Assembly: GCF_039954625.1 (NCBI RefSeq)
Contig: NZ_CP157199.1
Span: 2,356,001 to 2,420,000 of the forward strand
Direction: 5' to 3'
Origin: Pontimicrobium sp. SW4
Lineage (GTDB): Bacteria > Bacteroidota > Bacteroidia > Flavobacteriales > Flavobacteriaceae
Length of the DNA stretch: 64,000 nt
The position numbers were made by a program, and so were the translations under genes. Of the stretch, positions 1 to 64,000 are shown piece by piece (position 1 is the first letter of the stretch; each line of letters starts with the position of its first letter). The notes beneath the pieces were generated by a model, which was not told where the DNA came from, did not search any database, and was given only the letters and a program-made list of their open reading frames with translations.

Positions 1-365
1 TCAATCCATATTACTCCAAGTCTTTTATTTGGATAAGTCTTTTTTATACCACTAATTGTACCCAATGCAGAAGAATGGTCTCCAGAAATTACTAATGGAA
101 AAGACTGTTCTGTTAAACTAGCATTTACAGCATTACTAACTCTTTCACATTGATAAGAGACATGTTCAATTCGCTTTGAGTAAGTATTTTTCACCTTATT
201 ATAAATAGATTCATTCTCAGTCTCTACATCTATAAATTCGTGTCTATTAAAATAATCATTATTCACATTTATAGCAGCTATTTCTATAGCATCAATACCC
301 ATGTCTGAACCACGACTTCCTGCACCGATGTCTGATCTATTCTTAATTATCTTAATACGTTTCAT
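1..365 (-). CDS. Arginase-family ureohydrolase, N-terminal part (cut by window edge)
   Basis: The reverse strand reads from an ATG at 363-365 to the window edge without a stop and encodes about 121 residues starting MKRIKIIKNRSDIGAGSRGS. The motif SGDHSSALGTISG, about 95 residues in, matches the first metal-binding His block of ureohydrolases (GGDHS-ALGT), and the last residues, GVIWID, lead into the expected WIDAHAD block just outside the window. Arginase hydrolyses arginine to ornithine and urea; agmatinase and formiminoglutamase are relatives that cannot be excluded because the C-terminal half is missing. It lies 84 bases behind gltA, beyond a hairpin, so it is probably transcribed separately. 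Confidence 0.8.
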   Translation of the reverse strand, partial: MKRIKIIKNRSDIGAGSRGSDMGIDAIEIAAINVNNDYFNRHEFIDVETENESIYNKVKNTYSKRIEHVSYQCERVSNAVNASLTEQSFPLVISGDHSSALGTISGIKKTYPNKRLGVIWI

Positions 366-400
366 CTATTTAAAAAATATGAGTTTCCTATCACAAATAT

Positions 401-428
401 AAAAAAACCTCATAGGTTACTATGAGGT
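401..428 (-). terminator. Rho-independent terminator behind gltA
   Basis: A 9-bp perfect stem (ACCTCATAG / CTATGAGGT, loop GTTA) lies just after the gltA stop on the minus strand and is followed by a run of six or seven T residues at 401-407. Confidence 0.85.
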
Positions 429-449
429 CTTTTGTTGTTTATTGTTGAA

Positions 450-1736
450 TTATCTATTGTTAATAGTTTTAAATTCTCTGTATGTTTCACCTATATACAA
501 TTGTCTTGGTCTCCCAATTGGTTCTTTACGCAAACGCATTTCACGCCATTGAGCAATCCAACCTGGTAAACGCCCTAAAGCAAACATAACAGTAAACATG
601 TCTGTAGGAATTCCCATAGCTCTATAAATAATTCCTGAATAGAAATCTACGTTAGGATATAATTTTCTATCAACAAAGTAAGGATCTTCAAGAGCTTCTT
701 TTTCAAGACCTTTAGCAATATCTAAAATTGGATCATCTACACCAAGATCTGCTAATACCTCATCTGCAGCTACTTTAATAATTTTTGCTCTAGGATCGAA
801 ATTTTTATAGACTCTATGACCAAACCCCATCAAACGGAAAGGATCATTCTTATCTTTAGCTTTAGCCATATACTTTTTAGTATCACCTCCATCTTCTTTA
901 ATAGCTTCCAACATTTCTAGTACTGCTTGATTAGCTCCTCCATGAAGTGGCCCCCAAAGTGCTGATATTCCTGCTGATAACGACGCAAATAATCCTGCGT
1001 GAGATGAGCCAACAATTCTTACTGTAGATGTTGAACAGTTTTGCTCGTGGTCTGCATGCAATATTAATAATTTATCTAGAGCATCAACAATTACTTGATT
1101 TTGAACATACTCTTCATTAGGCTGTTTAAACATCATTTTTAAAACGTTTTCTACATAGCCTAAACTGTTGTCTCCGTAATCTAATGGAAGTCCTTGTTTT
1201 TTACGCAATGTCCACGCTACTAAAACAGGAAACTTTCCCATTATTTTTACTACAGAATTGTACATATCTTCTTCAGAATTTACATTAACTGAAGAAGGGT
1301 TAAATGCAGTTAAAGCACTTGTTAATGATGATAACACTCCCATTGGGTGTGCTGACTTTGGAAAGGCATCAACAATTTTACGTATATCGTCATCTACAAC
1401 AGATTTTGACTTTATATCTGCATGAAATTTATCATGTTGCTCTTTTGTTGGTAGTTCACCAAAAATTAAAAGGTAAGCGACTTCTAAAAAGTCAGCTTTT
1501 TCAGCTAGTTCTTCAATAGAGTAACCTCTATATCTTAAAATACCTTTTTCTCCATCTAAAAAAGTGATACCGCTTTCACAAGCCCCAGTATTTTTATATC
1601 CAGGATCGATAGTAATAACTCCTCCTGTTTCACTCCTTAAAGCTTTTATATCTATGGCAACTTCATTTTCTGTTCCAGTAACTATAGGGAATTCGTGTTT
1701 TTGACCATTAACTTCTAACGTAGCAGTATTTAGCAT
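450..1736 (-). CDS. gltA: Citrate synthase (type II)
   Basis: This 428-residue enzyme condenses acetyl-CoA and oxaloacetate to citrate, the entry step of the TCA cycle. Family signatures are visible: LHADHEQNCSTSTVRIVGSS with the first active-site His region, WGPLHGGANQAVLEML with the second catalytic His, and MGFGHRVYKNFDPRA with the third and its Arg. The length and the N-terminal beta-domain (ATLEVNGQKHEFPIVTGTE) are typical of the hexameric bacterial type II form. It sits behind eno with its own terminator; the gap of 183 bases from eno contains the eno hairpin, so gltA probably has its own promoter. Confidence 0.97.
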   Translation of the reverse strand: MLNTATLEVNGQKHEFPIVTGTENEVAIDIKALRSETGGVITIDPGYKNTGACESGITFLDGEKGILRYRGYSIEELAEKADFLEVAYLLIFGELPTKEQHDKFHADIKSKSVVDDDIRKIVDAFPKSAHPMGVLSSLTSALTAFNPSSVNVNSEEDMYNSVVKIMGKFPVLVAWTLRKKQGLPLDYGDNSLGYVENVLKMMFKQPNEEYVQNQVIVDALDKLLILHADHEQNCSTSTVRIVGSSHAGLFASLSAGISALWGPLHGGANQAVLEMLEAIKEDGGDTKKYMAKAKDKNDPFRLMGFGHRVYKNFDPRAKIIKVAADEVLADLGVDDPILDIAKGLEKEALEDPYFVDRKLYPNVDFYSGIIYRAMGIPTDMFTVMFALGRLPGWIAQWREMRLRKEPIGRPRQLYIGETYREFKTINNR

Positions 1737-1860
1737 TTTTTTTGATAATTATATTATGAATTCATTGTTGAAAATAACTCTACGAAAATACAAAATATCT
1801 GACACTTTTTAAAGCATAGAATGCATTGAATTATTGATAATGGTATTAAAAAAAATAATC

Positions 1861-1895
1861 ATAAAAAGAAGACCATTAATGAAAAATAATGGCCT
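1861..1895 (-). terminator. Likely terminator behind eno
   Basis: On the minus strand the sequence after the eno stop folds as GGCCATTA / TAATGGTC (one G-T pair) followed by T-rich sequence. The stem is weaker than that of the other terminators here. Confidence 0.6.
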
Positions 1896-1919
1896 TATAA
1901 AATCTATAATATTTAAATA

Positions 1920-3218
<1,299 letters not shown>

Positions 3219-3245
3219 TTATTTATGTTGATTTTTTTGAATTTT

Positions 3246-3253
3246 CAAATTTA
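3246..3253 (-). promoter_or_regulatory. -7 promoter element of eno
   Basis: Read on the minus strand this is TAAATTTG, a perfect match to the Bacteroidota -7 consensus TANNTTTG, 33 bases before the eno ATG. A clear -33 TTTG at 19-base spacing was not found. Confidence 0.55.
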
Positions 3254-3307
3254 CAAAATTGTCATACTAAAAATACTTTACTTTCTTATTATTAGTATAA
3301 ATTTCTG

Positions 3308-3321
3308 CTAAAACGTTTTAG
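3308..3321. promoter_or_regulatory. Palindrome CTAAAACGTTTTAG upstream of eno
   Basis: A perfect 14-bp palindrome with a central CG lies about 55 bases upstream of the eno -7 element. LacI/GalR-family operators are commonly AT-rich palindromes with a central CpG, so this is a candidate operator; no such regulator is encoded in the window. Confidence 0.35.
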
Positions 3322-3323
3322 TA

Positions 3324-3359
3324 AATTAAAAGGCAATGTTCACACATTGCCTTTTAATT
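3324..3359 (-). terminator. Terminator behind carA
   Basis: A perfect 16-bp stem with a TCAC loop (arms 3324-3339 and 3344-3359) immediately follows and overlaps the carA stop. The T residues lie inside the 3' arm and the following T-run is weak, but the hairpin is strong and isolates carA from eno. Confidence 0.75.
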
Positions 3360-4464
3360 ATTTTGATTTTATGTTTTCTATAAACTGATCAAACAAATAT
3401 GTTGAATCATGTGGTCCAGGGCTTGCTTCTGGGTGATATTGTACTGAAAAGCAGTTTTTATTTTTCATTGCTAAACCTGCAACAGTATAATCATTTAAGT
3501 GTACATGCGTCACCTTTAAATCTTTATGAGCTTCTGCTTCTTCTCTATTAACTGCAAATCCGTGATTTTGAGAGGTGATTTCTCCCTTACCCGTTTCTAA
3601 GTTTTTTACAGGATGATTTATTCCTCTATGTCCATTATGCATTTTATAAGTAGAGATACCATTTGCCAAAGCTATTACTTGATGTCCAAGACAAATTCCA
3701 AATAATGGTAAATCTCTCTTTATGATTTCTTTTGCTACTTCTTGTGCTTCAACTAAAGGTTCTGGATCTCCAGGACCATTAGACAAAAAATAACCATCTG
3801 GTTTAAACGCTTCTAATTCTTCAAATTTAGAATTATAAGGAAACACTTTTATGTAAGCATCACGCTTTACTAAATTGCGAAGGATATTCTTTTTTATTCC
3901 AATATCCAAAGCTGCAATTTTATACTTCGCATTTTCTTCACCAAAATAATATGGCACTTTAGTGGATACTTTTGAAGCCAATTCTAGGCCTTCCATATTT
4001 GGGATACTAGCCAATTGTAGTTTTAAACCTTCAACGTTATCTACATCTGTAGAGATTACTGCATTCATCGCTCCATTATCTCGAATGTAACTTACTAATG
4101 CTCTAGTGTCAACATCAGAAATGGCAAATAAGTTGTTTTTATTGAAAAAATCTTCTAAAGATCCATTGGAGTCCGCACGAGAATATTCGTAGCTAAAGTT
4201 TTTACAAATTAAACCAGCTATTTTAATCGAATCTGATTCTGTTTCTTCATCATTAACACCGTAATTACCAATATGCGCATTGGTAGTAACCATTAACTGA
4301 CCAAAATATGAAGGATCTGTAAAGATTTCTTGATATCCAGTCATTCCTGTGTTGAAGCAAACTTCTCCAAATGCAGTTCCTTCTTTATTAGCTACAGACT
4401 TACCATGGAATATTGTTCCGTCTGCGAGCAAGATTAAGGCTTTTCTAAGTTTATTATATTTCAT
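3358..4464 (-). CDS. carA: Carbamoyl-phosphate synthase small (glutaminase) subunit
   Basis: At 368 residues, this is the normal length for the glutamine-hydrolysing subunit that feeds ammonia to CarB for arginine and pyrimidine synthesis. The N-terminal CPSase domain begins ALILLADGTIFHGKS. The class I amidotransferase domain follows, with the nucleophile elbow LFGICLGHQVIA (Cys at about residue 257) and the catalytic His-Glu in VQYHPEASPGPHD. It lies 89 bases behind rplQ, beyond that gene's terminator hairpin. carB is not in the window, so the two subunits are encoded apart. Confidence 0.97.
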   Translation of the reverse strand: MKYNKLRKALILLADGTIFHGKSVANKEGTAFGEVCFNTGMTGYQEIFTDPSYFGQLMVTTNAHIGNYGVNDEETESDSIKIAGLICKNFSYEYSRADSNGSLEDFFNKNNLFAISDVDTRALVSYIRDNGAMNAVISTDVDNVEGLKLQLASIPNMEGLELASKVSTKVPYYFGEENAKYKIAALDIGIKKNILRNLVKRDAYIKVFPYNSKFEELEAFKPDGYFLSNGPGDPEPLVEAQEVAKEIIKRDLPLFGICLGHQVIALANGISTYKMHNGHRGINHPVKNLETGKGEITSQNHGFAVNREEAEAHKDLKVTHVHLNDYTVAGLAMKNKNCFSVQYHPEASPGPHDSTYLFDQFIENIKSK

Positions 4465-4496
4465 GTTTTATTTAAAAAAGGTTTCGCAAAATTGTA

Positions 4497-4528
4497 TAAA
4501 AAAAGGATAAACTAAAAAAGTTTATCCT
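4497..4528 (-). terminator. Terminator of the ribosomal superoperon behind rplQ
   Basis: A 10-bp perfect stem (AGGATAAACT / AGTTTATCCT, A5/T5 loop) is followed on the minus strand by a run of at least six T residues. It marks the end of the alpha operon. Confidence 0.85.
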
Positions 4529-4553
4529 CTATTTTATTAAAGCTTATTAACAT

Positions 4554-5030
4554 TTATTCTTCTTCGTTAGTAGCTTTAGTTTCTTGAGCAACTGGAGGAG
4601 TTGTGGCTTTCTTACCGCCTCTTCTACTTCTTCTTGTTGTCTTCTTAGATTCTTTACCTGCGTTGTAGATTTCATTATAATCTACAAGCTCTATCATTGC
4701 CATATCAGCATTATCACCTAAACGATTACCAAGTTTAATAATTCTTGTATAACCTCCTGGACGATCACCAACTTTAGCAGCTACCTCCCTAAAAAGTTCA
4801 GCAACAGCTTCTTTTTGTCTTAAACGAGACATAACAATACGTCTGTTATGTGTTGTATCTTCCTTTGATTTTGTAATCATTGGTTCAACAAACTGCTTTA
4901 AAGCTTTAGCCTTAGCTACTGTTGTGTTAATACGTTTATGCTCTATTAAAGAACAAGCCATATTAGCTAGCATCGCCTTTCTGTGCGCTGTTTGTCTTCC
5001 TAAGTGATTGAATTTTTTTCCGTGTCTCAT
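4554..5030 (-). CDS. rplQ: 50S ribosomal protein L17
   Basis: The first 115 residues ([20 protein letters not shown] onward, [22 protein letters not shown]) are the conserved L17 fold, which lines the polypeptide exit side of the 50S subunit. The protein has 158 residues, longer than the roughly 127 of E. coli, because of a low-complexity tail rich in Lys, Arg, Thr and finally Glu. Such tails are usual in Bacteroidota. Last gene of the superoperon. Confidence 0.97.
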
Positions 5031-5096
5031 GACATTTGTTTTATCATCTTGCTACCAAATCCAGACAAAATTATCTAGAGAGCAAAATATGATTAA

Positions 5097-6089
5097 TTAA
5101 TCTTTATCTAATTTATATTTGCTTAAGTCCATTCCGAAGTTTAAACCTTTAACATTTACAAGCTCTTCAAGCTCAGTTAAAGACTTCTTACCAAAGTTAC
5201 GGAACTTCATAAGGTCATTTTTGTTGAATGATACTAAGTCTCCTAATGTATCTACTTCAGCAGCTTTTAAACAGTTAAGTGCACGTACAGATAAATCCAT
5301 ATCGATTAACTTAGTTTTAAGCAACTGTCTCATGTGAAGTGATTCTTCATCATAAGTTTCAGTTTGTGCTATTTCATCAGCTTCAAGCGTAATACGCTCA
5401 TCAGAGAATAACATGAAGTGGTGAATTAATATTTTAGCTGCTTCAGTTAAAGCATCTTGAGGGTTGATTGAACCATCTGTGTCTATTTCGAAAACTAATT
5501 TTTCGTAATCTGTTTTTTGCTCTACACGAAAGTTTTCAACGCTATACTTAACATTCTTTATTGGTGTGTAAATAGAATCTGTAAAGATAGTTCCTATAGG
5601 TGCTGTAGCTTTTTTATTTTCTTCAGCTGGTACATATCCTCTACCTTTTTCTATAGCAATTTCCATATTGATACTTACTTTAGGATCTAAGTTACAGATA
5701 ACTAAATCTGAATTTAATACTTGGAATCCTGAAATAAATTTTTGAAAATCACCTGCAGTAATTTGCTCTTGTCCTGAGATTGAAATAGATACTGATTCGT
5801 TGTCTATTTCGTCTATTTGACGCTTAAAACGTACTTGTTTTAAGTTAAGAATAATTTCTGTTACATCTTCTACTACACCTGCAATAGTAGAGAATTCATG
5901 CTCTACTCCTTCAATTCTAACTGAAGTAATCGCAAATCCTTCTAAAGAAGAAAGTAACACTCTTCTTAAAGCATTTCCTACTGTTAATCCATAACCAGGT
6001 TCTAAAGGTCTAAATTCGAATTTACCTTGAGAATCCGTAGAATCAATCATGATTACTTTATCGGGCTTTTGAAAATTTAAAATTGCCAT
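5097..6089 (-). CDS. rpoA: DNA-directed RNA polymerase subunit alpha
   Basis: A 330-residue alpha subunit that dimerises to nucleate the RNA polymerase core. The N-terminal assembly domain carries [21 protein letters not shown] at residues 27-47. The C-terminal domain (about 255-325, [20 protein letters not shown] followed by [13 protein letters not shown]) is the helix-hairpin-helix module that contacts UP elements and activators. It lies between rpsD and rplQ, the standard order. Confidence 0.98.
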
Positions 6090-6184
6090 ATTTTTCTTCG
6101 TTTTAATTGTTATTTAGTTGCGCGGTCAAAAGTTTGAAGAAGTACTGATAAACCCTTTGGCCAAATACCAATATATTTAATTTA

Positions 6185-6790
6185 TTATTTAGAATATAAT
6201 TCGACGATGAACTGCTCATTAATGTTTTCAGGAATTTGAACTCTAGCAGGAACAGAAACAAATGTTCCTTGCATAGTGTCGTTATTCCATGTAATCCATT
6301 CATAAACATTTGATGATGATGCTAATGCATTACCAATAGCTTCTAACGATTTTGATTTCTCTCTAACTGCTATAACATCTCCTGCTTTTAAAGAATATGA
6401 AGGAATGTTTACAATGTTACCATTCACAGTAATATGTCTATGAGATACTAATTGTCTAGCACCTCTTCTAGAACGAGATAAACCCATTCTATAAACAACG
6501 TTATCTAATCTAGATTCACATAACTGTAACAATACCTCACCTGTAATTCCTGGTGCTGCAGTTGCTTGTTTAAACATGTTTCTAAATTGACGTTCTAAAA
6601 TACCGTAAGAGTATTTTGCTTTTTGCTTCTCCATTAATTGGATTGCATATTCAGATTTTTTTCCACGACGTCTTGCGTTTCCGTGTTGACCTGGAGGGTA
6701 ATTTCTTTTTTCAAAAGATTTATCTTCTCCAAAAATAGCTTCTCCGAATTTACGTGCTATTTTAGTTTTAGGACCAGTATATCTTGCCAT
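6185..6790 (-). CDS. rpsD: 30S ribosomal protein S4
   Basis: A 201-residue primary 16S rRNA-binding protein and early 30S assembly factor. It begins [17 protein letters not shown] and contains the S4 RNA-binding domain ([20 protein letters not shown], then [10 protein letters not shown]) at about residues 90-150. There are no zinc-binding Cys clusters at the N terminus. Spacers of 120 bases before it and 95 after it are longer than elsewhere in the superoperon. Confidence 0.97.
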
Positions 6791-6892
6791 TTTTAATTTG
6801 TTTTAAGAGTGATTATGAATTAAGGTCTTAATCTTATCCTTCGATAATCAGTTATCTCTTGTTGATACTTGTTGTTTTATTTCTATTTAAAT

Positions 6893-6912
6893 AATCTGAA
6901 ATTATTCAGATT
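6893..6912 (-). other. Small hairpin overlapping the rpsK stop
   Basis: An 8-bp perfect stem (AATCTGAA / TTCAGATT, loop ATTA) overlaps the last bases of rpsK and lies in the 120-base rpsK-rpsD spacer. There is no T-run behind it, so it is more likely an mRNA-processing or translational element than a terminator. Confidence 0.4.
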
Positions 6913-7294
6913 AAACTCTTCTACGTTTTGGAGGTCTACATCCATTATGAGGTGTTGGTGTTACATCAATAATTTCTGTAACTTCAATACCACCATTATG
7001 AATTGATCTAATAGCAGATTCTCTACCATTACCAGGACCTTTAACATACACTTTTACTTTCTTTAAACCTGCTTCTTTAGCAACGTTTAAAGCATCTTCT
7101 GCAGCTAATTGTGCAGCGTAAGGCGTATTTTTCTTAGATCCTCTAAATCCCATTTTACCAGCTGATGACCAAGAAATTACGTCACCTTTTTTGTTGGTAA
7201 GAGAAATGATAATGTTATTAAAAGAAGCTGTAATATGTGCTTCTCCTGCAGATTCTACTATAACTTTACGTTTTTTAGTACTTGACTTTGCCAT
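6911..7294 (-). CDS. rpsK: 30S ribosomal protein S11
   Basis: A 127-residue S11, part of the platform near the mRNA exit channel. Conserved blocks [27 protein letters not shown]-like [15 protein letters not shown] and the basic C terminus [16 protein letters not shown] are present. Gene order rpsM-rpsK-rpsD-rpoA-rplQ is that of a normal alpha operon. Confidence 0.97.
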
Positions 7295-7401
7295 GTTTTT
7301 TAGTTTCTAGTTGTTAGCATTTAGTTGTTAGAATCCTAGACTTTTACATTTCAGACAGATTCATCTAACGTCTCATTACTAATGACTAATGTCTTTAATT
7401 A

Positions 7402-7776
7402 TTATTTAGTTACTTTTTTCTTGTTAGCAACTGTTTTTCTTCTACCTTTTCTAGTTCTAGAGTTGTTTTTAGTACGTTGCCCTCTTAATGGAAGACCAGC
7501 TCTATGACGAATACCTCTGTAACATCCAATATCCATTAATCGCTTAATGTTTAATTGTGTTTCAGAACGTAATTCACCTTCAATTTTAAATGTACCAACA
7601 GTATCACGGATTGCTCCAATTTCATCGTCAGTCCAATCTTGAACTTTAGTACTTTCGTCAACTTTAGCAGTAGCTAAAATTTCTTTTGCTCTACTTCTAC
7701 CTATTCCATAGATATAAGTTAAAGAGATTACTCCTCTTTTTTGTTTTGGTATGTCTACACCTGCAATTCTTGCCAT
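7402..7776 (-). CDS. rpsM: 30S ribosomal protein S13
   Basis: A 124-residue S13, which contacts 5S/23S rRNA bridges and the P-site tRNA from the 30S head. It begins [20 protein letters not shown] and has the helix-two-turn-helix signature ([13 protein letters not shown]) and the basic tail [20 protein letters not shown]. The 107-base spacer to rpsK contains short direct repeats of TTAGTTGTTAG. Confidence 0.97.
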
Positions 7777-7778
7777 AA

Positions 7779-7895
7779 TTACCCTTGTCTTTGTTTGAAT
7801 CTAGGATTCTTTTTGTTAATGACGTAAAGTCTACCTTTTCTACGCACAATTTTGCAATCTGCGCTACGCTTTTTTACTGATGCTCTTACTTTCAT
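7779..7895 (-). CDS. rpmJ: 50S ribosomal protein L36, zinc-free form
   Basis: A 38-residue gene on the minus strand, from ATG at 7893-7895 to TAA at 7779-7781, beginning [20 protein letters not shown]. This is ribosomal protein L36. Only one Cys (residue 14) of the Cys3-His zinc set of the classical form is present, so it is the C-minus type that does not bind zinc. It lies between infA and rpsM, 2 bases from the rpsM start. Confidence 0.95.
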
Positions 7896-7907
7896 CTGTA
7901 CTTATTA

Positions 7908-8123
7908 TTAGTATCTATAAGTTATGCGAGCCTTTGTCAAATCATAAGGACTCATTTCTAATTTCACTTTGTCTCCTGGTAATAACTTAATATAATGCAT
8001 ACGCATTTTACCAGAAATATGTGCAGTCACAATGTGACCATTTTCTAATTCTACACGAAACATAGCATTTGACAATGCTTCTATTATTGTTCCGTCTTGT
8101 TCTATTGCTGCTTGCTTTGCCAT
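7908..8123 (-). CDS. infA: Translation initiation factor IF-1
   Basis: A 71-residue protein made of a single S1/OB-fold domain that occupies the A site during initiation. The conserved core [20 protein letters not shown] and [18 protein letters not shown] are present, ending ARITYRY. It lies 13 bases after secY and 12 before rpmJ, as in other bacteria. Confidence 0.97.
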
Positions 8124-8136
8124 AGTAATTAGGTTT

Positions 8137-9480
8137 TTAGCCTTTTCTATTTTTACCTGTCTTCATCAAGCCATCATAATGTTTGTTCAACAAGTATGAA
8201 TTCACTTGCTGCATCGTATCAATTGCAACTCCAACCATAATTAATAGTGATGTACCACCAAAGAATAATGCCCAACCTTGTTGTACGTTCATTAGCTTTA
8301 CAATAAATGCAGGGAACACTGCTATTAAAGCTAAGAATATAGAACCTGGTAATGTTATTTGCGACATTATTTTATCTAAATATTCTGATGTTTCAGTTCC
8401 TGGACGAATCCCTGGAATAAAACCACCACTACGTTTTAAATCATCTGCCATTTTGTTTGTAGGCACTGTAATTGCTGTATAAAAATATGTGAATATTATA
8501 ATTAATAAAGCAAATACTACATTATACCACAATCCAAATATATCCGAAAATTGAGCTTGCAACCACTGTCCTACATTAGAATCTTTCATAAAATCCATTC
8601 CACCTATTAATCCAGGTACAAACATAATTGCTTGTGCAAAAATTATTGGCATAACTCCTGATGCATTTAGCTTTAATGGAATGTATTGTCTAGATCCAAA
8701 CACATTTTTCTCATAACCACCAGAGGCAGTTCTACGTGCATATTGTACTGCAATTTTACGTACAGCCATTACTAGCATTACTGATGCTAAGATAATTACA
8801 AACCAAATTACTAACTCTATAAGAATCATAATTAATCCTCCATTAGACTCAGTAACTCTTGCTGCATATTCTTGTACAAAAGATACTGGCAATGTTGCAA
8901 TAATACCAACCATAATTAATAGAGAGATACCATTACCTATTCCTTTATCTGTAATTTTTTCTCCTAACCACATTGCAAAAATACAGCCAGTAACTAAGAT
9001 TACAATTGAAGAGAAGTAAAACAAACCTCCTTGACCTAATAAAAATGCTTCTTGAGGTATTCCTAAAGAAGGTAAGCTTACTAAATAACCTGGAGCTTGA
9101 ACCATACATATAGCAATGGTTAACCAACGTGTTATTTGTGTTATCTTCTTTTGACCACTAGCTCCTTCTTTTTGTAGTTTTTGCAAGTAAGGAATCGCAA
9201 TTCCCATTAACTGTACTACAATAGATGCAGAGATATAAGGCATAATACCCAATGCAAACACAGATGCATTTGCAAAGGCTCCTCCTGTAAAGGCGTTAAG
9301 TAAACCTAATAGTCCTTGTTCTGTATTATCACCAAGAGCACCTAATTTACTTGCATCAATACCAGGAAGCACAACTTGTGCTCCAAAACGATAGACTAAA
9401 AGCATTCCTAAAGTAAGAATGATTCTATCTTTTAGTTCCGTTATTTTCCAAACATTCTTTAAAGTCTCTATTAATTTCAT
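8137..9480 (-). CDS. secY: Preprotein translocase subunit SecY
   Basis: A 447-residue inner-membrane channel subunit of SecYEG with ten predicted membrane spans. Recognisable blocks are [11 protein letters not shown] in the first periplasmic loop, the plug/TM2 region [20 protein letters not shown], the TM5 region [20 protein letters not shown] and the C5 loop [22 protein letters not shown]. It sits at the end of the spc cluster between rplO and infA, as is standard. Confidence 0.98.
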
Positions 9481-9496
9481 TGTTTGTTGGGTCTTA

Positions 9497-9949
9497 TTAT
9501 AAAGTTACAGCTTCTCCTCCAGCAGCTTCTATTGCAGCTTTTGCTGAAGCAGTAAATTTATGAGCAGATACTTTTAATTTAGCTTTTAATTCACCTCTTC
9601 CTAATATTTTAACTAGTTCATTTTTACCAGCTAAACGGAATGCAGCAAATGTATCTAAATCTACAGTACCTTTTATTTTCTTATCGTCAACCATTTGTTG
9701 TAAAGTATCTAGGTTTATCCCTTGATATTCTTTACGGTTAATGTTAGTAAAACCAAACTTTGGCACACGTCTTTGAAGTGGCATTTGTCCACCTTCAAAA
9801 CCTAATTTTCTAGAATAACCAGAACGAGACTTAGCTCCTTTGTGACCTCTTGTAGCGGTACCACCTTTTCCAGAACCTTGTCCACGACCAACGCGTTTAC
9901 TATTATTGTTAACTGAACCTTCTGCAGGTTTTAAATTACTTAAATCCAT
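9497..9949 (-). CDS. rplO: 50S ribosomal protein L15
   Basis: A 150-residue L15, a late-assembly 50S protein. The Gly-rich N-terminal extension (GRGQGSGKGGTATRGHKGAK, GYSRKLGFEGGQMPLQRRVP) that threads into 23S rRNA is intact and a C-terminal globular part follows. Translation is probably coupled with the neighbouring rpmD, 14 bases upstream. Confidence 0.97.
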   Translation of the reverse strand: MDLSNLKPAEGSVNNNSKRVGRGQGSGKGGTATRGHKGAKSRSGYSRKLGFEGGQMPLQRRVPKFGFTNINRKEYQGINLDTLQQMVDDKKIKGTVDLDTFAAFRLAGKNELVKILGRGELKAKLKVSAHKFTASAKAAIEAAGGEAVTL

Positions 9950-9963
9950 TTCAGTTTATATTT

Positions 9964-10143
9964 TTAAGCTTCCTTAACAGAAACTAAATGTTTAACTTTA
10001 TTAACCATACCAAGAATATTTGGTGTAGCATCGTGTTCTACAGTTTGACCAATCTTTTTTAAGCCTAGAGCTAATAATGTTAGCTTTTGTCTTTTTGTAC
10101 GATTGATTGCACTTTTTTCTTTTGTTACTTTAATCTTAGCCAT
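9964..10143 (-). CDS. rpmD: 50S ribosomal protein L30
   Basis: A 59-residue gene on the minus strand, from ATG at 10141-10143 to TAA at 9964-9966, encoding MAKIKVTKEKSAINRTKRQK followed by LTLLALGLKKIGQTVEHDAT. These are the L30 signature blocks (basic N terminus, the LGL-K-G-T helix, then GMVNKVKHLV). It fits the space between rpsE and rplO exactly, as in other spc operons. Confidence 0.95.
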   Translation of the reverse strand: MAKIKVTKEKSAINRTKRQKLTLLALGLKKIGQTVEHDATPNILGMVNKVKHLVSVKEA

Positions 10144-10154
10144 CGTATCCTTAA

Positions 10155-10679
10155 TTATCCGTTAAAAACTTTTTCTAAAGAAATTCCTCTGTTCTTAGCA
10201 ATAAGTCTAGCATCTCTTAATTGCAATAAAGCATCAAAAGTAGCTTTTACCACGTTATGAGGGTTTGATGAACCTTGAGATTTCGATAATACATCATGAA
10301 CACCTACTGCTTCTAAAACTGTTCTTACAGCTCCACCAGCAATAACTCCTGTACCAGGTGCTGCAGGAATAATATTTACTCTTGCTCCACCGTATTTACC
10401 TTTTTGTTCATGAGGTAATGTTCCTTTAATAATAGGAATTCGAACTAGGTTTTTCTTAGCATCTTCTACTGCTTTTGCAATTGCACTAGCAACATCTTTA
10501 GATTTTCCTAAACCATGTCCTACAACACCAGCTTCATCTCCAACCACTACGATTGCCGAGAAACCAAATGCTCTACCACCTTTTGTTACTTTTGTAACTC
10601 TTTGCACACCAACTAAACGATCTTTTAGATCTAATCCACTTGGTTTTACTAACTCTGCGCTTTTGTATTTTTGATACAT
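10155..10679 (-). CDS. rpsE: 30S ribosomal protein S5
   Basis: A 174-residue S5, involved in decoding accuracy and mRNA entry. The double-stranded-RNA-binding N-terminal domain includes [20 protein letters not shown], the loop where spectinomycin resistance and ram mutations map; it looks wild type. [20 protein letters not shown] and [20 protein letters not shown] are the other family blocks. Confidence 0.97.
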
Positions 10680-10685
10680 AATTTC

Positions 10686-11039
10686 TTAGAATTTAAGTCC
10701 TGCTTCTCTAGCTCCTTCGGCTAATGATTTTACTCTACCATGGTATAAATATCCACCTCTATCGAAAGAGATAGTCTCTACACCTGCTTTTAAAGCTTTT
10801 TCAGCAACGCTTTTACCTACTAAAGTAGCAACTTCTGTTTTTGTTCCTTTTGAACTGATGTCCTTGTCTCTAGAAGATGCTGTACTAATAGTTTTACCAC
10901 TTACGTCATCAATTATTTGCGCGTAAATTTCTTTATTACTTCTAAAAACAGATAATCTTGGTCTAGTTTCAGTTCCTGAAACTATTTTACGAATTCTGTT
11001 TTGTATTCTTTGTCTTCTATCGTTCTTTGATAATGCCAT
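10686..11039 (-). CDS. rplR: 50S ribosomal protein L18
   Basis: A 117-residue 5S rRNA-binding protein. The basic N terminus ([20 protein letters not shown]), [15 protein letters not shown] and the C-terminal [21 protein letters not shown] are diagnostic. Tightly packed between rplF (10 bases) and rpsE (6 bases). Confidence 0.97.
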
Positions 11040-11049
11040 AACTTACTTA

Positions 11050-11592
11050 TTATGCTGATTTACCTGCTTTTCTTCTAATTTCTTCTCCTACAAACTTAAC
11101 TCCTTTACCTTTATAAGGCTCAGGTGGTCTAAATCCACGGATTTTTGCCGCTACTTGACCTACTAATTGTTTGTCATGTGAAGTTAACTTTACTATAGGA
11201 TTCTTTCCTTTTTCTGAAATTGTTTCAACCTTGATCTCTGGAGCAATGTCTAATACAATGTTATGAGAAAAACCTAAAGCTAAATCTAGTTTCTGCCCTT
11301 GATTACTTGCTCTATATCCTACTCCTACTAATTCTAATTCTTTAGTCCATCCTTTAGATACACCCTCAATCATGTTATGCATTAATGATCTGTATAAACC
11401 ATGTTTTGCTTTTTGATCTTTAGTATCTGAAGAACGAGTAACCATAATGTTACTATCTTCAACTTTAATTTCTATAGAATCGTAGTTTTGTGTTAACTCT
11501 CCTAATTTACCTTTAACAGTCACGACATTTTCTTTAACATCAACTGTTACGCCTTCTGGAATGGCTACTGGATTATTTCCTATTCTTGACAT
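11050..11592 (-). CDS. rplF: 50S ribosomal protein L6
   Basis: A 180-residue L6 with two tandem similar domains. It begins MSRIGNNPVAIPEGVTVDVK and ends in the rRNA-binding tail RGFRPPEPYKGKGVKFVGEE. L6 lies near the factor-binding site of the 50S subunit. Confidence 0.97.
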   Translation of the reverse strand: MSRIGNNPVAIPEGVTVDVKENVVTVKGKLGELTQNYDSIEIKVEDSNIMVTRSSDTKDQKAKHGLYRSLMHNMIEGVSKGWTKELELVGVGYRASNQGQKLDLALGFSHNIVLDIAPEIKVETISEKGKNPIVKLTSHDKQLVGQVAAKIRGFRPPEPYKGKGVKFVGEEIRRKAGKSA

Positions 11593-11609
11593 TTCTTTTG
11601 GGCTTTAAA

Positions 11610-12011
11610 TTAGTATACGTAACACAATACTTCACCACCTACATTTTCTCTTTGTGCTTGTTTACCTGTCATTACTCCATGAGAAGTAGAAACAATGGCA
11701 ATACCAAGACCATTAAGAATACGAGGAAGTTCTTTCGAACTTGCATATTTACGTAAACCTGGTTTACTTATTCTTTGAATCCTTTTTATTACAGGTTCTT
11801 TAGTTTCTTTAGTGTATTTAAGAGCTATTTTAATAGTTCCTTGTACTGTAGAATCATCATCGAACTTGTAACTTAAAATATATCCTTGATCGAATAATAT
11901 TTTAGTCATCTCTTTCTTTAAATTAGACGCTGGAATCTCAACCACTCTGTGGTTAGCAGCTACAGCATTTCTAATTCTTGTTAAATAATCCGCTACTGGA
12001 TCTGTATACAT
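11610..12011 (-). CDS. rpsH: 30S ribosomal protein S8
   Basis: S8 of 133 residues, a primary 16S rRNA binder central to 30S platform assembly. The start is placed at the ATG at 12009-12011 because the conserved family N terminus is MYTDPVADYLTRIRNAVAAN; an in-frame ATG 51 bases upstream (12062) would add 17 residues not seen in the family. The C-terminal block STSHGVMTGKQAQRENVGGE is conserved. The chosen start leaves a 60-base gap after rpsN. Confidence 0.95.
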   Translation of the reverse strand: MYTDPVADYLTRIRNAVAANHRVVEIPASNLKKEMTKILFDQGYILSYKFDDDSTVQGTIKIALKYTKETKEPVIKRIQRISKPGLRKYASSKELPRILNGLGIAIVSTSHGVMTGKQAQRENVGGEVLCYVY

Positions 12012-12071
12012 AGTTATTAATTTGCGATTATGGTTTTTAACTTCTGTTAAACCTTTAATCAATTTATAATT

Positions 12072-12341
12072 TTACCAACTTGCTTTTTTAACTCCTGGAA
12101 TTAATCCTTGGTTAGCCATTTCACGAAATGTAACACGAGATATTCCAAATGTTCTCATATAACCTTTAGGTCTTCCTGTTAATTTACATCTGTTATGCAT
12201 GCGAATTGGTGATGCATTTTTTGGCAACTTTTGTAATGCTTCGTAATCTCCAGCTTCTTTTAAAGCTTTACGTTTAGCTGCATACTTTGCTACTGTTTTT
12301 GCTCTTTTCACCTCGCGGGCTTTCATTGATTCTTTAGCCAT
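12072..12341 (-). CDS. rpsN: 30S ribosomal protein S14, zinc-free short form
   Basis: An 89-residue S14 of the 30S head. It has one Cys ([20 protein letters not shown]) and lacks the two CXXC zinc pairs of the C-plus type. The C terminus, [18 protein letters not shown], is the family hallmark. Confidence 0.96.
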
Positions 12342-12344
12342 AAC

Positions 12345-12896
12345 TTAGTTCTTTTTAAAAGGTATTCCTAGTTCTGTTAATAATGATTTTGCTTCTTTAT
12401 CGGTATCGGCTGTTGTTACAAAAGTAATATCCATACCTGCAATTTTATTTACCTTATCAATATCGATTTCAGGAAAAATAATTTGCTCAGTAATTCCTAA
12501 GTTGTAATTACCTCTACCATCAAAGCCAGTTGCTTTTATACCATTAAAATCTCTTACACGTGGTAATGAAGATGTTACTAAACGGTCTAAAAACTCATAC
12601 ATTTGCTCTCCTCTTAAAGTAACTTTTACACCAATTGGCATGCCTTTACGCAATTTAAAAGATGCAACATCTTTTTTAGATATTGTAGCTACTGCTTTTT
12701 GTCCAGATATTTTACTGATTTCGTCAATAGAGTAATCTATTAACTTCTTATCTGCAACTGCGCCACCTACACCTCTAGATATTACTATCTTAGTTAGTTT
12801 AGGTACTTGCATTACATTTTTATATCCGAATTCTTCTGTAAGAGCGGCAACAACCTTGTCCTTGTACTCTTGTTTTAATCTTGGAATATAAGCCAT
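12345..12896 (-). CDS. rplE: 50S ribosomal protein L5
   Basis: A 183-residue L5 that binds 5S rRNA and forms the central protuberance contact with P-site t[44 protein letters not shown] and [20 protein letters not shown] are the family blocks. Three bases separate it from rpsN and five from rplX. Confidence 0.97.
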
Positions 12897-12901
12897 AACT
12901 A

Positions 12902-13213
12902 TTAAATTACTTCATTAGATTTTTTAGCAAATCTCACTTTCTTATCATCTTCCATTCTATATCCAACTCTAGTTGTTTCCCCTTTAGAGGTCAACAATGA
13001 TAGGTTAGAAACTTGAATAGAAGCTTCTTTTTCAACGATTCCTCCTTGAGGATTATCAGCGCTAGGTTTCATATGTTTTTTAATCATATTTACACCTTCT
13101 ACTATCGCTTTATTCTTATCGGTTAATACTTTAAGCACTTTCCCTTCTGATCCTTTATGATCTCCAGCAATTACTTTAACTGTATCTCCTGATTTTATTT
13201 TAAACTTTCCCAT
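12902..13213 (-). CDS. rplX: 50S ribosomal protein L24
   Basis: A 103-residue assembly-initiator protein of the 50S subunit. The KOW motif [20 protein letters not shown] is at residues 9-28, followed by [14 protein letters not shown]. Confidence 0.97.
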
Positions 13214-13227
13214 TGTAATATTTTGTA

Positions 13228-13596
13228 TTAAAGCACTTCTGGTGCTAATGATACAATTTTCATGAATTGCTTATCACGAAGTTCTCTAGCTACTGGTCCA
13301 AATACACGAGTACCTCTCATTTCTCCAGTTGGATTTAAAAGCACACATGCGTTGTCATCAAATCTGATGTACGATCCATCTGGTCTTCTAACCTCTTTTA
13401 CAGTACGAACAACAACTGCTGTAGAAACTGCTCCTTTTTTAATGTTTCCATTAGGAGTAGCGTCTTTAACAGTAACAACAATTTTGTCACCAACAGAAGC
13501 GTATCTTCTTTTTGTACCACCTAGAACACGAATAGTTAAAACTTCTTTTGCTCCAGTGTTATCAGCTACTTTTAATCTTGATTCTTGTTGTACCAT
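13228..13596 (-). CDS. rplN: 50S ribosomal protein L14
   Basis: A 122-residue L14, a bridge protein facing the 30S subunit. [33 protein letters not shown] and the signature with [20 protein letters not shown] are intact, at exactly the common family length. Confidence 0.98.
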
Positions 13597-13598
13597 AA

Positions 13599-13856
13599 TT
13601 ACTTAGCTCTTTCAATTATTTCTACTAGTCTCCAACACTTAGATTTACTTAAAGGTCGTGTTTCCATAATTCTTACAGTATCTCCTTCGTTACAGTCGTT
13701 TGTTTCGTCGTGTGCAACATATTTTTTTGTTTTTAACACGAACTTTCCATACATAGGATGTTTTACTTTTTTCACTTCAGCAACAACAATTGATTTCATC
13801 ATTTTGTTACTAGTAACAATTCCTATACGTTCTTTTCTTAAATTTCTTTTTTCCAT
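13599..13856 (-). CDS. rpsQ: 30S ribosomal protein S17
   Basis: An 85-residue OB-fold S17. [20 protein letters not shown] and the signature [20 protein letters not shown] are present. Two bases separate it from rplN. Confidence 0.97.
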
Positions 13857-13873
13857 CTTTAAGCCGAATACAA

Positions 13874-14065
13874 TTATTGTACTTCTCTTTTAGTTAACTC
13901 TGTTGCCAATCTTGCCACGTTTCTTCTTACAGCACGTAACTGAATTGGATTTTCAAGAGGAGATATAGCATGAGCCAATTTAAGGTCTGTATAACTCTTT
14001 TTAGTTTCACTAAGTTTTTCTTGTAACTCAGCATTAGATAGTTCTTTAATTTCTGATTGTTTCAT
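13874..14065 (-). CDS. rpmC: 50S ribosomal protein L29
   Basis: A 63-residue two-helix protein at the polypeptide exit, where SRP and trigger factor dock. It reads [20 protein letters not shown] and contains the C-terminal signature [20 protein letters not shown]. Confidence 0.96.
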
Positions 14066-14077
14066 AATATCAATAAA

Positions 14078-14497
14078 TTAAGCTTCATAATCTCTAGCGA
14101 TAATAAACTTAGTTTTTACTGGAAGTTTTTGCGCAGCTAAACGTAATGCTTCTTTTGCAACGTCTAATGGCACACCTCCTACTTCAAATAAAACTCTTCC
14201 TGGTTTAACAACAGCTGCCCAATATTCAACGGCACCTTTACCTTTACCCATACGTACTTCAAGAGGCTTTTTTGTAATAGGCTTGTCTGGAAATATTTTA
14301 ATCCATAACTGCCCTTCTCTTTTCATATAACGTGTAGCGGCAATACGCGCTGCTTCTATTTGACGAGAAGTAATAAACTTCGAGTCTAACGATTTTATAC
14401 CAAACATTCCGCTTGAAAGCAAATGACCTCTTCCAGAGTTACCTTTCATACGCCCTTTTTGCTGCTTACGGAATTTTGTTCTTTTTGGTTGTAACAT
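14078..14497 (-). CDS. rplP: 50S ribosomal protein L16
   Basis: A 139-residue L16 near the A-site tRNA elbow. It begins [20 protein letters not shown] and has the signature blocks [19 protein letters not shown] and [20 protein letters not shown]. Confidence 0.97.
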
Positions 14498-14516
14498 TTT
14501 TCTTTAATTTAAAAAA

Positions 14517-15236
14517 TTACTTTCTACGACGAGATTGATTCTTATTTCCACCTCGCGCTCCACCTTTTCCTTGCTTCTTAGATAAACCAACAAGCGGAGA
14601 AAGTTCTCTTTTACCATATACTTCACCTTTCATAATCCATACTTTAATACCCAATCTACCATAAGTAGTGTGGGCCTCAACTAAAGCATAATCAATATCG
14701 GCTCTAAATGTTGATAAAGGAATTCTTCCATCTTTATAATGCTCGCTACGTGCCATTTCAGCACCATTTAAACGACCACTAATTTGAATTTTAATACCTT
14801 CAGAATTCATACGCATTGCAGCCTGAATAGCCATCTTGATTGCACGCTTATATGAAATACGATTTTCAATTTGACGAGCAACACTTGACGCTACTAGATA
14901 TGCATCCAATTCTGGACGTTTAATTTCAAAGATGTTCAATTGAACTTCTTTACCTGTAATCTTTTTAAGCTCCTCTTTTAACTTGTCTACCTCTTGTCCA
15001 CCTTTACCGATAATAATACCAGGTCTAGCAGTAGTGATAGTAACGGTTACAAGTTTAAGAGTTCTTTCGATGATTACTCTCGACACACTAGCTTTTGATA
15101 AACGTGCATACACATACTTTCTGATTTTGTCATCTTCAGCAAGTTTATCTCCATAATCATTTCCTCCATACCAGTTAGATTCCCATCCTCTGATAATTCC
15201 AAGGCGATTTCCTATTGGATTTGTCTTTTGTCCCAT
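14517..15236 (-). CDS. rpsC: 30S ribosomal protein S3
   Basis: A 239-residue S3 at the mRNA entry tunnel. It begins [20 protein letters not shown], carries a type II KH domain with the GKGG loop ([17 protein letters not shown]) and a C-terminal S3 domain ending with a Gly/Lys/Arg-rich tail. Confidence 0.97.
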
Positions 15237-15239
15237 TTA

Positions 15240-15650
15240 TTAATTGCTTTGTGTGTTATTATTAGCTCCAAGCACGAGTGTTACGTGATTAGATCTTTTT
15301 CTAATTCTATGTGCACGACCTTGAGGCGCTGGACGCAATCTTTTTAACATTGATCCACCATCTACTCTGATCTCTTTTACAAATAATTCAGCATCTTCAA
15401 TATCAGCATCTTCATTTTTAGCTTGCCAGTTTGCAACTGCAGACAATAACAATTTCTCTAAACGGCGAGATGCTTCTTTTTGACTGAATCTTAAAATATT
15501 AAGTGCTTTTTCTACCTTTTCACCTCTTACTAAATCGGCTACTAAGCGCATTTTTCTTGGTGACGTAGGACAGTTATTAAGTTTAGCAAAAGCAACTTGC
15601 TTCTTCCCTTCCTTAATAGCGTCTGCCATTTGTTTTTTACGACTTCCCAT
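15240..15650 (-). CDS. rplV: 50S ribosomal protein L22
   Basis: L22 of 136 residues, lining the exit tunnel. An N-terminal extension of about 20 residues ([20 protein letters not shown]) precedes the conserved core [20 protein letters not shown]. The beta-hairpin region [20 protein letters not shown] where macrolide-resistance changes map looks unaltered. Confidence 0.96.
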
Positions 15651-15655
15651 AGCTC

Positions 15656-15934
15656 TTATTTTTTACCTTTATTTTTAGCACCTGCGTGACCTCTAAAAGA
15701 TCTTGTTGGTGAAAATTCTCCTAATTTATGTCCTACCATGTTTTCAGTAACATATACTGGTACAAATTGGCGGCCATTATGTACTGCAATTGTTTGTCCA
15801 ACAAAATCTGGAGTAATCATACTTGCTCTTGACCAAGTTTTGATAACTGTTTTCTTGTTAGCTTCTACATTAGCAGCCACTTTTCTTTCTAATTTATAAT
15901 GAACGTAAGGTCCTTTTTTTAATGATCTTGCCAT
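15656..15934 (-). CDS. rpsS: 30S ribosomal protein S19
   Basis: A 92-residue S19 of the 30S head. It begins [20 protein letters not shown] and has the signature block [20 protein letters not shown]. Confidence 0.97.
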
Positions 15935-15940
15935 GATTTA

Positions 15941-16768
15941 TTATTTCTTTCTACGTTCAACAATATATTTATTACTTGCTTTAGTCTTAGAACGTGTTCT
16001 ATATCCTTTAGCTGGTATTCCATTTCTAGAACGTGGGTGTCCTCCCGAAGATTTACCTTCACCACCACCCATTGGGTGATCGACTGGATTCATTACTACT
16101 GGTCTAGTTCTTGGACGTCTACCTAACCATCTACTTCTACCTGCTTTACCAGATACTAATAATTGATGATCTGAATTAGATACAACTCCAATTGTAGCCA
16201 TACAGTTAGCAAGAATTAATCTTGTTTCACCTGATGGCAACTTAACTGTTGCAAATTTCCCATCTCTTGCCATTAATTGAGCAAATGCACCAGCACTACG
16301 AGCCATAACAGCTCCTTGACCTGGACGTAACTCTATACAAGAAATAATTGTTCCTAAAGGTATTTCGCTAAGCGGCATTGCATTTCCAATTTCTGGAGCA
16401 ATTTCACTTTCACCAGATACTACATTTTGCCCAACTTGAAGTCCATTTTGCGCAATAATGTATCGCTTTTCACCATCTTGATAATTCAATAATGCGATAA
16501 AAGCTGTTCTGTTTGGATCGTATTCTATCGAAGCAACTTCTGCTGGAATTCCAGTTTTGTTACGTTTAAAATCAATAATACGATACCTTTTTTTATGACC
16601 TCCACCCTTATAGCGCATGGTCATTTTTCCTTGACTGTTTCTACCACCAGACCTTTTGTTCGGAGCTAATAAACTTTTCTCCGGCTTATCAGTAGTAATG
16701 GCGTCAAATCCGTTTACTACTCTAAATCGCTGTCCTGGTGTGATTGGTTTTAATTTTCTTACTGACAT
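15941..16768 (-). CDS. rplB: 50S ribosomal protein L2
   Basis: A 275-residue L2, needed for subunit association and peptidyl transfer. The N-terminal OB and SH3-like domains are followed by the peptidyl-transferase-centre region with the essential His in [20 protein letters not shown]. Six bases separate it from rpsS. Confidence 0.98.
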
Positions 16769-16779
16769 TTTTTGTCTAA

Positions 16780-17070
16780 TTACATATTAGCATATAAATC
16801 AATCGTCTCACCTTCCGCCAGTTGTACAATTGCTTTTTTAACAGCATTTGTTTTACCATGTTGAACACCAGTTTTTGTAAACTTAGTTTTTCTATCTGGA
16901 CGGACATTTATAGTACGAACTTTTTCAACAGAAACACCATAAACAGCTTCCACTGCTTTTTTGATTTCTACCTTGTTCGCCTTTTTGTTCACTTGAAAAG
17001 TGTAGCGGTTATTTAACTCGCTATCGTTTGTTGCCTTTTCTGTGATTATCGGTTTAATTAAGATACTCAT
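16780..17070 (-). CDS. rplW: 50S ribosomal protein L23
   Basis: A 96-residue L23, docking site for trigger factor and SRP at the tunnel exit. [20 protein letters not shown] and the C-terminal [17 protein letters not shown] fit the family. Confidence 0.96.
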
Positions 17071-17077
17071 GGTCTTC

Positions 17078-17707
17078 TTATTTACTTAAATTCGATTCAA
17101 TTCCTTCTAAAGAGCTTTCTAAAAGTATTACTTGATTTGCATTTAAAATCTTGTAAGTACTTAATTCTGAACTCATTATAACCTCAGACCCTTTTAAATT
17201 GCGTGACGACAAATATACATTATTATTTGAAGCTCCCAACACAAACAAAGATTTTTTGTTTTGCAAGTCTAAAGCCTTTAAAACTGCTGTGAAGTTTTTA
17301 GTTTTTGGAGCATCAAAACTGAAGTCCTCTAAAACTGTTATTGCTTTCTCTCCAGCCTTAATTGTTAATGCTGATTTACGAGCTAAACGCTTCACGTTTT
17401 TGTTTAATTTAAAACTATAGTTTCTTGGTCTTGGTCCAAACATACGTCCACCACCTTTAAATACACCAGATTTAATACTACCTGCTCTTGCAGTACCAGT
17501 ACCTTTTTGTTTTTTAATCTTACGTGTACTTCCAGTGATTTCTGCTCTTTCTTTAGCCTTATGTGTTCCTTGACGTTGATTAGCAAGATATTGCTTCACA
17601 TCTAAGTATACAGCATGATTATTTGGCTCTATTGCGAACACATCTTTAGAAAGGTCTACCTTTCTTCCTGTGTCTTTTCCGTTTACATCTAAAACTGCTA
17701 CCTTCAT
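17078..17707 (-). CDS. rplD: 50S ribosomal protein L4
   Basis: L4 of 209 residues, with an extended loop (RAGSIKSGVFKGGGRMFGPR, then PRNYSFKLNKN) reaching the exit tunnel. The start is set at ATG 17705-17707 because [20 protein letters not shown] is the family N terminus; the upstream in-frame ATG at 17752 lies inside rplC. The start then overlaps the rplC stop by one base (TAATG), which suggests translational coupling. Confidence 0.96.
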   Translation of the reverse strand: MKVAVLDVNGKDTGRKVDLSKDVFAIEPNNHAVYLDVKQYLANQRQGTHKAKERAEITGSTRKIKKQKGTGTARAGSIKSGVFKGGGRMFGPRPRNYSFKLNKNVKRLARKSALTIKAGEKAITVLEDFSFDAPKTKNFTAVLKALDLQNKKSLFVLGASNNNVYLSSRNLKGSEVIMSSELSTYKILNANQVILLESSLEGIESNLSK

Positions 17708-18324
17708 TATTTCTGAATTGTTACATAAGCGTTTTTGTGTCCAGGAACGCATCCTTTTACCACAAGCAGATTCTTATCAGCAACTACTTTTAAAACTCTT
17801 AAATTTTGAACTTTCACTTTTTCACCACCCATTCGTCCTGCCATTTTCATTCCTTTGAAAACTCTTGCAGGATACGATGCAGCTCCAATTGATCCTGGTG
17901 CTCTTAAACGGTTATGTTGACCGTGAGTAGCTTGACCTACACCACCAAAACCATGACGTTTTACAACACCTTGAAATCCTTTACCTTTTGAGGTTCCAGC
18001 AATATCAACAAATTCACCTTCTGCAAAGTGCTCTACTGTTATTGTATCACCTAATTTGTACTCCTCATCAAAACCTTGAAATTCAGCGACTTTTCTTTTA
18101 ACAGAAGTACCTGCTTTTTTAGCGTGACCAATGTCAGCCTTTGTAGCATTTTTTTCTGTCTTGTCATCGAAACCAAGTTGAAGGGCTTGATAACCATCAA
18201 CTTCTTCAGTTCTGACTTGGGTAACAACGCATGGTCCAGCTTCGATTACTGTACAAGGAATATTCTTCCCGTTTTCATCAAAAATGCTGGTCATTCCGAT
18301 TTTTTTTCCAATTAACCCAGACAT
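17707..18324 (-). CDS. rplC: 50S ribosomal protein L3
   Basis: A 205-residue L3, an early-assembly protein reaching toward the peptidyl-transferase centre. It begins [20 protein letters not shown] and contains the loop [20 protein letters not shown] with [12 protein letters not shown]. The 123-base gap to rpsJ is by far the largest in the str/S10/spc part and contains a strong hairpin. Confidence 0.97.
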
Positions 18325-18360
18325 ATTATTTATTATTAATTATTACTATTTGTTATTTAA

Positions 18361-18394
18361 AATTCAAGGCTGAAATACATTTCAGCCTTGAATT
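18361..18394 (-). other. 16-bp hairpin between rpsJ and rplC
   Basis: Arms 18361-18376 and 18379-18394 are perfectly complementary (16 bp, AATTCAAGGCTGAAAT in the left arm) with a two-base loop. On the minus strand the following bases are TTTAAATAAC, only a weak T-tract. The element could be an attenuator, a weak terminator or an RNase processing site that separates the rpsL-rpsG-fusA-rpsJ part from the rest. Confidence 0.75.
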
Positions 18395-18447
18395 GTATTT
18401 TTACCGTTTTTCCCTCGCTCGCAGCTTAGGACATGTAAGTTTATTTC

Positions 18448-18753
18448 TTAAACTTTAATCTCTACTTCAACACCACTTGGCAACTCTAACTTCATTAGAG
18501 CATCAATTGTCTTAGAAGATGAAGAATAAATATCTAATAACCTCTTGTAAGAGCTTAATTGAAATTGTTCTCTTGACTTCTTATTTACGTGTGGTGAACG
18601 TAATACAGTGAAAATTTTCTTGTGTGTTGGTAATGGAATTGGTCCAGTTACAACAGCACCTGTACTTTTTACTGTCTTTACAATCTTCTCAGCAGATTTA
18701 TCTACTAAACTGTGATCGTAAGATTTTAATTTTATTCTGATTTTTTGACTCAT
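18448..18753 (-). CDS. rpsJ: 30S ribosomal protein S10
   Basis: A 101-residue S10, a 30S head protein that also acts in NusB antitermination. [20 protein letters not shown] and the signature [20 protein letters not shown] are present. It is transcribed behind fusA (11 bases), while the following rplC is set apart. Confidence 0.97.
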
Positions 18754-18764
18754 TTTCTTAAGAT

Positions 18765-20891
18765 TTACGATTCAACGCCTTTAGCAGCTTTAATTACTTC
18801 TTCAGATATATTTGAAGGAGTTTCAGCATAATGTGAAAATTCCATAGTTGATGTTGCACGACCTGATGATAATGTTCTTAATGTTGTTACATATCCAAAC
18901 ATTTCAGATAATGGTACAGTAGCCTTTACAGTTTTTGCACCAGCTCTATCTCCCATATCACTTACTTGACCTCTTCTTCTATTTAAATCACCAACGATAT
19001 CACCCATGTTTTCTTCAGGAGTAATTACCTCAAGTTTCATAATAGGCTCCATAATTACCGCTTTAGCAGCTTTCGCAGAATTTTTAAATCCTAATTTTGC
19101 AGCTAATTCGAAAGATAATTGATCTGAATCCACATCATGGTAAGATCCATCTTTCAATGTCACTTTCATAGAATCTACTTCGTAACCTGCTAATGGTCCA
19201 TTAACCATTGCCATTTTAAATCCTTTTTCGATTGAAGGGATAAATTCTTTAGGAACATTACCACCTTTAATAATAGATTCAAACTGAAGTCCAGTAACAC
19301 CTTCATCAGCTGGCTCAATAGTAAATACAATATCAGCAAACTTACCACGACCACCAGATTGTTTTTTGTAAACCTCTCTATGATCTGCCGCAGCAGTAAT
19401 AGCTTCTTTGTACTCTACTTGCGGTTGCCCTTGATTTACTTCAACTTTAAATTCGCGACGTAAACGGTCAACAATAATATCTAAGTGAAGCTCGCCCATT
19501 CCAGAAATAATAGTCTGTCCTGAAGCTTCATCTGTTCTTACTGTAAATGTTGGATCTTCTTCTGCTAATTTAGCTAAAGACATACCTAATTTATCAACAT
19601 CTGCTTTAGTCTTAGGTTCCACTGCAATACCAATTACTGGATCAGGGAAATCCATAGATTCCAAAACAATAGGATGCTTTTCATCAGACATAGTATCACC
19701 AGTCTTAATATCTTTAAAACCTACTGCTGCTCCAATATCACCAGCTTCGATAAAATCGATGGCATTTTGCTTATTAGAGTGCATTTGATAGATACGTGAG
19801 ATACGTTCTTTTTTACCTGAACGATTGTTCAAGATATAAGATCCAGCATCTAAACGACCAGAATAAGCTCTAAAGAATGCTAAACGACCTACAAAAGGAT
19901 CGGTAGCAATTTTAAAAGCCAATGCAGCAAATGGTTCGCTTGCAGATGGCTTACGAATTTCTTCTTGCTCTGTCTCTGGATTAATTCCTACAATACCTTC
20001 TTTATCAATTGGAGAAGGTAAATAACGACATACAGCATCTAATAAGAATTGTACTCCTTTATTTTTAAATGCAGAACCACAAATCATTGGAATGATAGCC
20101 ATATCCATTACGGCAGCTCTAAGCGCAGCGTGCACTTCGTCCTCTGTGATAGAATCTTCATCTTCCATGAATTTCTCTAACAAGTTCTCATCATAAGTAG
20201 CAACTTCTTCAATAAGTTTTGCTCTTAATTCGGCAGCTTCTGCTTTTAATTCTTCAGGAATATCGATAACATCAAAAGTAGCACCTTGTGTTTCATCATG
20301 CCAAACTATAGCACGGTTTTTTACTAAGTCTACAATACCTTTAAAGTCTGCTTCATCACCAATATTCATAACAATTGGCACAGCATTTGAACCTAGCATG
20401 TCTTTAACTTGCTGACAAACTTCCATAAAATTAGATCCTTGACGATCCATTTTATTTACAAATCCAATACGTGGCACTTTGTAGTTATCGGCTAATCTCC
20501 AGTTAGTTTCAGATTGTGGCTCAACACCATCAACTGCACTAAATAGAAATACTAAACCATCTAATACACGTAAAGAACGGTTTACTTCAACCGTAAAATC
20601 TACGTGACCAGGAGTGTCTATAATATTAAAGTGGTATCCTTGAGTTTCAGGTGTTGGTTGTGCATTTTCCAATGGAAACTGCCAAGTACAAGTTGTTGCT
20701 GCAGAGGTAATTGTAATTCCTCTTTCTTGCTCTTGCTCCATCCAGTCCATTGTTGCAGCACCATCATGCACTTCACCAATTTTATGTGAAACACCTGTAT
20801 AATAAAGAATACGTTCAGTAGTAGTTGTTTTACCGGCATCAATATGCGCAGCAATACCTATATTTCTTGTGTATTTTAAATCTCTTGCCAT
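18765..20891 (-). CDS. fusA: Elongation factor G
   Basis: EF-G of 708 residues, the GTPase that drives translocation. GTP-binding motifs are G1 [15 protein letters not shown] (about residues 14-28), the switch region [12 protein letters not shown]3 DTPGHVDF and G4 NKMD. Domain IV-V blocks ([40 protein letters not shown]) follow. No tuf gene follows it, unlike in the E. coli str operon. Confidence 0.98.
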
Positions 20892-20897
20892 ATCGTA

Positions 20898-21374
20898 TTA
20901 AAATCTAAAATGTGAGAATGCTTTATTCGCTTCTGCCATTTTGTGAGTATCTACTCTTTTCTTGACAGCAGCTCCTTCTTCTTTAGCTGCGGCTAATACT
21001 TCTGCTGCTAATTTTTGAGCCATAGATTTTTCGTTTCTTTTTCTTGAATAACTAATTAGCCATTTCATTGCTGTTGAAACTTTACGGTCTGGACGTATTT
21101 GCATTGGAATTTGAAATGTTGCTCCACCTACTCTACGACTACGTACTTCTACGTGAGGCATAACGTTTGATAAAGCATCTTTCCATATTTCTAAAGCTGT
21201 TTTTTCTTCGTCTGTGTTCTTTTCTTCCACAATATCAATTGCGTCGTAGAAAATTTTAAAAGCTACTGACTTTTTACCATCCCACATCATCATATTAACG
21301 AAACGAGTTACTAACTGGTCGTTAAATTTTGGATCTGGTAAAAGCGGTCTTTTTTTCGCTGCTCTTTTTCTCAT
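20898..21374 (-). CDS. rpsG: 30S ribosomal protein S7
   Basis: A 158-residue S7, initiator of 30S head assembly. The signature [20 protein letters not shown] lies near the N terminus and [20 protein letters not shown] in the middle. It lies 21 bases behind rpsL and 6 before fusA. Confidence 0.97.
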
Positions 21375-21395
21375 GTCTTCTTCTTAAAGTTTAAA

Positions 21396-21770
21396 TTACT
21401 TTTTAGGGCGTTTAGCACCATACTTAGATCTACGTTGCGTTCTACCTTCGACACCTGCTGTATCTAATGCGCCACGAACAATGTGATATCTAACTCCTGG
21501 TAAATCTTTTACCCTTCCACCTCTAACTAATACTATCGAGTGCTCTTGTAAATTGTGCCCTTCTCCTGGAATGTATGCGTTTACTTCGTTACCATTTGTT
21601 AACCTTACCCTTGCAACTTTACGCATTGCTGAGTTAGGTTTTTTTGGTGTTGTCGTATAAACACGAGTACAAACTCCACGTCTTTGAGGACAAGAATTTA
21701 AAGCAGCCGATTTACTCTTCTTAGTTATTTTGGCTCTTCCTTTTCTTACTAATTGTGAAATTGTTGGCAT
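21396..21770 (-). CDS. rpsL: 30S ribosomal protein S12
   Basis: A 124-residue decoding-centre protein and first gene of the superoperon. The two loops where streptomycin resistance arises read [12 protein letters not shown] and [13 protein letters not shown]; the critical Lys residues are present, so no classical resistance change is seen. The RNA leader carries a small hairpin directly at the predicted 5' end. Confidence 0.98.
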
Positions 21771-21794
21771 ATATTTCTATATAATTTTATTAAA

Positions 21795-21810
21795 CCCTCT
21801 CTTTAGAGGG
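21795..21810 (-). promoter_or_regulatory. 5'-end hairpin in the rpsL leader
   Basis: CCCTCT-AAAG-AGAGGG forms a GC-rich 6-bp stem only three bases after the -7 box on the minus strand, so it would sit at the very 5' end of the superoperon transcript. It may stabilise the RNA or serve as a regulatory site. Confidence 0.55.
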
Positions 21811-21813
21811 CTG

Positions 21814-21844
21814 CAAAGGTAGAAATTTATATGAATAATTCAAA
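21814..21844 (-). promoter_or_regulatory. Promoter of the str-S10-spc-alpha superoperon
   Basis: On the minus strand TTTG (21841-21844) and TACCTTTG (21814-21821) are separated by exactly 19 bases, which matches the Bacteroidota consensus TTTG-N19-TANNTTTG perfectly. The rpsL ATG is 44 bases downstream. Confidence 0.9.
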
Positions 21845-21940
21845 TCTTAAATAATTAAATTTCAATCACGAGTGAAAATAAATTTTATCAAGATATTATT
21901 TGATGTTAATTTCCGTTAGTTTTATACTCAAAATTTTAGC

Positions 21941-23641
21941 TTGAATATCTTAAGACTTATTACTATTCTTTCCTTTTGTGGCATATTCTTTATTAATAGG
22001 GTACAGTCTCAAAACTTAAACTTAATAGTTTCTGGAAATTCTGATAACGAAACCAGAATTATTGATTCTATTGGATACAAGAAAGTATTTGTTAATTTTA
22101 AATTGCTACACGAAGAAATTGAAAACCTTAAAGATGGCTTGCAAAAAATTGGCTTTATTGAAAATCAAATTTTAGAAACAAATATAAAAGATGATTCTAC
22201 ATACCATAGCAATATAAGATTAGGCAAAAAATACAACACCATATATATACGCTACAATAAAAGTGATATCTATATAGATTATATTAAATCTTTATTAGAA
22301 AACTACAATGACTCTTATTTAAAAACTAGCATCACTAATGTTCCATACCTTCTTTCTAAGATAAATGCTTATTTAATTGAAAATGGATATCCATTTTCTT
22401 CTGTGAAATTAGACTATTTTAAAAAACATATTGACAATGAAAGCCTCGAAGCCGAATTAACAATAAAATCTAACGACGAAAGAACTATTGATAAAGTTGT
22501 GATTAAAGGCTATGAGAATTTTCCAAAATCTTATTTAAAACACTACCTAAAACTAAAACCTAAAAAAACTCTAAGTATAAATTCGTTAAAAGAAAAAGTT
22601 AAAATTTTAAATACATTACCATTTACAAACACAACTAGAGAACCTGAAATTTTATTTACTCAAGATTCTTCTACAGTATATTTATACTTAGAAAAACGCA
22701 AAAGCAATATTTTTGATGGCTTTTTAGGTTTTGGCACAAATGAAATATCTGGTAAACTTGAATTTGATGGTTATTTAGATTTAAAGCTCACAAATAACCT
22801 CAATTATGGTGAGTCCATTAATCTTATATACAAAAGCGACGAAAGCGAGCAGAAAACGTTTAATATAAATACTAAAGCACCATACATATTTAATTCACCA
22901 ATAGGAGTTGAACTTAACCTTGAGATTTTTAAAAAAGATTCAACCTTTACAACTGTTAGTCAATCTGGTAATTTATTCTACCAAATTAATAATCAACAAA
23001 TACTATATGCTGGTTTAGCTTCTATACAATCCAATAATTTATTAGAAAGTAACTCTTTATTAAATATTGAGGATTATAACTCAACCTTCTATAATTTACA
23101 ATATCAAATATTTAAACCACAATACAATAATTTACTTTTTCTTAACAACTATAATTTTGATATTAAGTTAGCCTTTGGAGATAGAAAAAATAATGGAAAT
23201 AAAGTCAATCAGACACTTTATGAAGTAAACACCTACAAAATTTTCAACTTAAATCAAAAAAACAGTGTTTATTTACGAATAAAATTGCAAGGGATTCAAT
23301 CAGAAGATTATTTCGCAAATGAGCTTCTTAGATTTGGAGGTATAAATAGCATAAGAGGCTTCGAAGAAAATAGCCTATTAGCGACATTATACAGTTTTAT
23401 TAACTTGGAATACAGATATAATCTAAGCTCTACAATATATTTACACACTATAACAGATGCTGCGTATCTCAATAATAGTATAGCAAACCTAAATGAAAAG
23501 CTATATGGATTTGGATTTGGAATTGGAATTCTAACCAAAGTAGGCTTATTAAAACTCAACTACGCAAACGGAAAAAATGAAAATCAAAAATTCAAGTTCT
23601 CAAACTCAAAAATTCATTTAAGTTTAAATGTCAAATTATAA
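21941..23641 (+). CDS. Omp85/BamA-family outer-membrane barrel protein
   Basis: A 566-residue protein with a signal peptide (about residues 1-23, ending VQSQ). About residues 175-255 look like a POTRA module (IDKVVIKGYENFPKSYLKHY) and the C-terminal half is rich in beta strands. The motif INSIRGFEENSL matches the conserved (V/I)RGF loop of Omp85 barrels. The only start after an in-frame TAG (21917-21919) is TTG at 21941. Omp85 proteins insert or secrete outer-membrane proteins; with few POTRA repeats this is not the main BamA and its substrate is unknown. It lies divergent from rpsL. Confidence 0.7.
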   Translation: MNILRLITILSFCGIFFINRVQSQNLNLIVSGNSDNETRIIDSIGYKKVFVNFKLLHEEIENLKDGLQKIGFIENQILETNIKDDSTYHSNIRLGKKYNTIYIRYNKSDIYIDYIKSLLENYNDSYLKTSITNVPYLLSKINAYLIENGYPFSSVKLDYFKKHIDNESLEAELTIKSNDERTIDKVVIKGYENFPKSYLKHYLKLKPKKTLSINSLKEKVKILNTLPFTNTTREPEILFTQDSSTVYLYLEKRKSNIFDGFLGFGTNEISGKLEFDGYLDLKLTNNLNYGESINLIYKSDESEQKTFNINTKAPYIFNSPIGVELNLEIFKKDSTFTTVSQSGNLFYQINNQQILYAGLASIQSNNLLESNSLLNIEDYNSTFYNLQYQIFKPQYNNLLFLNNYNFDIKLAFGDRKNNGNKVNQTLYEVNTYKIFNLNQKNSVYLRIKLQGIQSEDYFANELLRFGGINSIRGFEENSLLATLYSFINLEYRYNLSSTIYLHTITDAAYLNNSIANLNEKLYGFGFGIGILTKVGLLKLNYANGKNENQKFKFSNSKIHLSLNVKL

Positions 23642-23700
23642 AATAGTCATGATTTTCAATGATTAATTACAAATAAATTTGAAATTTTAATAAATAATAA

Positions 23701-23731
23701 TTGGTTAATTAACTTTTTATTGTGATTTTTG
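23701..23731 (+). promoter_or_regulatory. Candidate promoter of the first susC gene
   Basis: TTG (23701-23703) and GATTTTTG (23724-23731, 7 of 8 to TANNTTTG) are 20 bases apart, within the spacing reported for Flavobacterium promoters. The same arrangement with nearly the same flanking bases precedes the second susC gene. Confidence 0.55.
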
Positions 23732-23759
23732 GGCTTGACTAATTCAAATAAATTATAAA

Positions 23760-26700
23760 ATGAAAACAAAGTTTAGTGGAATTTTAACGCTATTGTTAGC
23801 GTTTATTGTGCAAGTATCCTTTGCGCAAGAAAAAACTATTTCGGGAACTGTTTCAGATGAATCTGGAATGCCTCTTCCTGGGGTAAACATTATTGTAAAA
23901 GGAACAACTAATGGAACGCAAACAGATTTTGATGGTAACTATACCATTAATGCAAGTGCTGGTGATGTTCTTACTTTCACCTATGTAGGTCTTAAAACTG
24001 TTGAGCAAACAGTAGGATCTTCTAACACTATAAATGTAACAATGCAAGAAGATGCTGCGTTGTTAGATGAAGTAGTTGTTACAGCTTTAGGGATTAAAAG
24101 AGAAAAGAAATCGCTTGGTTATGCGCAACAATCAGTTGGTGGTGAAGAACTAGTAAAAGCAAAAGAAACTGATATTGCTGATGCTTTGGCTGGTAAAGTA
24201 GCTGGTGTCCAAATAGTAGGTAATAACAGTTCTACATTTGGAAACTCAAGCATTCGTTTAAGAGGTCAAACTGATCTTTTATATGTAGTTGATGGAGTTA
24301 GAGTGTATGCTATAAGTGACATTAACCCAGAAAACGTTGCAGATATTTCAGTACTTAAATCTGGTGCTGCAACAGCGCTTTATGGTCCTGATGGAAGAAG
24401 TGGTGCTATTGTTATTACAACAAAAACAGCTGAATCTGGTGTAGCTCAATTTCAAATTGATCAAGCTTTCACTATTAACCAAGTAACTAATTTACCTGAA
24501 TATCAAAATGAATATGGTGGTGGATATAGCCAAACGTTTAACACGTTTACTTATAACCCTGCTACTGATCCTGCTGAATGGGCTGCTTTTGATGGACAAC
24601 CTTATCCAGATTTCTGGGCAGATGAAAGTTGGGGTCCTAGATTAGACGGTACTTTAGTACGTCACTGGGATAGTTGGGTTCCTGGAACTCCAGAGTTTGG
24701 TGAATTAAGACCTTGGTCTCCAAGTAAAAATGATATTAATACTTTTTATGAAGACGCTTATACAAACAATACAACATTATCTTTTTCTAAAGGAGGAGAA
24801 GATTACAATATTAGAACGTCATTAACTTATGTTGAAGCAAACGGTATTATTCCAAATTCAAGCAATAAATCAACTAGATTTGCGCTTAATGCAACATATA
24901 ATATCACAGAAAAATTTGAGTTTTTTGCTAACATAAATGTTGAAGATAGAGATATGCTTAATAACCCAGATCAAGGGTATGCTAACTTAGGATCTAACTT
25001 TAACCAATGGTGGCAAAGACAATTAGACTTTAAACGTTTAAAAAGATATGAGCGTAATGGTCAAGTAGTATCTTGGAATATTCGTGGCCCTAGAGATGCA
25101 CGTCCTTTATATTGGGATATGCCTTATTTCCACTCATATGAAAACGATAACAACTATAGAAAAAATACATATTTTGGAAAAGTTGGTGGTACATATACCT
25201 TCAACGACAATTTCAATATTACAGCAGAGATTAGAAAAACTTTTAACTCATACAATACTGATGATAGAGGAACAACTAAGAGTTTATTAGACCCTGCTTT
25301 CTTTAGTGAAAGTCATAGTAGAAATGAAAGAATAGATTATTTCGCCATGGCAACTTATAGTGATGTAGCCTTAAATGGAGATATCGACTATAACGTTAAT
25401 TTGGGTGTAGAAAAAATTCACAGAGATTTTAGAAGCTTAAATGCTAACACTGTTGGTGACTTAACAATTCCAGATTTTTATAATTTAGCTGGCTCTTTAG
25501 ATCCTGTAGCTGCAAGTGGTGGTAAAAGGCTTCAAAAGAATGATGGTATTTTTGCCAAAGGATCGGTAAGCTATAAAAAATTCTTATATTTAGATGGATC
25601 GTATAGACTTGACTGGTCTTCTACTGCTAATCCAGAGGATAACAGAGTTGAAACACTTGGAGCTTCGGCTAGTTTCTTAGCACACGAAGTATTACCTAAA
25701 AATGATGTTGTAACCTTTGCTAAATTAAGAGTAGGTTATTCTGAAGCACCTTATTTCCCTGGCCCATATCTAACTCAAAATGTTTATACAGTTGGCTCTC
25801 TGTATCAAGGAAATGGTAGACTTGGTATTAATAGTAGACAAGAGAACCCAGACCTTAAAGGTGGTGTTAGATCAGAGTTTGAAGTTGGTACTGAATTCCG
25901 TTTATTTAATGGAAAAATTGGTTTAGACTTATCTTACTGGGATAGGACAGATGATCAACTACCAATAAATATTCCTTTAGATGGTGCAACTGGTTATTCT
26001 AATACAAATATTAATAGTGGTAAGCAAACATCTTCTGGTTTTGAAGTTGCATTATTAGGTGATGTAGTTAGAAATGATAACTTTACTTGGGAACTTGGTG
26101 TAAACTTTGCAACACTTAATAGATATGTAGATGCTTTATATCCAGGAATTGACTCTAGAGATTTAAGTACTTATACATCTAACATGAGACTTCAAGAAAG
26201 AGTTGGTGAAGAATGGGGTACTTTAATTGGTAGAGGTTTTGCATACGGTGCTAATGGCGAAATTATGTATCGAGCTGCTAGTGGTGGTCGTTATTTCTAC
26301 AGTCGTCAAACAAACAAAAACTTAGGTAATGTATTGCCTGATTTTACTGGTGGTTTAACATCTAATATGACTTATAAAAACTGGGACTTAAGTTTAGGAT
26401 TTGACTTCCAAAAAGGCGGTAAATACTACTCTAGAACTGAAAGATATATGGATCATTCTGGTTTATCTGCTAAAACGGCAGGTCTTAACGATAAAGGTAA
26501 CCCAAAAAGAGACCCTGTAGCTTCAGGTGGTGGTGTACACATCGTTGGTGTATTAGAAACTGGTACAGATGCTAACGGACAACCAACATCAGATGGTACT
26601 GTTGTAGATGCTTATGTTGAAGCACAAGATTTATACAACCTAGGTAACTTAGGTAACATCTACGAAAACAACTTACACGATGCATCTTATATTAAATTAA

Positions 26701-26924
26701 GAAGTGTGAAGTTAAACTACAACTTCGAGAAAGATTTTGTAAGCAAGTTTAGTTTAACTGCTGCATCAATTGGCTTCTTTGCTAATAACGTTTGGTTAAT
26801 TGATTCTGAACTTAATTGGGTAGATCCTTCAGAGCTTGAAAGACGAGGTGGAATAAACTGGGCTGAAGCTGGTACACTTCCTCAAACAAGATCGATGGGA
26901 GTTAACTTAAGACTAACATTCTAA
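23760..26924 (+). CDS. SusC/RagA-family TonB-dependent outer-membrane transporter
   Basis: A 1054-residue transporter. In order: signal peptide 1-22 (ending FAQ), carboxypeptidase-regulatory-like domain about 25-105 (SGMPLPGVNIIVKGTTNGTQ), the TonB-box-type segment LLDEVVVTALGIKREKKSLGY, a plug with GKVAGVQIVG and LYGPDGRSGAIVITTKT (to about residue 225), then a long 22-strand-type barrel ending SMGVNLRLTF. SusC proteins import oligosaccharides or peptides with their SusD lid, using TonB energy. The paired lipoprotein gene follows after 13 bases. The substrate cannot be read from the sequence. Confidence 0.95.
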   Translation: MKTKFSGILTLLLAFIVQVSFAQEKTISGTVSDESGMPLPGVNIIVKGTTNGTQTDFDGNYTINASAGDVLTFTYVGLKTVEQTVGSSNTINVTMQEDAALLDEVVVTALGIKREKKSLGYAQQSVGGEELVKAKETDIADALAGKVAGVQIVGNNSSTFGNSSIRLRGQTDLLYVVDGVRVYAISDINPENVADISVLKSGAATALYGPDGRSGAIVITTKTAESGVAQFQIDQAFTINQVTNLPEYQNEYGGGYSQTFNTFTYNPATDPAEWAAFDGQPYPDFWADESWGPRLDGTLVRHWDSWVPGTPEFGELRPWSPSKNDINTFYEDAYTNNTTLSFSKGGEDYNIRTSLTYVEANGIIPNSSNKSTRFALNATYNITEKFEFFANINVEDRDMLNNPDQGYANLGSNFNQWWQRQLDFKRLKRYERNGQVVSWNIRGPRDARPLYWDMPYFHSYENDNNYRKNTYFGKVGGTYTFNDNFNITAEIRKTFNSYNTDDRGTTKSLLDPAFFSESHSRNERIDYFAMATYSDVALNGDIDYNVNLGVEKIHRDFRSLNANTVGDLTIPDFYNLAGSLDPVAASGGKRLQKNDGIFAKGSVSYKKFLYLDGSYRLDWSSTANPEDNRVETLGASASFLAHEVLPKNDVVTFAKLRVGYSEAPYFPGPYLTQNVYTVGSLYQGNGRLGINSRQENPDLKGGVRSEFEVGTEFRLFNGKIGLDLSYWDRTDDQLPINIPLDGATGYSNTNINSGKQTSSGFEVALLGDVVRNDNFTWELGVNFATLNRYVDALYPGIDSRDLSTYTSNMRLQERVGEEWGTLIGRGFAYGANGEIMYRAASGGRYFYSRQTNKNLGNVLPDFTGGLTSNMTYKNWDLSLGFDFQKGGKYYSRTERYMDHSGLSAKTAGLNDKGNPKRDPVASGGGVHIVGVLETGTDANGQPTSDGTVVDAYVEAQDLYNLGNLGNIYENNLHDASYIKLRSVKLNYNFEKDFVSKFSLTAASIGFFANNVWLIDSELNWVDPSELERRGGINWAEAGTLPQTRSMGVNLRLTF

Positions 26925-26937
26925 AAAACTAAGAAAA

Positions 26938-28386
26938 ATGAAGAATACAATAAAAAACATAGCATTATTAATATGCGTTACTATGTTCTTTAGTTCATGT
27001 GAAACTATTGATTATGGTACTACAAATGACAACCCTAGTGGGCCTACAGCCCCTGTGACTTCACAGTTGCTTACGTCTGCTCAGGCTTCTATACCAGCAA
27101 TTGCTGTAGATGAAAAAGCTATTCTATATATGCAACACATTACTCAAGGACAATATCCTGGGTCATCTCGTTACGAAACGTTAACTGCAAGTTATAATGG
27201 TTGGTATACTGGACCTATGCAGAATCTAAATGAAATTATTAAACTTAACGAAGATCCTGCAACTGCGGCGGCGGCTCTAGCATATGGAGCTACAGAAAAT
27301 CAATTAGCAGTTTCTAAAATATTAAGAGCATATTACTTGCAGTATATGACTGATAGATGGGGTTATTTGCCTTGGTCGGAAGCATTCCAAGGAGTTCAAA
27401 GCCCTCAACCAGCTTTTGATTCTCAAGAATCTATTTACAACTTTATGTTTGCTGAAGTAGATGCTGCATTAGCAATGATTTCTAGTGGAGCTGGACCTCA
27501 AGGCGATGTATTATTTGATGGAGATATGGACAGATGGGCTGCTTTTGGAAATAACTTAAAAGCACAAATGGCTATGAGAATTTCTGATGTAAATCCAACT
27601 TTAGCACAAACTAAGTTTGAGCAAGCTGTTGCCTCTGGAATGTTAATTACAGATAACGCTGATAACATTGAATTCAATTATGGGTCTGATGAAACAAGTG
27701 ATAGTCCATGGGAAGATAACTTCCAAACTCGTGAAGATTATATCTTGTCTGTAACAATGATTGAAGAGCAAAGAGCTAACTTAGATCCGAGAATGTTTGA
27801 ATATGCAGAAGAAGCTAGAGATAGTGTACATCCTTCACCTAACTTCCCAGGAGGGATAGATGCAGGTTATGTTGGAGCACCAAATGGAGCAGTAAATGGT
27901 AATGTACCTGATTACTCTTTCATTACAAGTGATATCATTTATGAGAAACAATTCCCATCTCCTTTATTTACTGCTGCTGAAACGCATTTCAAAATGGCTG
28001 AAGCTGCAATGAAAGGATGGAATGTTGGTGGTGGTACTGCTGCTGCACACTATGACTTAGGAGTTCTTGCTTCTATGGATTACTGGGGAGTAGATACAGC
28101 TGACGCTGCGGCTTATCTTGCTGCACACCCTTATGTTGGAATTGCAGAAATTGCTTATGAAAAGTGGGTAGCATTATATTTACAAGGACCTGAAGCTTGG
28201 GCTGAGTGGAGACGTTTAGATCTTCCTTTACTTACACCTTCGCCTTTTGCAAGTACACAACAGATCCCAACTAGAGATGCTTATGATGCAGCTATAGAAA
28301 GCAACAACAAAGCAAATTATGACGCTATGGTTGCTGCGCAAGGTGCAGATAACATTTACACTAAACTATGGTGGGATGTAAACTAG
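26938..28386 (+). CDS. SusD/RagB-family outer-membrane lipoprotein
   Basis: A 482-residue lipoprotein with a lipobox ending FFSSC (Cys21). The body is the tetratricopeptide-like helical fold of SusD-like group 2 proteins; the C terminus (QQIPTRDAYDAAIESNNKAN and KLWWDVN) is typical of that group. It forms the lid of the upstream SusC transporter and binds substrate at the cell surface. Followed by a clear terminator, so the pair forms a two-gene operon. Confidence 0.93.
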   Translation: MKNTIKNIALLICVTMFFSSCETIDYGTTNDNPSGPTAPVTSQLLTSAQASIPAIAVDEKAILYMQHITQGQYPGSSRYETLTASYNGWYTGPMQNLNEIIKLNEDPATAAAALAYGATENQLAVSKILRAYYLQYMTDRWGYLPWSEAFQGVQSPQPAFDSQESIYNFMFAEVDAALAMISSGAGPQGDVLFDGDMDRWAAFGNNLKAQMAMRISDVNPTLAQTKFEQAVASGMLITDNADNIEFNYGSDETSDSPWEDNFQTREDYILSVTMIEEQRANLDPRMFEYAEEARDSVHPSPNFPGGIDAGYVGAPNGAVNGNVPDYSFITSDIIYEKQFPSPLFTAAETHFKMAEAAMKGWNVGGGTAAAHYDLGVLASMDYWGVDTADAAAYLAAHPYVGIAEIAYEKWVALYLQGPEAWAEWRRLDLPLLTPSPFASTQQIPTRDAYDAAIESNNKANYDAMVAAQGADNIYTKLWWDVN

Positions 28387-28412
28387 TTTATTAAAAAACT
28401 TTGTTTTATATA

Positions 28413-28451
28413 AAAAAGGCTCAACAAATTATGTTGAGCCTTTTCTTTTTT
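28413..28451 (+). terminator. Terminator behind the first susCD pair
   Basis: Stem GGCTCAACA / TGTTGAGCC with a five-base loop, extended by A-T pairs, followed by TTTTCTTTTTTT. Confidence 0.9.
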
Positions 28452-28558
28452 TACAAATAAATACAATTGTTAAACACATGTGTTGTAAAATATTTCAACT
28501 AAAAAGATATAATTTACAGGCTAGAAAGTTAAAAAAGTTAAAATAACCCTAATAATAA

Positions 28559-28589
28559 TTGCTTTTTTAACTTTTTATTATGATTTTTG
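28559..28589 (+). promoter_or_regulatory. Candidate promoter of the second susC gene
   Basis: TTG (28559-28561) and GATTTTTG (28582-28589) have the same 20-base spacing as the first susC gene. About 50 bases up to the ATG are almost identical in the two leaders. Confidence 0.55.
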
Positions 28590-28617
28590 GCTTAGACTAA
28601 TTCAAATAAAATATAAA

Positions 28618-31600
28618 ATGAAAACAAAGTTTAGTGGAATTTTAACGCTATTACTGGCGTTTGTTGTGCAATTTACCTTTGCACAAGGAAAAACAATTTC
28701 GGGAACAATTTCAGATCAATCTGGAATGCCTTTACCTGGAGTTAACATTATTGTAAAAAACACGACTAACGGTACTCAAACTGATTTTGATGGTAATTAT
28801 ACTATTACTGCCAATGTTGGTGATGTATTAGTTTTTACCTATGTAGGATTAAAAACTGTTGAGCAAACTGTTGGAGCTGCAAATACGATTAATGTTACAA
28901 TGGAAGAAGATGCTGCCGTATTAGACGAAGTAGTAGTAACTGGTGTGGCAGGAGCTACATCTAGAAAAAAACTATCGGTTACTGTAGCAAAAGTTAGTAC
29001 TGAGCAAATTGAAAAAGTACCAGCTGGTTCTGCAGCTAGTGCGCTTCAAGGTAAAGTTGCTGGTGTCTCTGTAACAAACTTAGGTCGTCCTGGACAAGGA
29101 GCAACTCTTCTTCTAAGAGGTGCAGCCAATTTTTATGGTTCGCAAGCACCATTAGTATTATTAGATGGTGTATTTGTTGAAGGTGGTCTTGGAGATATAA
29201 ATGTTGATGATATTGCATCTTTTGAAATTGTAAAAGGAGCATCTGCTTCATCTTTATACGGGTCAAGAGCTGGAAATGGAGTTATATCTATTACTTCTAA
29301 AAGAGGTAAACTTGGTAAATCTGAGATTACACTTAGATCAGAAGTTGGATTCTCTAAAATCAATAACTACATTGAAACTAACCAATCTCATGGTTACGAG
29401 CTAGCCTCAGATTGGGAACAATTTAAAGGGCAATACACAAAATATGAAGGTGTAACCTATCCAGCTGGTTACCAAGGTGTATGGGCTGCTTCAGGTGTAA
29501 ACGCAGTTACTGGTGGTAGAATTGAATCTGCCGATGGTTATTCTGACAACCCTTATGGTGTATACAACAATTTTCAAGATGCATTCTTTAAAAATGGTAT
29601 TAACACAACTAATTATGCTTCTATTTCTAGTGGTAATGATAAGTCTCGTGTATTCTTTTCTTCTGAAAACACAGAAGCTGAAGGTGTTTTAGAAGAAACT
29701 GATGGATATACTAGAAATGGTTTACGTTTAAATGCAGATTATTATTTTAATGACTGGATTAAATTTACAACGAGTAACGCATTCATAAAATTAAATGATA
29801 ACTCTCCAGGTGGTGGAAATGACATTTATAGAACTATTGCAAGACTAGCACCAGATGCACAGCTATTTGTTGAGAACCCAGATGGGCAACCTTATTGGTA
29901 TAAGCCAGATCCATGGGAATCTGAAATTAGTAACCCATTATATAATTTATATGTAAGAGACGCAAAAGCTAAGCAACAACGTTTCTTAGGGTCTTATAAT
30001 TTAAACTTAAGATTAACTGATGCCGTTACTGCTGAATTGGAATATGCATTTGAAAGCAATAACTATCGTTTTACAAGGCATAATAAATATGAAACATATA
30101 CAACAACTGGTGACCCTATAGGATTTGGTTACAGTGAAGGTTCTTTGAATAAAAACAGTTCTTTTGAGTTATCTCAAAAAGCGCAAGCAACAATAAACTA
30201 TGCTAAAACTTTTGGTGACCTTGAAGTAAAAGGTAAATTAAGTTATTTATTAGAAGATAGAGCTTATGAACAAGTGTCTGCTTCTGGTCAAAATTATTTA
30301 TTTAGAGGTTTACCTACTTTAGATAACTTTGCTAATGCAGATATATCTGCTTCTTCAGACCAAAATGCTGAAAGAGCACAAAACATGTTTGTAATTGGTG
30401 GTTTAGTATATAAAGATCGCTATATTATTGATGCCTTATTTAGACGTGATGGTTCTTCTTTATTTGGAGCTAATGAAAGATGGAACAACTATTATAGAGT
30501 TTCTGGAGCCTATAGAGTTACTCAAGATATAGAAATTCCAGGTGTTCAAGAATTAAAGTTAAACTTTGCGAGAGGTACTTCAGGACAACGTCCAGGATTC
30601 TCATGGCAATATGAGCAAACGGCTCTTGGTGGAGGTTCTTTATCAACAAATAGAATCAAAGGTAATCCAGATTTAAAACCGTCATTAACAACAGAGAATG
30701 AATTTGGTTTAAACGCCTCTTTCTTAGATAGATTTACTTTAGAAGCTGCATACTCTAATCAAGTGTCAACAGATCAGTTTATGCTTGTTAGTTTATTTGC
30801 TCCTGCAAATGCTGGAAAAAATAGACAATGGCAAAATGTTGGTGATTTGGAATCAAATACTATTGAGGTGTCTTTAAACTCTCAAATTATTGATACTCCA
30901 AATGTGAAATGGGACTTAGGTGTAAACTTTACAACGGTTGATTCTAAAATTACTAAGTTAAACGCTCCTGAACAACAAGTAGGGCCTAGCGGTTTATTCT
31001 TATTAAGAGAGGGTATTGAATATGGTTCTATGTATGGTAGACGTTTTGTTACAGACTTAGCAACTATGGCTAATCAACTACCTTCAGGTATGTCTATTGG
31101 AGATTATAGTGTAAACAGTGATGGTGTCGTTGTTGAAACATCTCAAATTGGTACTACTGGTGAAGCTGCAATTATTGAAGTAGATGCTAACGGGACTCCT
31201 GTTTTTGAAAAAATTGGTAATCAAAATGCAGACTTTAACGTAGGTATTGTATCAAATTTCAGCTATAAAAAGTTAGATTTCTATATGCTTTGGGATTGGA
31301 AACAAGGCGGTGATATTTATAACGTAAACGGACAATGGACTACTATTAGTGAGAGAAACGCAATTGTTGATCAAGCTGGTAAGCCAGATTCTGAAAAGAA
31401 AACCAGAGTATATTACGGTTCTCTATACGATGTTAACCAAAATAACGCCTTTTGGGTTGAAGATGGTAGCTTTGTAAAGTTAAAAGAGGCTTCTGTTTCT
31501 TATACATTTGACTCTAAACAAATTCCTTTCTTAAGTTCACTTAAAGTGAGTTTAATTGGTAGAAACCTTTTAACGTTTTCTGACTATAAAGGTTGGGATC

Positions 31601-31707
31601 CTGAAATTGCTAATTATGATGGTGGTACACAACAGTACTACAGTGTTGATTATGGTGTTTACCCTAACCAATCATCATACTCAATGTCAGTTCAAATTAA
31701 ATTCTAA
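28618..31707 (+). CDS. SusC/RagA-family TonB-dependent outer-membrane transporter
   Basis: A 1029-residue transporter with the same domain order: signal peptide 1-22, carboxypeptidase-regulatory-like domain (SGMPLPGVNIIVKNTTNGTQ), EVVVTGVAGATSRKKLS, plug with LQGKVAGVSVTNLGRPG and LYGSRAGNGVISITSKRGK, then barrel ending SYSMSVQIKF. Its first 110 residues are nearly identical to those of the upstream SusC, whereas plug and barrel differ strongly, so it is expected to take another substrate. A strong hairpin lies between it and its susD partner. Confidence 0.95.
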   Translation: MKTKFSGILTLLLAFVVQFTFAQGKTISGTISDQSGMPLPGVNIIVKNTTNGTQTDFDGNYTITANVGDVLVFTYVGLKTVEQTVGAANTINVTMEEDAAVLDEVVVTGVAGATSRKKLSVTVAKVSTEQIEKVPAGSAASALQGKVAGVSVTNLGRPGQGATLLLRGAANFYGSQAPLVLLDGVFVEGGLGDINVDDIASFEIVKGASASSLYGSRAGNGVISITSKRGKLGKSEITLRSEVGFSKINNYIETNQSHGYELASDWEQFKGQYTKYEGVTYPAGYQGVWAASGVNAVTGGRIESADGYSDNPYGVYNNFQDAFFKNGINTTNYASISSGNDKSRVFFSSENTEAEGVLEETDGYTRNGLRLNADYYFNDWIKFTTSNAFIKLNDNSPGGGNDIYRTIARLAPDAQLFVENPDGQPYWYKPDPWESEISNPLYNLYVRDAKAKQQRFLGSYNLNLRLTDAVTAELEYAFESNNYRFTRHNKYETYTTTGDPIGFGYSEGSLNKNSSFELSQKAQATINYAKTFGDLEVKGKLSYLLEDRAYEQVSASGQNYLFRGLPTLDNFANADISASSDQNAERAQNMFVIGGLVYKDRYIIDALFRRDGSSLFGANERWNNYYRVSGAYRVTQDIEIPGVQELKLNFARGTSGQRPGFSWQYEQTALGGGSLSTNRIKGNPDLKPSLTTENEFGLNASFLDRFTLEAAYSNQVSTDQFMLVSLFAPANAGKNRQWQNVGDLESNTIEVSLNSQIIDTPNVKWDLGVNFTTVDSKITKLNAPEQQVGPSGLFLLREGIEYGSMYGRRFVTDLATMANQLPSGMSIGDYSVNSDGVVVETSQIGTTGEAAIIEVDANGTPVFEKIGNQNADFNVGIVSNFSYKKLDFYMLWDWKQGGDIYNVNGQWTTISERNAIVDQAGKPDSEKKTRVYYGSLYDVNQNNAFWVEDGSFVKLKEASVSYTFDSKQIPFLSSLKVSLIGRNLLTFSDYKGWDPEIANYDGGTQQYYSVDYGVYPNQSSYSMSVQIKF

Positions 31708-31717
31708 AAAAAATTGC

Positions 31718-31755
31718 AATAAGACGCAACCTTTTTAAAAAGGTTGCATCTTATT
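31718..31755 (+). other. 19-bp intercistronic hairpin between susC and susD
   Basis: The two 19-base arms (31718-31736 and 31737-31755) are complementary except for one C-A mismatch, with GCAACCTTTTT / AAAAAGGTTGC at the core. No T-run follows, so it is better read as an mRNA-stabilising, processing or attenuating element than as a full terminator. The first susCD pair has nothing comparable. Confidence 0.8.
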
Positions 31756-31775
31756 ATAAAAACAAACATACTATT

Positions 31776-33242
31776 ATGAAAAAAATAATTAACATATTTT
31801 CTTTAGCTGCACTATTAGCTTTTGGAGTGTCGTGTGACGACTTCTCTTCAGATTTAGGTGTAGATAACTTAGAAAATCCAAATGATGACATTTTAACATC
31901 TGATCCTGTTGCCTTAGCTGCAACTGCTGATGGTGTAGTAAGAAACTTATTTATGACGTCTCACAGTACAGCTTCGCCTGCTGCAGCATTTGCTACAATG
32001 GCGGACATCACTAGTTGCTCTTGGGGTAACTTTGGTATGAGAGATTTATCTAGTGAGCCTAGAGTAGCGTTTAATAATTCACCTGCTTACGGTAACAATG
32101 TTACAAGATCTTATTTTAATTCCATGTATTCAGTACTGTCTGATGCTAATACTTTAGCATTAGCAGTAGAAAATGGAACTGAGTTTGATAATCCTGAAAA
32201 AATTCTCACCATTGCAAAGTTTGCTCAAGCTACAGCTATTGCACAACTAGCAATAGTATTTGATCAAGTATGGTTATCTGACGAAACTGGTGTTGTAGCT
32301 GGAACTGGTCTTGAAGGTGCTTCAGACTATGCTACAGCAATGACCTTTGCTTTAAATAAATTAGATGAAGCTATTGCTATTGCTTCTGCTAATGGAATTA
32401 CTTTTGATGAAGCTATCATCCCTGGTGGTGCTGGTGTAAATGCTGTTAAATACATGAACAGTCTTGGTGCTCGTTGGTTAGTGAGTAACGTAAGAAATAG
32501 TACTCAAAAAGCTTCAATCGATTGGAACAGAGTATTAACTTATACACAAAATGGTATTACTGAAGATTTTGAAATCTATATGGATGATGTTACTTGGTAC
32601 GATTTAGTTCCAAAAACATATTTAGTATACCCAGGTTGGGCAAGAGTTGATATGAGAGTTATTAATATGATGGATCCTTCTACTCCTGCTTATTGGGAAG
32701 ATGGTGTAACGTTTCAAGCTGAATCTACGTCTGCTGATGCGCGTTTAGCAACTGATTATGGTTACTTATCTTCTAATAACTTCCGTCCTGAAAGAGGTCA
32801 ATATCACTACAGTAGCTATCGCTATAGTAGATATGATGACTATATCACGTATTGGACTATGAATGTAGTTGAATATTCAAAATCTGAGAATGATATGTAC
32901 ATGGCTGAAGCATTAGTAAACAAAGCTGCTCCAGATTTAGCTGGTGCTGCCGCTGTAATTAATGCAGGAACTAGAGTTACTAGAGGAAATTTGCCTCCTG
33001 TTGCTGCAGATGCTCAAGAGATTAAGGATGCTATTCACTATGAAAGAATGGTTGAGTTTGCATACACAGCTCCTTATATTGGGTTCTGTGAAATGAGAAA
33101 AGAAGATCTTTTACAAGCAGGTACTTTATTACATTTCCCTGTACCTGGAAGTGCATTAGAATCTATTCCTGCTGAATACTATACTTTAGGAGGCACAGAA
33201 GGTGTTGCTGGTGAAGATTATTCAACTGGTGGTTGGAGATAA
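31776..33242 (+). CDS. SusD/RagB-family outer-membrane lipoprotein
   Basis: A 488-residue lipoprotein: lipobox ending FGVSC (Cys20) followed by DDFSSDLGVDN. The fold is inferred from position directly behind susC, from size, and from SusD-like segments (YMAEALVNKAAP, AIHYERMVEFAYTAPYIGFC near the C terminus, where SusD proteins have the ERR-EF-G-R block). It is divergent from the first SusD in this window and from classical SusD. Partner of the upstream transporter; a terminator follows. Confidence 0.88.
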   Translation: MKKIINIFSLAALLAFGVSCDDFSSDLGVDNLENPNDDILTSDPVALAATADGVVRNLFMTSHSTASPAAAFATMADITSCSWGNFGMRDLSSEPRVAFNNSPAYGNNVTRSYFNSMYSVLSDANTLALAVENGTEFDNPEKILTIAKFAQATAIAQLAIVFDQVWLSDETGVVAGTGLEGASDYATAMTFALNKLDEAIAIASANGITFDEAIIPGGAGVNAVKYMNSLGARWLVSNVRNSTQKASIDWNRVLTYTQNGITEDFEIYMDDVTWYDLVPKTYLVYPGWARVDMRVINMMDPSTPAYWEDGVTFQAESTSADARLATDYGYLSSNNFRPERGQYHYSSYRYSRYDDYITYWTMNVVEYSKSENDMYMAEALVNKAAPDLAGAAAVINAGTRVTRGNLPPVAADAQEIKDAIHYERMVEFAYTAPYIGFCEMRKEDLLQAGTLLHFPVPGSALESIPAEYYTLGGTEGVAGEDYSTGGWR

Positions 33243-33269
33243 GAAATAAAAGATATTTCATATAAGTTA

Positions 33270-33307
33270 ACTCCTCTAAACAATGTTTAGAGGAGTTTTT
33301 TATTTTA
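33270..33307 (+). terminator. Terminator behind the second susCD pair
   Basis: A 13-bp perfect stem (AACTCCTCTAAAC / GTTTAGAGGAGTT, loop AAT) followed by TTTTATTTT. Confidence 0.9.
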
Positions 33308-33309
33308 CC

Positions 33310-33317
33310 TACTTTTG
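33310..33317 (+). promoter_or_regulatory. -7 promoter element of rlmB
   Basis: TACTTTTG is a perfect TANNTTTG and ends only five bases before the rlmB ATG, which predicts a leaderless or nearly leaderless mRNA. Confidence 0.55.
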
Positions 33318-33322
33318 CATTC

Positions 33323-34057
33323 ATGGAAAAAGAAACAAAAATTTTTGGGATTAGAGCAATAATTGAAGCTATAAATTCTGGTGAAACAATTGATAAAGTC
33401 TTTATACAGAAAGGGCTCAAAGGCGAACTCTTTTTTGAGCTAGATAAGTTACTTAGAAAATACTCAATTAACACATCTTATGTCCCTCTTGAAAAGTTAA
33501 ATAGGCTTTCAAACAAAAATCATCAAGGTGTTGTTGCACAAATTTCACCTATAGAATTTCATGATTTAGAGACATTAGTTTTAGATGTTATTGAATCTGG
33601 GAAAAACCCATTATTCTTACTGCTAGACCAAATTAGTGATGTTAGAAATTTTGGCGCCATTATTAGAACAGCAGAATGCACAGGAGTTAACGGCATAATT
33701 ATTCAAAAAAAAGGAGGCGCTCCAATAAATGGTGATACGATTAAAACAAGTGCTGGAGCAGTTTTTAACATACCAATATGTAAAGTTGATCATATAAAAG
33801 ATGCTATGTTTTATTTACAAGCATCAGGAATTAAAGTAATAGCTGCAACTGAAAAAACGAATGATACCATTTATGATGTATCCTTTGTAGAACCATGTGC
33901 TATTATCATGGGATCTGAAGGAAGAGGAATAAACCCTTCAGTTTTAAAATTAGTTGACGACAAAGCAAAATTACCAATGCGTGGAGAAATAGGTTCTCTT
34001 AATGTGTCTGTAGCTTGTGGTGCCTTTCTATACGAAGTAATTAGACAAAGACTTTAA
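33323..34057 (+). CDS. rlmB: TrmH-family 23S rRNA 2'-O-ribose methyltransferase (RlmB-like)
   Basis: A 244-residue SPOUT-class methyltransferase. The N-terminal substrate-binding domain (IFGIRAIIEAINSGETIDKV) precedes the knotted SAM domain with motifs LLLDQISDVRNFGAIIRTAE, IIMGSEGRGINPSVL and GSLNVSVACGAFLYEVIRQR. RlmB methylates G2251 of 23S rRNA in the peptidyl-transferase P loop; a tRNA-directed TrmH activity is less likely given the N-terminal domain. The stop is shared on the opposite strand with the convergent rhomboid gene. Confidence 0.9.
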   Translation: MEKETKIFGIRAIIEAINSGETIDKVFIQKGLKGELFFELDKLLRKYSINTSYVPLEKLNRLSNKNHQGVVAQISPIEFHDLETLVLDVIESGKNPLFLLLDQISDVRNFGAIIRTAECTGVNGIIIQKKGGAPINGDTIKTSAGAVFNIPICKVDHIKDAMFYLQASGIKVIAATEKTNDTIYDVSFVEPCAIIMGSEGRGINPSVLKLVDDKAKLPMRGEIGSLNVSVACGAFLYEVIRQRL

Positions 34058-34800
34058 TCATTATTTCTGCGCCTAAGATGGTACGTTATTTTAAATCTAG
34101 GCTTATTATCCTCCTCTACTATTTCTGACTCCTCTGGTAAGTTTTCAATAAAATTTCCATTTTCATCAAAATGTTTTAAGAAAGGATCGTCATCTTCATT
34201 ATAATTTGGTTGTTCCCAAGCATATTTTTTAGGCTTTGCAATCGACTTTCTGAACAATAATGCAAAAACAAATCCTATGATTAGTCCAGATAAATGTCCT
34301 TCCCAAGACACCTTTTCTTTAATTGGGAATACATACCAAATCATAGAACCATAAAGAAAGACAACCAATAGCGATAAAGCAATAAGTCTAAAATGCTTAG
34401 CAAAAATGCCTTTAAAAAGTATGAAGCTCATAAGGACATAAATCAATCCACTTGCTCCAATATGATAAGATGGACGTGCAATAAACCAAGTAAGTAAGCC
34501 AGAAAACAATATACCATAGCCTATAACTTTCCAGGAAATCTCTCTATAGAAATAAAAAAGAGCCACCGATAACACAAAGAGTGGAATAGAGTTATGATAC
34601 AAATGCTCCATACTTCCATGAACAAATGGACTAAAAACAATGCCTTTTAAGCCACTTAAGGTTCTAGGGTATACTCCTAAATCATTAAAACTGAATCCAA
34701 ATCTAACTTCAAACCAAAAAATCAACCATAAAATCATTACAAAAGCTAATGGAAAGCCAACGACTCCAGTTGTATATTTAAATTGATCTTGATTGTTCAT
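34054..34800 (-). CDS. Rhomboid-family intramembrane serine protease
   Basis: A 248-residue protein with six or seven membrane helices. Catalytic features are visible: HLYHN (66-70) for the oxyanion His/Asn, GASG with Ser117 as nucleophile, and EGHLSG with His169 completing the dyad. A charged cytoplasmic tail of about 60 residues follows the last helix. Rhomboids cleave membrane-protein segments in the inner membrane. It overlaps the convergent rlmB by four bases (TTAA). Confidence 0.9.
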   Translation of the reverse strand: MNNQDQFKYTTGVVGFPLAFVMILWLIFWFEVRFGFSFNDLGVYPRTLSGLKGIVFSPFVHGSMEHLYHNSIPLFVLSVALFYFYREISWKVIGYGILFSGLLTWFIARPSYHIGASGLIYVLMSFILFKGIFAKHFRLIALSLLVVFLYGSMIWYVFPIKEKVSWEGHLSGLIIGFVFALLFRKSIAKPKKYAWEQPNYNEDDDPFLKHFDENGNFIENLPEESEIVEEDNKPRFKITYHLRRRNND

Positions 34801-34897
34801 GGTTCTTTTTAGTCGTTATTAATCAAATAACTAACCAAAGCTATTGATTATGAAACTTTGTCATTAAAATAATAAATAATTGACTTAATTTTACAAT

Positions 34898-36175
34898 ATG
34901 AATGAACCTTTAGCAGAACGTTTAAGACCAAAAATCTTAGAGGATTATATTAGTCAGTCACATTTGATTGGTACTAATGGCTCACTAACAAGTTCAATTA
35001 AGCAAGGAATTATTCCCTCTATTATACTTTGGGGACCACCAGGAATTGGAAAAACTACGTTAGCACACATCATTGCGAATGAATCTAAAAGACCTTTTTA
35101 CACTTTAAGTGCTATTAACTCTGGAGTGAAGGATGTACGCGAGGTAATTGATAAAGCAAAACAAAGCGGAGGCTTATTTACTACAAAAAATCCAATTTTG
35201 TTTATTGATGAAATACATCGCTTTAGTAAATCGCAACAAGATTCTTTGCTACAAGCCGTAGAAAAAGGTTGGGTAACTCTGATTGGAGCAACGACAGAAA
35301 ATCCAAGTTTCGAAGTTATTCCTGCATTGCTATCTCGTTGTCAAGTCTATATTTTAAATTCTTTCGACAAAAACGATTTAGAGAGCCTTTTAAAGCGCGC
35401 TGTTGAAAAAGATGACATTCTATCCAAAAAGAACATAATCATCGACGAAACGGAAGCTCTATTACGTCTTTCTGGAGGTGACGCTAGGAAATTGTTAAAC
35501 ATTTTCGAACTAATCGTTAATTCTTACGATTCTGACAAAATTATAATTACCAACGAAGCCGTTTTACAGAAAGTTCAAAACAACACAGTTCGTTATGATA
35601 AAACCGGCGAACAACATTACGATATTATTTCAGCATTAATAAAATCTATTAGAGGTAGTGACCCAAATGCTGCTGTTTATTGGTTGGCAAGAATGATTGA
35701 AGGTGGTGAAGATGTAAAGTTTATTGCTAGACGATTATTAATCCTTGCTAGTGAAGATATTGGAAATGCAAATCCAACGGCATTAGTTATTGCCAATAGT
35801 ACCTTTCAAGCGGTTTCAACTATTGGTAATCCTGAATCTAGAATTATTTTAAGCCAATGTGTTACATATTTAGCATGTTCACCTAAGAGTAATACAGCTT
35901 ATAAAGCCATAAAAGATGCGCAACAATTGGTACAAGAAACTGGCGATTTAAGTGTGCCACTTTCCATAAGAAATGCGCCAACAAAGCTCATGAAAGAATT
36001 AGGTTATGGCGATAATTACCAATATGCGCATAACCATGAAAATAATTTTGCACTTCATGAATTCCTTCCAGATGATATATCTGGTACTAAACTCTATGAT
36101 CCAGGTGAAAACTCAAGGGAAAAAGGAATGCGCGAGTTTTTAAAAAATCGTTGGAAAGATAAATACGACTATTAA
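34898..36175 (+). CDS. rarA: Replication-associated recombination protein RarA (AAA+ ATPase)
   Basis: A 425-residue clamp-loader-like ATPase (MgsA/WRNIP1 family) acting at stalled replication forks. Walker A WGPPGIGKTTLAH lies at about 46-58, Walker B FIDEIHRFSKSQQD and the sensor region LIGATTENPSFEVIPALLSR follow, and the C-terminal tetramerisation part contains YWLARMIEGGEDVKFIARRL and the block with ASEDIGNANP. It overlaps the convergent downstream gene by four bases. Confidence 0.95.
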   Translation: MNEPLAERLRPKILEDYISQSHLIGTNGSLTSSIKQGIIPSIILWGPPGIGKTTLAHIIANESKRPFYTLSAINSGVKDVREVIDKAKQSGGLFTTKNPILFIDEIHRFSKSQQDSLLQAVEKGWVTLIGATTENPSFEVIPALLSRCQVYILNSFDKNDLESLLKRAVEKDDILSKKNIIIDETEALLRLSGGDARKLLNIFELIVNSYDSDKIIITNEAVLQKVQNNTVRYDKTGEQHYDIISALIKSIRGSDPNAAVYWLARMIEGGEDVKFIARRLLILASEDIGNANPTALVIANSTFQAVSTIGNPESRIILSQCVTYLACSPKSNTAYKAIKDAQQLVQETGDLSVPLSIRNAPTKLMKELGYGDNYQYAHNHENNFALHEFLPDDISGTKLYDPGENSREKGMREFLKNRWKDKYDY

Positions 36176-37029
36176 AACTTAATATTTAAAGTTTTTACAG
36201 TTGCTTGTTTCCCATCGTTTTTTGATAGATACCAAAAGCCATCTTCTTTATAAACAATAGCATTTTCGTCCTTCACCAAAAACACATTTTCCAAATTAGT
36301 TTCAAGCATTATCATTACTACCTTTGGAGTTTTATCTACTAACTGGTAGCCGTTTTCTATTTTTTGTGCATATAGAATATTTATTTCAGGCTCTCCTTGT
36401 TTAACAACCTTTTTAACTTCTCTTCCAATGACCGTTGTAGGCTTTTTTATTTCTTCTTTTGCTGCTTTTTTTTCAGGAATTTCTTTTACTTGTGTTTGCT
36501 TTTGTTTTAAAGTATTTATTTCTTCTTTTAACTTTTGGATTTCTTCATTTGAATCTTTTTCAGAGCTTACCGAAGCTCTAGCCAATATGTTTTCATTGGG
36601 TTGGTATTTATAATTAACTGTTTCAAAATCTTCAAAAGCTCCTCTCAAAGCTAATGTATAAGCGGTTTTGAAATTCTTCTCTCTCGTAGACCCAATTTTT
36701 GTTGTGTAGACAATATTGCCATCACAATCTTTTAGTTGCGCTTTTAATTTTGTTTGAAAGAGACCTTTCTCCTTTAAAACATCACTTCTTAATCCTAAAC
36801 ATCTATTTTTAGCTAAATCCATCGGGTACTCCGCATCTTCCATAATAGCTTCAAATCCATATTTATTAAACAAAAACTGAGATAAAGAATTAAGCTGATA
36901 TTTATCTTTTTCGTCTACAAAATCGTACTTATAAGGTACAATTACATATTTATAATCGTTAAGGCTTTTTTGTGCTATTGCCGATGAAACGCTACCTAAA
37001 AACAGGGATATTATCAATAATTTTTTCAT
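36172..37029 (-). CDS. Secreted protein of unknown function with a coiled-coil linker
   Basis: A 285-residue protein with a signal peptide (1-19, ending AIAQ). The N-terminal half (LNDYKYVIVPYKYDFVDEKD) is mixed alpha/beta. Residues about 155-200 are a charged Glu/Lys-rich segment predicted to be coiled coil, followed by a C-terminal domain of about 75 residues. I recognise no enzyme motif. Proteins of this shape recur in Flavobacteriaceae as hypothetical proteins. A TATCTTTA -7-like element lies upstream. Confidence 0.75.
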   Translation of the reverse strand: MKKLLIISLFLGSVSSAIAQKSLNDYKYVIVPYKYDFVDEKDKYQLNSLSQFLFNKYGFEAIMEDAEYPMDLAKNRCLGLRSDVLKEKGLFQTKLKAQLKDCDGNIVYTTKIGSTREKNFKTAYTLALRGAFEDFETVNYKYQPNENILARASVSSEKDSNEEIQKLKEEINTLKQKQTQVKEIPEKKAAKEEIKKPTTVIGREVKKVVKQGEPEINILYAQKIENGYQLVDKTPKVVMIMLETNLENVFLVKDENAIVYKEDGFWYLSKNDGKQATVKTLNIKF

Positions 37030-37072
37030 TATTTTTTAAATTAATCTATGACTATAAAGATACATTTTGTAA

Positions 37073-37762
37073 TTATAAAAATTGCTTCAACTCTATGAGG
37101 TTATTAACATGTTTCAATTCTCCGTTTAAATCTTCGTTATGGTAATTAAAACAAATAGCATCTAATCCAACATCTAAGGCTCCTAAAATATCCGCTTCTA
37201 GATTATCCCCAATCATAATGCTATTACTTTTGTTAGCTTTTGCTAAACTAAGAGCATGATTAAAGATTTTTGGATTTGGCTTCTTTACTCCTACCATTTC
37301 AGAATTGGTAACAGTTTTAAAATAATGTTCAATATTTGCATTGTTTAATTTTCCTTGTTGTACTTCTTTAAAACCATTTGTAATTATATGTAACTGGTAT
37401 TTTGGTTTTAAATAATCTAAGATTTCTACAGCACCATCAAACAAATGGTTAAACGAGCATAAATGAGTAATATAGTCTTCCGATAATTTATAAATCAAGC
37501 TAGGTTTTACAACAATATTTAGCTCACTAAATGCATCATGCAAACGACCAAAACGCAATTTTGATTTTTCTATTTTTTCCTCTCTATATAGTTTCCAATA
37601 CTGAAAGTTGATTGGCTCATAAACTTCTAAAAACTCTTTTAAATTAGTATCTATATTATTTAATTGAAATATTTTTTCGAAAGTAAGCCCAGAATTTTTA
37701 TCAAAATCCCAAAGGGTATGATCTAAATCAAAAAAAACGTGAGAGATATTATTAATTTTCAT
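37073..37762 (-). CDS. HAD-family hydrolase, YjjG-type nucleotidase
   Basis: A 229-residue haloacid-dehalogenase phosphatase. Motif I is FFDLDHTLWDFD (nucleophile Asp at about 11, acid Asp two residues later), motif II is IITNGFKE, the motif III Lys is in VGVKKPNPKIFNHAL, and motif IV is IGDNLEADILGALDVG. The alpha-helical cap between motifs I and II fits the YjjG house-cleaning pyrimidine nucleotidases, but substrate assignment by sequence alone is uncertain. Confidence 0.85.
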   Translation of the reverse strand: MKINNISHVFFDLDHTLWDFDKNSGLTFEKIFQLNNIDTNLKEFLEVYEPINFQYWKLYREEKIEKSKLRFGRLHDAFSELNIVVKPSLIYKLSEDYITHLCSFNHLFDGAVEILDYLKPKYQLHIITNGFKEVQQGKLNNANIEHYFKTVTNSEMVGVKKPNPKIFNHALSLAKANKSNSIMIGDNLEADILGALDVGLDAICFNYHNEDLNGELKHVNNLIELKQFL

Positions 37763-37816
37763 CTGTTTTTATTTATTTTTTTCTAAGGACATATGTAACA
37801 TCAAATTATTATTCAT

Positions 37817-39142
37817 TTATATCACTGTAGTATTAGATATTGATGTTTCATGTTCTGAATTTAATGCTATTGCAAATAACTCTTTATATCCAGACCATAT
37901 TGGGTCATCACTAAAAGAGTAATTATGAAATATTGGTGTAAAAGTACCATTCACTTTTTTTATTTGTAATATAATTTTTTCTAAGGTTTGTTTTTTATCT
38001 AATAAAGAAACATGTCTTAAAAGCGAATAATCCATTAGATGGAATGTATTAACTAGTAAAGGTGTTTGTACTTCATAATCTAAATCATAAAACAAAAATG
38101 GTGTACAGGTTCCTGCTCTAAAACCAATATGGCTAATATAACCCATTGTATAATCTTCTTTAATCTCTAAATCTATTAAATTACGGTAGGCACTAGGCAA
38201 ATTAAGTTTTGAAAACGAGTTTCTTGAAGCTATAAGTGATGTATTAATTGTAGATTCCATGCTTTGCTTTTCACTCTTTAAAATGTCGAAATCTTCCAAT
38301 GCGAAAAAAGAGGCTTTTAAGCCAACATTACAATAATCGGCAACCGATTTTATTAAAGACACAAATACTTTTTTATTGATACTTATATTTTTATCGTAGG
38401 TTGTGTAATCACCAATTAAAAAACATACTAAAAACTTGCTCTTACTATGTTTTTGCATATTAATAATCCATTTATAAGTATCATATGGATCTCTTTTAAA
38501 TTGTAGCAATACCAAATAACGCTGGTATAACTGTTTAAATTTAAACCTGAAAATATCATTTAGAGTTCCTCCAATGGTTCTCATTAAACCTTTTTGCTTA
38601 AAATAGTATGCCATTGGAACATCTATAACAGGCTTTACGTTATAAGTTCTCTCTTTAAATTGAAAATCAGGAAATTTTCTTTGTAAAGCCTTTCTAAATT
38701 TAAAAGCCCAAATATCAACAACAGGTTGCTCTAAAAAATTGTGCTTATAAGCTAAACTATCATTGGCAGTAAATCGTCCATATTCATCTTTTACATGTGG
38801 CATATACTCTTCATAACGACTTAACAAATAAAAAGACGCGGCAAAAATATCGAATGGCATTGAATTTTTTTCTCCACTATAAAAGAAACACTTTGTATCC
38901 CCCCAATCTTGTACATGAATATCATTATCGGCTAAACCTTGTTCAAATAAAATTGAATGATTTTTTATATGAAATTCATTACCAAGTTGCTGTGTAGAAT
39001 AAGACATTTTTAAACTATCATGCGCAATAAACTCTTCAACTTGTGTGGTAAAAGATACTGGAATACCTAAAATACGCGTACACACTTGCTTAAATATGTA
39101 ATTTAAACGAGGTGTAATTTTATGAGTATAGACTAAAAGCAT
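37817..39142 (-). CDS. Polysaccharide deacetylase-like protein
   Basis: A 441-residue protein without signal peptide. About residues 70-160 contain FDIFAASFYLLSRYEEYMPH and later VDIWAFKFRKALQRKFP; a central domain with ASFFALEDFDI and the C-terminal IGFRAGTCTPFLFYDL and FTPIFHNYSFSDDPIWSGYK follow. This arrangement is that of a Bacteroidota family annotated as polysaccharide deacetylase-like; the canonical metal triad is not obvious to me, so activity is uncertain. Its ATG overlaps the radC stop (TAATG), which suggests co-translation. Confidence 0.65.
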   Translation of the reverse strand: MLLVYTHKITPRLNYIFKQVCTRILGIPVSFTTQVEEFIAHDSLKMSYSTQQLGNEFHIKNHSILFEQGLADNDIHVQDWGDTKCFFYSGEKNSMPFDIFAASFYLLSRYEEYMPHVKDEYGRFTANDSLAYKHNFLEQPVVDIWAFKFRKALQRKFPDFQFKERTYNVKPVIDVPMAYYFKQKGLMRTIGGTLNDIFRFKFKQLYQRYLVLLQFKRDPYDTYKWIINMQKHSKSKFLVCFLIGDYTTYDKNISINKKVFVSLIKSVADYCNVGLKASFFALEDFDILKSEKQSMESTINTSLIASRNSFSKLNLPSAYRNLIDLEIKEDYTMGYISHIGFRAGTCTPFLFYDLDYEVQTPLLVNTFHLMDYSLLRHVSLLDKKQTLEKIILQIKKVNGTFTPIFHNYSFSDDPIWSGYKELFAIALNSEHETSISNTTVI

Positions 39143-39840
39143 TACAAGATATTTTCATCTGCGAAGCTAAAGTATGCTTTTTCGGTTATAATTAAATGAT
39201 CCAAAACCTTTATGTCTAAACTTTTTGCTGCAGTATTTAATTTGGCAGTTAGTTGTTTATCTGCTTCACTAGGCTTAAGTGTTCCTGAAGGATGGTTATG
39301 TGCTAAAATAATTCCTGTCGCTCCAACTTCTAAAGCGGTCTTAAGTGCTAAACGAACATCAACAAGTGTTCCTGTTATACCTCCTTTACTTAATTGATTT
39401 TTTTGAATGACTTTATTAGAATTATTCAAATACACTATCCAAAATTCTTCATGTGGTAATTCGCCAATAATGGGCTGCATGAATTCAAAAACCGAAGCAC
39501 TTGATGTGATTTTTTTCTTTTCTAAAGCCTCTCCTCCTCTACGTCTCCTACCTAACTCTAAAGCTGCAGCAATAGTTATAGCTTTCGCTTCACCAATACC
39601 TTTAAAATTCATAAGTTGCTTAATAGATAGTTTTCCTAGCTCGCTCAAGTTATTATCAACACTTGCTAAAATACGCTTACATAAGGCTACAGCACTTTCG
39701 TCTCTATTTCCCGAACCAATTAAAATAGCAACTAATTCGGCATCACTTAATGCTACTTTTCCTTTATCACGAAGTTTTTCTCTTGGTTGATCGTCTTGAC
39801 TCCAATTTTTAATTGAAAACGAAGATGGTTTTTCACTCAT
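39142..39840 (-). CDS. radC: RadC/JAB-domain DNA-repair-like protein
   Basis: A 232-residue RadC. An N-terminal helix-hairpin-helix region (LSIKQLMNFKGIGEAKAITI) precedes an MPN/JAB domain whose metal site reads ILAHNHPSGTLKPSEAD. The molecular role of RadC remains unsettled despite its name. A TATCTTTA element, 7 of 8 to the -7 consensus, ends four bases before the ATG. Confidence 0.94.
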   Translation of the reverse strand: MSEKPSSFSIKNWSQDDQPREKLRDKGKVALSDAELVAILIGSGNRDESAVALCKRILASVDNNLSELGKLSIKQLMNFKGIGEAKAITIAAALELGRRRRGGEALEKKKITSSASVFEFMQPIIGELPHEEFWIVYLNNSNKVIQKNQLSKGGITGTLVDVRLALKTALEVGATGIILAHNHPSGTLKPSEADKQLTAKLNTAAKSLDIKVLDHLIITEKAYFSFADENIL

Positions 39841-39889
39841 TGGTTAAAGATAAATATTGTAAATTTCAGAAGCAATAAAAACTTTAAAT

Positions 39890-40342
39890 ATGAAATCTTT
39901 ATTTAATGCTGATACTCATAAAGAAATTCTTGAAAGAATTGAGAAATTAAACGAAAACACCTCAGCTAATTGGGGAAAAATGTCTGTTGGACAAATGCTT
40001 ACTCATTGTCAAAAACCCCTTGAAGTTGCAAACGGCAACTTACAGTTAAATACTAAAATTGGTTTTTTAAAAAAGCTTATGTTTAAATTTTTCAAACCGC
40101 TTATGTACAATGATAAAACTTGGCAAAAAAACTTGGCTACTGTCAAGGAATTTAAAATTACTGAAACTAAAGAATTCAATCAAGAAAAGAGTAAATTGGT
40201 AAACGTAATTAATGAATTTTCGAATATAAAAGATAAAAGTAACTGGCCAAAGCATCCATTTTTTGGTAATTTTAATACCGAACAATGGGGACAAATGCAA
40301 TACAAACATTTAGATCATCATTTAAAACAATTTGGAGTATAA
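39890..40342 (+). CDS. DUF1569-family protein (DinB-like helical bundle)
   Basis: A 150-residue cytoplasmic protein. NWGKMSVGQMLTHCQKPLEV and the C-terminal KHPFFGNFNTEQWGQMQYKH with DHHLKQFG are the DUF1569 hallmarks, in which His residues occupy the metal positions of DinB-type bundles. Function unknown. It opens a tightly packed run with the PaiB-like and amidase genes (3 and 2 bases apart). Confidence 0.82.
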   Translation: MKSLFNADTHKEILERIEKLNENTSANWGKMSVGQMLTHCQKPLEVANGNLQLNTKIGFLKKLMFKFFKPLMYNDKTWQKNLATVKEFKITETKEFNQEKSKLVNVINEFSNIKDKSNWPKHPFFGNFNTEQWGQMQYKHLDHHLKQFGV

Positions 40343-40345
40343 ATA

Positions 40346-40948
40346 ATGAGTAACTATCCACCACCACACCATCAAGATCATGATATAAACAACATGATTA
40401 AAGTTATTAAAGCTTATCCTTTAGCTACTGTCATCTCTGTAAAAGACAATGTTCCTTTGGTAACTCATATGCCATTAATTTATAGAGAAACTGACGGCAA
40501 ATTAATTGGACATATTGATATTTATAATCCGCAAACCAAATTAATGCGTGATGATAATGACCTCACTATCATTTTTTCTGGACCACAATGTTATATATCA
40601 CCAAGCGTTTATACATCAACACAATTACCAACTTGGAATTATATAAAAGTACATTTAAAAGGAACCGTTAAAGCAATTGAAAGTAAGGATGCTTTAAAAA
40701 ATTCACTTATAACAATGACTGAGTTTTTAGAACAACCTGATCATAAATATATTTTGGAAGCAGACAATCCTAGAATGGAAGGTGCGTTAGATTATATAAA
40801 AATGTTTGAAATAACCATAACAGATTGGGAAGGTAAATTCAAATTGTCACAAGACAAAAATAAAAGTGATATTGAAGGTGCAAAACAAGAACTCATTAGA
40901 GCAAATCAAGTGAATATTGAAAACTTCTTAAATTCTGTTTTTAATTAA
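40346..40948 (+). CDS. PaiB-like FMN-binding protein
   Basis: A 200-residue member of the PaiB family (FMN-binding negative transcriptional regulator by annotation). The split-barrel FMN fold shows as IKAYPLATVISVKDNVPLVT and HMPLIYR near the N terminus and PSVYTSTQLPTWNYIKVHLK in the centre. In Bacillus PaiB represses sporulation and protease genes; in flavobacteria the role is not established and an oxidoreductase function is possible. Confidence 0.85.
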   Translation: MSNYPPPHHQDHDINNMIKVIKAYPLATVISVKDNVPLVTHMPLIYRETDGKLIGHIDIYNPQTKLMRDDNDLTIIFSGPQCYISPSVYTSTQLPTWNYIKVHLKGTVKAIESKDALKNSLITMTEFLEQPDHKYILEADNPRMEGALDYIKMFEITITDWEGKFKLSQDKNKSDIEGAKQELIRANQVNIENFLNSVFN

Positions 40949-40950
40949 TT

Positions 40951-42015
40951 ATGACAAAAATAGTGCCTTTTATATTCTTCTTTTTTATTGGATGTCATTT
41001 AGCTTTTAGCCAAACTCCTCAAAAAAAAGTAATTGCAATAAAAGGAGATGGTATCTATTCTCTACTTCGTAAAAATGGATTAGACCCATTAAAACATTTC
41101 AAAGAATTCATTATACTTAACCAAAAGAATTTAGGAAAAGACAATAGTTTATTTATTGGTAAAACTTATAGCCTCCCAGAGATTAATACTATTATTGTTG
41201 ATAGTACGGTAACAACGCAAATTGACAGTATTAAACTCAAAAACAGTAAATCAAAAGAGATAATTCCAGCTTTAGAAAAAGAAGAATTTTCAATTTTTGG
41301 CGAAGAATATGCTTCAGTAGTTATTGAAGACAAAAAGCTTGAAGGTGCTATATATTATTTAATCTCTGGACACGGTGGCCCAGACCCAGGAGCTACTGAA
41401 ATCTATAATAAAACATTAATCTCTGAAGACGAATATGCCTACGATGTAACATTACGTTTAGCACGAATGCTAATAGCCAGTGGAGCTAAGGTGTATATAA
41501 TTATTAAAGATCCTAATGATGGTATTAGAGATAAACGTATTTTGGAAGTAGACTATGACGAAGTAAGTTACTCAAATAAAAAAATCCCTTTAAGTCAAAA
41601 ACTACGTTTAAAGCAAAGAACTGAAGCTGTAAACAACCTTTTTTTTAAGCAAAAATCAAAATATCAAAGATTAATAGTTACTCATGTAGATAGTAGAAGT
41701 AAGAGTAAAAATATAGATGTTTTTTTCTATCATCATAAAAACAGTAAAAAAGGCAAACAACTAGCCGAAAATATTCATAATTCGTTTAAACAAAAATACA
41801 ACGAACACCAACCAAATAGAGTATACTCTGGAACCGTAAGCTCAAGAAGTAGTTTATACCTAGTAAAAAACACATTACCTCCTATGGTATACATTGAATT
41901 AGGAAATATTAAAAGTGATAAAGATCAAAAAAGAATTCTTAACTATGAAAACCGACAAGCTTTAGCTAAATGGATTTATAATGGAATAATAAATGACTTT
42001 GAGCATTTTAAATAA
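40951..42015 (+). CDS. N-acetylmuramoyl-L-alanine amidase (Amidase_3) with LysM-like N terminus
   Basis: A 354-residue secreted protein (signal peptide to about residue 21, ending FSQ). The N-terminal part KVIAIKGDGIYSLLRKNGLD followed by NLGKDNSLFIGKTYSLP resembles a LysM module. The zinc-amidase domain has ligands in SGHGGPDPGA (His about 141), the Glu of ISEDEYAYDVTLRLA and the His of RLIVTHVDSR, and the catalytic Glu in MVYIELGNIKSDKD. The usual SIHAN block is altered to THVDS. It cleaves the peptide stem from peptidoglycan in the periplasm. Confidence 0.87.
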   Translation: MTKIVPFIFFFFIGCHLAFSQTPQKKVIAIKGDGIYSLLRKNGLDPLKHFKEFIILNQKNLGKDNSLFIGKTYSLPEINTIIVDSTVTTQIDSIKLKNSKSKEIIPALEKEEFSIFGEEYASVVIEDKKLEGAIYYLISGHGGPDPGATEIYNKTLISEDEYAYDVTLRLARMLIASGAKVYIIIKDPNDGIRDKRILEVDYDEVSYSNKKIPLSQKLRLKQRTEAVNNLFFKQKSKYQRLIVTHVDSRSKSKNIDVFFYHHKNSKKGKQLAENIHNSFKQKYNEHQPNRVYSGTVSSRSSLYLVKNTLPPMVYIELGNIKSDKDQKRILNYENRQALAKWIYNGIINDFEHFK

Positions 42016-42045
42016 GTTTAGAATAAAAATAAAAAAAGATAAGAC

Positions 42046-42417
42046 ATGAAATTAGGTGCATTTTCTGTGAGTTTAACTGTAAAAGATATAAAAAGGTCTA
42101 AGTTGTTTTACGAGCAACTTGGATTTATAAAATTTGGCGGAGATTTAGAACAAAACTGGCTCATTATGAAAAATGGAACTGCTACTATTGGTATATTTCA
42201 AGGTATGTTTGACCAAAATATTTTGACTTTTAATCCGGGATGGGATGGTAATGCCAATAAACTAAAATCGTTTACAGATGTTAGAGATATACAAAAAGAA
42301 CTTAAAACCAAAGGCTTCACAATGATAACCGAAGTTGATGAAACGACTTCTGGGCCAGCAAGTTTTGTGATTGTAGACCCTGATGGTAACCCAATTTTGG
42401 TAGATCAGCATGTTTGA
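42046..42417 (+). CDS. VOC/glyoxalase-superfamily protein
   Basis: A 123-residue single-chain member of the vicinal-oxygen-chelate fold: LGAFSVSLTVKDIKRSKLFY and the C-terminal PASFVIVDPDGNPILVDQHV with a conserved GNP segment. The family includes glyoxalases, dioxygenases and resistance proteins; substrate unknown. It follows the amidase gene after 30 bases and may be part of the same transcript. Confidence 0.85.
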   Translation: MKLGAFSVSLTVKDIKRSKLFYEQLGFIKFGGDLEQNWLIMKNGTATIGIFQGMFDQNILTFNPGWDGNANKLKSFTDVRDIQKELKTKGFTMITEVDETTSGPASFVIVDPDGNPILVDQHV

Positions 42418-42528
42418 CTTTATAAGAAAAAGCGACTAACTTCGTTTAATTTTGTGTAAAACATTGAAACGATTCCATACACATCATAAATTGTAAGTTA
42501 TTCGAGCAGCACTAATCAGAATTAGAAA

Positions 42529-43008
42529 GTGAACGGACAATATTTAAATGACTATTTAAAAAAATATTATACAGATTCTCTTGAAGAAGAAATTGTGCTA
42601 AATAAAATTGACAAAGGAATAATTGCACATCTTCGCCTGATTGGGAATAACGAAAGCATAAGACCTATCTTCTCTAAAAAAAATAAAGACTCTATTGACA
42701 GATATAATCATAGTTATCTCAGTATCGCATATGAATCTAATATTGAGAAAAAATTATTAACCGTTGTAAAACCCTATTTTCTATCTAAATATAATTCAGG
42801 TAGAAATTACGAATGCAATTGTATTGAAATAAAACCTTATATAAAAGAAGAAAGGGCTATCACTGAAGAAAATAGGGGCTCAAAATGGCAAATAGACTCT
42901 GATTATTTCAACGTAAATCATATTAGAATTGATTTAAAAAAAGGTACAAATGAATTACATAATCAGTTTTGGATGGAATTAAGTACGATGCTATCAGATT
43001 TAGTATGA
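42529..43008 (+). CDS. Orphan hypothetical protein, GTG start
   Basis: A 159-residue reading frame that I do not recognise. It is highly charged, with no signal peptide or membrane segment; notable parts are NSGRNYECNCIEIKPYIKEE and HNQFWMELSTMLSDLV. An in-frame TAG lies only three bases before the GTG at 42529, and there is no in-frame ATG until near the C terminus, so the gene either starts at GTG or is 5'-truncated. It is followed by stem-loops and is isolated from its neighbours. Confidence 0.5.
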   Translation: MNGQYLNDYLKKYYTDSLEEEIVLNKIDKGIIAHLRLIGNNESIRPIFSKKNKDSIDRYNHSYLSIAYESNIEKKLLTVVKPYFLSKYNSGRNYECNCIEIKPYIKEERAITEENRGSKWQIDSDYFNVNHIRIDLKKGTNELHNQFWMELSTMLSDLV

Positions 43009-43065
43009 TTTTAAACGTCTTACAACACCTTGTATTATTAATTGCTATAGCAAGTACTCATCTGG

Positions 43066-43131
43066 AAAATTCCTTCGGAATTTTCTCTGGCTAGCATTTG
43101 TTAATTAAATTAGTTGCTACACTTGTAACTA
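43066..43131 (+). other. Two intergenic stem-loops behind the orphan ORF
   Basis: A 9-bp perfect stem (GAAAATTCC / GGAATTTTC, loop TTC) is followed by a second, bulged stem built from TTAGTT and AACTAA. The 217-base gap between the orphan ORF and the AraC gene holds no other recognised feature. Confidence 0.5.
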
Positions 43132-43225
43132 ACCATATACATAACGTTAAACGAAATCATAAAATTATCACCTTAAACTTCGTAAAACAGCTTTTTGTTT
43201 CATTTAGATATTTTATCTTTAAATC

Positions 43226-44029
43226 ATGAGTTCTAATTCCATTAAAATATCAAAAATAAGCAACAAGATTACTTCAAAAAATGAAGACAACTATTACTCG
43301 GTTTGTTTACTTCAATCTGATATTGATGCGATTAAAATTGATGGTGTTACTTATGAAAATGTGTCCAACTCCATTTTCTTTTTATTGCCAAGAAACTATT
43401 GGAAGATTACAAAAAAAGACGCTTCATCAACTTCAGGTTATGTGCTTTATCTTCCAAAACAAATTTTAGATAATCCGTTGTTAAGTAAACTTCATATTAA
43501 TGAGGTAAGACTTTTTGCTAATAATGAAATTGCTAAAATAAATCTGGCTCCTGGTATTGAAAAAAGAGCTTTAGATATTCTTGAAATGATTGATGAATTA
43601 TTAGGCTCTCATTTAAAACACAAGGAAGATGCAATTATCTCACTGTTAAACACATTCTTTGTGTATTGTGATGGACAATGCAATATCAAATCAAACATCA
43701 GTGAAAACAATAACAAAAAGAATATTGTATTTAAATACAAAAAACTGGTTAACGAATGGTTTTACAAATATCATGATGTGGAAGACTATGCAAAACTTCT
43801 TAATCTGTCTAGTAAATATTTAAACGAATGTGTTAAAGAAACACTTGACACAAATGCAAAAAGCCTGATTACCGAACAACGCATAATGCGAGCGCGTCAC
43901 GAATTGAAATTTTCCGATAAAACTATTAAAGAAATTGGTTACGAATTAGGCTTTTCTTCGCCAGATTATTTTAGCTATTTCTACAAACAACATACAGGAA
44001 TAACACCTTCAAAGCTCAGAAAAAGCTAG
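43226..44029 (+). CDS. AraC-family transcriptional regulator
   Basis: A 267-residue regulator. The C-terminal 100 residues are the double helix-turn-helix DNA-binding domain: LLNLSSKYLNECVKETLDTN is the first HTH, and IKEIGYELGFSSPDYFSYFY followed by KQHTGITPSKLRKS is the second HTH with its signature. The N-terminal sensor domain (about 1-150) is not recognisable. It lies 83 bases upstream of a cupin gene that may be its target. Confidence 0.9.
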   Translation: MSSNSIKISKISNKITSKNEDNYYSVCLLQSDIDAIKIDGVTYENVSNSIFFLLPRNYWKITKKDASSTSGYVLYLPKQILDNPLLSKLHINEVRLFANNEIAKINLAPGIEKRALDILEMIDELLGSHLKHKEDAIISLLNTFFVYCDGQCNIKSNISENNNKKNIVFKYKKLVNEWFYKYHDVEDYAKLLNLSSKYLNECVKETLDTNAKSLITEQRIMRARHELKFSDKTIKEIGYELGFSSPDYFSYFYKQHTGITPSKLRKS

Positions 44030-44092
44030 TATTTCCTAAATTCTAAGGTTTTACCGTGTTTTTCATGCTTTAGGATTCTTTCATTTAAATTA

Positions 44093-44115
44093 CATTGTAA
44101 AAAACTTTTACAATG
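44093..44115 (+). promoter_or_regulatory. Inverted repeat spanning the cupin start codon
   Basis: CATTGTAAAA-AAC-TTTTACAATG is a perfect 10-bp inverted repeat whose right arm ends with the ATG of the cupin gene. It could be an operator or an RNA hairpin that hides the start codon. Confidence 0.5.
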
Positions 44116-44655
44116 GATAGAAAACAATTTATAAAAACATCAGGAATTGGTTTAGGTTTAACACTACTTCCAGGAATAATTCAAAGTCAAACTTCAAACA
44201 ACAGTATTAATTTTGAAGGCATGGAACCTAAAATTATAAGAGATGCTGATGGAAAAGTGCTCAATGTTATTGGTGACATTCAAACTCACAAACTTGTAGG
44301 TAAAAATACAGGAAACCAGATTGTAGAATGGGTAGATAATGTTGAACCAGGTGTTGGTATTCCACCACATATTCACACTAAAGAAGATGAGATTTTTAGA
44401 GTGATAAAAGGACAAATAGAAATTATGGTTGATGGAAAAACAACTGTTTTAAATGAAGGTGACATTGCTTTTGCACCTAAAAACATATCTCATTCATGGA
44501 AAGTGGTTGGAACTGAAAAGGCCAAAATGATTACAAGTGCATTTCCTGCTGGAATTGAATTTATGTTTAAAGAATTATCCGAACTTCCTGAAGGTCCACC
44601 AGACTTTCCAAAAGTCGCTGAGATTTGTGGCAGACATGGAATTACGTTTGTTTAA
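44113..44655 (+). CDS. Exported cupin-domain protein
   Basis: A 180-residue protein. The N terminus (MDRKQFIKTSGIGLGLTLLP) has the layout of an export signal of the Tat-like type, but with a single Arg-Lys pair rather than twin Arg. The cupin motif 1 is PPHIHTKEDEIFRVIKGQIE with the metal ligands His-His-Glu, and motif 2 is GDIAFAPKNISHSWKV with the last His. The C-terminal PEGPPDFPKVAEICGRHGIT is family-like. Substrate unknown. Confidence 0.85.
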   Translation: MDRKQFIKTSGIGLGLTLLPGIIQSQTSNNSINFEGMEPKIIRDADGKVLNVIGDIQTHKLVGKNTGNQIVEWVDNVEPGVGIPPHIHTKEDEIFRVIKGQIEIMVDGKTTVLNEGDIAFAPKNISHSWKVVGTEKAKMITSAFPAGIEFMFKELSELPEGPPDFPKVAEICGRHGITFV

Positions 44656-44680
44656 GCGAATAATTTTTATTGTACTCTGT

Positions 44681-44737
44681 TGTCACACTGAGCGCAGTCG
44701 AAATGTAATGAGATACTGAATTAAGTTAAGCATGACA
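44681..44737. repeat. Dispersed repeat, TGTCAC-CTGAGCGCAGTCGAA type
   Basis: The block opens TGTCACACTGAGCGCAGTCG and ends with TGACA, so its ends are inverted. The same core occurs inside the alpha-2-macroglobulin gene at 52581-52606. Sequences of this type are scattered through many flavobacterial genomes. Confidence 0.75.
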
Positions 44738-44773
44738 AAATCAATGAATTAAATTCTTAAAAACAAACCATTT

Positions 44774-44851
44774 TGTCATTCCGCACTTGATGCGGAATCT
44801 ACATGGAATAAATTAACTTTAAAATGGATTCCTGCCTTCGCAGGAATGACA
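44774..44851. repeat. Composite palindromic repeat with TGTCATTCC/GGAATGACA ends
   Basis: The ends are TGTCATTCC and GGAATGACA. Each end contains its own small hairpin (ATTCCGCACTTGATGCGGAAT and GATTCCTGCCTTCGCAGGAATC-like). The right half recurs at 46354-46377. It also lies where a terminator for the minus-strand mpl gene would be expected. Confidence 0.75.
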
Positions 44852-44853
44852 GA

Positions 44854-46209
44854 CTAAGTAATTAAACTTTTTACCTCCTCAAAATCCAATCCTCCATAAT
44901 TGCCTGAACTCATCAAGAGTAAAGCTTTATTATCAAAATTTTGGGAGAACAGGAATTGTTTAAAATCGTCTGGATTGGTATAAATAATTAAATCATCACG
45001 CTCAAAAGCATTGGCTATTTGCTCATGCGTAACTTCTTTTAATTTTTTAATTTCTACAGCATGAGGCGAATAAAATACCACAGCTACATCAGCTGCATCT
45101 AAAGCGCCTTTGTACTCTTTTAAAAATTCAGCATTTAAACTTGAGTAAGTGTGTAATTCTAAACAAGCTACTACTACTCTATCTTGGTATTGTTCTTTTA
45201 CAGCATTAGTGGTTGCCTCAACTTTACTTGGTGAATGTGCAAAATCCTTAAAAGCAACACTATTATTACTTTCAGCTATTTTTTCTAAGCGCTTACTTGC
45301 ACCTTTAAAAGTAGAAACGGCTTCATAAAAATCGTCTTCGTCAATTCCCATGTGTTGGCAAATCCACTTTGCTCCTGCCAAATTGTTCAGGTTGTGCTTT
45401 CCAAACACTTCAATTGGTAAAGGCCCTTCAGGGGTTTCCAATAAGGTGACTCCATTCTCAACTGTGTATTCTGGTGTGTGGTAAGGCAATTTTCTAATGG
45501 TGTTCTCAGAAGCTTCAACAACGCGTTTCACTTCAGCATCTTCTTCATTATAATTAATACTTCCACCATTAACAATGCTGTCTACAAAAATGCTAAACTG
45601 CTCTACGTAATTGTCATAAGTTGGGAACACGTTAATATGATCCCAAGCAATACCACTTAACAAGGCAATATTTGGTTTGTATAAATGAAATTTTGGACGT
45701 CTATCTATTGGTGAACTCAAATACTCATCACCTTCCAGTACAATAAAATCGTTATCTTCAGTGAGTTTTACCATCACATCAAAACCTTCCAATTGTGCGC
45801 CAACCATGTAATCAACATCTCTATCATGGTAATGCATCACATGTAAAATCATAGACGTTATAGTTGTTTTGCCATGGCTTCCACCAATAACCACACGAGT
45901 TTTGTCTTTAGATTGCTCGTACAGAAACTCAGGATAACTATAAATTTTCAAACCTAATTCTTGAGCTTTCAATAGTTCAGGATTATCTGCCTTTGCATGC
46001 ATTCCTAAAACGATAGCATCTAAATTCTGAGTGATTTTTTCCGGAAACCAACCAAAAGCTTCAGGCAATAAGCCTTTAACTTCTAATCTAGATTTTGAAG
46101 GATCGTGAATGATATCATCGCTTCCAGTAATGTTATAGCCTTTATTGTGAAGTGCTATGGCCAGATTGTGCATTGCAGCACCACCAATAGCAATAAAATG
46201 TACGTTCAT
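44854..46209 (-). CDS. mpl: UDP-N-acetylmuramate:murein tripeptide ligase
   Basis: A 451-residue Mur-ligase family enzyme that reattaches recycled L-Ala-gamma-D-Glu-meso-DAP to UDP-MurNAc. It starts VHFIAIGGAAMHNLAIALHN and has the ATP loop VVIGGSHGKTTITSMILHVM at about residue 106, DFIVLEGDEYLSSPIDRRPK and KDFAHSPSKVEATTNAVKEQ. The GGAAMHN in place of the GGIGMSG of MurC is the mark of the Mpl subgroup. Flanked on both sides by dispersed repeats. Confidence 0.92.
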   Translation of the reverse strand: MNVHFIAIGGAAMHNLAIALHNKGYNITGSDDIIHDPSKSRLEVKGLLPEAFGWFPEKITQNLDAIVLGMHAKADNPELLKAQELGLKIYSYPEFLYEQSKDKTRVVIGGSHGKTTITSMILHVMHYHDRDVDYMVGAQLEGFDVMVKLTEDNDFIVLEGDEYLSSPIDRRPKFHLYKPNIALLSGIAWDHINVFPTYDNYVEQFSIFVDSIVNGGSINYNEEDAEVKRVVEASENTIRKLPYHTPEYTVENGVTLLETPEGPLPIEVFGKHNLNNLAGAKWICQHMGIDEDDFYEAVSTFKGASKRLEKIAESNNSVAFKDFAHSPSKVEATTNAVKEQYQDRVVVACLELHTYSSLNAEFLKEYKGALDAADVAVVFYSPHAVEIKKLKEVTHEQIANAFERDDLIIYTNPDDFKQFLFSQNFDNKALLLMSSGNYGGLDFEEVKSLIT

Positions 46210-46228
46210 AGTAAAATATAATTCGAAA

Positions 46229-46274
46229 TGTCACTTCGAGTGATTCCTAATATTTCGGAATTGTATCGAGAAGT
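46229..46274. repeat. Dispersed repeat beginning TGTCACTTCGAGTG
   Basis: The left end TGTCACTTCGAG and the right end GTATCGAGAAGT flank an internal hairpin around ATTCC...GGAAT. It lies between mpl and the TPR gene, next to another repeat. Confidence 0.6.
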
Positions 46275-46353
46275 AAATATAATAATTGATGCTAGAAGAT
46301 AGAAGTTTGAAGTTAGAAGTTTTTTTGACAACATTAATTTTGTTCTTTAGTAG

Positions 46354-46377
46354 ATTCCTGCCTTCGCAGGAATGACA
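46354..46377. repeat. Dispersed hairpin repeat ATTCCTGC-CTTC-GCAGGAAT plus GACA
   Basis: The stem ATTCCTGC / GCAGGAAT with loop CTTC and a trailing GACA is identical to the right half of the composite repeat at 44774-44851. It lies just behind the stop of the minus-strand TPR gene and may serve as its terminator. Confidence 0.75.
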
Positions 46378-46381
46378 AATT

Positions 46382-47335
46382 CTATAGCGAAAGTATTTTC
46401 TCCTTCTCTTCTTTTGCTTGCTTAAAATCCGAACGAATATCAAGTGCTTTATCAATCCACTTTAAAGCCTCTTGTTTGTTTGCTCTGTGTTTCTGTATTT
46501 GTGCCAATCTATAATAAGCCCATTCTACTGGAACTCCATCTTTTGCAGAATGATTTTCAATGTACATTTTCAAACAACGTTCGCCTTTGTCTAACTCAAT
46601 ATTATAGTCTGCACTAACTTTTCCTATTTGATAATGCAAGTGATTTTTATTGTGTTTTTCATAGGCTTCTTCTATATTGGATATCGCTTTTAAAGGTTGT
46701 TTTTCAGCTTCATACAAATTGGTGAGCTTGTCATAACAGGTTAAAGAACCTCCAATCTCAATGGCTTTTTTGTAATAAGTTTCAGCAAGCTCTGGTTCTT
46801 TATCATATTCATATATATAACCTTTTGCCAAGTAACCATCAACTTTTGATAATTGTTCCAACTCATCAGCATATTTAAGCGACTTACTTTTACTTCCTCC
46901 AATAATTCCTGGTAACTGCATGTACAACTCCACCAAAGCCCAACGTGTATCTATATGTTTTGGGTCAAGCTCTGCTGCTGTTAAAAAAGCCTCTTTAACG
47001 TCACCAATAATTCCTAAAGCTTTAAATTTATTTACTTCAAGCGCTTTCATACCCAAAGCACCTCCAAATTTATAATGATAATTAGCATTATCATTTTTAG
47101 CATTGACAAGTTTTTTGTATTGTTCAATAGCGTTGTCCCATTTTTTTTGATGTCCATAAGCATCTCCTAAAAGCTCTATAGCTTTTAAATTACTCGGATT
47201 TTTCTTTACATAAGCACTAGCTATTTTTTCAGCTTCTACAAATTGTTTTTGTTGGAATAGCTGATTAACTTCAATCATGATTGATTGAGAGAAACTAAAT
47301 ATTGGAAACAATAGTAAAAACAAAAACTTTTTCAT
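46382..47335 (-). CDS. Secreted tetratricopeptide-repeat protein
   Basis: A 317-residue protein with a signal peptide (MKKFLFLLLFPIFSFSQS). Several TPR units are visible: FVEAEKIASAYVKKNPSNLK, WDNAIEQYKKLVNAKNDNAN, PELAETYYKKAIEIGG and KQEALKWIDKALDIRSDFKQ. It probably acts as a periplasmic scaffold; no enzymatic motif is seen. It is divergent from the alpha-2-macroglobulin gene, with a TAAATTTG -7 element (47355-47362). Confidence 0.85.
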   Translation of the reverse strand: MKKFLFLLLFPIFSFSQSIMIEVNQLFQQKQFVEAEKIASAYVKKNPSNLKAIELLGDAYGHQKKWDNAIEQYKKLVNAKNDNANYHYKFGGALGMKALEVNKFKALGIIGDVKEAFLTAAELDPKHIDTRWALVELYMQLPGIIGGSKSKSLKYADELEQLSKVDGYLAKGYIYEYDKEPELAETYYKKAIEIGGSLTCYDKLTNLYEAEKQPLKAISNIEEAYEKHNKNHLHYQIGKVSADYNIELDKGERCLKMYIENHSAKDGVPVEWAYYRLAQIQKHRANKQEALKWIDKALDIRSDFKQAKEEKEKILSL

Positions 47336-47354
47336 GTGATATAAGTCGAAAGTG

Positions 47355-47362
47355 CAAATTTA
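47355..47362 (-). promoter_or_regulatory. -7 promoter element of the TPR gene
   Basis: Read on the minus strand it is TAAATTTG, a perfect TANNTTTG, 19 bases before the ATG. A -33 element was not clear. Confidence 0.45.
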
Positions 47363-47475
47363 AACTTTCGTTTTAACTTTTAAAATAGGTAACTTTACTC
47401 ATCCAACGAAGCAATTCACTCAATTCGTATTTTTTGGAACACATTTTGAATGTATTATCGTAGAAAACATCAAAC

Positions 47476-50400
47476 ATGAACAAAACAATTACCGTCATAA
47501 TGATTCTGCTATTCGCAAACCTAGGCTATTCACAAAATAATTATACTGATTTATGGAAATCTGTCGAAAAATTTGAAGTTGAAGGTTTACCAAAATCTGC
47601 TCTAGAGGTAGTCGAAACAATTAGCAAAAAAGCAGAAAATGATGATAACAATATTCAACGTATTAAAGCATTGCTATTTAAAAGTAAGTTTGCGTTAGTT
47701 CTCGAAGAAGATGCTCAATTAAAAATTATCGCTGATTTTAAAACACAAATTTCTAAAAGTGAATTTCCAACAAAAAATATTTTAGAAAACTTATTAGCAA
47801 ACTTACATTGGCAATATTTTCAACAAAATAGATGGCAATTTTATAATAGAACAAAAACTTCAGAAAAAGTAGATAAAGACGATTTTAGAACTTGGGATTT
47901 ACAAACCTTATTTGATGAGATTAGCGTGCATTATCAAAATTCATTAGAGCAACAATTATTGCTTCAGCTTGAAGGTTTAAAAAACTACGATGAGCTATTA
48001 ATCTTGCAAGAAGATTCCAAAACTTTTAGACCAACACTTTTCGATTTTCTAGCTCATAATGCTTTGGAATTTTATACCACTGACGAAAATAGCATCACCA
48101 AACCTACTTACAAGTTTGAAATTGATAATGCCCAGTTTTTAAGTGATTCGCAACGCTTTTCGCGATTGAACATCACCTCAAAAGACAGAAGCTCTTTACA
48201 GTTACAAGCCTTAAAATTGTATCAAGAGTTAACCAAATTTCATCTAAAAGATAAAGAACCTTATGCACTTGCTGATGTTGACATCAATCGTTTATTGTAT
48301 GTGAAGCAGCATGCTACTTTTAGTGATATTGATACTAAACTATTAGAAACCTTAAAAGCTGAAAGCAACCGTTTAAAATCACACGAAGTGTCTGCTTTAT
48401 ATGATTTTGAAATAGCTTCAATCTATTTTGAACAAGGCAATACCTATCAACCTACAACCAGCGAGACACATCGTTGGAAACTCAAAGAAGCAATTGAAAT
48501 ATGTGATGCTGTCATCAATAAATTCCCTAAAAGCAAAGGTGCTGAAAAGTGCCAAATTTTAAAGCAGCAAATCCTTCAGTCCTCGTTACAAATTACAGCT
48601 GAAAGTCATTTGCCAATCCACTCAAATTCGCGGTTATTAATTCGATACAAAAACCTTGAAAACTTAGCTTTTAAAGTCTATCAATTAAGTAGAAATCAAT
48701 ATGAAACGCTAAATACAACCTACAGAAAAGAAGAGCAACTCGCATTTATTAAAAAGCTAAAGGTCGATAAACAATGGCAAAGTAATTTGCCTAATGAAAA
48801 CGATTATCAGACACACACAACTGAAGTGGTTGTTCCTGCATTAAACAATGGCTATTTTGTAGTGTTTGCATCACCTGAAACCTCAAATGAACAAACCTTT
48901 GCTTTTGCAACACTTCAAGTCACTAATATGGCAATTGTAGATAAAAGTGACAGCAAAAACTACATTTATCAAGTCATTGATAGAAACAACGGACAACCTA
49001 TTGCTAATACAAAAGTGACGTTAAACTTTAGTAGAGGCAATAACAATGAGCAAACCGAACATAAGACCACAAACTCTAATGGCGAAATTCAACTCACCAA
49101 AGCTAAAGATCGTTGGAGACTTAACATGATTGTTCAAAATAAAAATGACATAGCTTATTTTGACAACTACAATCTATACAGATATTACAATGACGATAAA
49201 GAAGAAAGAGTAACCTACAACGCTTTTTTATTTACTGACCGAAGTATTTACAGACCTGGACAAACGGTTTATTTTAAAGGCATTGCCATGAAAGCTGAAA
49301 ATGGGAAATCTGAGGTTTTAGAAAAAGAAGCTGTCATTGCAACGCTTTTTGATGTCAATAATGAAATTATTTCTCAACACAATTTAAAGACCAATGATTT
49401 TGGTTCAATTTCTGGCGAATTTATCCTACCAAGTAATGGCTTAAACGGAGAATTTCGAATTGAAATATATTCAGTCAACAATAATAGATTTAGATCGAAT
49501 ACTTATATCTCAGTCGAAGAATACAAACGTCCTAAATTTGAAACTACTTTCAATCCAGTTACTGAAACTTATAAAATAAACGATTCTGTGACCGTAAAAG
49601 GAAAGGCGTTGGCTTACGCTGGAAGCAACATTACTGATGCCAAAGTGGTGTATCGTGTGCATAGAAAAGTGCAATATCCTCGTTGGTATTATTGGTATCG
49701 TCCTTGGTTTAATAGCGAACCAAAAGAAATCACTCATGGTGAAACTATCACAAATGAGAAAGGTGAATTTGAAATCACTTTTAAAGCGCAACCAGATGAA
49801 AGCGTTAATAAAGGCAGCTTACCTATTTTTAATTATGAAATCATTGCAGATGTCACTGATTTAAATGGTGAAACCAGAAGTGCAACCACTATCGTCAATG
49901 TTGGCTATCATGCCTTAACAGCCAATGTTTCGGTGGATGCTAAACTGGATAAAACTCAAAAGAATCACAAACTAAGGATTGACACCAAAAACCTAAATGG
50001 TGAATTTGTACCAGCAAAAGGAATTATAAAAATATACAAATTAATTGCGCCTAAACATGTATTGAGGCGGCGTCCTTGGAAAGCACCAGATTATCAAATG
50101 CTTTCTGAAAGTGAGTTTAAACAACTGTTTCCTCATGATGCTTATACCAATGAACATGATAGTAACCAGTGGAAAAAAGGAACACTCGTTTTAGAGAAGT
50201 CATTCGATACAGAAATATCAAAAGAACTTGCTTTAGGAAAGACTAAAAAATGGGAATCTGGACAATTTATTATTGTTTTGGAAACCAAAGACAAGTTTGG
50301 TCAAGAGGTAAAAGACCAAATAAAAACCACCTTGTATAGCGATAAAGACAAGCAGGTTTCTGACAACCAATTATTTGCTGTTACGACTGACAAATCGAAG

Positions 50401-53400
50401 TATAACATTGGAGATACAGCTGAAATCACATTTGCATCTGCAGCTAATCTCACAGTAACCGTTGACATTGAAAAAGACCACAAAATAATTAAAACTGAAG
50501 TTATCCATCTTGATAATAATAAAGAAACTATTTGTATTCCTGTCGATAAAAAAGACTTAGGAGGTTTTGTGGTGCATTACAGTTTTGCTGCCTTTAATAG
50601 TTTTGAAAGTGGCGTGGTAAACATTAGCGTACCATATCCAAAAACAGATTTGGACATTGAAACATTCACGTTTAGAGATAAGCTACAACCTGGAACTGAC
50701 GAAACTTGGAGTTTTAAAATAAAAGGACCAAAAGGCGATAAAGTCTCTGCCGAATTATTAGCAAGCATGTATGATGCATCTTTAGACCAGTTTAAACCAC
50801 ATCAATGGAATTTTAATCCAATTCAAAATCCAATATATCGAAGCGCTTCATATAGGAATGCTAGACAAGGGTTTGGAACGGTGAATTTTAGAGTACATCG
50901 AGATAGAACAGCATATTACCAGTTTAAAACACAGCAGTATGACTATTTTAATTGGTTTGGATTTAACTTCAACTTTAACAAGTGGCAATATGACAATTAT
51001 GTTAAATCTCTAAGATTAAAATCCGAATCAGAATATGATGATTCTATTAAAAAAGGGTATGTTTCAGGAACTATCTTCAATGAACAAGGTAATCCATTAC
51101 CTGGAGTGAATGTTATCGTGAAAGGTACTACAAGAGGCACTCAAACAGATTTTGATGGTAATTTTAGTATAGAAGCTACAAAAAATGAAATACTGGTTTT
51201 TAGTTATGTTGGATTTACTTCACGTGAAATCAATCTTGATAAAAACAATAGTCTAAGCATTTCAATGGCTGAGGATTCTGCACATTTAGATGAAGTTGTT
51301 GTTACTGGCTATGGAACTCAACAGAGGAGAGCAAAATTAAGTTCTTCTGTTTCTGTTAGTTATGAAAGTATTGCTGAAACTGAAGAAGATGTTGCTTCAA
51401 TATTATCTGGAAAAGTAGCAGGAGTTCAAATAACTGAAGAAGTAGAAGGTTCTGACTTCTCAGGTGTTACCATTCGCAAAAACCTTCAAGAAACTGCCTT
51501 TTTCTTTCCACATTTACAAACAGATGCAGAAGGCAATGTGACCTTTAGTTTCTCCACACCAGAAGCCTTAACCAAATGGAAATTACAATTAGTAGCACAT
51601 ACTAAAGCCTTGGAAAGTGCTGTCACATCATTAGAAACAGTCACTCAAAAAGAACTGATGGTTATTCCAAATACACCTCGTTTTTTACGTGAAGGTGACC
51701 AAATCACTATTAGCACCAAAATCGCAAACCTTTCAGATAAGCAACTTTCAGGTCAAGCGAAATTAGAGCTAACAGATGCAATCTCAGGAAAAGACATTTC
51801 GCATCTACTAATCCGAAAACAAGCTAGTTCTCCTCCTTTGGAGGAGTTAGAGGAGGCTTCCTTTACTGTAGACGCCAAAGGCAACACACAAGTATCTTGG
51901 CAATTGGATATTCCAGACACAGTACAAGCAGTACAATACAAAGTCATAGCAAAAGCTGGCGATTTTAGTGATGGCGAACAAAACGCTTTACCAGTCTTAA
52001 GTAACAGAATGTTAGTGACCGAAACCTTACCAATGTGGATAAGAAGCAACGAAACCAGAACATTCACTTTAGATAAGCTAAAAACAAACACCTCGACAAC
52101 GCTTAAACATCATAAACTTACATTAGAGATGACAAGCAATCCAGCTTGGTATGCTGTTCAAGCCTTACCATACTTAATGGAATATCCTTATGAGTGTAAT
52201 GAGCAAACCTTTTCAAGATATTATGCTAATGCCTTAGCAAGTCATATTGCGAATAGCAATCCTAGAATTCAAGAAGTCTTTAATCAATGGAGAAATGCTG
52301 ACGCACTTATTTCTAATCTTGAAAAAAATGAGGAACTTAAATCTATTCTCATTCAAGAAACACCTTGGTTACGAGATGCACAAAGCGAAACCGAACAGAA
52401 AAAACGCATTGCTCTGTTATTCGACATGAACAAAATGAGTAACGAGTTACAATCGGCTTTACGTAAACTGCAAAACAATCAAATGACTTCTGGTGCTTGG
52501 GCTTGGTTTAATGGTGGACGTGAAAATCGCTATATCACACAACACATTATTACTGGTTTTGGTCATTTAAAACAATTAAATGTCACCCTGAGCGCAGTCG
52601 AAGGGTCTCAACCAAACATGATTCAAAAAGCCATTCAATATTTAGATGCTGAATTCATAAAAGAATACAAAGACATTAGAAAGTATAACAAAGATGTCGA
52701 TTTAAGCAAAGACCATCTAAGTTATACACAACTGCATTATTTGTATATGCGAAGCTTCTTCTCTGACATTGAAAAATCAAAAGAAGTGGAAGATATCACA
52801 GCATATTATCATTCTCAAATCAAAAAATATTGGCTATCTCGCTCATTGTATGCAAAAGGATTGATGGCTTTAGTGGTTGATAGAATGGATGACAAAACGA
52901 CTTCAATTAAAATTTTAAAGTCATTAAAAGAGAATAGCATTACTTCGGATGAATTAGGAATGTATTGGAAAGAAAACACCAATTCGTGGTATTGGTATCA
53001 AGCACCAATTGAAACGCAAGCCTTATTAATTGAAGCTTTTGCAGAAATTGAGAACGATACTGAAACTATTGATAACCTTAAAATATGGTTACTTAAAAAC
53101 AAGCAAACCAACCAATGGAAAACGACCAAAGCAACTACTGAAGCTGTATATGCTTTATTGTTGCAAGGTAGTGATTGGTTAAGCGTTACTGATTTGGTTG
53201 ATGTAGTTTTAGGAGGGAAAGAAATTAATCCAACTAAACTAGAAAACGTAAAAGTTGAAGCTGGTACTGGTTATTATAAAACCTCTTGGAATGGTTCTGA
53301 AATTCAACCAGAAATGGCAGACGTAAAACTCACCAAAAAAGGCGATGGTATTGCTTGGGGAAGTTTGTATTGGCAGTATTTTGAAGATTTAGATAAGATT

Positions 53401-53835
53401 ACTTCAGCGGAAACACCTTTAAAATTGAATAAAAAATTATTCCTAAAAACCAATACAGACAAAGGCGAAGAAATTACTGAAATCACTTCTGACACGAAAT
53501 TGCAAGTTGGTGATTTGGTAAGAGTTCGAATCGAATTACGAAGTGATAGAACTATGGAATTTATGCATATGAAAGATATGCGAGCTGCTGGATTAGAACC
53601 CGTAAATGTGTTGTCACAATACAAATGGCAAGATGGGTTGGGTTATTATGAAAGCACCAAAGATACAAGCACTAATTTCTTTTTTGACTTTTTACCAAAA
53701 GGCGTGTATGTTTTTGAATATGATTTACGTGTGAACAATGCTGGAAATATGAGTAACGGTATTACAACCATACAAAGCATGTATGCTCCAGAATTTAGTA
53801 GTCATAGTGAAGGTGTTAGGATAAATATAGAATAA
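47476..53835 (+). CDS. Alpha-2-macroglobulin with an embedded SusC-type N-terminal module
   Basis: A 2119-residue periplasmic or surface protein with signal peptide 1-19. In order: helical N-terminal region; macroglobulin domains with the MG2 hallmark FTDRSIYRPGQTVYFKGIAM at about 586; the bait-region position, occupied at about 1195-1275 by a carboxypeptidase-regulatory-like domain (PLPGVNVIVKGTTRGTQTDF) and at 1276-1325 by a truncated TonB-plug segment (LDEVVVTGYGTQQRR, SGKVAGVQIT); the A2M domain (TIRKNLQETAFFFPHLQTDA); the thioester CNEQ at 1574-1577; and thioester-domain helices. The family traps proteases covalently. No PBP1c gene follows, unlike in classical yfhM-pbpC operons. A dispersed repeat is carried in frame at 52581-52606. 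Confidence 0.92.
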   Translation: MNKTITVIMILLFANLGYSQNNYTDLWKSVEKFEVEGLPKSALEVVETISKKAENDDNNIQRIKALLFKSKFALVLEEDAQLKIIADFKTQISKSEFPTKNILENLLANLHWQYFQQNRWQFYNRTKTSEKVDKDDFRTWDLQTLFDEISVHYQNSLEQQLLLQLEGLKNYDELLILQEDSKTFRPTLFDFLAHNALEFYTTDENSITKPTYKFEIDNAQFLSDSQRFSRLNITSKDRSSLQLQALKLYQELTKFHLKDKEPYALADVDINRLLYVKQHATFSDIDTKLLETLKAESNRLKSHEVSALYDFEIASIYFEQGNTYQPTTSETHRWKLKEAIEICDAVINKFPKSKGAEKCQILKQQILQSSLQITAESHLPIHSNSRLLIRYKNLENLAFKVYQLSRNQYETLNTTYRKEEQLAFIKKLKVDKQWQSNLPNENDYQTHTTEVVVPALNNGYFVVFASPETSNEQTFAFATLQVTNMAIVDKSDSKNYIYQVIDRNNGQPIANTKVTLNFSRGNNNEQTEHKTTNSNGEIQLTKAKDRWRLNMIVQNKNDIAYFDNYNLYRYYNDDKEERVTYNAFLFTDRSIYRPGQTVYFKGIAMKAENGKSEVLEKEAVIATLFDVNNEIISQHNLKTNDFGSISGEFILPSNGLNGEFRIEIYSVNNNRFRSNTYISVEEYKRPKFETTFNPVTETYKINDSVTVKGKALAYAGSNITDAKVVYRVHRKVQYPRWYYWYRPWFNSEPKEITHGETITNEKGEFEITFKAQPDESVNKGSLPIFNYEIIADVTDLNGETRSATTIVNVGYHALTANVSVDAKLDKTQKNHKLRIDTKNLNGEFVPAKGIIKIYKLIAPKHVLRRRPWKAPDYQMLSESEFKQLFPHDAYTNEHDSNQWKKGTLVLEKSFDTEISKELALGKTKKWESGQFIIVLETKDKFGQEVKDQIKTTLYSDKDKQVSDNQLFAVTTDKSKYNIGDTAEITFASAANLTVTVDIEKDHKIIKTEVIHLDNNKETICIPVDKKDLGGFVVHYSFAAFNSFESGVVNISVPYPKTDLDIETFTFRDKLQPGTDETWSFKIKGPKGDKVSAELLASMYDASLDQFKPHQWNFNPIQNPIYRSASYRNARQGFGTVNFRVHRDRTAYYQFKTQQYDYFNWFGFNFNFNKWQYDNYVKSLRLKSESEYDDSIKKGYVSGTIFNEQGNPLPGVNVIVKGTTRGTQTDFDGNFSIEATKNEILVFSYVGFTSREINLDKNNSLSISMAEDSAHLDEVVVTGYGTQQRRAKLSSSVSVSYESIAETEEDVASILSGKVAGVQITEEVEGSDFSGVTIRKNLQETAFFFPHLQTDAEGNVTFSFSTPEALTKWKLQLVAHTKALESAVTSLETVTQKELMVIPNTPRFLREGDQITISTKIANLSDKQLSGQAKLELTDAISGKDISHLLIRKQASSPPLEELEEASFTVDAKGNTQVSWQLDIPDTVQAVQYKVIAKAGDFSDGEQNALPVLSNRMLVTETLPMWIRSNETRTFTLDKLKTNTSTTLKHHKLTLEMTSNPAWYAVQALPYLMEYPYECNEQTFSRYYANALASHIANSNPRIQEVFNQWRNADALISNLEKNEELKSILIQETPWLRDAQSETEQKKRIALLFDMNKMSNELQSALRKLQNNQMTSGAWAWFNGGRENRYITQHIITGFGHLKQLNVTLSAVEGSQPNMIQKAIQYLDAEFIKEYKDIRKYNKDVDLSKDHLSYTQLHYLYMRSFFSDIEKSKEVEDITAYYHSQIKKYWLSRSLYAKGLMALVVDRMDDKTTSIKILKSLKENSITSDELGMYWKENTNSWYWYQAPIETQALLIEAFAEIENDTETIDNLKIWLLKNKQTNQWKTTKATTEAVYALLLQGSDWLSVTDLVDVVLGGKEINPTKLENVKVEAGTGYYKTSWNGSEIQPEMADVKLTKKGDGIAWGSLYWQYFEDLDKITSAETPLKLNKKLFLKTNTDKGEEITEITSDTKLQVGDLVRVRIELRSDRTMEFMHMKDMRAAGLEPVNVLSQYKWQDGLGYYESTKDTSTNFFFDFLPKGVYVFEYDLRVNNAGNMSNGITTIQSMYAPEFSSHSEGVRINIE
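51829..51858 (+). repeat. Possible in-frame repeat insertion rich in TCCTCC/GGAGG
   Basis: CTCCTCC-TTT-GGAGGAG is an inverted repeat followed by TTAGAGGAGG. It encodes the acidic segment SSPPLEELEEA inside a macroglobulin-type strand region, unlike the surrounding codons in base composition. Confidence 0.45.
52581..52606 (+). repeat. Dispersed repeat copy inside the alpha-2-macroglobulin gene
   Basis: TGTCACCCTGAGCGCAGTCG followed by AAGGGT repeats the start of the intergenic element at 44681 with one base changed in the first 22. It is in frame and is translated as VTLSAVEGS. Confidence 0.75.
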
Positions 53836-53860
53836 AAAAGAGGCTTAAAGCCTCTTTTTT
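53834..53860. terminator. Bidirectional terminator between alpha-2-macroglobulin and dinB-like genes
   Basis: Perfect inverted repeat AAAAAAGAGGCTT / AAGCCTCTTTTTT with a one-base centre. It has a T-run in both directions and lies between two convergent genes. Confidence 0.92.
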
Positions 53861-53863
53861 ATT

Positions 53864-54409
53864 CTATAAACGCTTGGTTATTAATGCCAATTGCCCCATG
53901 TGGTTTGCTTGATGTTCCATAACATGAAACCAAGCCCAATGGTTACTCATACTTCTATTCTTTTTAGAAAACCATTTGTCATCTTTGGTCTTTAAAAGCT
54001 CCTTAGTTTTTGCTCTAACATCGTTATAAATATCTAAATAATATTGAATAGGTTTCCCTTGTAATTCGCTTCTAGCTTTAGCACCTAAGTTTAAAGCCAT
54101 ATCCCATTTTTCTCTTTCTTCTTTATTAAATCCTCTATTTTCAAAAGTATAGACTTGATAATAGGCTTCGGTTGCTGCTAAATGATAAATGATTGCTCCT
54201 ATTCTATTGGCATTTTCATCTAATAAAAAATCTGTTTGCTCTTGATTTAAATTTACAACCAATCGTTCTACACGTTGTTTTAAATTATCAAGCATCGATA
54301 TCATATTTCCAATATCGTTTGTAAATCCCTTTGGAGGTTCTATAGTGTTTTGAGCTTGTACTGAAACTGTAAAAATTGTAAAAACTAATAATTTGGCAAG
54401 TATTTTCAT
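53864..54409 (-). CDS. Secreted DinB-like protein
   Basis: A 181-residue protein with a signal peptide (ending VQAQ, residue 20). The body is a DinB-type four-helix bundle with possible metal ligands in AIIYHLAATEAYYQ and in WFHVMEHQANHMGQLALI. DinB-superfamily proteins are usually cytoplasmic thiol-dependent transferases or metalloenzymes; export is unusual. Function unknown. Confidence 0.75.
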   Translation of the reverse strand: MKILAKLLVFTIFTVSVQAQNTIEPPKGFTNDIGNMISMLDNLKQRVERLVVNLNQEQTDFLLDENANRIGAIIYHLAATEAYYQVYTFENRGFNKEEREKWDMALNLGAKARSELQGKPIQYYLDIYNDVRAKTKELLKTKDDKWFSKKNRSMSNHWAWFHVMEHQANHMGQLALITKRL

Positions 54410-54497
54410 TTTATGAGTGATTTAAATTATTATTAAATTAAGATAAAACAAATCTCACGTAAAATGAATTAACACAGACTTAACTATCAAAAAAACG

Positions 54498-55025
54498 TTA
54501 ATTGTTTTTGGGAGGATACCCTTTTAGTACTTTTTCAACAATGGCTTTAATACGTATTTCTTTTTGCTCTGACGATGCATTTGGATTATAACCAGATTCG
54601 CTTACAGCCTGCCAAAATAGACCAATACCATTTTCGTCATGAAAATCGAATACTATTTCTCGATTTAATTTTGGTTGACCTATTGGTAATCCGATAGAAA
54701 TACCACCACCTACATTACGCCCACTTCCACCTACTCCAACACCTACAGAATTTCTTTGAGTATTTTGAAATTCGGAACTTGTGATATCAACAAAAAAGTC
54801 TGGAGTATCAGATAATGCCAGCCCTTTGACAGATAAAGCTTCATCTAGAGCATTTAATAATCGTTTAGTATCAAGTTCACTCAACCCAGTTTCAAGATCA
54901 GAATAGTAATTATAGGTTTTGTATTTAGAAAAATTGGTTTGCTTCTCGTAGTCGTATTTCACATAAATTGGTGCGCATGATACAACCATAAATACAGTTA
55001 ATAAGACAAGTAACTTTTTCATCAA
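54498..55025 (-). CDS. DUF4136-family lipoprotein
   Basis: A 175-residue lipoprotein with the lipobox MVVSC (Cys17 if the first of two adjacent ATGs is used). YDYEKQTNFSKYKTYNYYSD is the DUF4136 opening block, followed by a Gly-rich stretch (SVGVGVGGSGRNVGGGISIG) and a C-terminal RIKAIVEKVLKGYPP. The role in the envelope is unknown. Confidence 0.85.
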   Translation of the reverse strand: MMKKLLVLLTVFMVVSCAPIYVKYDYEKQTNFSKYKTYNYYSDLETGLSELDTKRLLNALDEALSVKGLALSDTPDFFVDITSSEFQNTQRNSVGVGVGGSGRNVGGGISIGLPIGQPKLNREIVFDFHDENGIGLFWQAVSESGYNPNASSEQKEIRIKAIVEKVLKGYPPKNN

Positions 55026-55053
55026 CTTAAATTTTATTAAAGTTAATCAAAAA

Positions 55054-55758
55054 TTATTCCTTTTTATCTACCGATCGTGTTAAAGCCGATGAAATAATCC
55101 CTGTTGGAATGGCTACTATACCTAAACCTATCATTAAAATAAAAAAAGTGAATACTTTACCACCAACAGTAATTGGATATACATCACCATAACCAACTGT
55201 TGTTAAAGTGATAATTGCCCACCAAAGGCTATCAAAAATAGACGTGAAATGTTCTGGTTGCGCTTCGTTTTCAAAATAGTAAATACCTACTGCAGAGAAG
55301 TATATTAGCATTAACGTAATGAATATAAAAAGCAATATTTCTTCCTTAGCAGTTTTAATAGCTCGTACAAAATGATTCATTGCTTTGTTATAACGAACTA
55401 ACTTTAATATTCTAAATAAACGTAAAAAACGTAAGGCTCTCAACGAACGTAAATCTACTCCAAAAGACAAGTAAAAAGGAAGTATAGCAATGAGGTCAAT
55501 GAGCCCAAAAAAACTAAAAACAAATCTTAACTTACTGTCTGCTACGTAAATTCTTAAAATGTATTCTATGGTAAAAACAACCACGCAAGTAACTTCAATA
55601 ACTCTTAAAATTGTTCTTGTTTGTGGTGCTAAATTTGGTAATGTTTCAACCGAAAATGTTATTAAAGAGAGTAAAATAAGCGCTTGAATAAAAAAAGCAA
55701 ACCATCGACTTAATTTATTATCATTAAATTCTACGAAGCTTTTAATAAACGCTCTCAT
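55054..55758 (-). CDS. Voltage-gated potassium-channel-family protein
   Basis: A 234-residue six-helix ion channel of the inner membrane. The S4 voltage sensor has Arg at about every third position (LRSLRALRFLRLFRILKLVR, 103-122). The pore loop has the potassium selectivity filter TVGYGD at 187-192. No C-terminal RCK domain is present. The stop is 29 bases from the DUF4136 start, which suggests a common transcript behind obg. Confidence 0.92.
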   Translation of the reverse strand: MRAFIKSFVEFNDNKLSRWFAFFIQALILLSLITFSVETLPNLAPQTRTILRVIEVTCVVVFTIEYILRIYVADSKLRFVFSFFGLIDLIAILPFYLSFGVDLRSLRALRFLRLFRILKLVRYNKAMNHFVRAIKTAKEEILLFIFITLMLIYFSAVGIYYFENEAQPEHFTSIFDSLWWAIITLTTVGYGDVYPITVGGKVFTFFILMIGLGIVAIPTGIISSALTRSVDKKE

Positions 55759-55772
55759 AAATTACACTCATA

Positions 55773-56771
55773 TTAAGAATTCAACATTTTCCAAAGTTTG
55801 TCTTTTAACTCTGTAATTCCTTGTTGAGCTACAGAAGATATAAACATATAGTCTATTGGTAAGTTGTTATCTAATTCTTCTTTAAGTTCTGCTTTTAACT
55901 CATCATCCAACATATCGCTTTTGGAAATAGCAATAAAACGCTCTTTATCCAACATTTCAGGGTTATAACGTCGTAATTCATCTAACAGAATATCATATTG
56001 TTTATGAATGTCATCTGCATCGGCTGGAATCATAAATAACAAAACAGAATTACGCTCTATATGCCTTAAAAAATAGTGCCCAAGACCTTTGCCTTCAGCA
56101 GCTCCTTCAATAATTCCAGGAATATCTGCCATAACAAACGACTGATAATCTCTATATTCTACGATACCTAAATTTGGCTTTAGGGTTGTAAACTCATAAT
56201 CAGCAATTTTTGGCTTTGCTGATGTAATTACAGATAACAATGTAGACTTTCCTACATTTGGAAAACCCACTAAACCAACATCTGCTAAAACTTTAAGTTC
56301 AACTGTAATACGCTTTTCCTCAAGAGGAATTCCTGGTTGTGCATATCGAGGTGTTTGGTTAACCGAGTTTTTAAAGTGCCAATTACCTCGACCTCCCATT
56401 CCTCCTTCACATAAAATAATTTCTTCATTATTTTCTGTAATTTCAAAAAGAATTTCTTCGGTTTCTGAATCTCTTACAACTGTTCCTAAAGGCACATCTA
56501 TATATACATCTTCGCCATCGGCTCCAGTACTTCTACTTTTACTTCCATGACCTCCATGACCAGCTTTAAAATGCTTTTTAAACTTTAAATGATATAGCGT
56601 CCAAAGGTTTTCATTACCTCTTATAATAACATGGCCTCCACGTCCTCCATCACCACCATCAGGACCGCCTTTAGTAATAAATTTTTCGCGATGAAGATGC
56701 ACAGAGCCTTTCCCTCCATTTCCAGAAGAGGCAAAAATCTTTACATAATCAACGAAGTTACCCTCTGTCAT
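55773..56771 (-). CDS. obg: GTPase Obg/CgtA
   Basis: A 332-residue essential GTPase of ribosome assembly. The Gly-rich Obg fold ([20 protein letters not shown]) is at the N terminus. The G domain has G1 GFPNVGKST at about 167, the switch region [10 protein letters not shown]3 [17 protein letters not shown] and a G4 SKSDM. The acidic C-terminal extension of some Obg proteins is missing, as is common in this group. Confidence 0.96.
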
Positions 56772-56877
56772 CTTATTTATTATTTATTGACTAATTGTTA
56801 TTTTGATTTTGAAAATATCTGACAAGCACAAGCTGCCTCTTTTTAATTTCAAATCTTCAGTCATATTTATATATTAA

Positions 56878-56899
56878 GATTCCTGCATTAGCAGGAATC
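56878..56899. repeat. Degenerate dispersed hairpin repeat GATTCCTGC-ATTA-GCAGGAATC
   Basis: A 9-bp stem and 4-base loop closely related to the repeats at 44829-44851 and 46354-46377. It lies between hpt-adk and obg and may also terminate hpt-adk transcription. The 164-base gap holds nothing else recognised. Confidence 0.65.
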
Positions 56900-56935
56900 A
56901 AATTAATTAATTTTTATTTAAAAGTAAAATCTGTT

Positions 56936-58045
56936 TTATAAACTATCAATCACTTTATTTAAACGCAATGTAATATCTTCTATACTACCAACACCATCTA
57001 CACCAAAATATTTGCTTTGCGCAGAATAATAGTTTTTTAAAATTGCTGTTTTATTATAATACTCGGTAATTCTACTTCTAATAATACCTTCATCTGCGTC
57101 ATCGGCTCTACCACTAGTTTTTCCTCTTTCTAGTAAGCGCCCAACAAGGACTTCATCATCCACTTCTAAAGCAATCATTGCATTAATGCTAGAGTCTTTG
57201 TCTTCCATTAATTTATCCAATGCTTTTGCTTGTGCTTCAGTACGTGGGAAACCATCAAAAATAAAACCGTTTGCATCTGAGTTTTTTTCCACCTCAGCAT
57301 TTAACATTTTAATAGTTACTTCATCAGGAACCAACCCTCCTTTATCCATATAAGATTTTGCAAGTGTACCTAAAGCTGTTTCGTTTTTTATATTATATCT
57401 AAATACATCTCCTGTAGAAATGTGAACTAGATTATATTTTTCTTTTAAAAATTCAGCTTGCGTTCCTTTTCCTGCTCCTGGAGGTCCGAATAGCACTAAG
57501 TTTGTCATGTGTTGTGTTTCTTTTATTTGGTAAACCTCAGGTATATCTCTTCCTAAACCATCATAATCTAATCCGTATCCTACAATAAATTTGTTAGGAA
57601 TTTCTATACCTACATAATGTAATTTATAGTCTTTTTTGTATGCTTGCGGCTTGTAAAATAACGTTGCAATTATCAGTGATTTTACATTTTCATTTTCAAA
57701 AATTCTATGAACTTCTTCAAGTGTATTTCCTGTATCAATAATATCTTCAAGAATCACCACAGTTCTTCCTGTTAAATCTTGTGTCAATCCAATAAGGCGT
57801 TGAATATCCTCAGTCGACTTTACACCTTCATAAGATGCTAGCTTAATAAATGTCACCTCGCAAGGCTTAGGGTATTTTTTAACAAAATCACTCACAAACA
57901 TAAATGAGCCATTCAAAATTCCAACAAATACAGGAACTTCATCACCTAAATCCACAAGAACGTTATCAACCATTTTTGTAATGGCATCATCAATTTCTTG
58001 TTCAGAAATAAACGGTTTAAAGTATTTATCGTGAAGCTTTATCAC
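56936..58045 (-). CDS. Fused hypoxanthine phosphoribosyltransferase-adenylate kinase
   Basis: A single reading frame of 369 residues carries two enzymes. Residues 1-175 are a purine salvage phosphoribosyltransferase (PVFVGILNGSFMFVSDFVKK, PRPP motif VVILEDIIDTGNTLEEV). Residues 180-369 are adenylate kinase with the P-loop LFGPPGAGKGTQ, FIFDGFPRTEAQAKAL and a short zinc-free LID. The junction is only a few residues (QIKETQH). The start is placed at GTG 58043-58045, which matches the usual N terminus (M/V)IKLHDKYFKPFI; a TTG at 58069 lies inside the -7 promoter box and is unlikely. Divergent from purK-purE. Confidence 0.92.
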   Translation of the reverse strand: MIKLHDKYFKPFISEQEIDDAITKMVDNVLVDLGDEVPVFVGILNGSFMFVSDFVKKYPKPCEVTFIKLASYEGVKSTEDIQRLIGLTQDLTGRTVVILEDIIDTGNTLEEVHRIFENENVKSLIIATLFYKPQAYKKDYKLHYVGIEIPNKFIVGYGLDYDGLGRDIPEVYQIKETQHMTNLVLFGPPGAGKGTQAEFLKEKYNLVHISTGDVFRYNIKNETALGTLAKSYMDKGGLVPDEVTIKMLNAEVEKNSDANGFIFDGFPRTEAQAKALDKLMEDKDSSINAMIALEVDDEVLVGRLLERGKTSGRADDADEGIIRSRITEYYNKTAILKNYYSAQSKYFGVDGVGSIEDITLRLNKVIDSL

Positions 58046-58066
58046 CTTATTAAATTTTGAAAGAGG

Positions 58067-58074
58067 CAAAGATA
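58067..58074 (-). promoter_or_regulatory. -7 promoter element of hpt-adk
   Basis: Read on the minus strand it is TATCTTTG, a perfect TANNTTTG, 21 bases upstream of the GTG start. It overlaps an alternative TTG start codon and so argues against that start. Confidence 0.6.
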
Positions 58075-58140
58075 ATCAATTGATTAAGTTTAAACGATGT
58101 TTTGATTTATGTTTTTAGAAATTGGTTCAATATTAAAATG

Positions 58141-58148
58141 TATTTTTG
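58141..58148 (+). promoter_or_regulatory. -7 promoter element of purK-purE
   Basis: TATTTTTG, a perfect TANNTTTG, 36 bases before the purK ATG; a TTG lies about 16 bases further upstream. It is back to back with the hpt-adk promoter. Confidence 0.6.
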
Positions 58149-58184
58149 CATTGAAAACACGAAAAACAAGGCGAAATTTTTAAA

Positions 58185-59339
58185 ATGAATTATTTTTCTT
58201 CCAATTTCAAATTAGGTATTCTAGGTGGCGGACAACTTGGTAAGATGTTACTTAATGACACTAGAAAATTCGATATTTACACATGTGTTTTAGACCCTAG
58301 TAGTGAAGCTCCTAGTAAAATTGCCAGTAATGAGTTTGTACAGGGCGATTTAATGGATTTTGATACAGTGTACCAATTTGGTAAAAAAGTAGATGTATTA
58401 ACTATTGAAATTGAAAATGTAAATGTAGATGCTCTTGAAAAGTTGGAAAAGGAAGGCACAAAAGTGTTTCCATCAGCTAAAACTCTACGTACTATTCAAA
58501 ATAAAGCAAAACAAAAACTATTTTATGTAGATAACAATTTGCCTACTGCTCCTTTTTCTAGATTTGCTTACAAAGATGAGATATTTACAGCAATTGAACA
58601 CGAATCTTTAGAGTTTCCTTTTGTTTGGAAAAGTGCACAATTTGGATATGATGGTACAGGTGTTAAAGTTGTACGTTCGCATTCTGATTTGGATGAATTA
58701 CCAAATGTAGAATGTATTACAGAAATATTAATACCATTTAAAAACGAGCTTTCAGTAATTGTTGCCAGAAACGTAGATGGAAACGTAAAAGTGTATCCTG
58801 TAGTTGAAATGGAGTTTCATCCTGAAGCTAACCAAGTAGAATATGTTATTTGTCCAGCAAGAATCTCTAAAGAAGTCGCTTTAAAAGCAGAATTAATAGC
58901 TTTAAAGACCTCTGCTGCCTTTAAACATGTTGGCTTATTAGCTGTAGAAATGTTTCAAACTAAAGATGACGAAATTTTAATAAACGAAGTGGCTCCCAGA
59001 CCACATAACTCTGGCCATCATACAATAGAAGCTAGTTACACATCGCAGTTTGAACAACACATAAGAGCTGTTTTAGGCTTACCTTTAGGGAAAACGGATA
59101 GTAAAGTTGGCGGCATTATGGTAAACTTAGTTGGTGCTGAAGGATATACTGGAGATGTAGTCTATAAAAATATTGAACAAATTATGACTATGGATGGTGT
59201 AACACCACATATTTATGGTAAAAAACAAACACGTCCTTTTCGAAAAATGGGTCATGTAACTATAGTTCATGAAGATATAAATGAAGCACGTAAGATTGCA
59301 GCCGATGTTAAAAAGAAAATTAAAGTAATAAGCGAATAA
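58185..59339 (+). CDS. purK: N5-carboxyaminoimidazole ribonucleotide synthase
   Basis: A 384-residue ATP-grasp enzyme that carboxylates aminoimidazole ribonucleotide with bicarbonate and ATP in purine synthesis. The N-terminal LGILGGGQLGKMLLNDTRKF, FPFVWKSAQFGYDGTGVKVV and NEVAPRPHNSGHHTIEASYT blocks are hallmarks. purE follows after one base. Confidence 0.96.
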   Translation: MNYFSSNFKLGILGGGQLGKMLLNDTRKFDIYTCVLDPSSEAPSKIASNEFVQGDLMDFDTVYQFGKKVDVLTIEIENVNVDALEKLEKEGTKVFPSAKTLRTIQNKAKQKLFYVDNNLPTAPFSRFAYKDEIFTAIEHESLEFPFVWKSAQFGYDGTGVKVVRSHSDLDELPNVECITEILIPFKNELSVIVARNVDGNVKVYPVVEMEFHPEANQVEYVICPARISKEVALKAELIALKTSAAFKHVGLLAVEMFQTKDDEILINEVAPRPHNSGHHTIEASYTSQFEQHIRAVLGLPLGKTDSKVGGIMVNLVGAEGYTGDVVYKNIEQIMTMDGVTPHIYGKKQTRPFRKMGHVTIVHEDINEARKIAADVKKKIKVISE

Positions 59340-59340
59340 T

Positions 59341-59826
59341 ATGGCACAAGTAGGAATAATTATGGGAAGTAATAGTGATCTTCCTGTTATGCAAGAAGCA
59401 ATAGATATTTTAAAAGGTTTTGATATTGAAGTTGAAGTCGATATTGTTTCAGCTCATAGAACACCCGAAAAAATGTTTGATTACGGTAAAAATGCACATA
59501 GCAGAGGCATTAAAGTTATTATTGCAGGCGCTGGAGGCGCAGCTCATTTACCCGGAATGATTGCTTCACTATCTCCATTACCAGTCATTGGTGTTCCGGT
59601 AAAATCAAGAAATTCTATTGATGGTTGGGATTCTGTACTATCTATTTTACAAATGCCTGGAGGAGTTCCAGTAGCTACTGTTGCTTTAAATGGTGCTAAA
59701 AATGCAGGTATTTTAGCAGCTCAAATTATTGGTGCTTCAGATAAATGTGTCCTTGATAAAATGATTGTTTTTAAAGAAGGTCTTAAGGCAAAAGTTATTG
59801 ATGCTGCAAAATCTATAAAACAATAA
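59341..59826 (+). CDS. purE: N5-carboxyaminoimidazole ribonucleotide mutase
   Basis: A 161-residue class I PurE. It moves the carboxylate made by PurK to the ring carbon. Signature blocks: IMGSNSDLPVMQEAIDIL, VSAHRTPEKMFDYGKNAHSR, AGAGGAAHLPGMIASLSPLP and VPVKSRNSIDGWDSVLSILQ. It ends with a strong terminator, so purK-purE is a two-gene operon. Confidence 0.97.
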   Translation: MAQVGIIMGSNSDLPVMQEAIDILKGFDIEVEVDIVSAHRTPEKMFDYGKNAHSRGIKVIIAGAGGAAHLPGMIASLSPLPVIGVPVKSRNSIDGWDSVLSILQMPGGVPVATVALNGAKNAGILAAQIIGASDKCVLDKMIVFKEGLKAKVIDAAKSIKQ

Positions 59827-59849
59827 AACCCCAAGCGAGTTGGGGTTTT
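59825..59849 (+). terminator. Terminator behind purE
   Basis: AAAACCCCAA / TTGGGGTTTT with loop GCGAG; the T-run is formed by the end of the 3' arm. The remaining 200 bases before the peptidase gene hold nothing recognised. Confidence 0.85.
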
Positions 59850-60052
59850 ACAATTGCTATTAATCAACTATTTTTAAGAACCTAAAAGACTCTCTGAAAA
59901 AATATCGGCGAAAGTAATATTTTTTAAACAACCACCTAATTTATTAATGTTAATATTCATGAAATCAATTAGTTATAAAGAAAAATATTACAATTAACAA
60001 TAATTACAATTGAATCTATTACAGTATTTTTAATAATTTCCTTACATCTAAA

Positions 60053-62098
60053 ATGAACGTTCTAAATCAACCCTTTTCAACCCCTTTCAATACAGCTCCA
60101 TTTTCTAAGATATCTAATAAAGATTTCCTCCCTGCATTTAAGATTGCAATAGAAAAAGCTAAAAAAGAAATAAATTCAATTACGTCAAATTTAGAAGCTC
60201 CTTCATTTAAAAATACCATAGAAGCCTTAGAATATTCAGGTCAAGAATTAGATAGAATATCGAGCATCTTTTTTAACCTAAATTCTGCTGAAACTAATGA
60301 CGAGATTCAAAAAATAGCACAAGAAGTATCTCCTTTATTATCTGAATTTGGGAATGATATCACTTTAAACGAAGATTTATTTAAACGCATAAAAACAGTT
60401 TACGATTCTAAACCAAAAAATTTAACCGAAGAACAAAAAACACTACTTGATAAACGTTACAAGAGTTTTTCTAGAAATGGCGCTAATCTTACTGATGATA
60501 AAAAAGAGCAATTACGCGCTATTGATAAAGAGTTAAGCCAATTAAAATTAAAATTTGGTGAAAATGTGTTAGCAGAAACTAATAAGTTTGAAATGCTAAT
60601 TACAAATGAAAATGATTTATCTGGTTTGCCTGATGGCGCAAAGGAAGCTGCAAAACAATTAGCAGAAAGCAAAGATAAAGAGGGCTGGATGATAACGCTT
60701 GATTATCCTAGTTACATCCCTTTTATGACGTATGCTAATAATCGTGAGATACGACAAAAACTATCATTAGCATTTGGCAGTAAAGCCTTTAAAAATGATG
60801 AATTAGATAATCAAGACATCGTTATTAAAATTGCAAACCTTCGTTTTAAACGCGCACAATTATTAGGTTATAAAACACATGCGCATTTTGTATTGGAAGA
60901 ACGAATGGCTAAAACCCCTGAAAAGGTTGAAAATTTCTTAAATGAATTGCTAGAAAAAGCAAAACCAGCAGCAGAAAAAGAATTTTCGAAGCTAGAGGGT
61001 TTTGCCAAAGATTTAGATAAAATTGATAGACTTGAGAAATGGGATTCAAGTTATTATGCAGAAAAATTAAAACAAAAACTTTTTGATTTAGACGATGAAC
61101 AACTTAAACCCTATTTTAAACTAGAAAATGTGATTAATGGTGCATTTACAGTAGCCAATAAACTCTTCGATTTAAGATTTGAGGAAATTAAAGATAAGAA
61201 TGCTATAGATTATATTGATAAATATCATGACGATGTGTTAACTTATAAAGTAACTGACAGTAATGATAATTTAGTATCCATTTTTTACGCAGATTTTTTC
61301 CCAAGACCAGGAAAACGTAATGGGGCGTGGATGACCTCTTTTAAACCTCAATATATTCAAAATGGTAAAGAAGAGCGACCACATGTATCTATTGTGTGTA
61401 ATTTCACTAAACCTACAAAAAGCAAACCGTCGCTCCTAACCTTTAACGAAGTTACGACTTTATTTCACGAGTTTGGTCATGCACTTCATGGTATGCTCGC
61501 CAACACGACTTATCCTAGTCTATCAGGAACAAGCGTCTATTGGGACTTTGTCGAATTACCAAGTCAAGTAATGGAAAATTGGTGTTACGAAAAAGAAGCT
61601 TTAGAATTGTTTGCAAAACACTACGAGACCAATGAAGTGATTCCGATGAATTTAGTGAACAAAATTAAGGAATCTGCAACCTTTCATGAAGGCATGCAAA
61701 CGCTTCGTCAGATAAGTTTTGGATTACTAGATATGAGTTGGCATGGACTAGACCCAACAGGAATTTCTGATGTGAAAGCACAAGAAATAAAGGCATTTGG
61801 TGACACACTATTATATCCCGATGTAGCAGAAAACTGTATGAGTACAGCTTTTGCACATATTTTTCAAGGAGGCTATTCTTCTGGATATTATAGCTACAAG
61901 TGGGCTGAAGTGTTGGATGCTGATGCTTTTGAATACTTTAAAGAAGAAGGTGTTTTCGATAAAACAGTTGCCAATAAATTTAAAGACCACGTATTGTCCC
62001 AAGGAGGCACTGAAGATCCAATGGTATTGTACAAACGTTTTCGTGGTCAAGAACCAAAACCTGAAGCTTTGTTGAGGCGTGCTGGGTTGTTGAAATAA
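60053..62098 (+). CDS. M3-family metallopeptidase (oligopeptidase A / Dcp type)
   Basis: A 681-residue zinc oligopeptidase without signal peptide, so probably cytoplasmic. The zinc site is TLFHEFGHALHGML, with HEFGH at 472-476, followed by the third ligand region VELPSQVMENWCYEKEAL. The length and N-terminal part (FSKISNKDFLPAFKIAIEKA) fit the M3A group (PrlC/Dcp), which degrades short peptides; the exact subgroup cannot be fixed. Confidence 0.94.
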   Translation: MNVLNQPFSTPFNTAPFSKISNKDFLPAFKIAIEKAKKEINSITSNLEAPSFKNTIEALEYSGQELDRISSIFFNLNSAETNDEIQKIAQEVSPLLSEFGNDITLNEDLFKRIKTVYDSKPKNLTEEQKTLLDKRYKSFSRNGANLTDDKKEQLRAIDKELSQLKLKFGENVLAETNKFEMLITNENDLSGLPDGAKEAAKQLAESKDKEGWMITLDYPSYIPFMTYANNREIRQKLSLAFGSKAFKNDELDNQDIVIKIANLRFKRAQLLGYKTHAHFVLEERMAKTPEKVENFLNELLEKAKPAAEKEFSKLEGFAKDLDKIDRLEKWDSSYYAEKLKQKLFDLDDEQLKPYFKLENVINGAFTVANKLFDLRFEEIKDKNAIDYIDKYHDDVLTYKVTDSNDNLVSIFYADFFPRPGKRNGAWMTSFKPQYIQNGKEERPHVSIVCNFTKPTKSKPSLLTFNEVTTLFHEFGHALHGMLANTTYPSLSGTSVYWDFVELPSQVMENWCYEKEALELFAKHYETNEVIPMNLVNKIKESATFHEGMQTLRQISFGLLDMSWHGLDPTGISDVKAQEIKAFGDTLLYPDVAENCMSTAFAHIFQGGYSSGYYSYKWAEVLDADAFEYFKEEGVFDKTVANKFKDHVLSQGGTEDPMVLYKRFRGQEPKPEALLRRAGLLK

Positions 62099-62127
62099 GT
62101 CAATCTGTTTATTCGTTAATTTGGAGT

Positions 62128-62901
62128 ATGAGATTACTTAAAATCATTGGTCATATTCTATTTGTCGTCTTATTAACTATACTAACACAGGTTGGTGGTT
62201 TAATTTGGTTAATCACAATTATAACATCATCAAAGATAAAAAAGAAAAAACGATTAGTTTTTCCTTTACTCTACTTAACTTTTAATATTTTAATAATCCC
62301 TCCAATTGCTAAATTATTTGGACGCGAAAGACTTCCAGTTTTTAGTGAAAACGTAAAACCAAGAAATTGGGTTTATCCTCTATTATTTAGAAATTATGTA
62401 AATCCAAACTTAAAAAATTTATTATTTGAAGATTCCAGTAAAAATGAAATAAATATTACATATCTAGATGCCAATTTTCCTTTTATTAATGGTTTCCCTC
62501 TATTACCTCACCTTAGCCACAACGATGGAAAAAAGATTGACATATCTTTTATGTATTTAGACAAAGAAGGAAAACCAACTAATAAAAAACCTTCGGTCTC
62601 TGGGTACGGTTTCTTTTCTAATTCTGAAGATAATTATTCAAATTCTACTTGTCTTGAAAAAGGATATTGGCAATATGATTACCCTAAATATCTAACTTTT
62701 GGGACTATTAATGAGCTTGCTCTTGACGAAAAGGTTACAAAAAAACTAATTCAAAATCTCATTGCTTCTCCTATAACTCAAAAGATATTTATTGAACCTC
62801 ACCTAAAGCAGTCATTAGGTTTATCTAACGAATCAAAAATTAGATTTCATGGTTGTGGAGCGGTTAGACATGATGATCATATTCATTTACAAATAAAATA
62901 A
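62128..62901 (+). CDS. Membrane-anchored protein with LAS (MepA-like) metallopeptidase motifs
   Basis: A 257-residue protein with two N-terminal hydrophobic segments (about 8-32 and 45-62) and a soluble C-terminal domain. SHNDGKKID contains His131 and Asp138 in the H-X6-D spacing, and RHDDHIHLQI has His251-X-His253, the metal-binding motifs of LAS peptidases (MepA SHQTGLDVDI and HDYHFH, VanY). This suggests a peptidoglycan endopeptidase or carboxypeptidase at the membrane. Overall similarity to MepA was not tested, so the assignment is by motif. Confidence 0.65.
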   Translation: MRLLKIIGHILFVVLLTILTQVGGLIWLITIITSSKIKKKKRLVFPLLYLTFNILIIPPIAKLFGRERLPVFSENVKPRNWVYPLLFRNYVNPNLKNLLFEDSSKNEINITYLDANFPFINGFPLLPHLSHNDGKKIDISFMYLDKEGKPTNKKPSVSGYGFFSNSEDNYSNSTCLEKGYWQYDYPKYLTFGTINELALDEKVTKKLIQNLIASPITQKIFIEPHLKQSLGLSNESKIRFHGCGAVRHDDHIHLQIK

Positions 62902-62926
62902 ACTTTCAATAATTATTGAAAGTTTA
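62899..62926. promoter_or_regulatory. Perfect 28-bp palindrome, operator candidate of the GbsR/MarR gene
   Basis: The perfect 28-bp palindrome contains ACTTTCA-N8-TGAAAGT (62902-62923) and precedes the -7 box of the regulator gene by 10 bases, covering its -33 region. The same 7-8-7 site lies before the next gene. It overlaps the stop codon of the upstream gene and has no T-run behind it. Confidence 0.7.
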
Positions 62927-62936
62927 AAAATTATTG

Positions 62937-62944
62937 TATATTTG
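62937..62944 (+). promoter_or_regulatory. -7 promoter element of the GbsR/MarR gene
   Basis: TATATTTG is a perfect TANNTTTG and ends four bases before the ATG at 62949; a leaderless transcript is predicted. Confidence 0.6.
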
Positions 62945-62948
62945 CCTT

Positions 62949-63452
62949 ATGGAATATCAAGAAGCAAAAGATAAATTTATTGGCACTTGGGGAAGTTTAG
63001 GCTCACTTTGGGGCATAAATAAGGCCATGGCACAGATTCAAGCACTCCTTTTTATTTCTACAAAACCCTTATCAATGGAAGATATTATGGAGCAACTTAA
63101 AATTTCTCGTGGTAATACAAGTATGAATTTAAGACAGCTTATTGATTGGGGAATTGTAACCAAAGAACTCATTCCAGGAGAGCGAAAAGAGTTTTTCACA
63201 ACCGAAAAAGATGTACAAGAACTAACTAGAATTATTGCGAAAGAACGTAGCCGAAGAGAAATTCAACCAGTCATAAAAGTACTTAACGATGTGTCTTCAA
63301 TCAAAGATGATGGTACTGAAAAAACTCAAGAGCTAATTAAACAAACGAAAGCATTGCATGACTTAACCTTTAATGCAGATTCTATGTTAAACAAATTAGT
63401 AACTCAAAAACAAAACTGGTTGACAAAGTCAATCATTAAACTCTTAAACTAA
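62949..63452 (+). CDS. GbsR/MarR-family transcriptional regulator
   Basis: A 167-residue winged-helix regulator. MEYQEAKDKFIGTWGSLGSL opens the GbsR subgroup; the DNA-binding helix-turn-helix is MEDIMEQLKISRGNTSMNLR, and the wing follows with ITKELIPGERKEFFTTEKDV-like sequence. The ATG at 62949 is preferred over one 15 bases upstream because the upstream one lies inside the -7 box. Palindromes before this gene and before the next one suggest that it regulates both. Confidence 0.88.
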   Translation: MEYQEAKDKFIGTWGSLGSLWGINKAMAQIQALLFISTKPLSMEDIMEQLKISRGNTSMNLRQLIDWGIVTKELIPGERKEFFTTEKDVQELTRIIAKERSRREIQPVIKVLNDVSSIKDDGTEKTQELIKQTKALHDLTFNADSMLNKLVTQKQNWLTKSIIKLLN

Positions 63453-63467
63453 AAAAATTTAAACTAT

Positions 63468-63489
63468 ACTTTCAATTTTTTCTGAAAGT
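63468..63489. promoter_or_regulatory. Second ACTTTCA-N8-TGAAAGT palindrome
   Basis: It has the same half-sites and the same 8-base spacing as the site at 62902-62923, although the 8 central bases differ (ATTTTTTC against ATAATTAT). It ends 14 bases before the next ATG. Confidence 0.65.
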
Positions 63490-63503
63490 TTAAAATACAT
63501 AAA

Positions 63504-63839
63504 ATGAAAATACTATACATTCTAAACAAAGCAATATTAATAATAACTGCAATATTATATCTTACACTGTTTCTAGGGCTTTATTCACAAATTGTTTTAG
63601 GTTTAATGCAAGTGTTTACTTCAATTATACTTTTGTTCTATTGGAAAAAAATTAAACAACAATTAAGAATAAAACTATATAAATACTGGATAATCATATC
63701 TATATATGGATTATTATGGCTTATTGATTGGAATGCTTCTATTGAATTATATGTATTTGTTTTTGGAGTTATAGCAATTCCTTTATGCATTGCAGTCTAC
63801 TTTTTATCTATTCTAAACAAAATATATAAGACACAATGA
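63504..63839 (+). CDS. Small membrane protein of unknown function
   Basis: A 111-residue protein with three or four hydrophobic helices (LIITAILYLTLFLGLYSQIV, VFTSIILLFYW, YWIIISIYGLLWLI, ELYVFVFGVIAIPLCIAVYF) and almost no soluble part. No family recognised. Its stop overlaps the start of the following oxidoreductase (ATGA), and it stands under the second palindrome. Confidence 0.75.
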   Translation: MKILYILNKAILIITAILYLTLFLGLYSQIVLGLMQVFTSIILLFYWKKIKQQLRIKLYKYWIIISIYGLLWLIDWNASIELYVFVFGVIAIPLCIAVYFLSILNKIYKTQ

Positions 63840-64000
63840 AAACAATAATTATAGCAGGTGGAAGTGGTTTTTTAGGACAAGTTCTTGAAGACTACTTTAC
63901 ACAAAAAGGTTACAAGCTTATAATTTTAACTAGAAAGCCTAAAAAAGAAAATGACATTTATTGGAATGGAAACGATTTAGGTGAATGGACAATTGCCATA
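63836..64000 (+). CDS. TIGR01777-family NAD-dependent epimerase-like protein, N-terminal part
   Basis: ATG at 63836, open to the window edge (55 residues). IIIAGGSGFLGQVLEDYFTQ is a Rossmann nucleotide-binding motif (GGXGFLG), followed by KGYKLIILTRKP and IYWNGNDLGEW, which fit the TIGR01777 (YfcH/SulA-like) family of SDR proteins. Translation is coupled with the membrane protein gene by a four-base ATGA overlap. Confidence 0.8.
   Translation, partial: MKTIIIAGGSGFLGQVLEDYFTQKGYKLIILTRKPKKENDIYWNGNDLGEWTIAI

Follow-up and report, generated by a model that had tools for sequence, protein, structure and literature searches.

A SusC-type N-terminal module at the bait position of alpha-2-macroglobulins of Bacteroidota

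The known proteins closest to the one considered here are the bacterial alpha-2-macroglobulins (A2Ms) ECAM/YfhM of E. coli and the Salmonella A2M, which share with it the MG2, A2M_BRD, A2M and bMG10 domains, a CXEQ motif and a bait lying between the BRD and A2M domains. The published account of ECAM describes a trap fired by a cut in its disordered bait and a thioester formed at CXEQ (PMC4498604). The second point of comparison is provided by the SusC/RagA transporters, such as Bt1763 and RagA, with their N-terminal extension (NTE, PF13715), Ton box and plug. In Bt1763 the Ton box is reported to be needed for function, namely growth on levan, and once the Ig-like NTE was removed, growth on this substrate could not be detected within 24 h (PMC7782687). 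A carboxypeptidase-like domain of this kind has been implicated in the interaction between transporter and TonB by work cited in PMC12204202; that paper also proposes force transduction for the T9SS-associated PorE, which, going by its description, likewise carries an Ig-like carboxypeptidase domain on a non-transporter. Among titles and the opening parts of abstracts, a coverage from which subscription journals largely fall out, we found no account of an A2M that contains part of a SusC, a Ton box or a plug, and PMC12578637 yielded nothing on A2M; the architecture may be listed in automatic domain databases.

The A2M of the window and its SusC-type insert

The window, i.e. the entire stretch of 64,000 nucleotides analyzed here, codes for the only A2M match of its genome (E-value 1e-5), with the following features:

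47476..53835, plus strand: A2M gene, 2119 residues, one uninterrupted open reading frame with Pfam domains
Start of the A2M protein: signal peptide MNKTITVIMILLFANLGYSQ, as read by eye
50380..50727, plus strand: A2M_BRD (PF07703, Pfam), residues 969-1084, the macroglobulin part preceding the bait
50755..50793, plus strand: conserved LLASMYDASLDQF, residues 1094-1106, the last conserved A2M strand ahead of the variable bait segment
50794..51054, plus strand: linker, residues 1107-1193, pLDDT mostly low, a single short helix of low confidence (AF2)
51061..51303, plus strand: SusC-type NTE (PF13715), residues 1196-1276 (Pfam, NCBIfam, AF2)
51289..51309, plus strand: Ton box DEVVVTG, residues 1272-1278
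51316..51465, plus strand: post-Ton stretch including the plug motif, residues 1281-1330, predicted disordered, fastest evolving and the proposed actual bait
51406..51432, plus strand: plug motif SGKVAGVQI, residues 1311-1319
51466..51495, plus strand: restart of A2M sequence, VTIRKNLQET, residues 1331-1340, aligned by profile with human A2M VRKYFPETWIW
52195..52206, plus strand: thioester motif CNEQ, residues 1574-1577

In the order found by Pfam, MG2 (residues 583-673, 7.6e-18) and A2M_BRD are followed by the SusC-type insert, the A2M domain (PF00207, residues 1340-1427, 5.5e-18), the CNEQ motif and bMG10 (residues 1983-2106, 5.3e-32). A CXEQ pattern is present in 151 of the 173 A2Ms of sufficient length. 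Unlike the type I bacterial A2Ms, the window protein combines a 239-residue bait segment, counted from the LLASM anchor to the restart of A2M sequence, that bears a SusC NTE and Ton box, with the absence of a lipobox as judged by a simple pattern; the same kind of pattern identified lipoprotein-like N-termini in 3 of 121 A2Ms, all three devoid of any SusC element. Four genes neighboring the A2M gene code for TPR, Mur ligase, DinB/MST-like and DUF4136 proteins. A search for a PBP1C-like neighbor (pbpC) by one transglycosylase motif, covering the window plus 38 loci of which some are short, gave no match. Elsewhere in the window, an open frame on the minus strand (56936-58069) resembles by eye a hypoxanthine phosphoribosyltransferase with an adenylate kinase after it, and a methionine is present where the two meet.

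A preliminary description made from the DNA alone had placed a SusC start inside this A2M at the bait position, and the profile searches bear this out: between A2M_BRD and A2M, residues 1196-1276 match PF13715 (CarbopepD_reg_2; 7.2e-22) and residues 1196-1322 match the SusC family TIGR04056 (2.4e-41). The latter match spans only profile positions 3-130 of 981, and its 142 bits are far below the full-length cut-off of 368. It had likewise been noted that the plug ends before its second half and A2M sequence resumes; indeed, with the match stopping at profile position 130 and A2M restarting at residue 1331, the insert has no complete plug. PF07715 (plug) is not reported in the protein even at E 0.1, because the insert ends after the first plug segment, and the 22-stranded barrel is also absent, there being no further SusC match before the A2M domain. 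Thus, the insert resembles the SusC/RagA proteins in its NTE, first plug segment and Ton box, the seven letters of which are identical to those of Bt1763 (PMC7782687), and differs from them in being internal and lacking the second plug half and barrel. When the whole protein is searched with phmmer against PDB sequences, only four distinct sequences are recovered, all of them SusC or TonB-dependent receptors that match the insert (8aa4 being the best, at 6.5e-18 over residues 1196-1332), and the 15 other matches of the protein in its own genome all fall within residues 1160-1336.

Two full SusC transporters of the same window serve for comparison only:

23760..26924, plus strand: SusC 1
28618..31707, plus strand: SusC 2

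The insert shares 50% (over 126 residues) and 52% (over 127 residues) amino acid identity with them, and at the DNA level about 74% over 101 and 110 nucleotides at the start of the NTE, a part corresponding to about residues 27-62 of the SusCs; the matching pieces further on are shorter. Hence, the great closeness earlier claimed for SusC residues 35-60 applies there, while the modules taken whole are clearly diverged. A recent copy of a window SusC was rejected: in a comparison with 174 other A2M baits and 32 SusCs, the nearest sequences are the inserts in A2Ms from other genera (63%, 58% and 57%). An assembly or annotation artefact was also rejected, as the frame is open and the same architecture occurs in many separate assemblies.

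The insert is bracketed by the A2M_BRD and A2M domains. In a profile of 31 A2Ms, the window protein included, the sequence from 'vRknLqEtAFF' onward aligns to 'VRKYFPETWIW' of human A2M (7voo, 1.1e-07; 6tav, 1.6e-07), which we take to closely follow the bait region there, and further on to ECAM (5a42, 9.9e-06). An AF2 model of residues 869-1477, built from 37 sequences (mean pLDDT 67.8, pTM 0.43), has macroglobulin strands up to about residue 1100 and again from 1355, the placement of domains relative to each other being unreliable at this pTM. Within the model, the NTE is predicted to be a folded unit (block means of pLDDT 76-88 over 1199-1268), whereas the Ton box and post-Ton stretch are predicted to be disordered (24-33 over about 1268-1340; 24-32 for the post-Ton stretch alone). 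Foldseek searches with the model recover ECAM (5a42, 4.3e-11), Salmonella A2M (4u48, 4.2e-9) and complement C3/C5. Together, sequence and model place the insert, as far as position goes, at the bait location between the BRD and A2M domains.

The reading we favor, tentatively and at somewhat less than even probability, is that a captured SusC start became a bait segment in which we infer separate roles for the NTE and Ton box, as a tag for docking to TonB, and for the post-Ton stretch, as the real bait. The folded NTE with its Ton box would have been kept as a periplasmic tag for TonB to grip, and such a grip would hold the trap, itself devoid of a lipid anchor, at the TonB machinery close to the transporters. 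Proteases would cut the disordered part that separates the Ton box from the A2M domain and, by homology with ECAM, a cut there would fire the thioester trap.

Recurrence of SusC-type elements in A2M baits

A2M matches were found in 87 of 149 Flavobacteriaceae genomes and 66 of 296 genomes of the phylum, both being samples of larger groups. The family was recognized as Flavobacteriaceae because one of its A2Ms (L018) has the same sequence as L205 of Flaviramulus multivorans throughout the bait and for 300 residues after it. Of 196 loci, including 38 from a scan of named genomes, 175 remained after removal of 13 duplicates and 8 without anchors; their bait segments, delimited as above, range from 120 to 324 residues. 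As SusC reference we used the 30 best-scoring TIGR04056 loci and the two window SusCs, a choice that restricts the reference to typical SusCs. Of these 32, 26 went into the GKVAGV matrix and 31 into the plug-end matrix, and the thresholds were fixed at 11 bits or more for the Ton box, at least 8 for GKVAGV and at least 25 for the plug end.

At least one SusC element is present in 110 of the 175 baits (95 when the weak GKVAGV motif is disregarded), with the remaining 65 having none. The module is therefore recurrent at the bait position, though not universal, and the idea of a lone recombination artefact is contradicted by its presence in homologs. The individual elements are the NTE in 45 baits, the Ton box in 76, the plug end in 29 and GKVAGV in 62, while the rest of the same proteins, six times longer on average (1072 against 181 residues), gives 0 Ton box, 4 GKVAGV and 0 plug-end matches. 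Profile HMMs of the 32 SusCs agree with this: at iE<1e-3, 55 baits match the NTE and 62 the plug versus 0 and 0 of the 175 rests, and at E<1 the figures are 95 versus 4 and 103 versus 3. For 109 of the 175 proteins the best Ton match is located in the bait (25.1 expected by length), as it is for 65 of the 124 with baits shorter than 190 residues (14.9 expected), these counts coming from related sequences and so not being independent trials. Chance likeness of the baits to SusC is excluded.

By group, the proportion of A2Ms with any element is 91/123 in the Flavobacteriaceae set, 5/6, 3/3, 3/8, 1/4, 1/2, 0/1 and 0/2 in the groups f2, f3, f4, f5, f9, f10 and f11, 3/3 in Fulvivirga, 0/4 in other MAGs and 3/19 in the other classes of the phylum. 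NTE matches in the rows bearing one are mostly below 1e-25 and reach 2e-37; three rows from another class (L123-L125), counted in both the 45 and the 110, possibly represent a different carboxypeptidase-like domain. In the family f2, CxEQ is missing by pattern in all six A2Ms (L152-L155, L157 and L174), five of which keep a Ton box. In one genome (G030:C1:487700-509900), three A2M genes with differing bait segments (L103, L100 and L095) stand in a row.

The elements occur in several combinations. An NTE and plug end are combined in 21 baits, 16 of these with a Ton box above threshold; 24, among them the window copy, have an NTE without plug end, and 12 an NTE without Ton box. Thus, the truncated plug noted at the outset describes the window copy and not the general state, and, since 21 A2Ms keep the NTE and plug end, we infer that the window copy has been truncated and represents one of a series of states. 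That the Ton box is most often kept and the plug end often lost leads us to favor docking to TonB over docking to a SusC barrel. In the latter alternative, the NTE and plug would lodge the trap inside a SusC barrel or beneath it, where it would protect the pore rather than engage TonB. The 29 retained plug ends, 21 with an NTE, are in its favor, as is the AF2 model of the whole module of Algibacter onchidii (L222; mean pLDDT 63.4, pTM 0.33), where both NTE (72-91) and plug (66-86) are predicted to be folded on either side of a disordered Ton region. We nevertheless regard it as very improbable: the second plug half is missing from the window copy, of the 43 A2Ms that have a Ton box and lack an NTE, 42 lack the plug end as well, and the SusC barrel already contains its own plug.

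A Ton box above threshold is missing from 99 of the 175 baits; even among the ten loci titled Gelidibacter it is missing in L215 and L217 and just below threshold in L207. Because of these 99, and the 65 with no element at all, docking through the Ton box cannot, on this sequence record, be essential to A2M function.

Among 20 baits with both Ton box and GKVAGV and neither NTE nor plug end, 19 have the two in the reverse of the SusC order (e.g. L033, L046 and L228), in more than one family; the reversal may have arisen by tandem duplication with loss or by separate capture. Such an order is more in keeping with peptide mimicry than with retention of a fold, and speaks for the alternative that the insert is a decoy mimicking the periplasmic face of SusC, whereby proteases that attack plugs or Ton boxes would cut the trap without any need for TonB binding. 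Consistent with this, 54 (Ton) and 39 (GKVAGV) of the 124 baits below 190 residues score better than all of their 100 shuffles. We consider this alternative unlikely on account of the patterns of constraint and the non-trap proteins described below.

Constraint and origin of the module

Pooled over seven pairs, omega is 0.12 for the body, 0.28 for the linker, 0.20 for the NTE, 0.29 for the Ton box and 0.58 for the post-Ton stretch, rough values given that five of the pairs share the window copy and that dS is near saturation and often above 1. The corresponding amino acid identities are 0.73 for the body, 0.67 for the NTE, 0.76 for the Ton box and 0.50 for the post-Ton stretch. In the five pairs with the window copy, omega is 0.11-0.24 for the NTE, 0.26-0.56 for the Ton box (12 codons) and 0.78-1.68 for the post-Ton stretch. 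For eight short baits of the Gelidibacter type, dN is 0.309 in the Ton box, 0.314 in GKVAGV, 0.513 in the rest of the bait and 0.115 in the body. Hence, the NTE and Ton box change more slowly than the post-Ton stretch, but the Ton box does not stand out in its constraint: its omega exceeds that of the NTE in the window pairs, and GKVAGV is as slow by dN in the Gelidibacter type. A bait role is accordingly likely, if putative, for the disordered and fast-evolving post-Ton stretch and less so for the folded NTE. For a decoy, a folded and constrained NTE would be superfluous, and conservation is lowest in the very stretch where a cut is most likely.

The same values bear on the possibility that the module is a tolerated passenger, with the bait accepting any foreign flexible sequence and the pieces decaying by drift; SusC would then be a common donor because SusC genes form a large family. 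The patchy distribution, with 65 A2Ms without any element and losses at the level of the genus, speaks for it, as does omega, which in the 8 of 10 pairs with both values computable is 0.19-0.48 in the bait against 0.07-0.16 in the body and is highest of all in the post-Ton stretch of the window pairs. Against this, the pooled omega of the NTE is low, its profile matches remain strong, the Ton box outlasts the larger NTE and plug end (76, 45 and 29 of 175), and the NTEs do not call for several donors (see below); we therefore deem a passenger unlikely, to the same degree as a decoy.

In a free tree of the 21 full modules and 32 SusCs, a branch (90/83, not starred) sets 19 modules apart, and those of L097/L104 fall among the SusCs; holding all 21 as one clade gives the likelier tree and is not rejected (AU p 0.857). 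Similarly, in an NTE-only tree of 42 A2Ms (i.e. the 45 without L123-L125), 32 SusCs and 8 VWA proteins, a single A2M clade is not rejected (AU p 0.781) and is likelier than the free tree, in which the A2M label takes 6 changes, all on 92 poorly resolved columns; the 42 NTEs thus need no multiple donors. On the tree of A2M bodies, parsimony gives 27 changes for the NTE, 17 for the plug end, 39 for the Ton box and 38 for GKVAGV, below the 40, 27, 57 and 51 obtained with shuffled labels, a count that cannot separate gain from loss.

What is plain from these data is recurrence and position; for the history, one old capture followed by many losses would be sufficient. Under such a scenario, with a presumed single origin and a presumed direction from full to truncated, an ancestor of the Bacteroidia A2Ms would have gained a SusC-type N-terminus (NTE, Ton box and plug) at the bait position, which would have since been trimmed lineage by lineage, leaving the window copy without the second plug half. 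Some rows suggest possible repeated re-supply from SusCs, namely L097/L104 and a patch between L130 and L137, where the 60-nucleotide segment directly after the Ton box is 52% identical and the other segments scanned 75-98%; the patch may reflect either conversion or fast change. As 62 of 88 rows could not be placed in either of two post-Ton classes (LTGAV type or KREKK type), the L130/L137 patch is the only part of that comparison used here.

Comparable modules on other exported proteins

The same kind of transporter module is found on another non-transporter, the YfbK-type VWA proteins (e.g. L263, L272, L277 and L289), where, unlike in the A2Ms, it is N-terminal and the protein has no bait. 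One is from the genome of the window:

G000:C1 about 1571475-1573460, minus strand: L263, 692-residue open frame

This protein starts with an NTE, followed by the Ton box LEEVIVTAYG and a plug; its compact GKVAGVQIRG junction is as in some short A2M baits. In a set of 41 YfbK-type proteins from across the phylum, an NTE-type domain is present in 28, a SusC-type Ton box in 9 (7 of these 9 without plug end) and a plug end in 3, and the best Ton match falls in the N-terminal part in only 19 of the 41 versus 12.0 expected. Some of the remaining proteins have, by eye and unscored, Ton boxes of other transporter types. The eight VWA NTEs examined are scattered (8 changes) in the poorly resolved NTE-only tree. 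Two further proteins from the same genome are M56 peptidases: L269 (G000:C1:2243152), BlaR1-like, with a C-terminus that resembles by eye the second half of a plug (PLLVIDGK...KKGKDGVVEIT), and L270 (G000:C1:148295), followed by two repeats that look by eye like the TonB C-terminal domain.

The wider habit represented by the VWA proteins supports the NTE and Ton box as a tag for TonB and counts against a decoy, as these proteins are not traps. A decoy finds some support in a genome (G165) in which the A2M L140, the VWA protein L285 and the plug-bearing 1045-residue frame L295 share an unusual EVTVYG..YVGA..TVTAKEIAKRPV segment. A Ton-box dialect shared with the host's own transporters was looked for in two genomes, on 15 of 23 plug matches in G165 and 15 of 18 in G273, and the agreeing cases are too few to make a rule: in G165, 2 of 15 loci are close (5 and 6 substitutions of 31), one being the VWA gene itself, and in G273, 5 of 15 pass the limit with 18-22 substitutions of 35, a weak likeness.

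Docking to TonB, with the post-Ton stretch as bait, has to accommodate the loss of Ton boxes within one genus, the frequent changes of NTE and Ton box on the body tree, the rows suggestive of re-supply, the lack of a special constraint on the Ton box and the low count of N-terminal Ton matches among the YfbK-type proteins. Going beyond it, we might speculate, at a rather low probability, that the Bacteroidota graft the NTE and Ton box onto soluble exported proteins, at the bait of A2Ms and the N-terminus of VWA proteins, making them non-transporter clients of TonB; the proton-motive force might then reach the trap through its bait, with TonB occupancy or pull arming, placing or resetting it.

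A bait made from the TonB-binding start of a transporter gives a direct, testable hint as to the threat from which bacterial A2Ms protect the cell and the place where they do so. Bait evolution, too, has left a natural record here: an old capture would have been shortened in numerous lineages, and of its parts a single short peptide is the one most frequently retained. Parts of the module persist in the baits of many related bacteria, and the trap may thus be physically wired to the TonB energy system of the cell, suggesting that TonB may act on proteins beyond the outer-membrane transporters.
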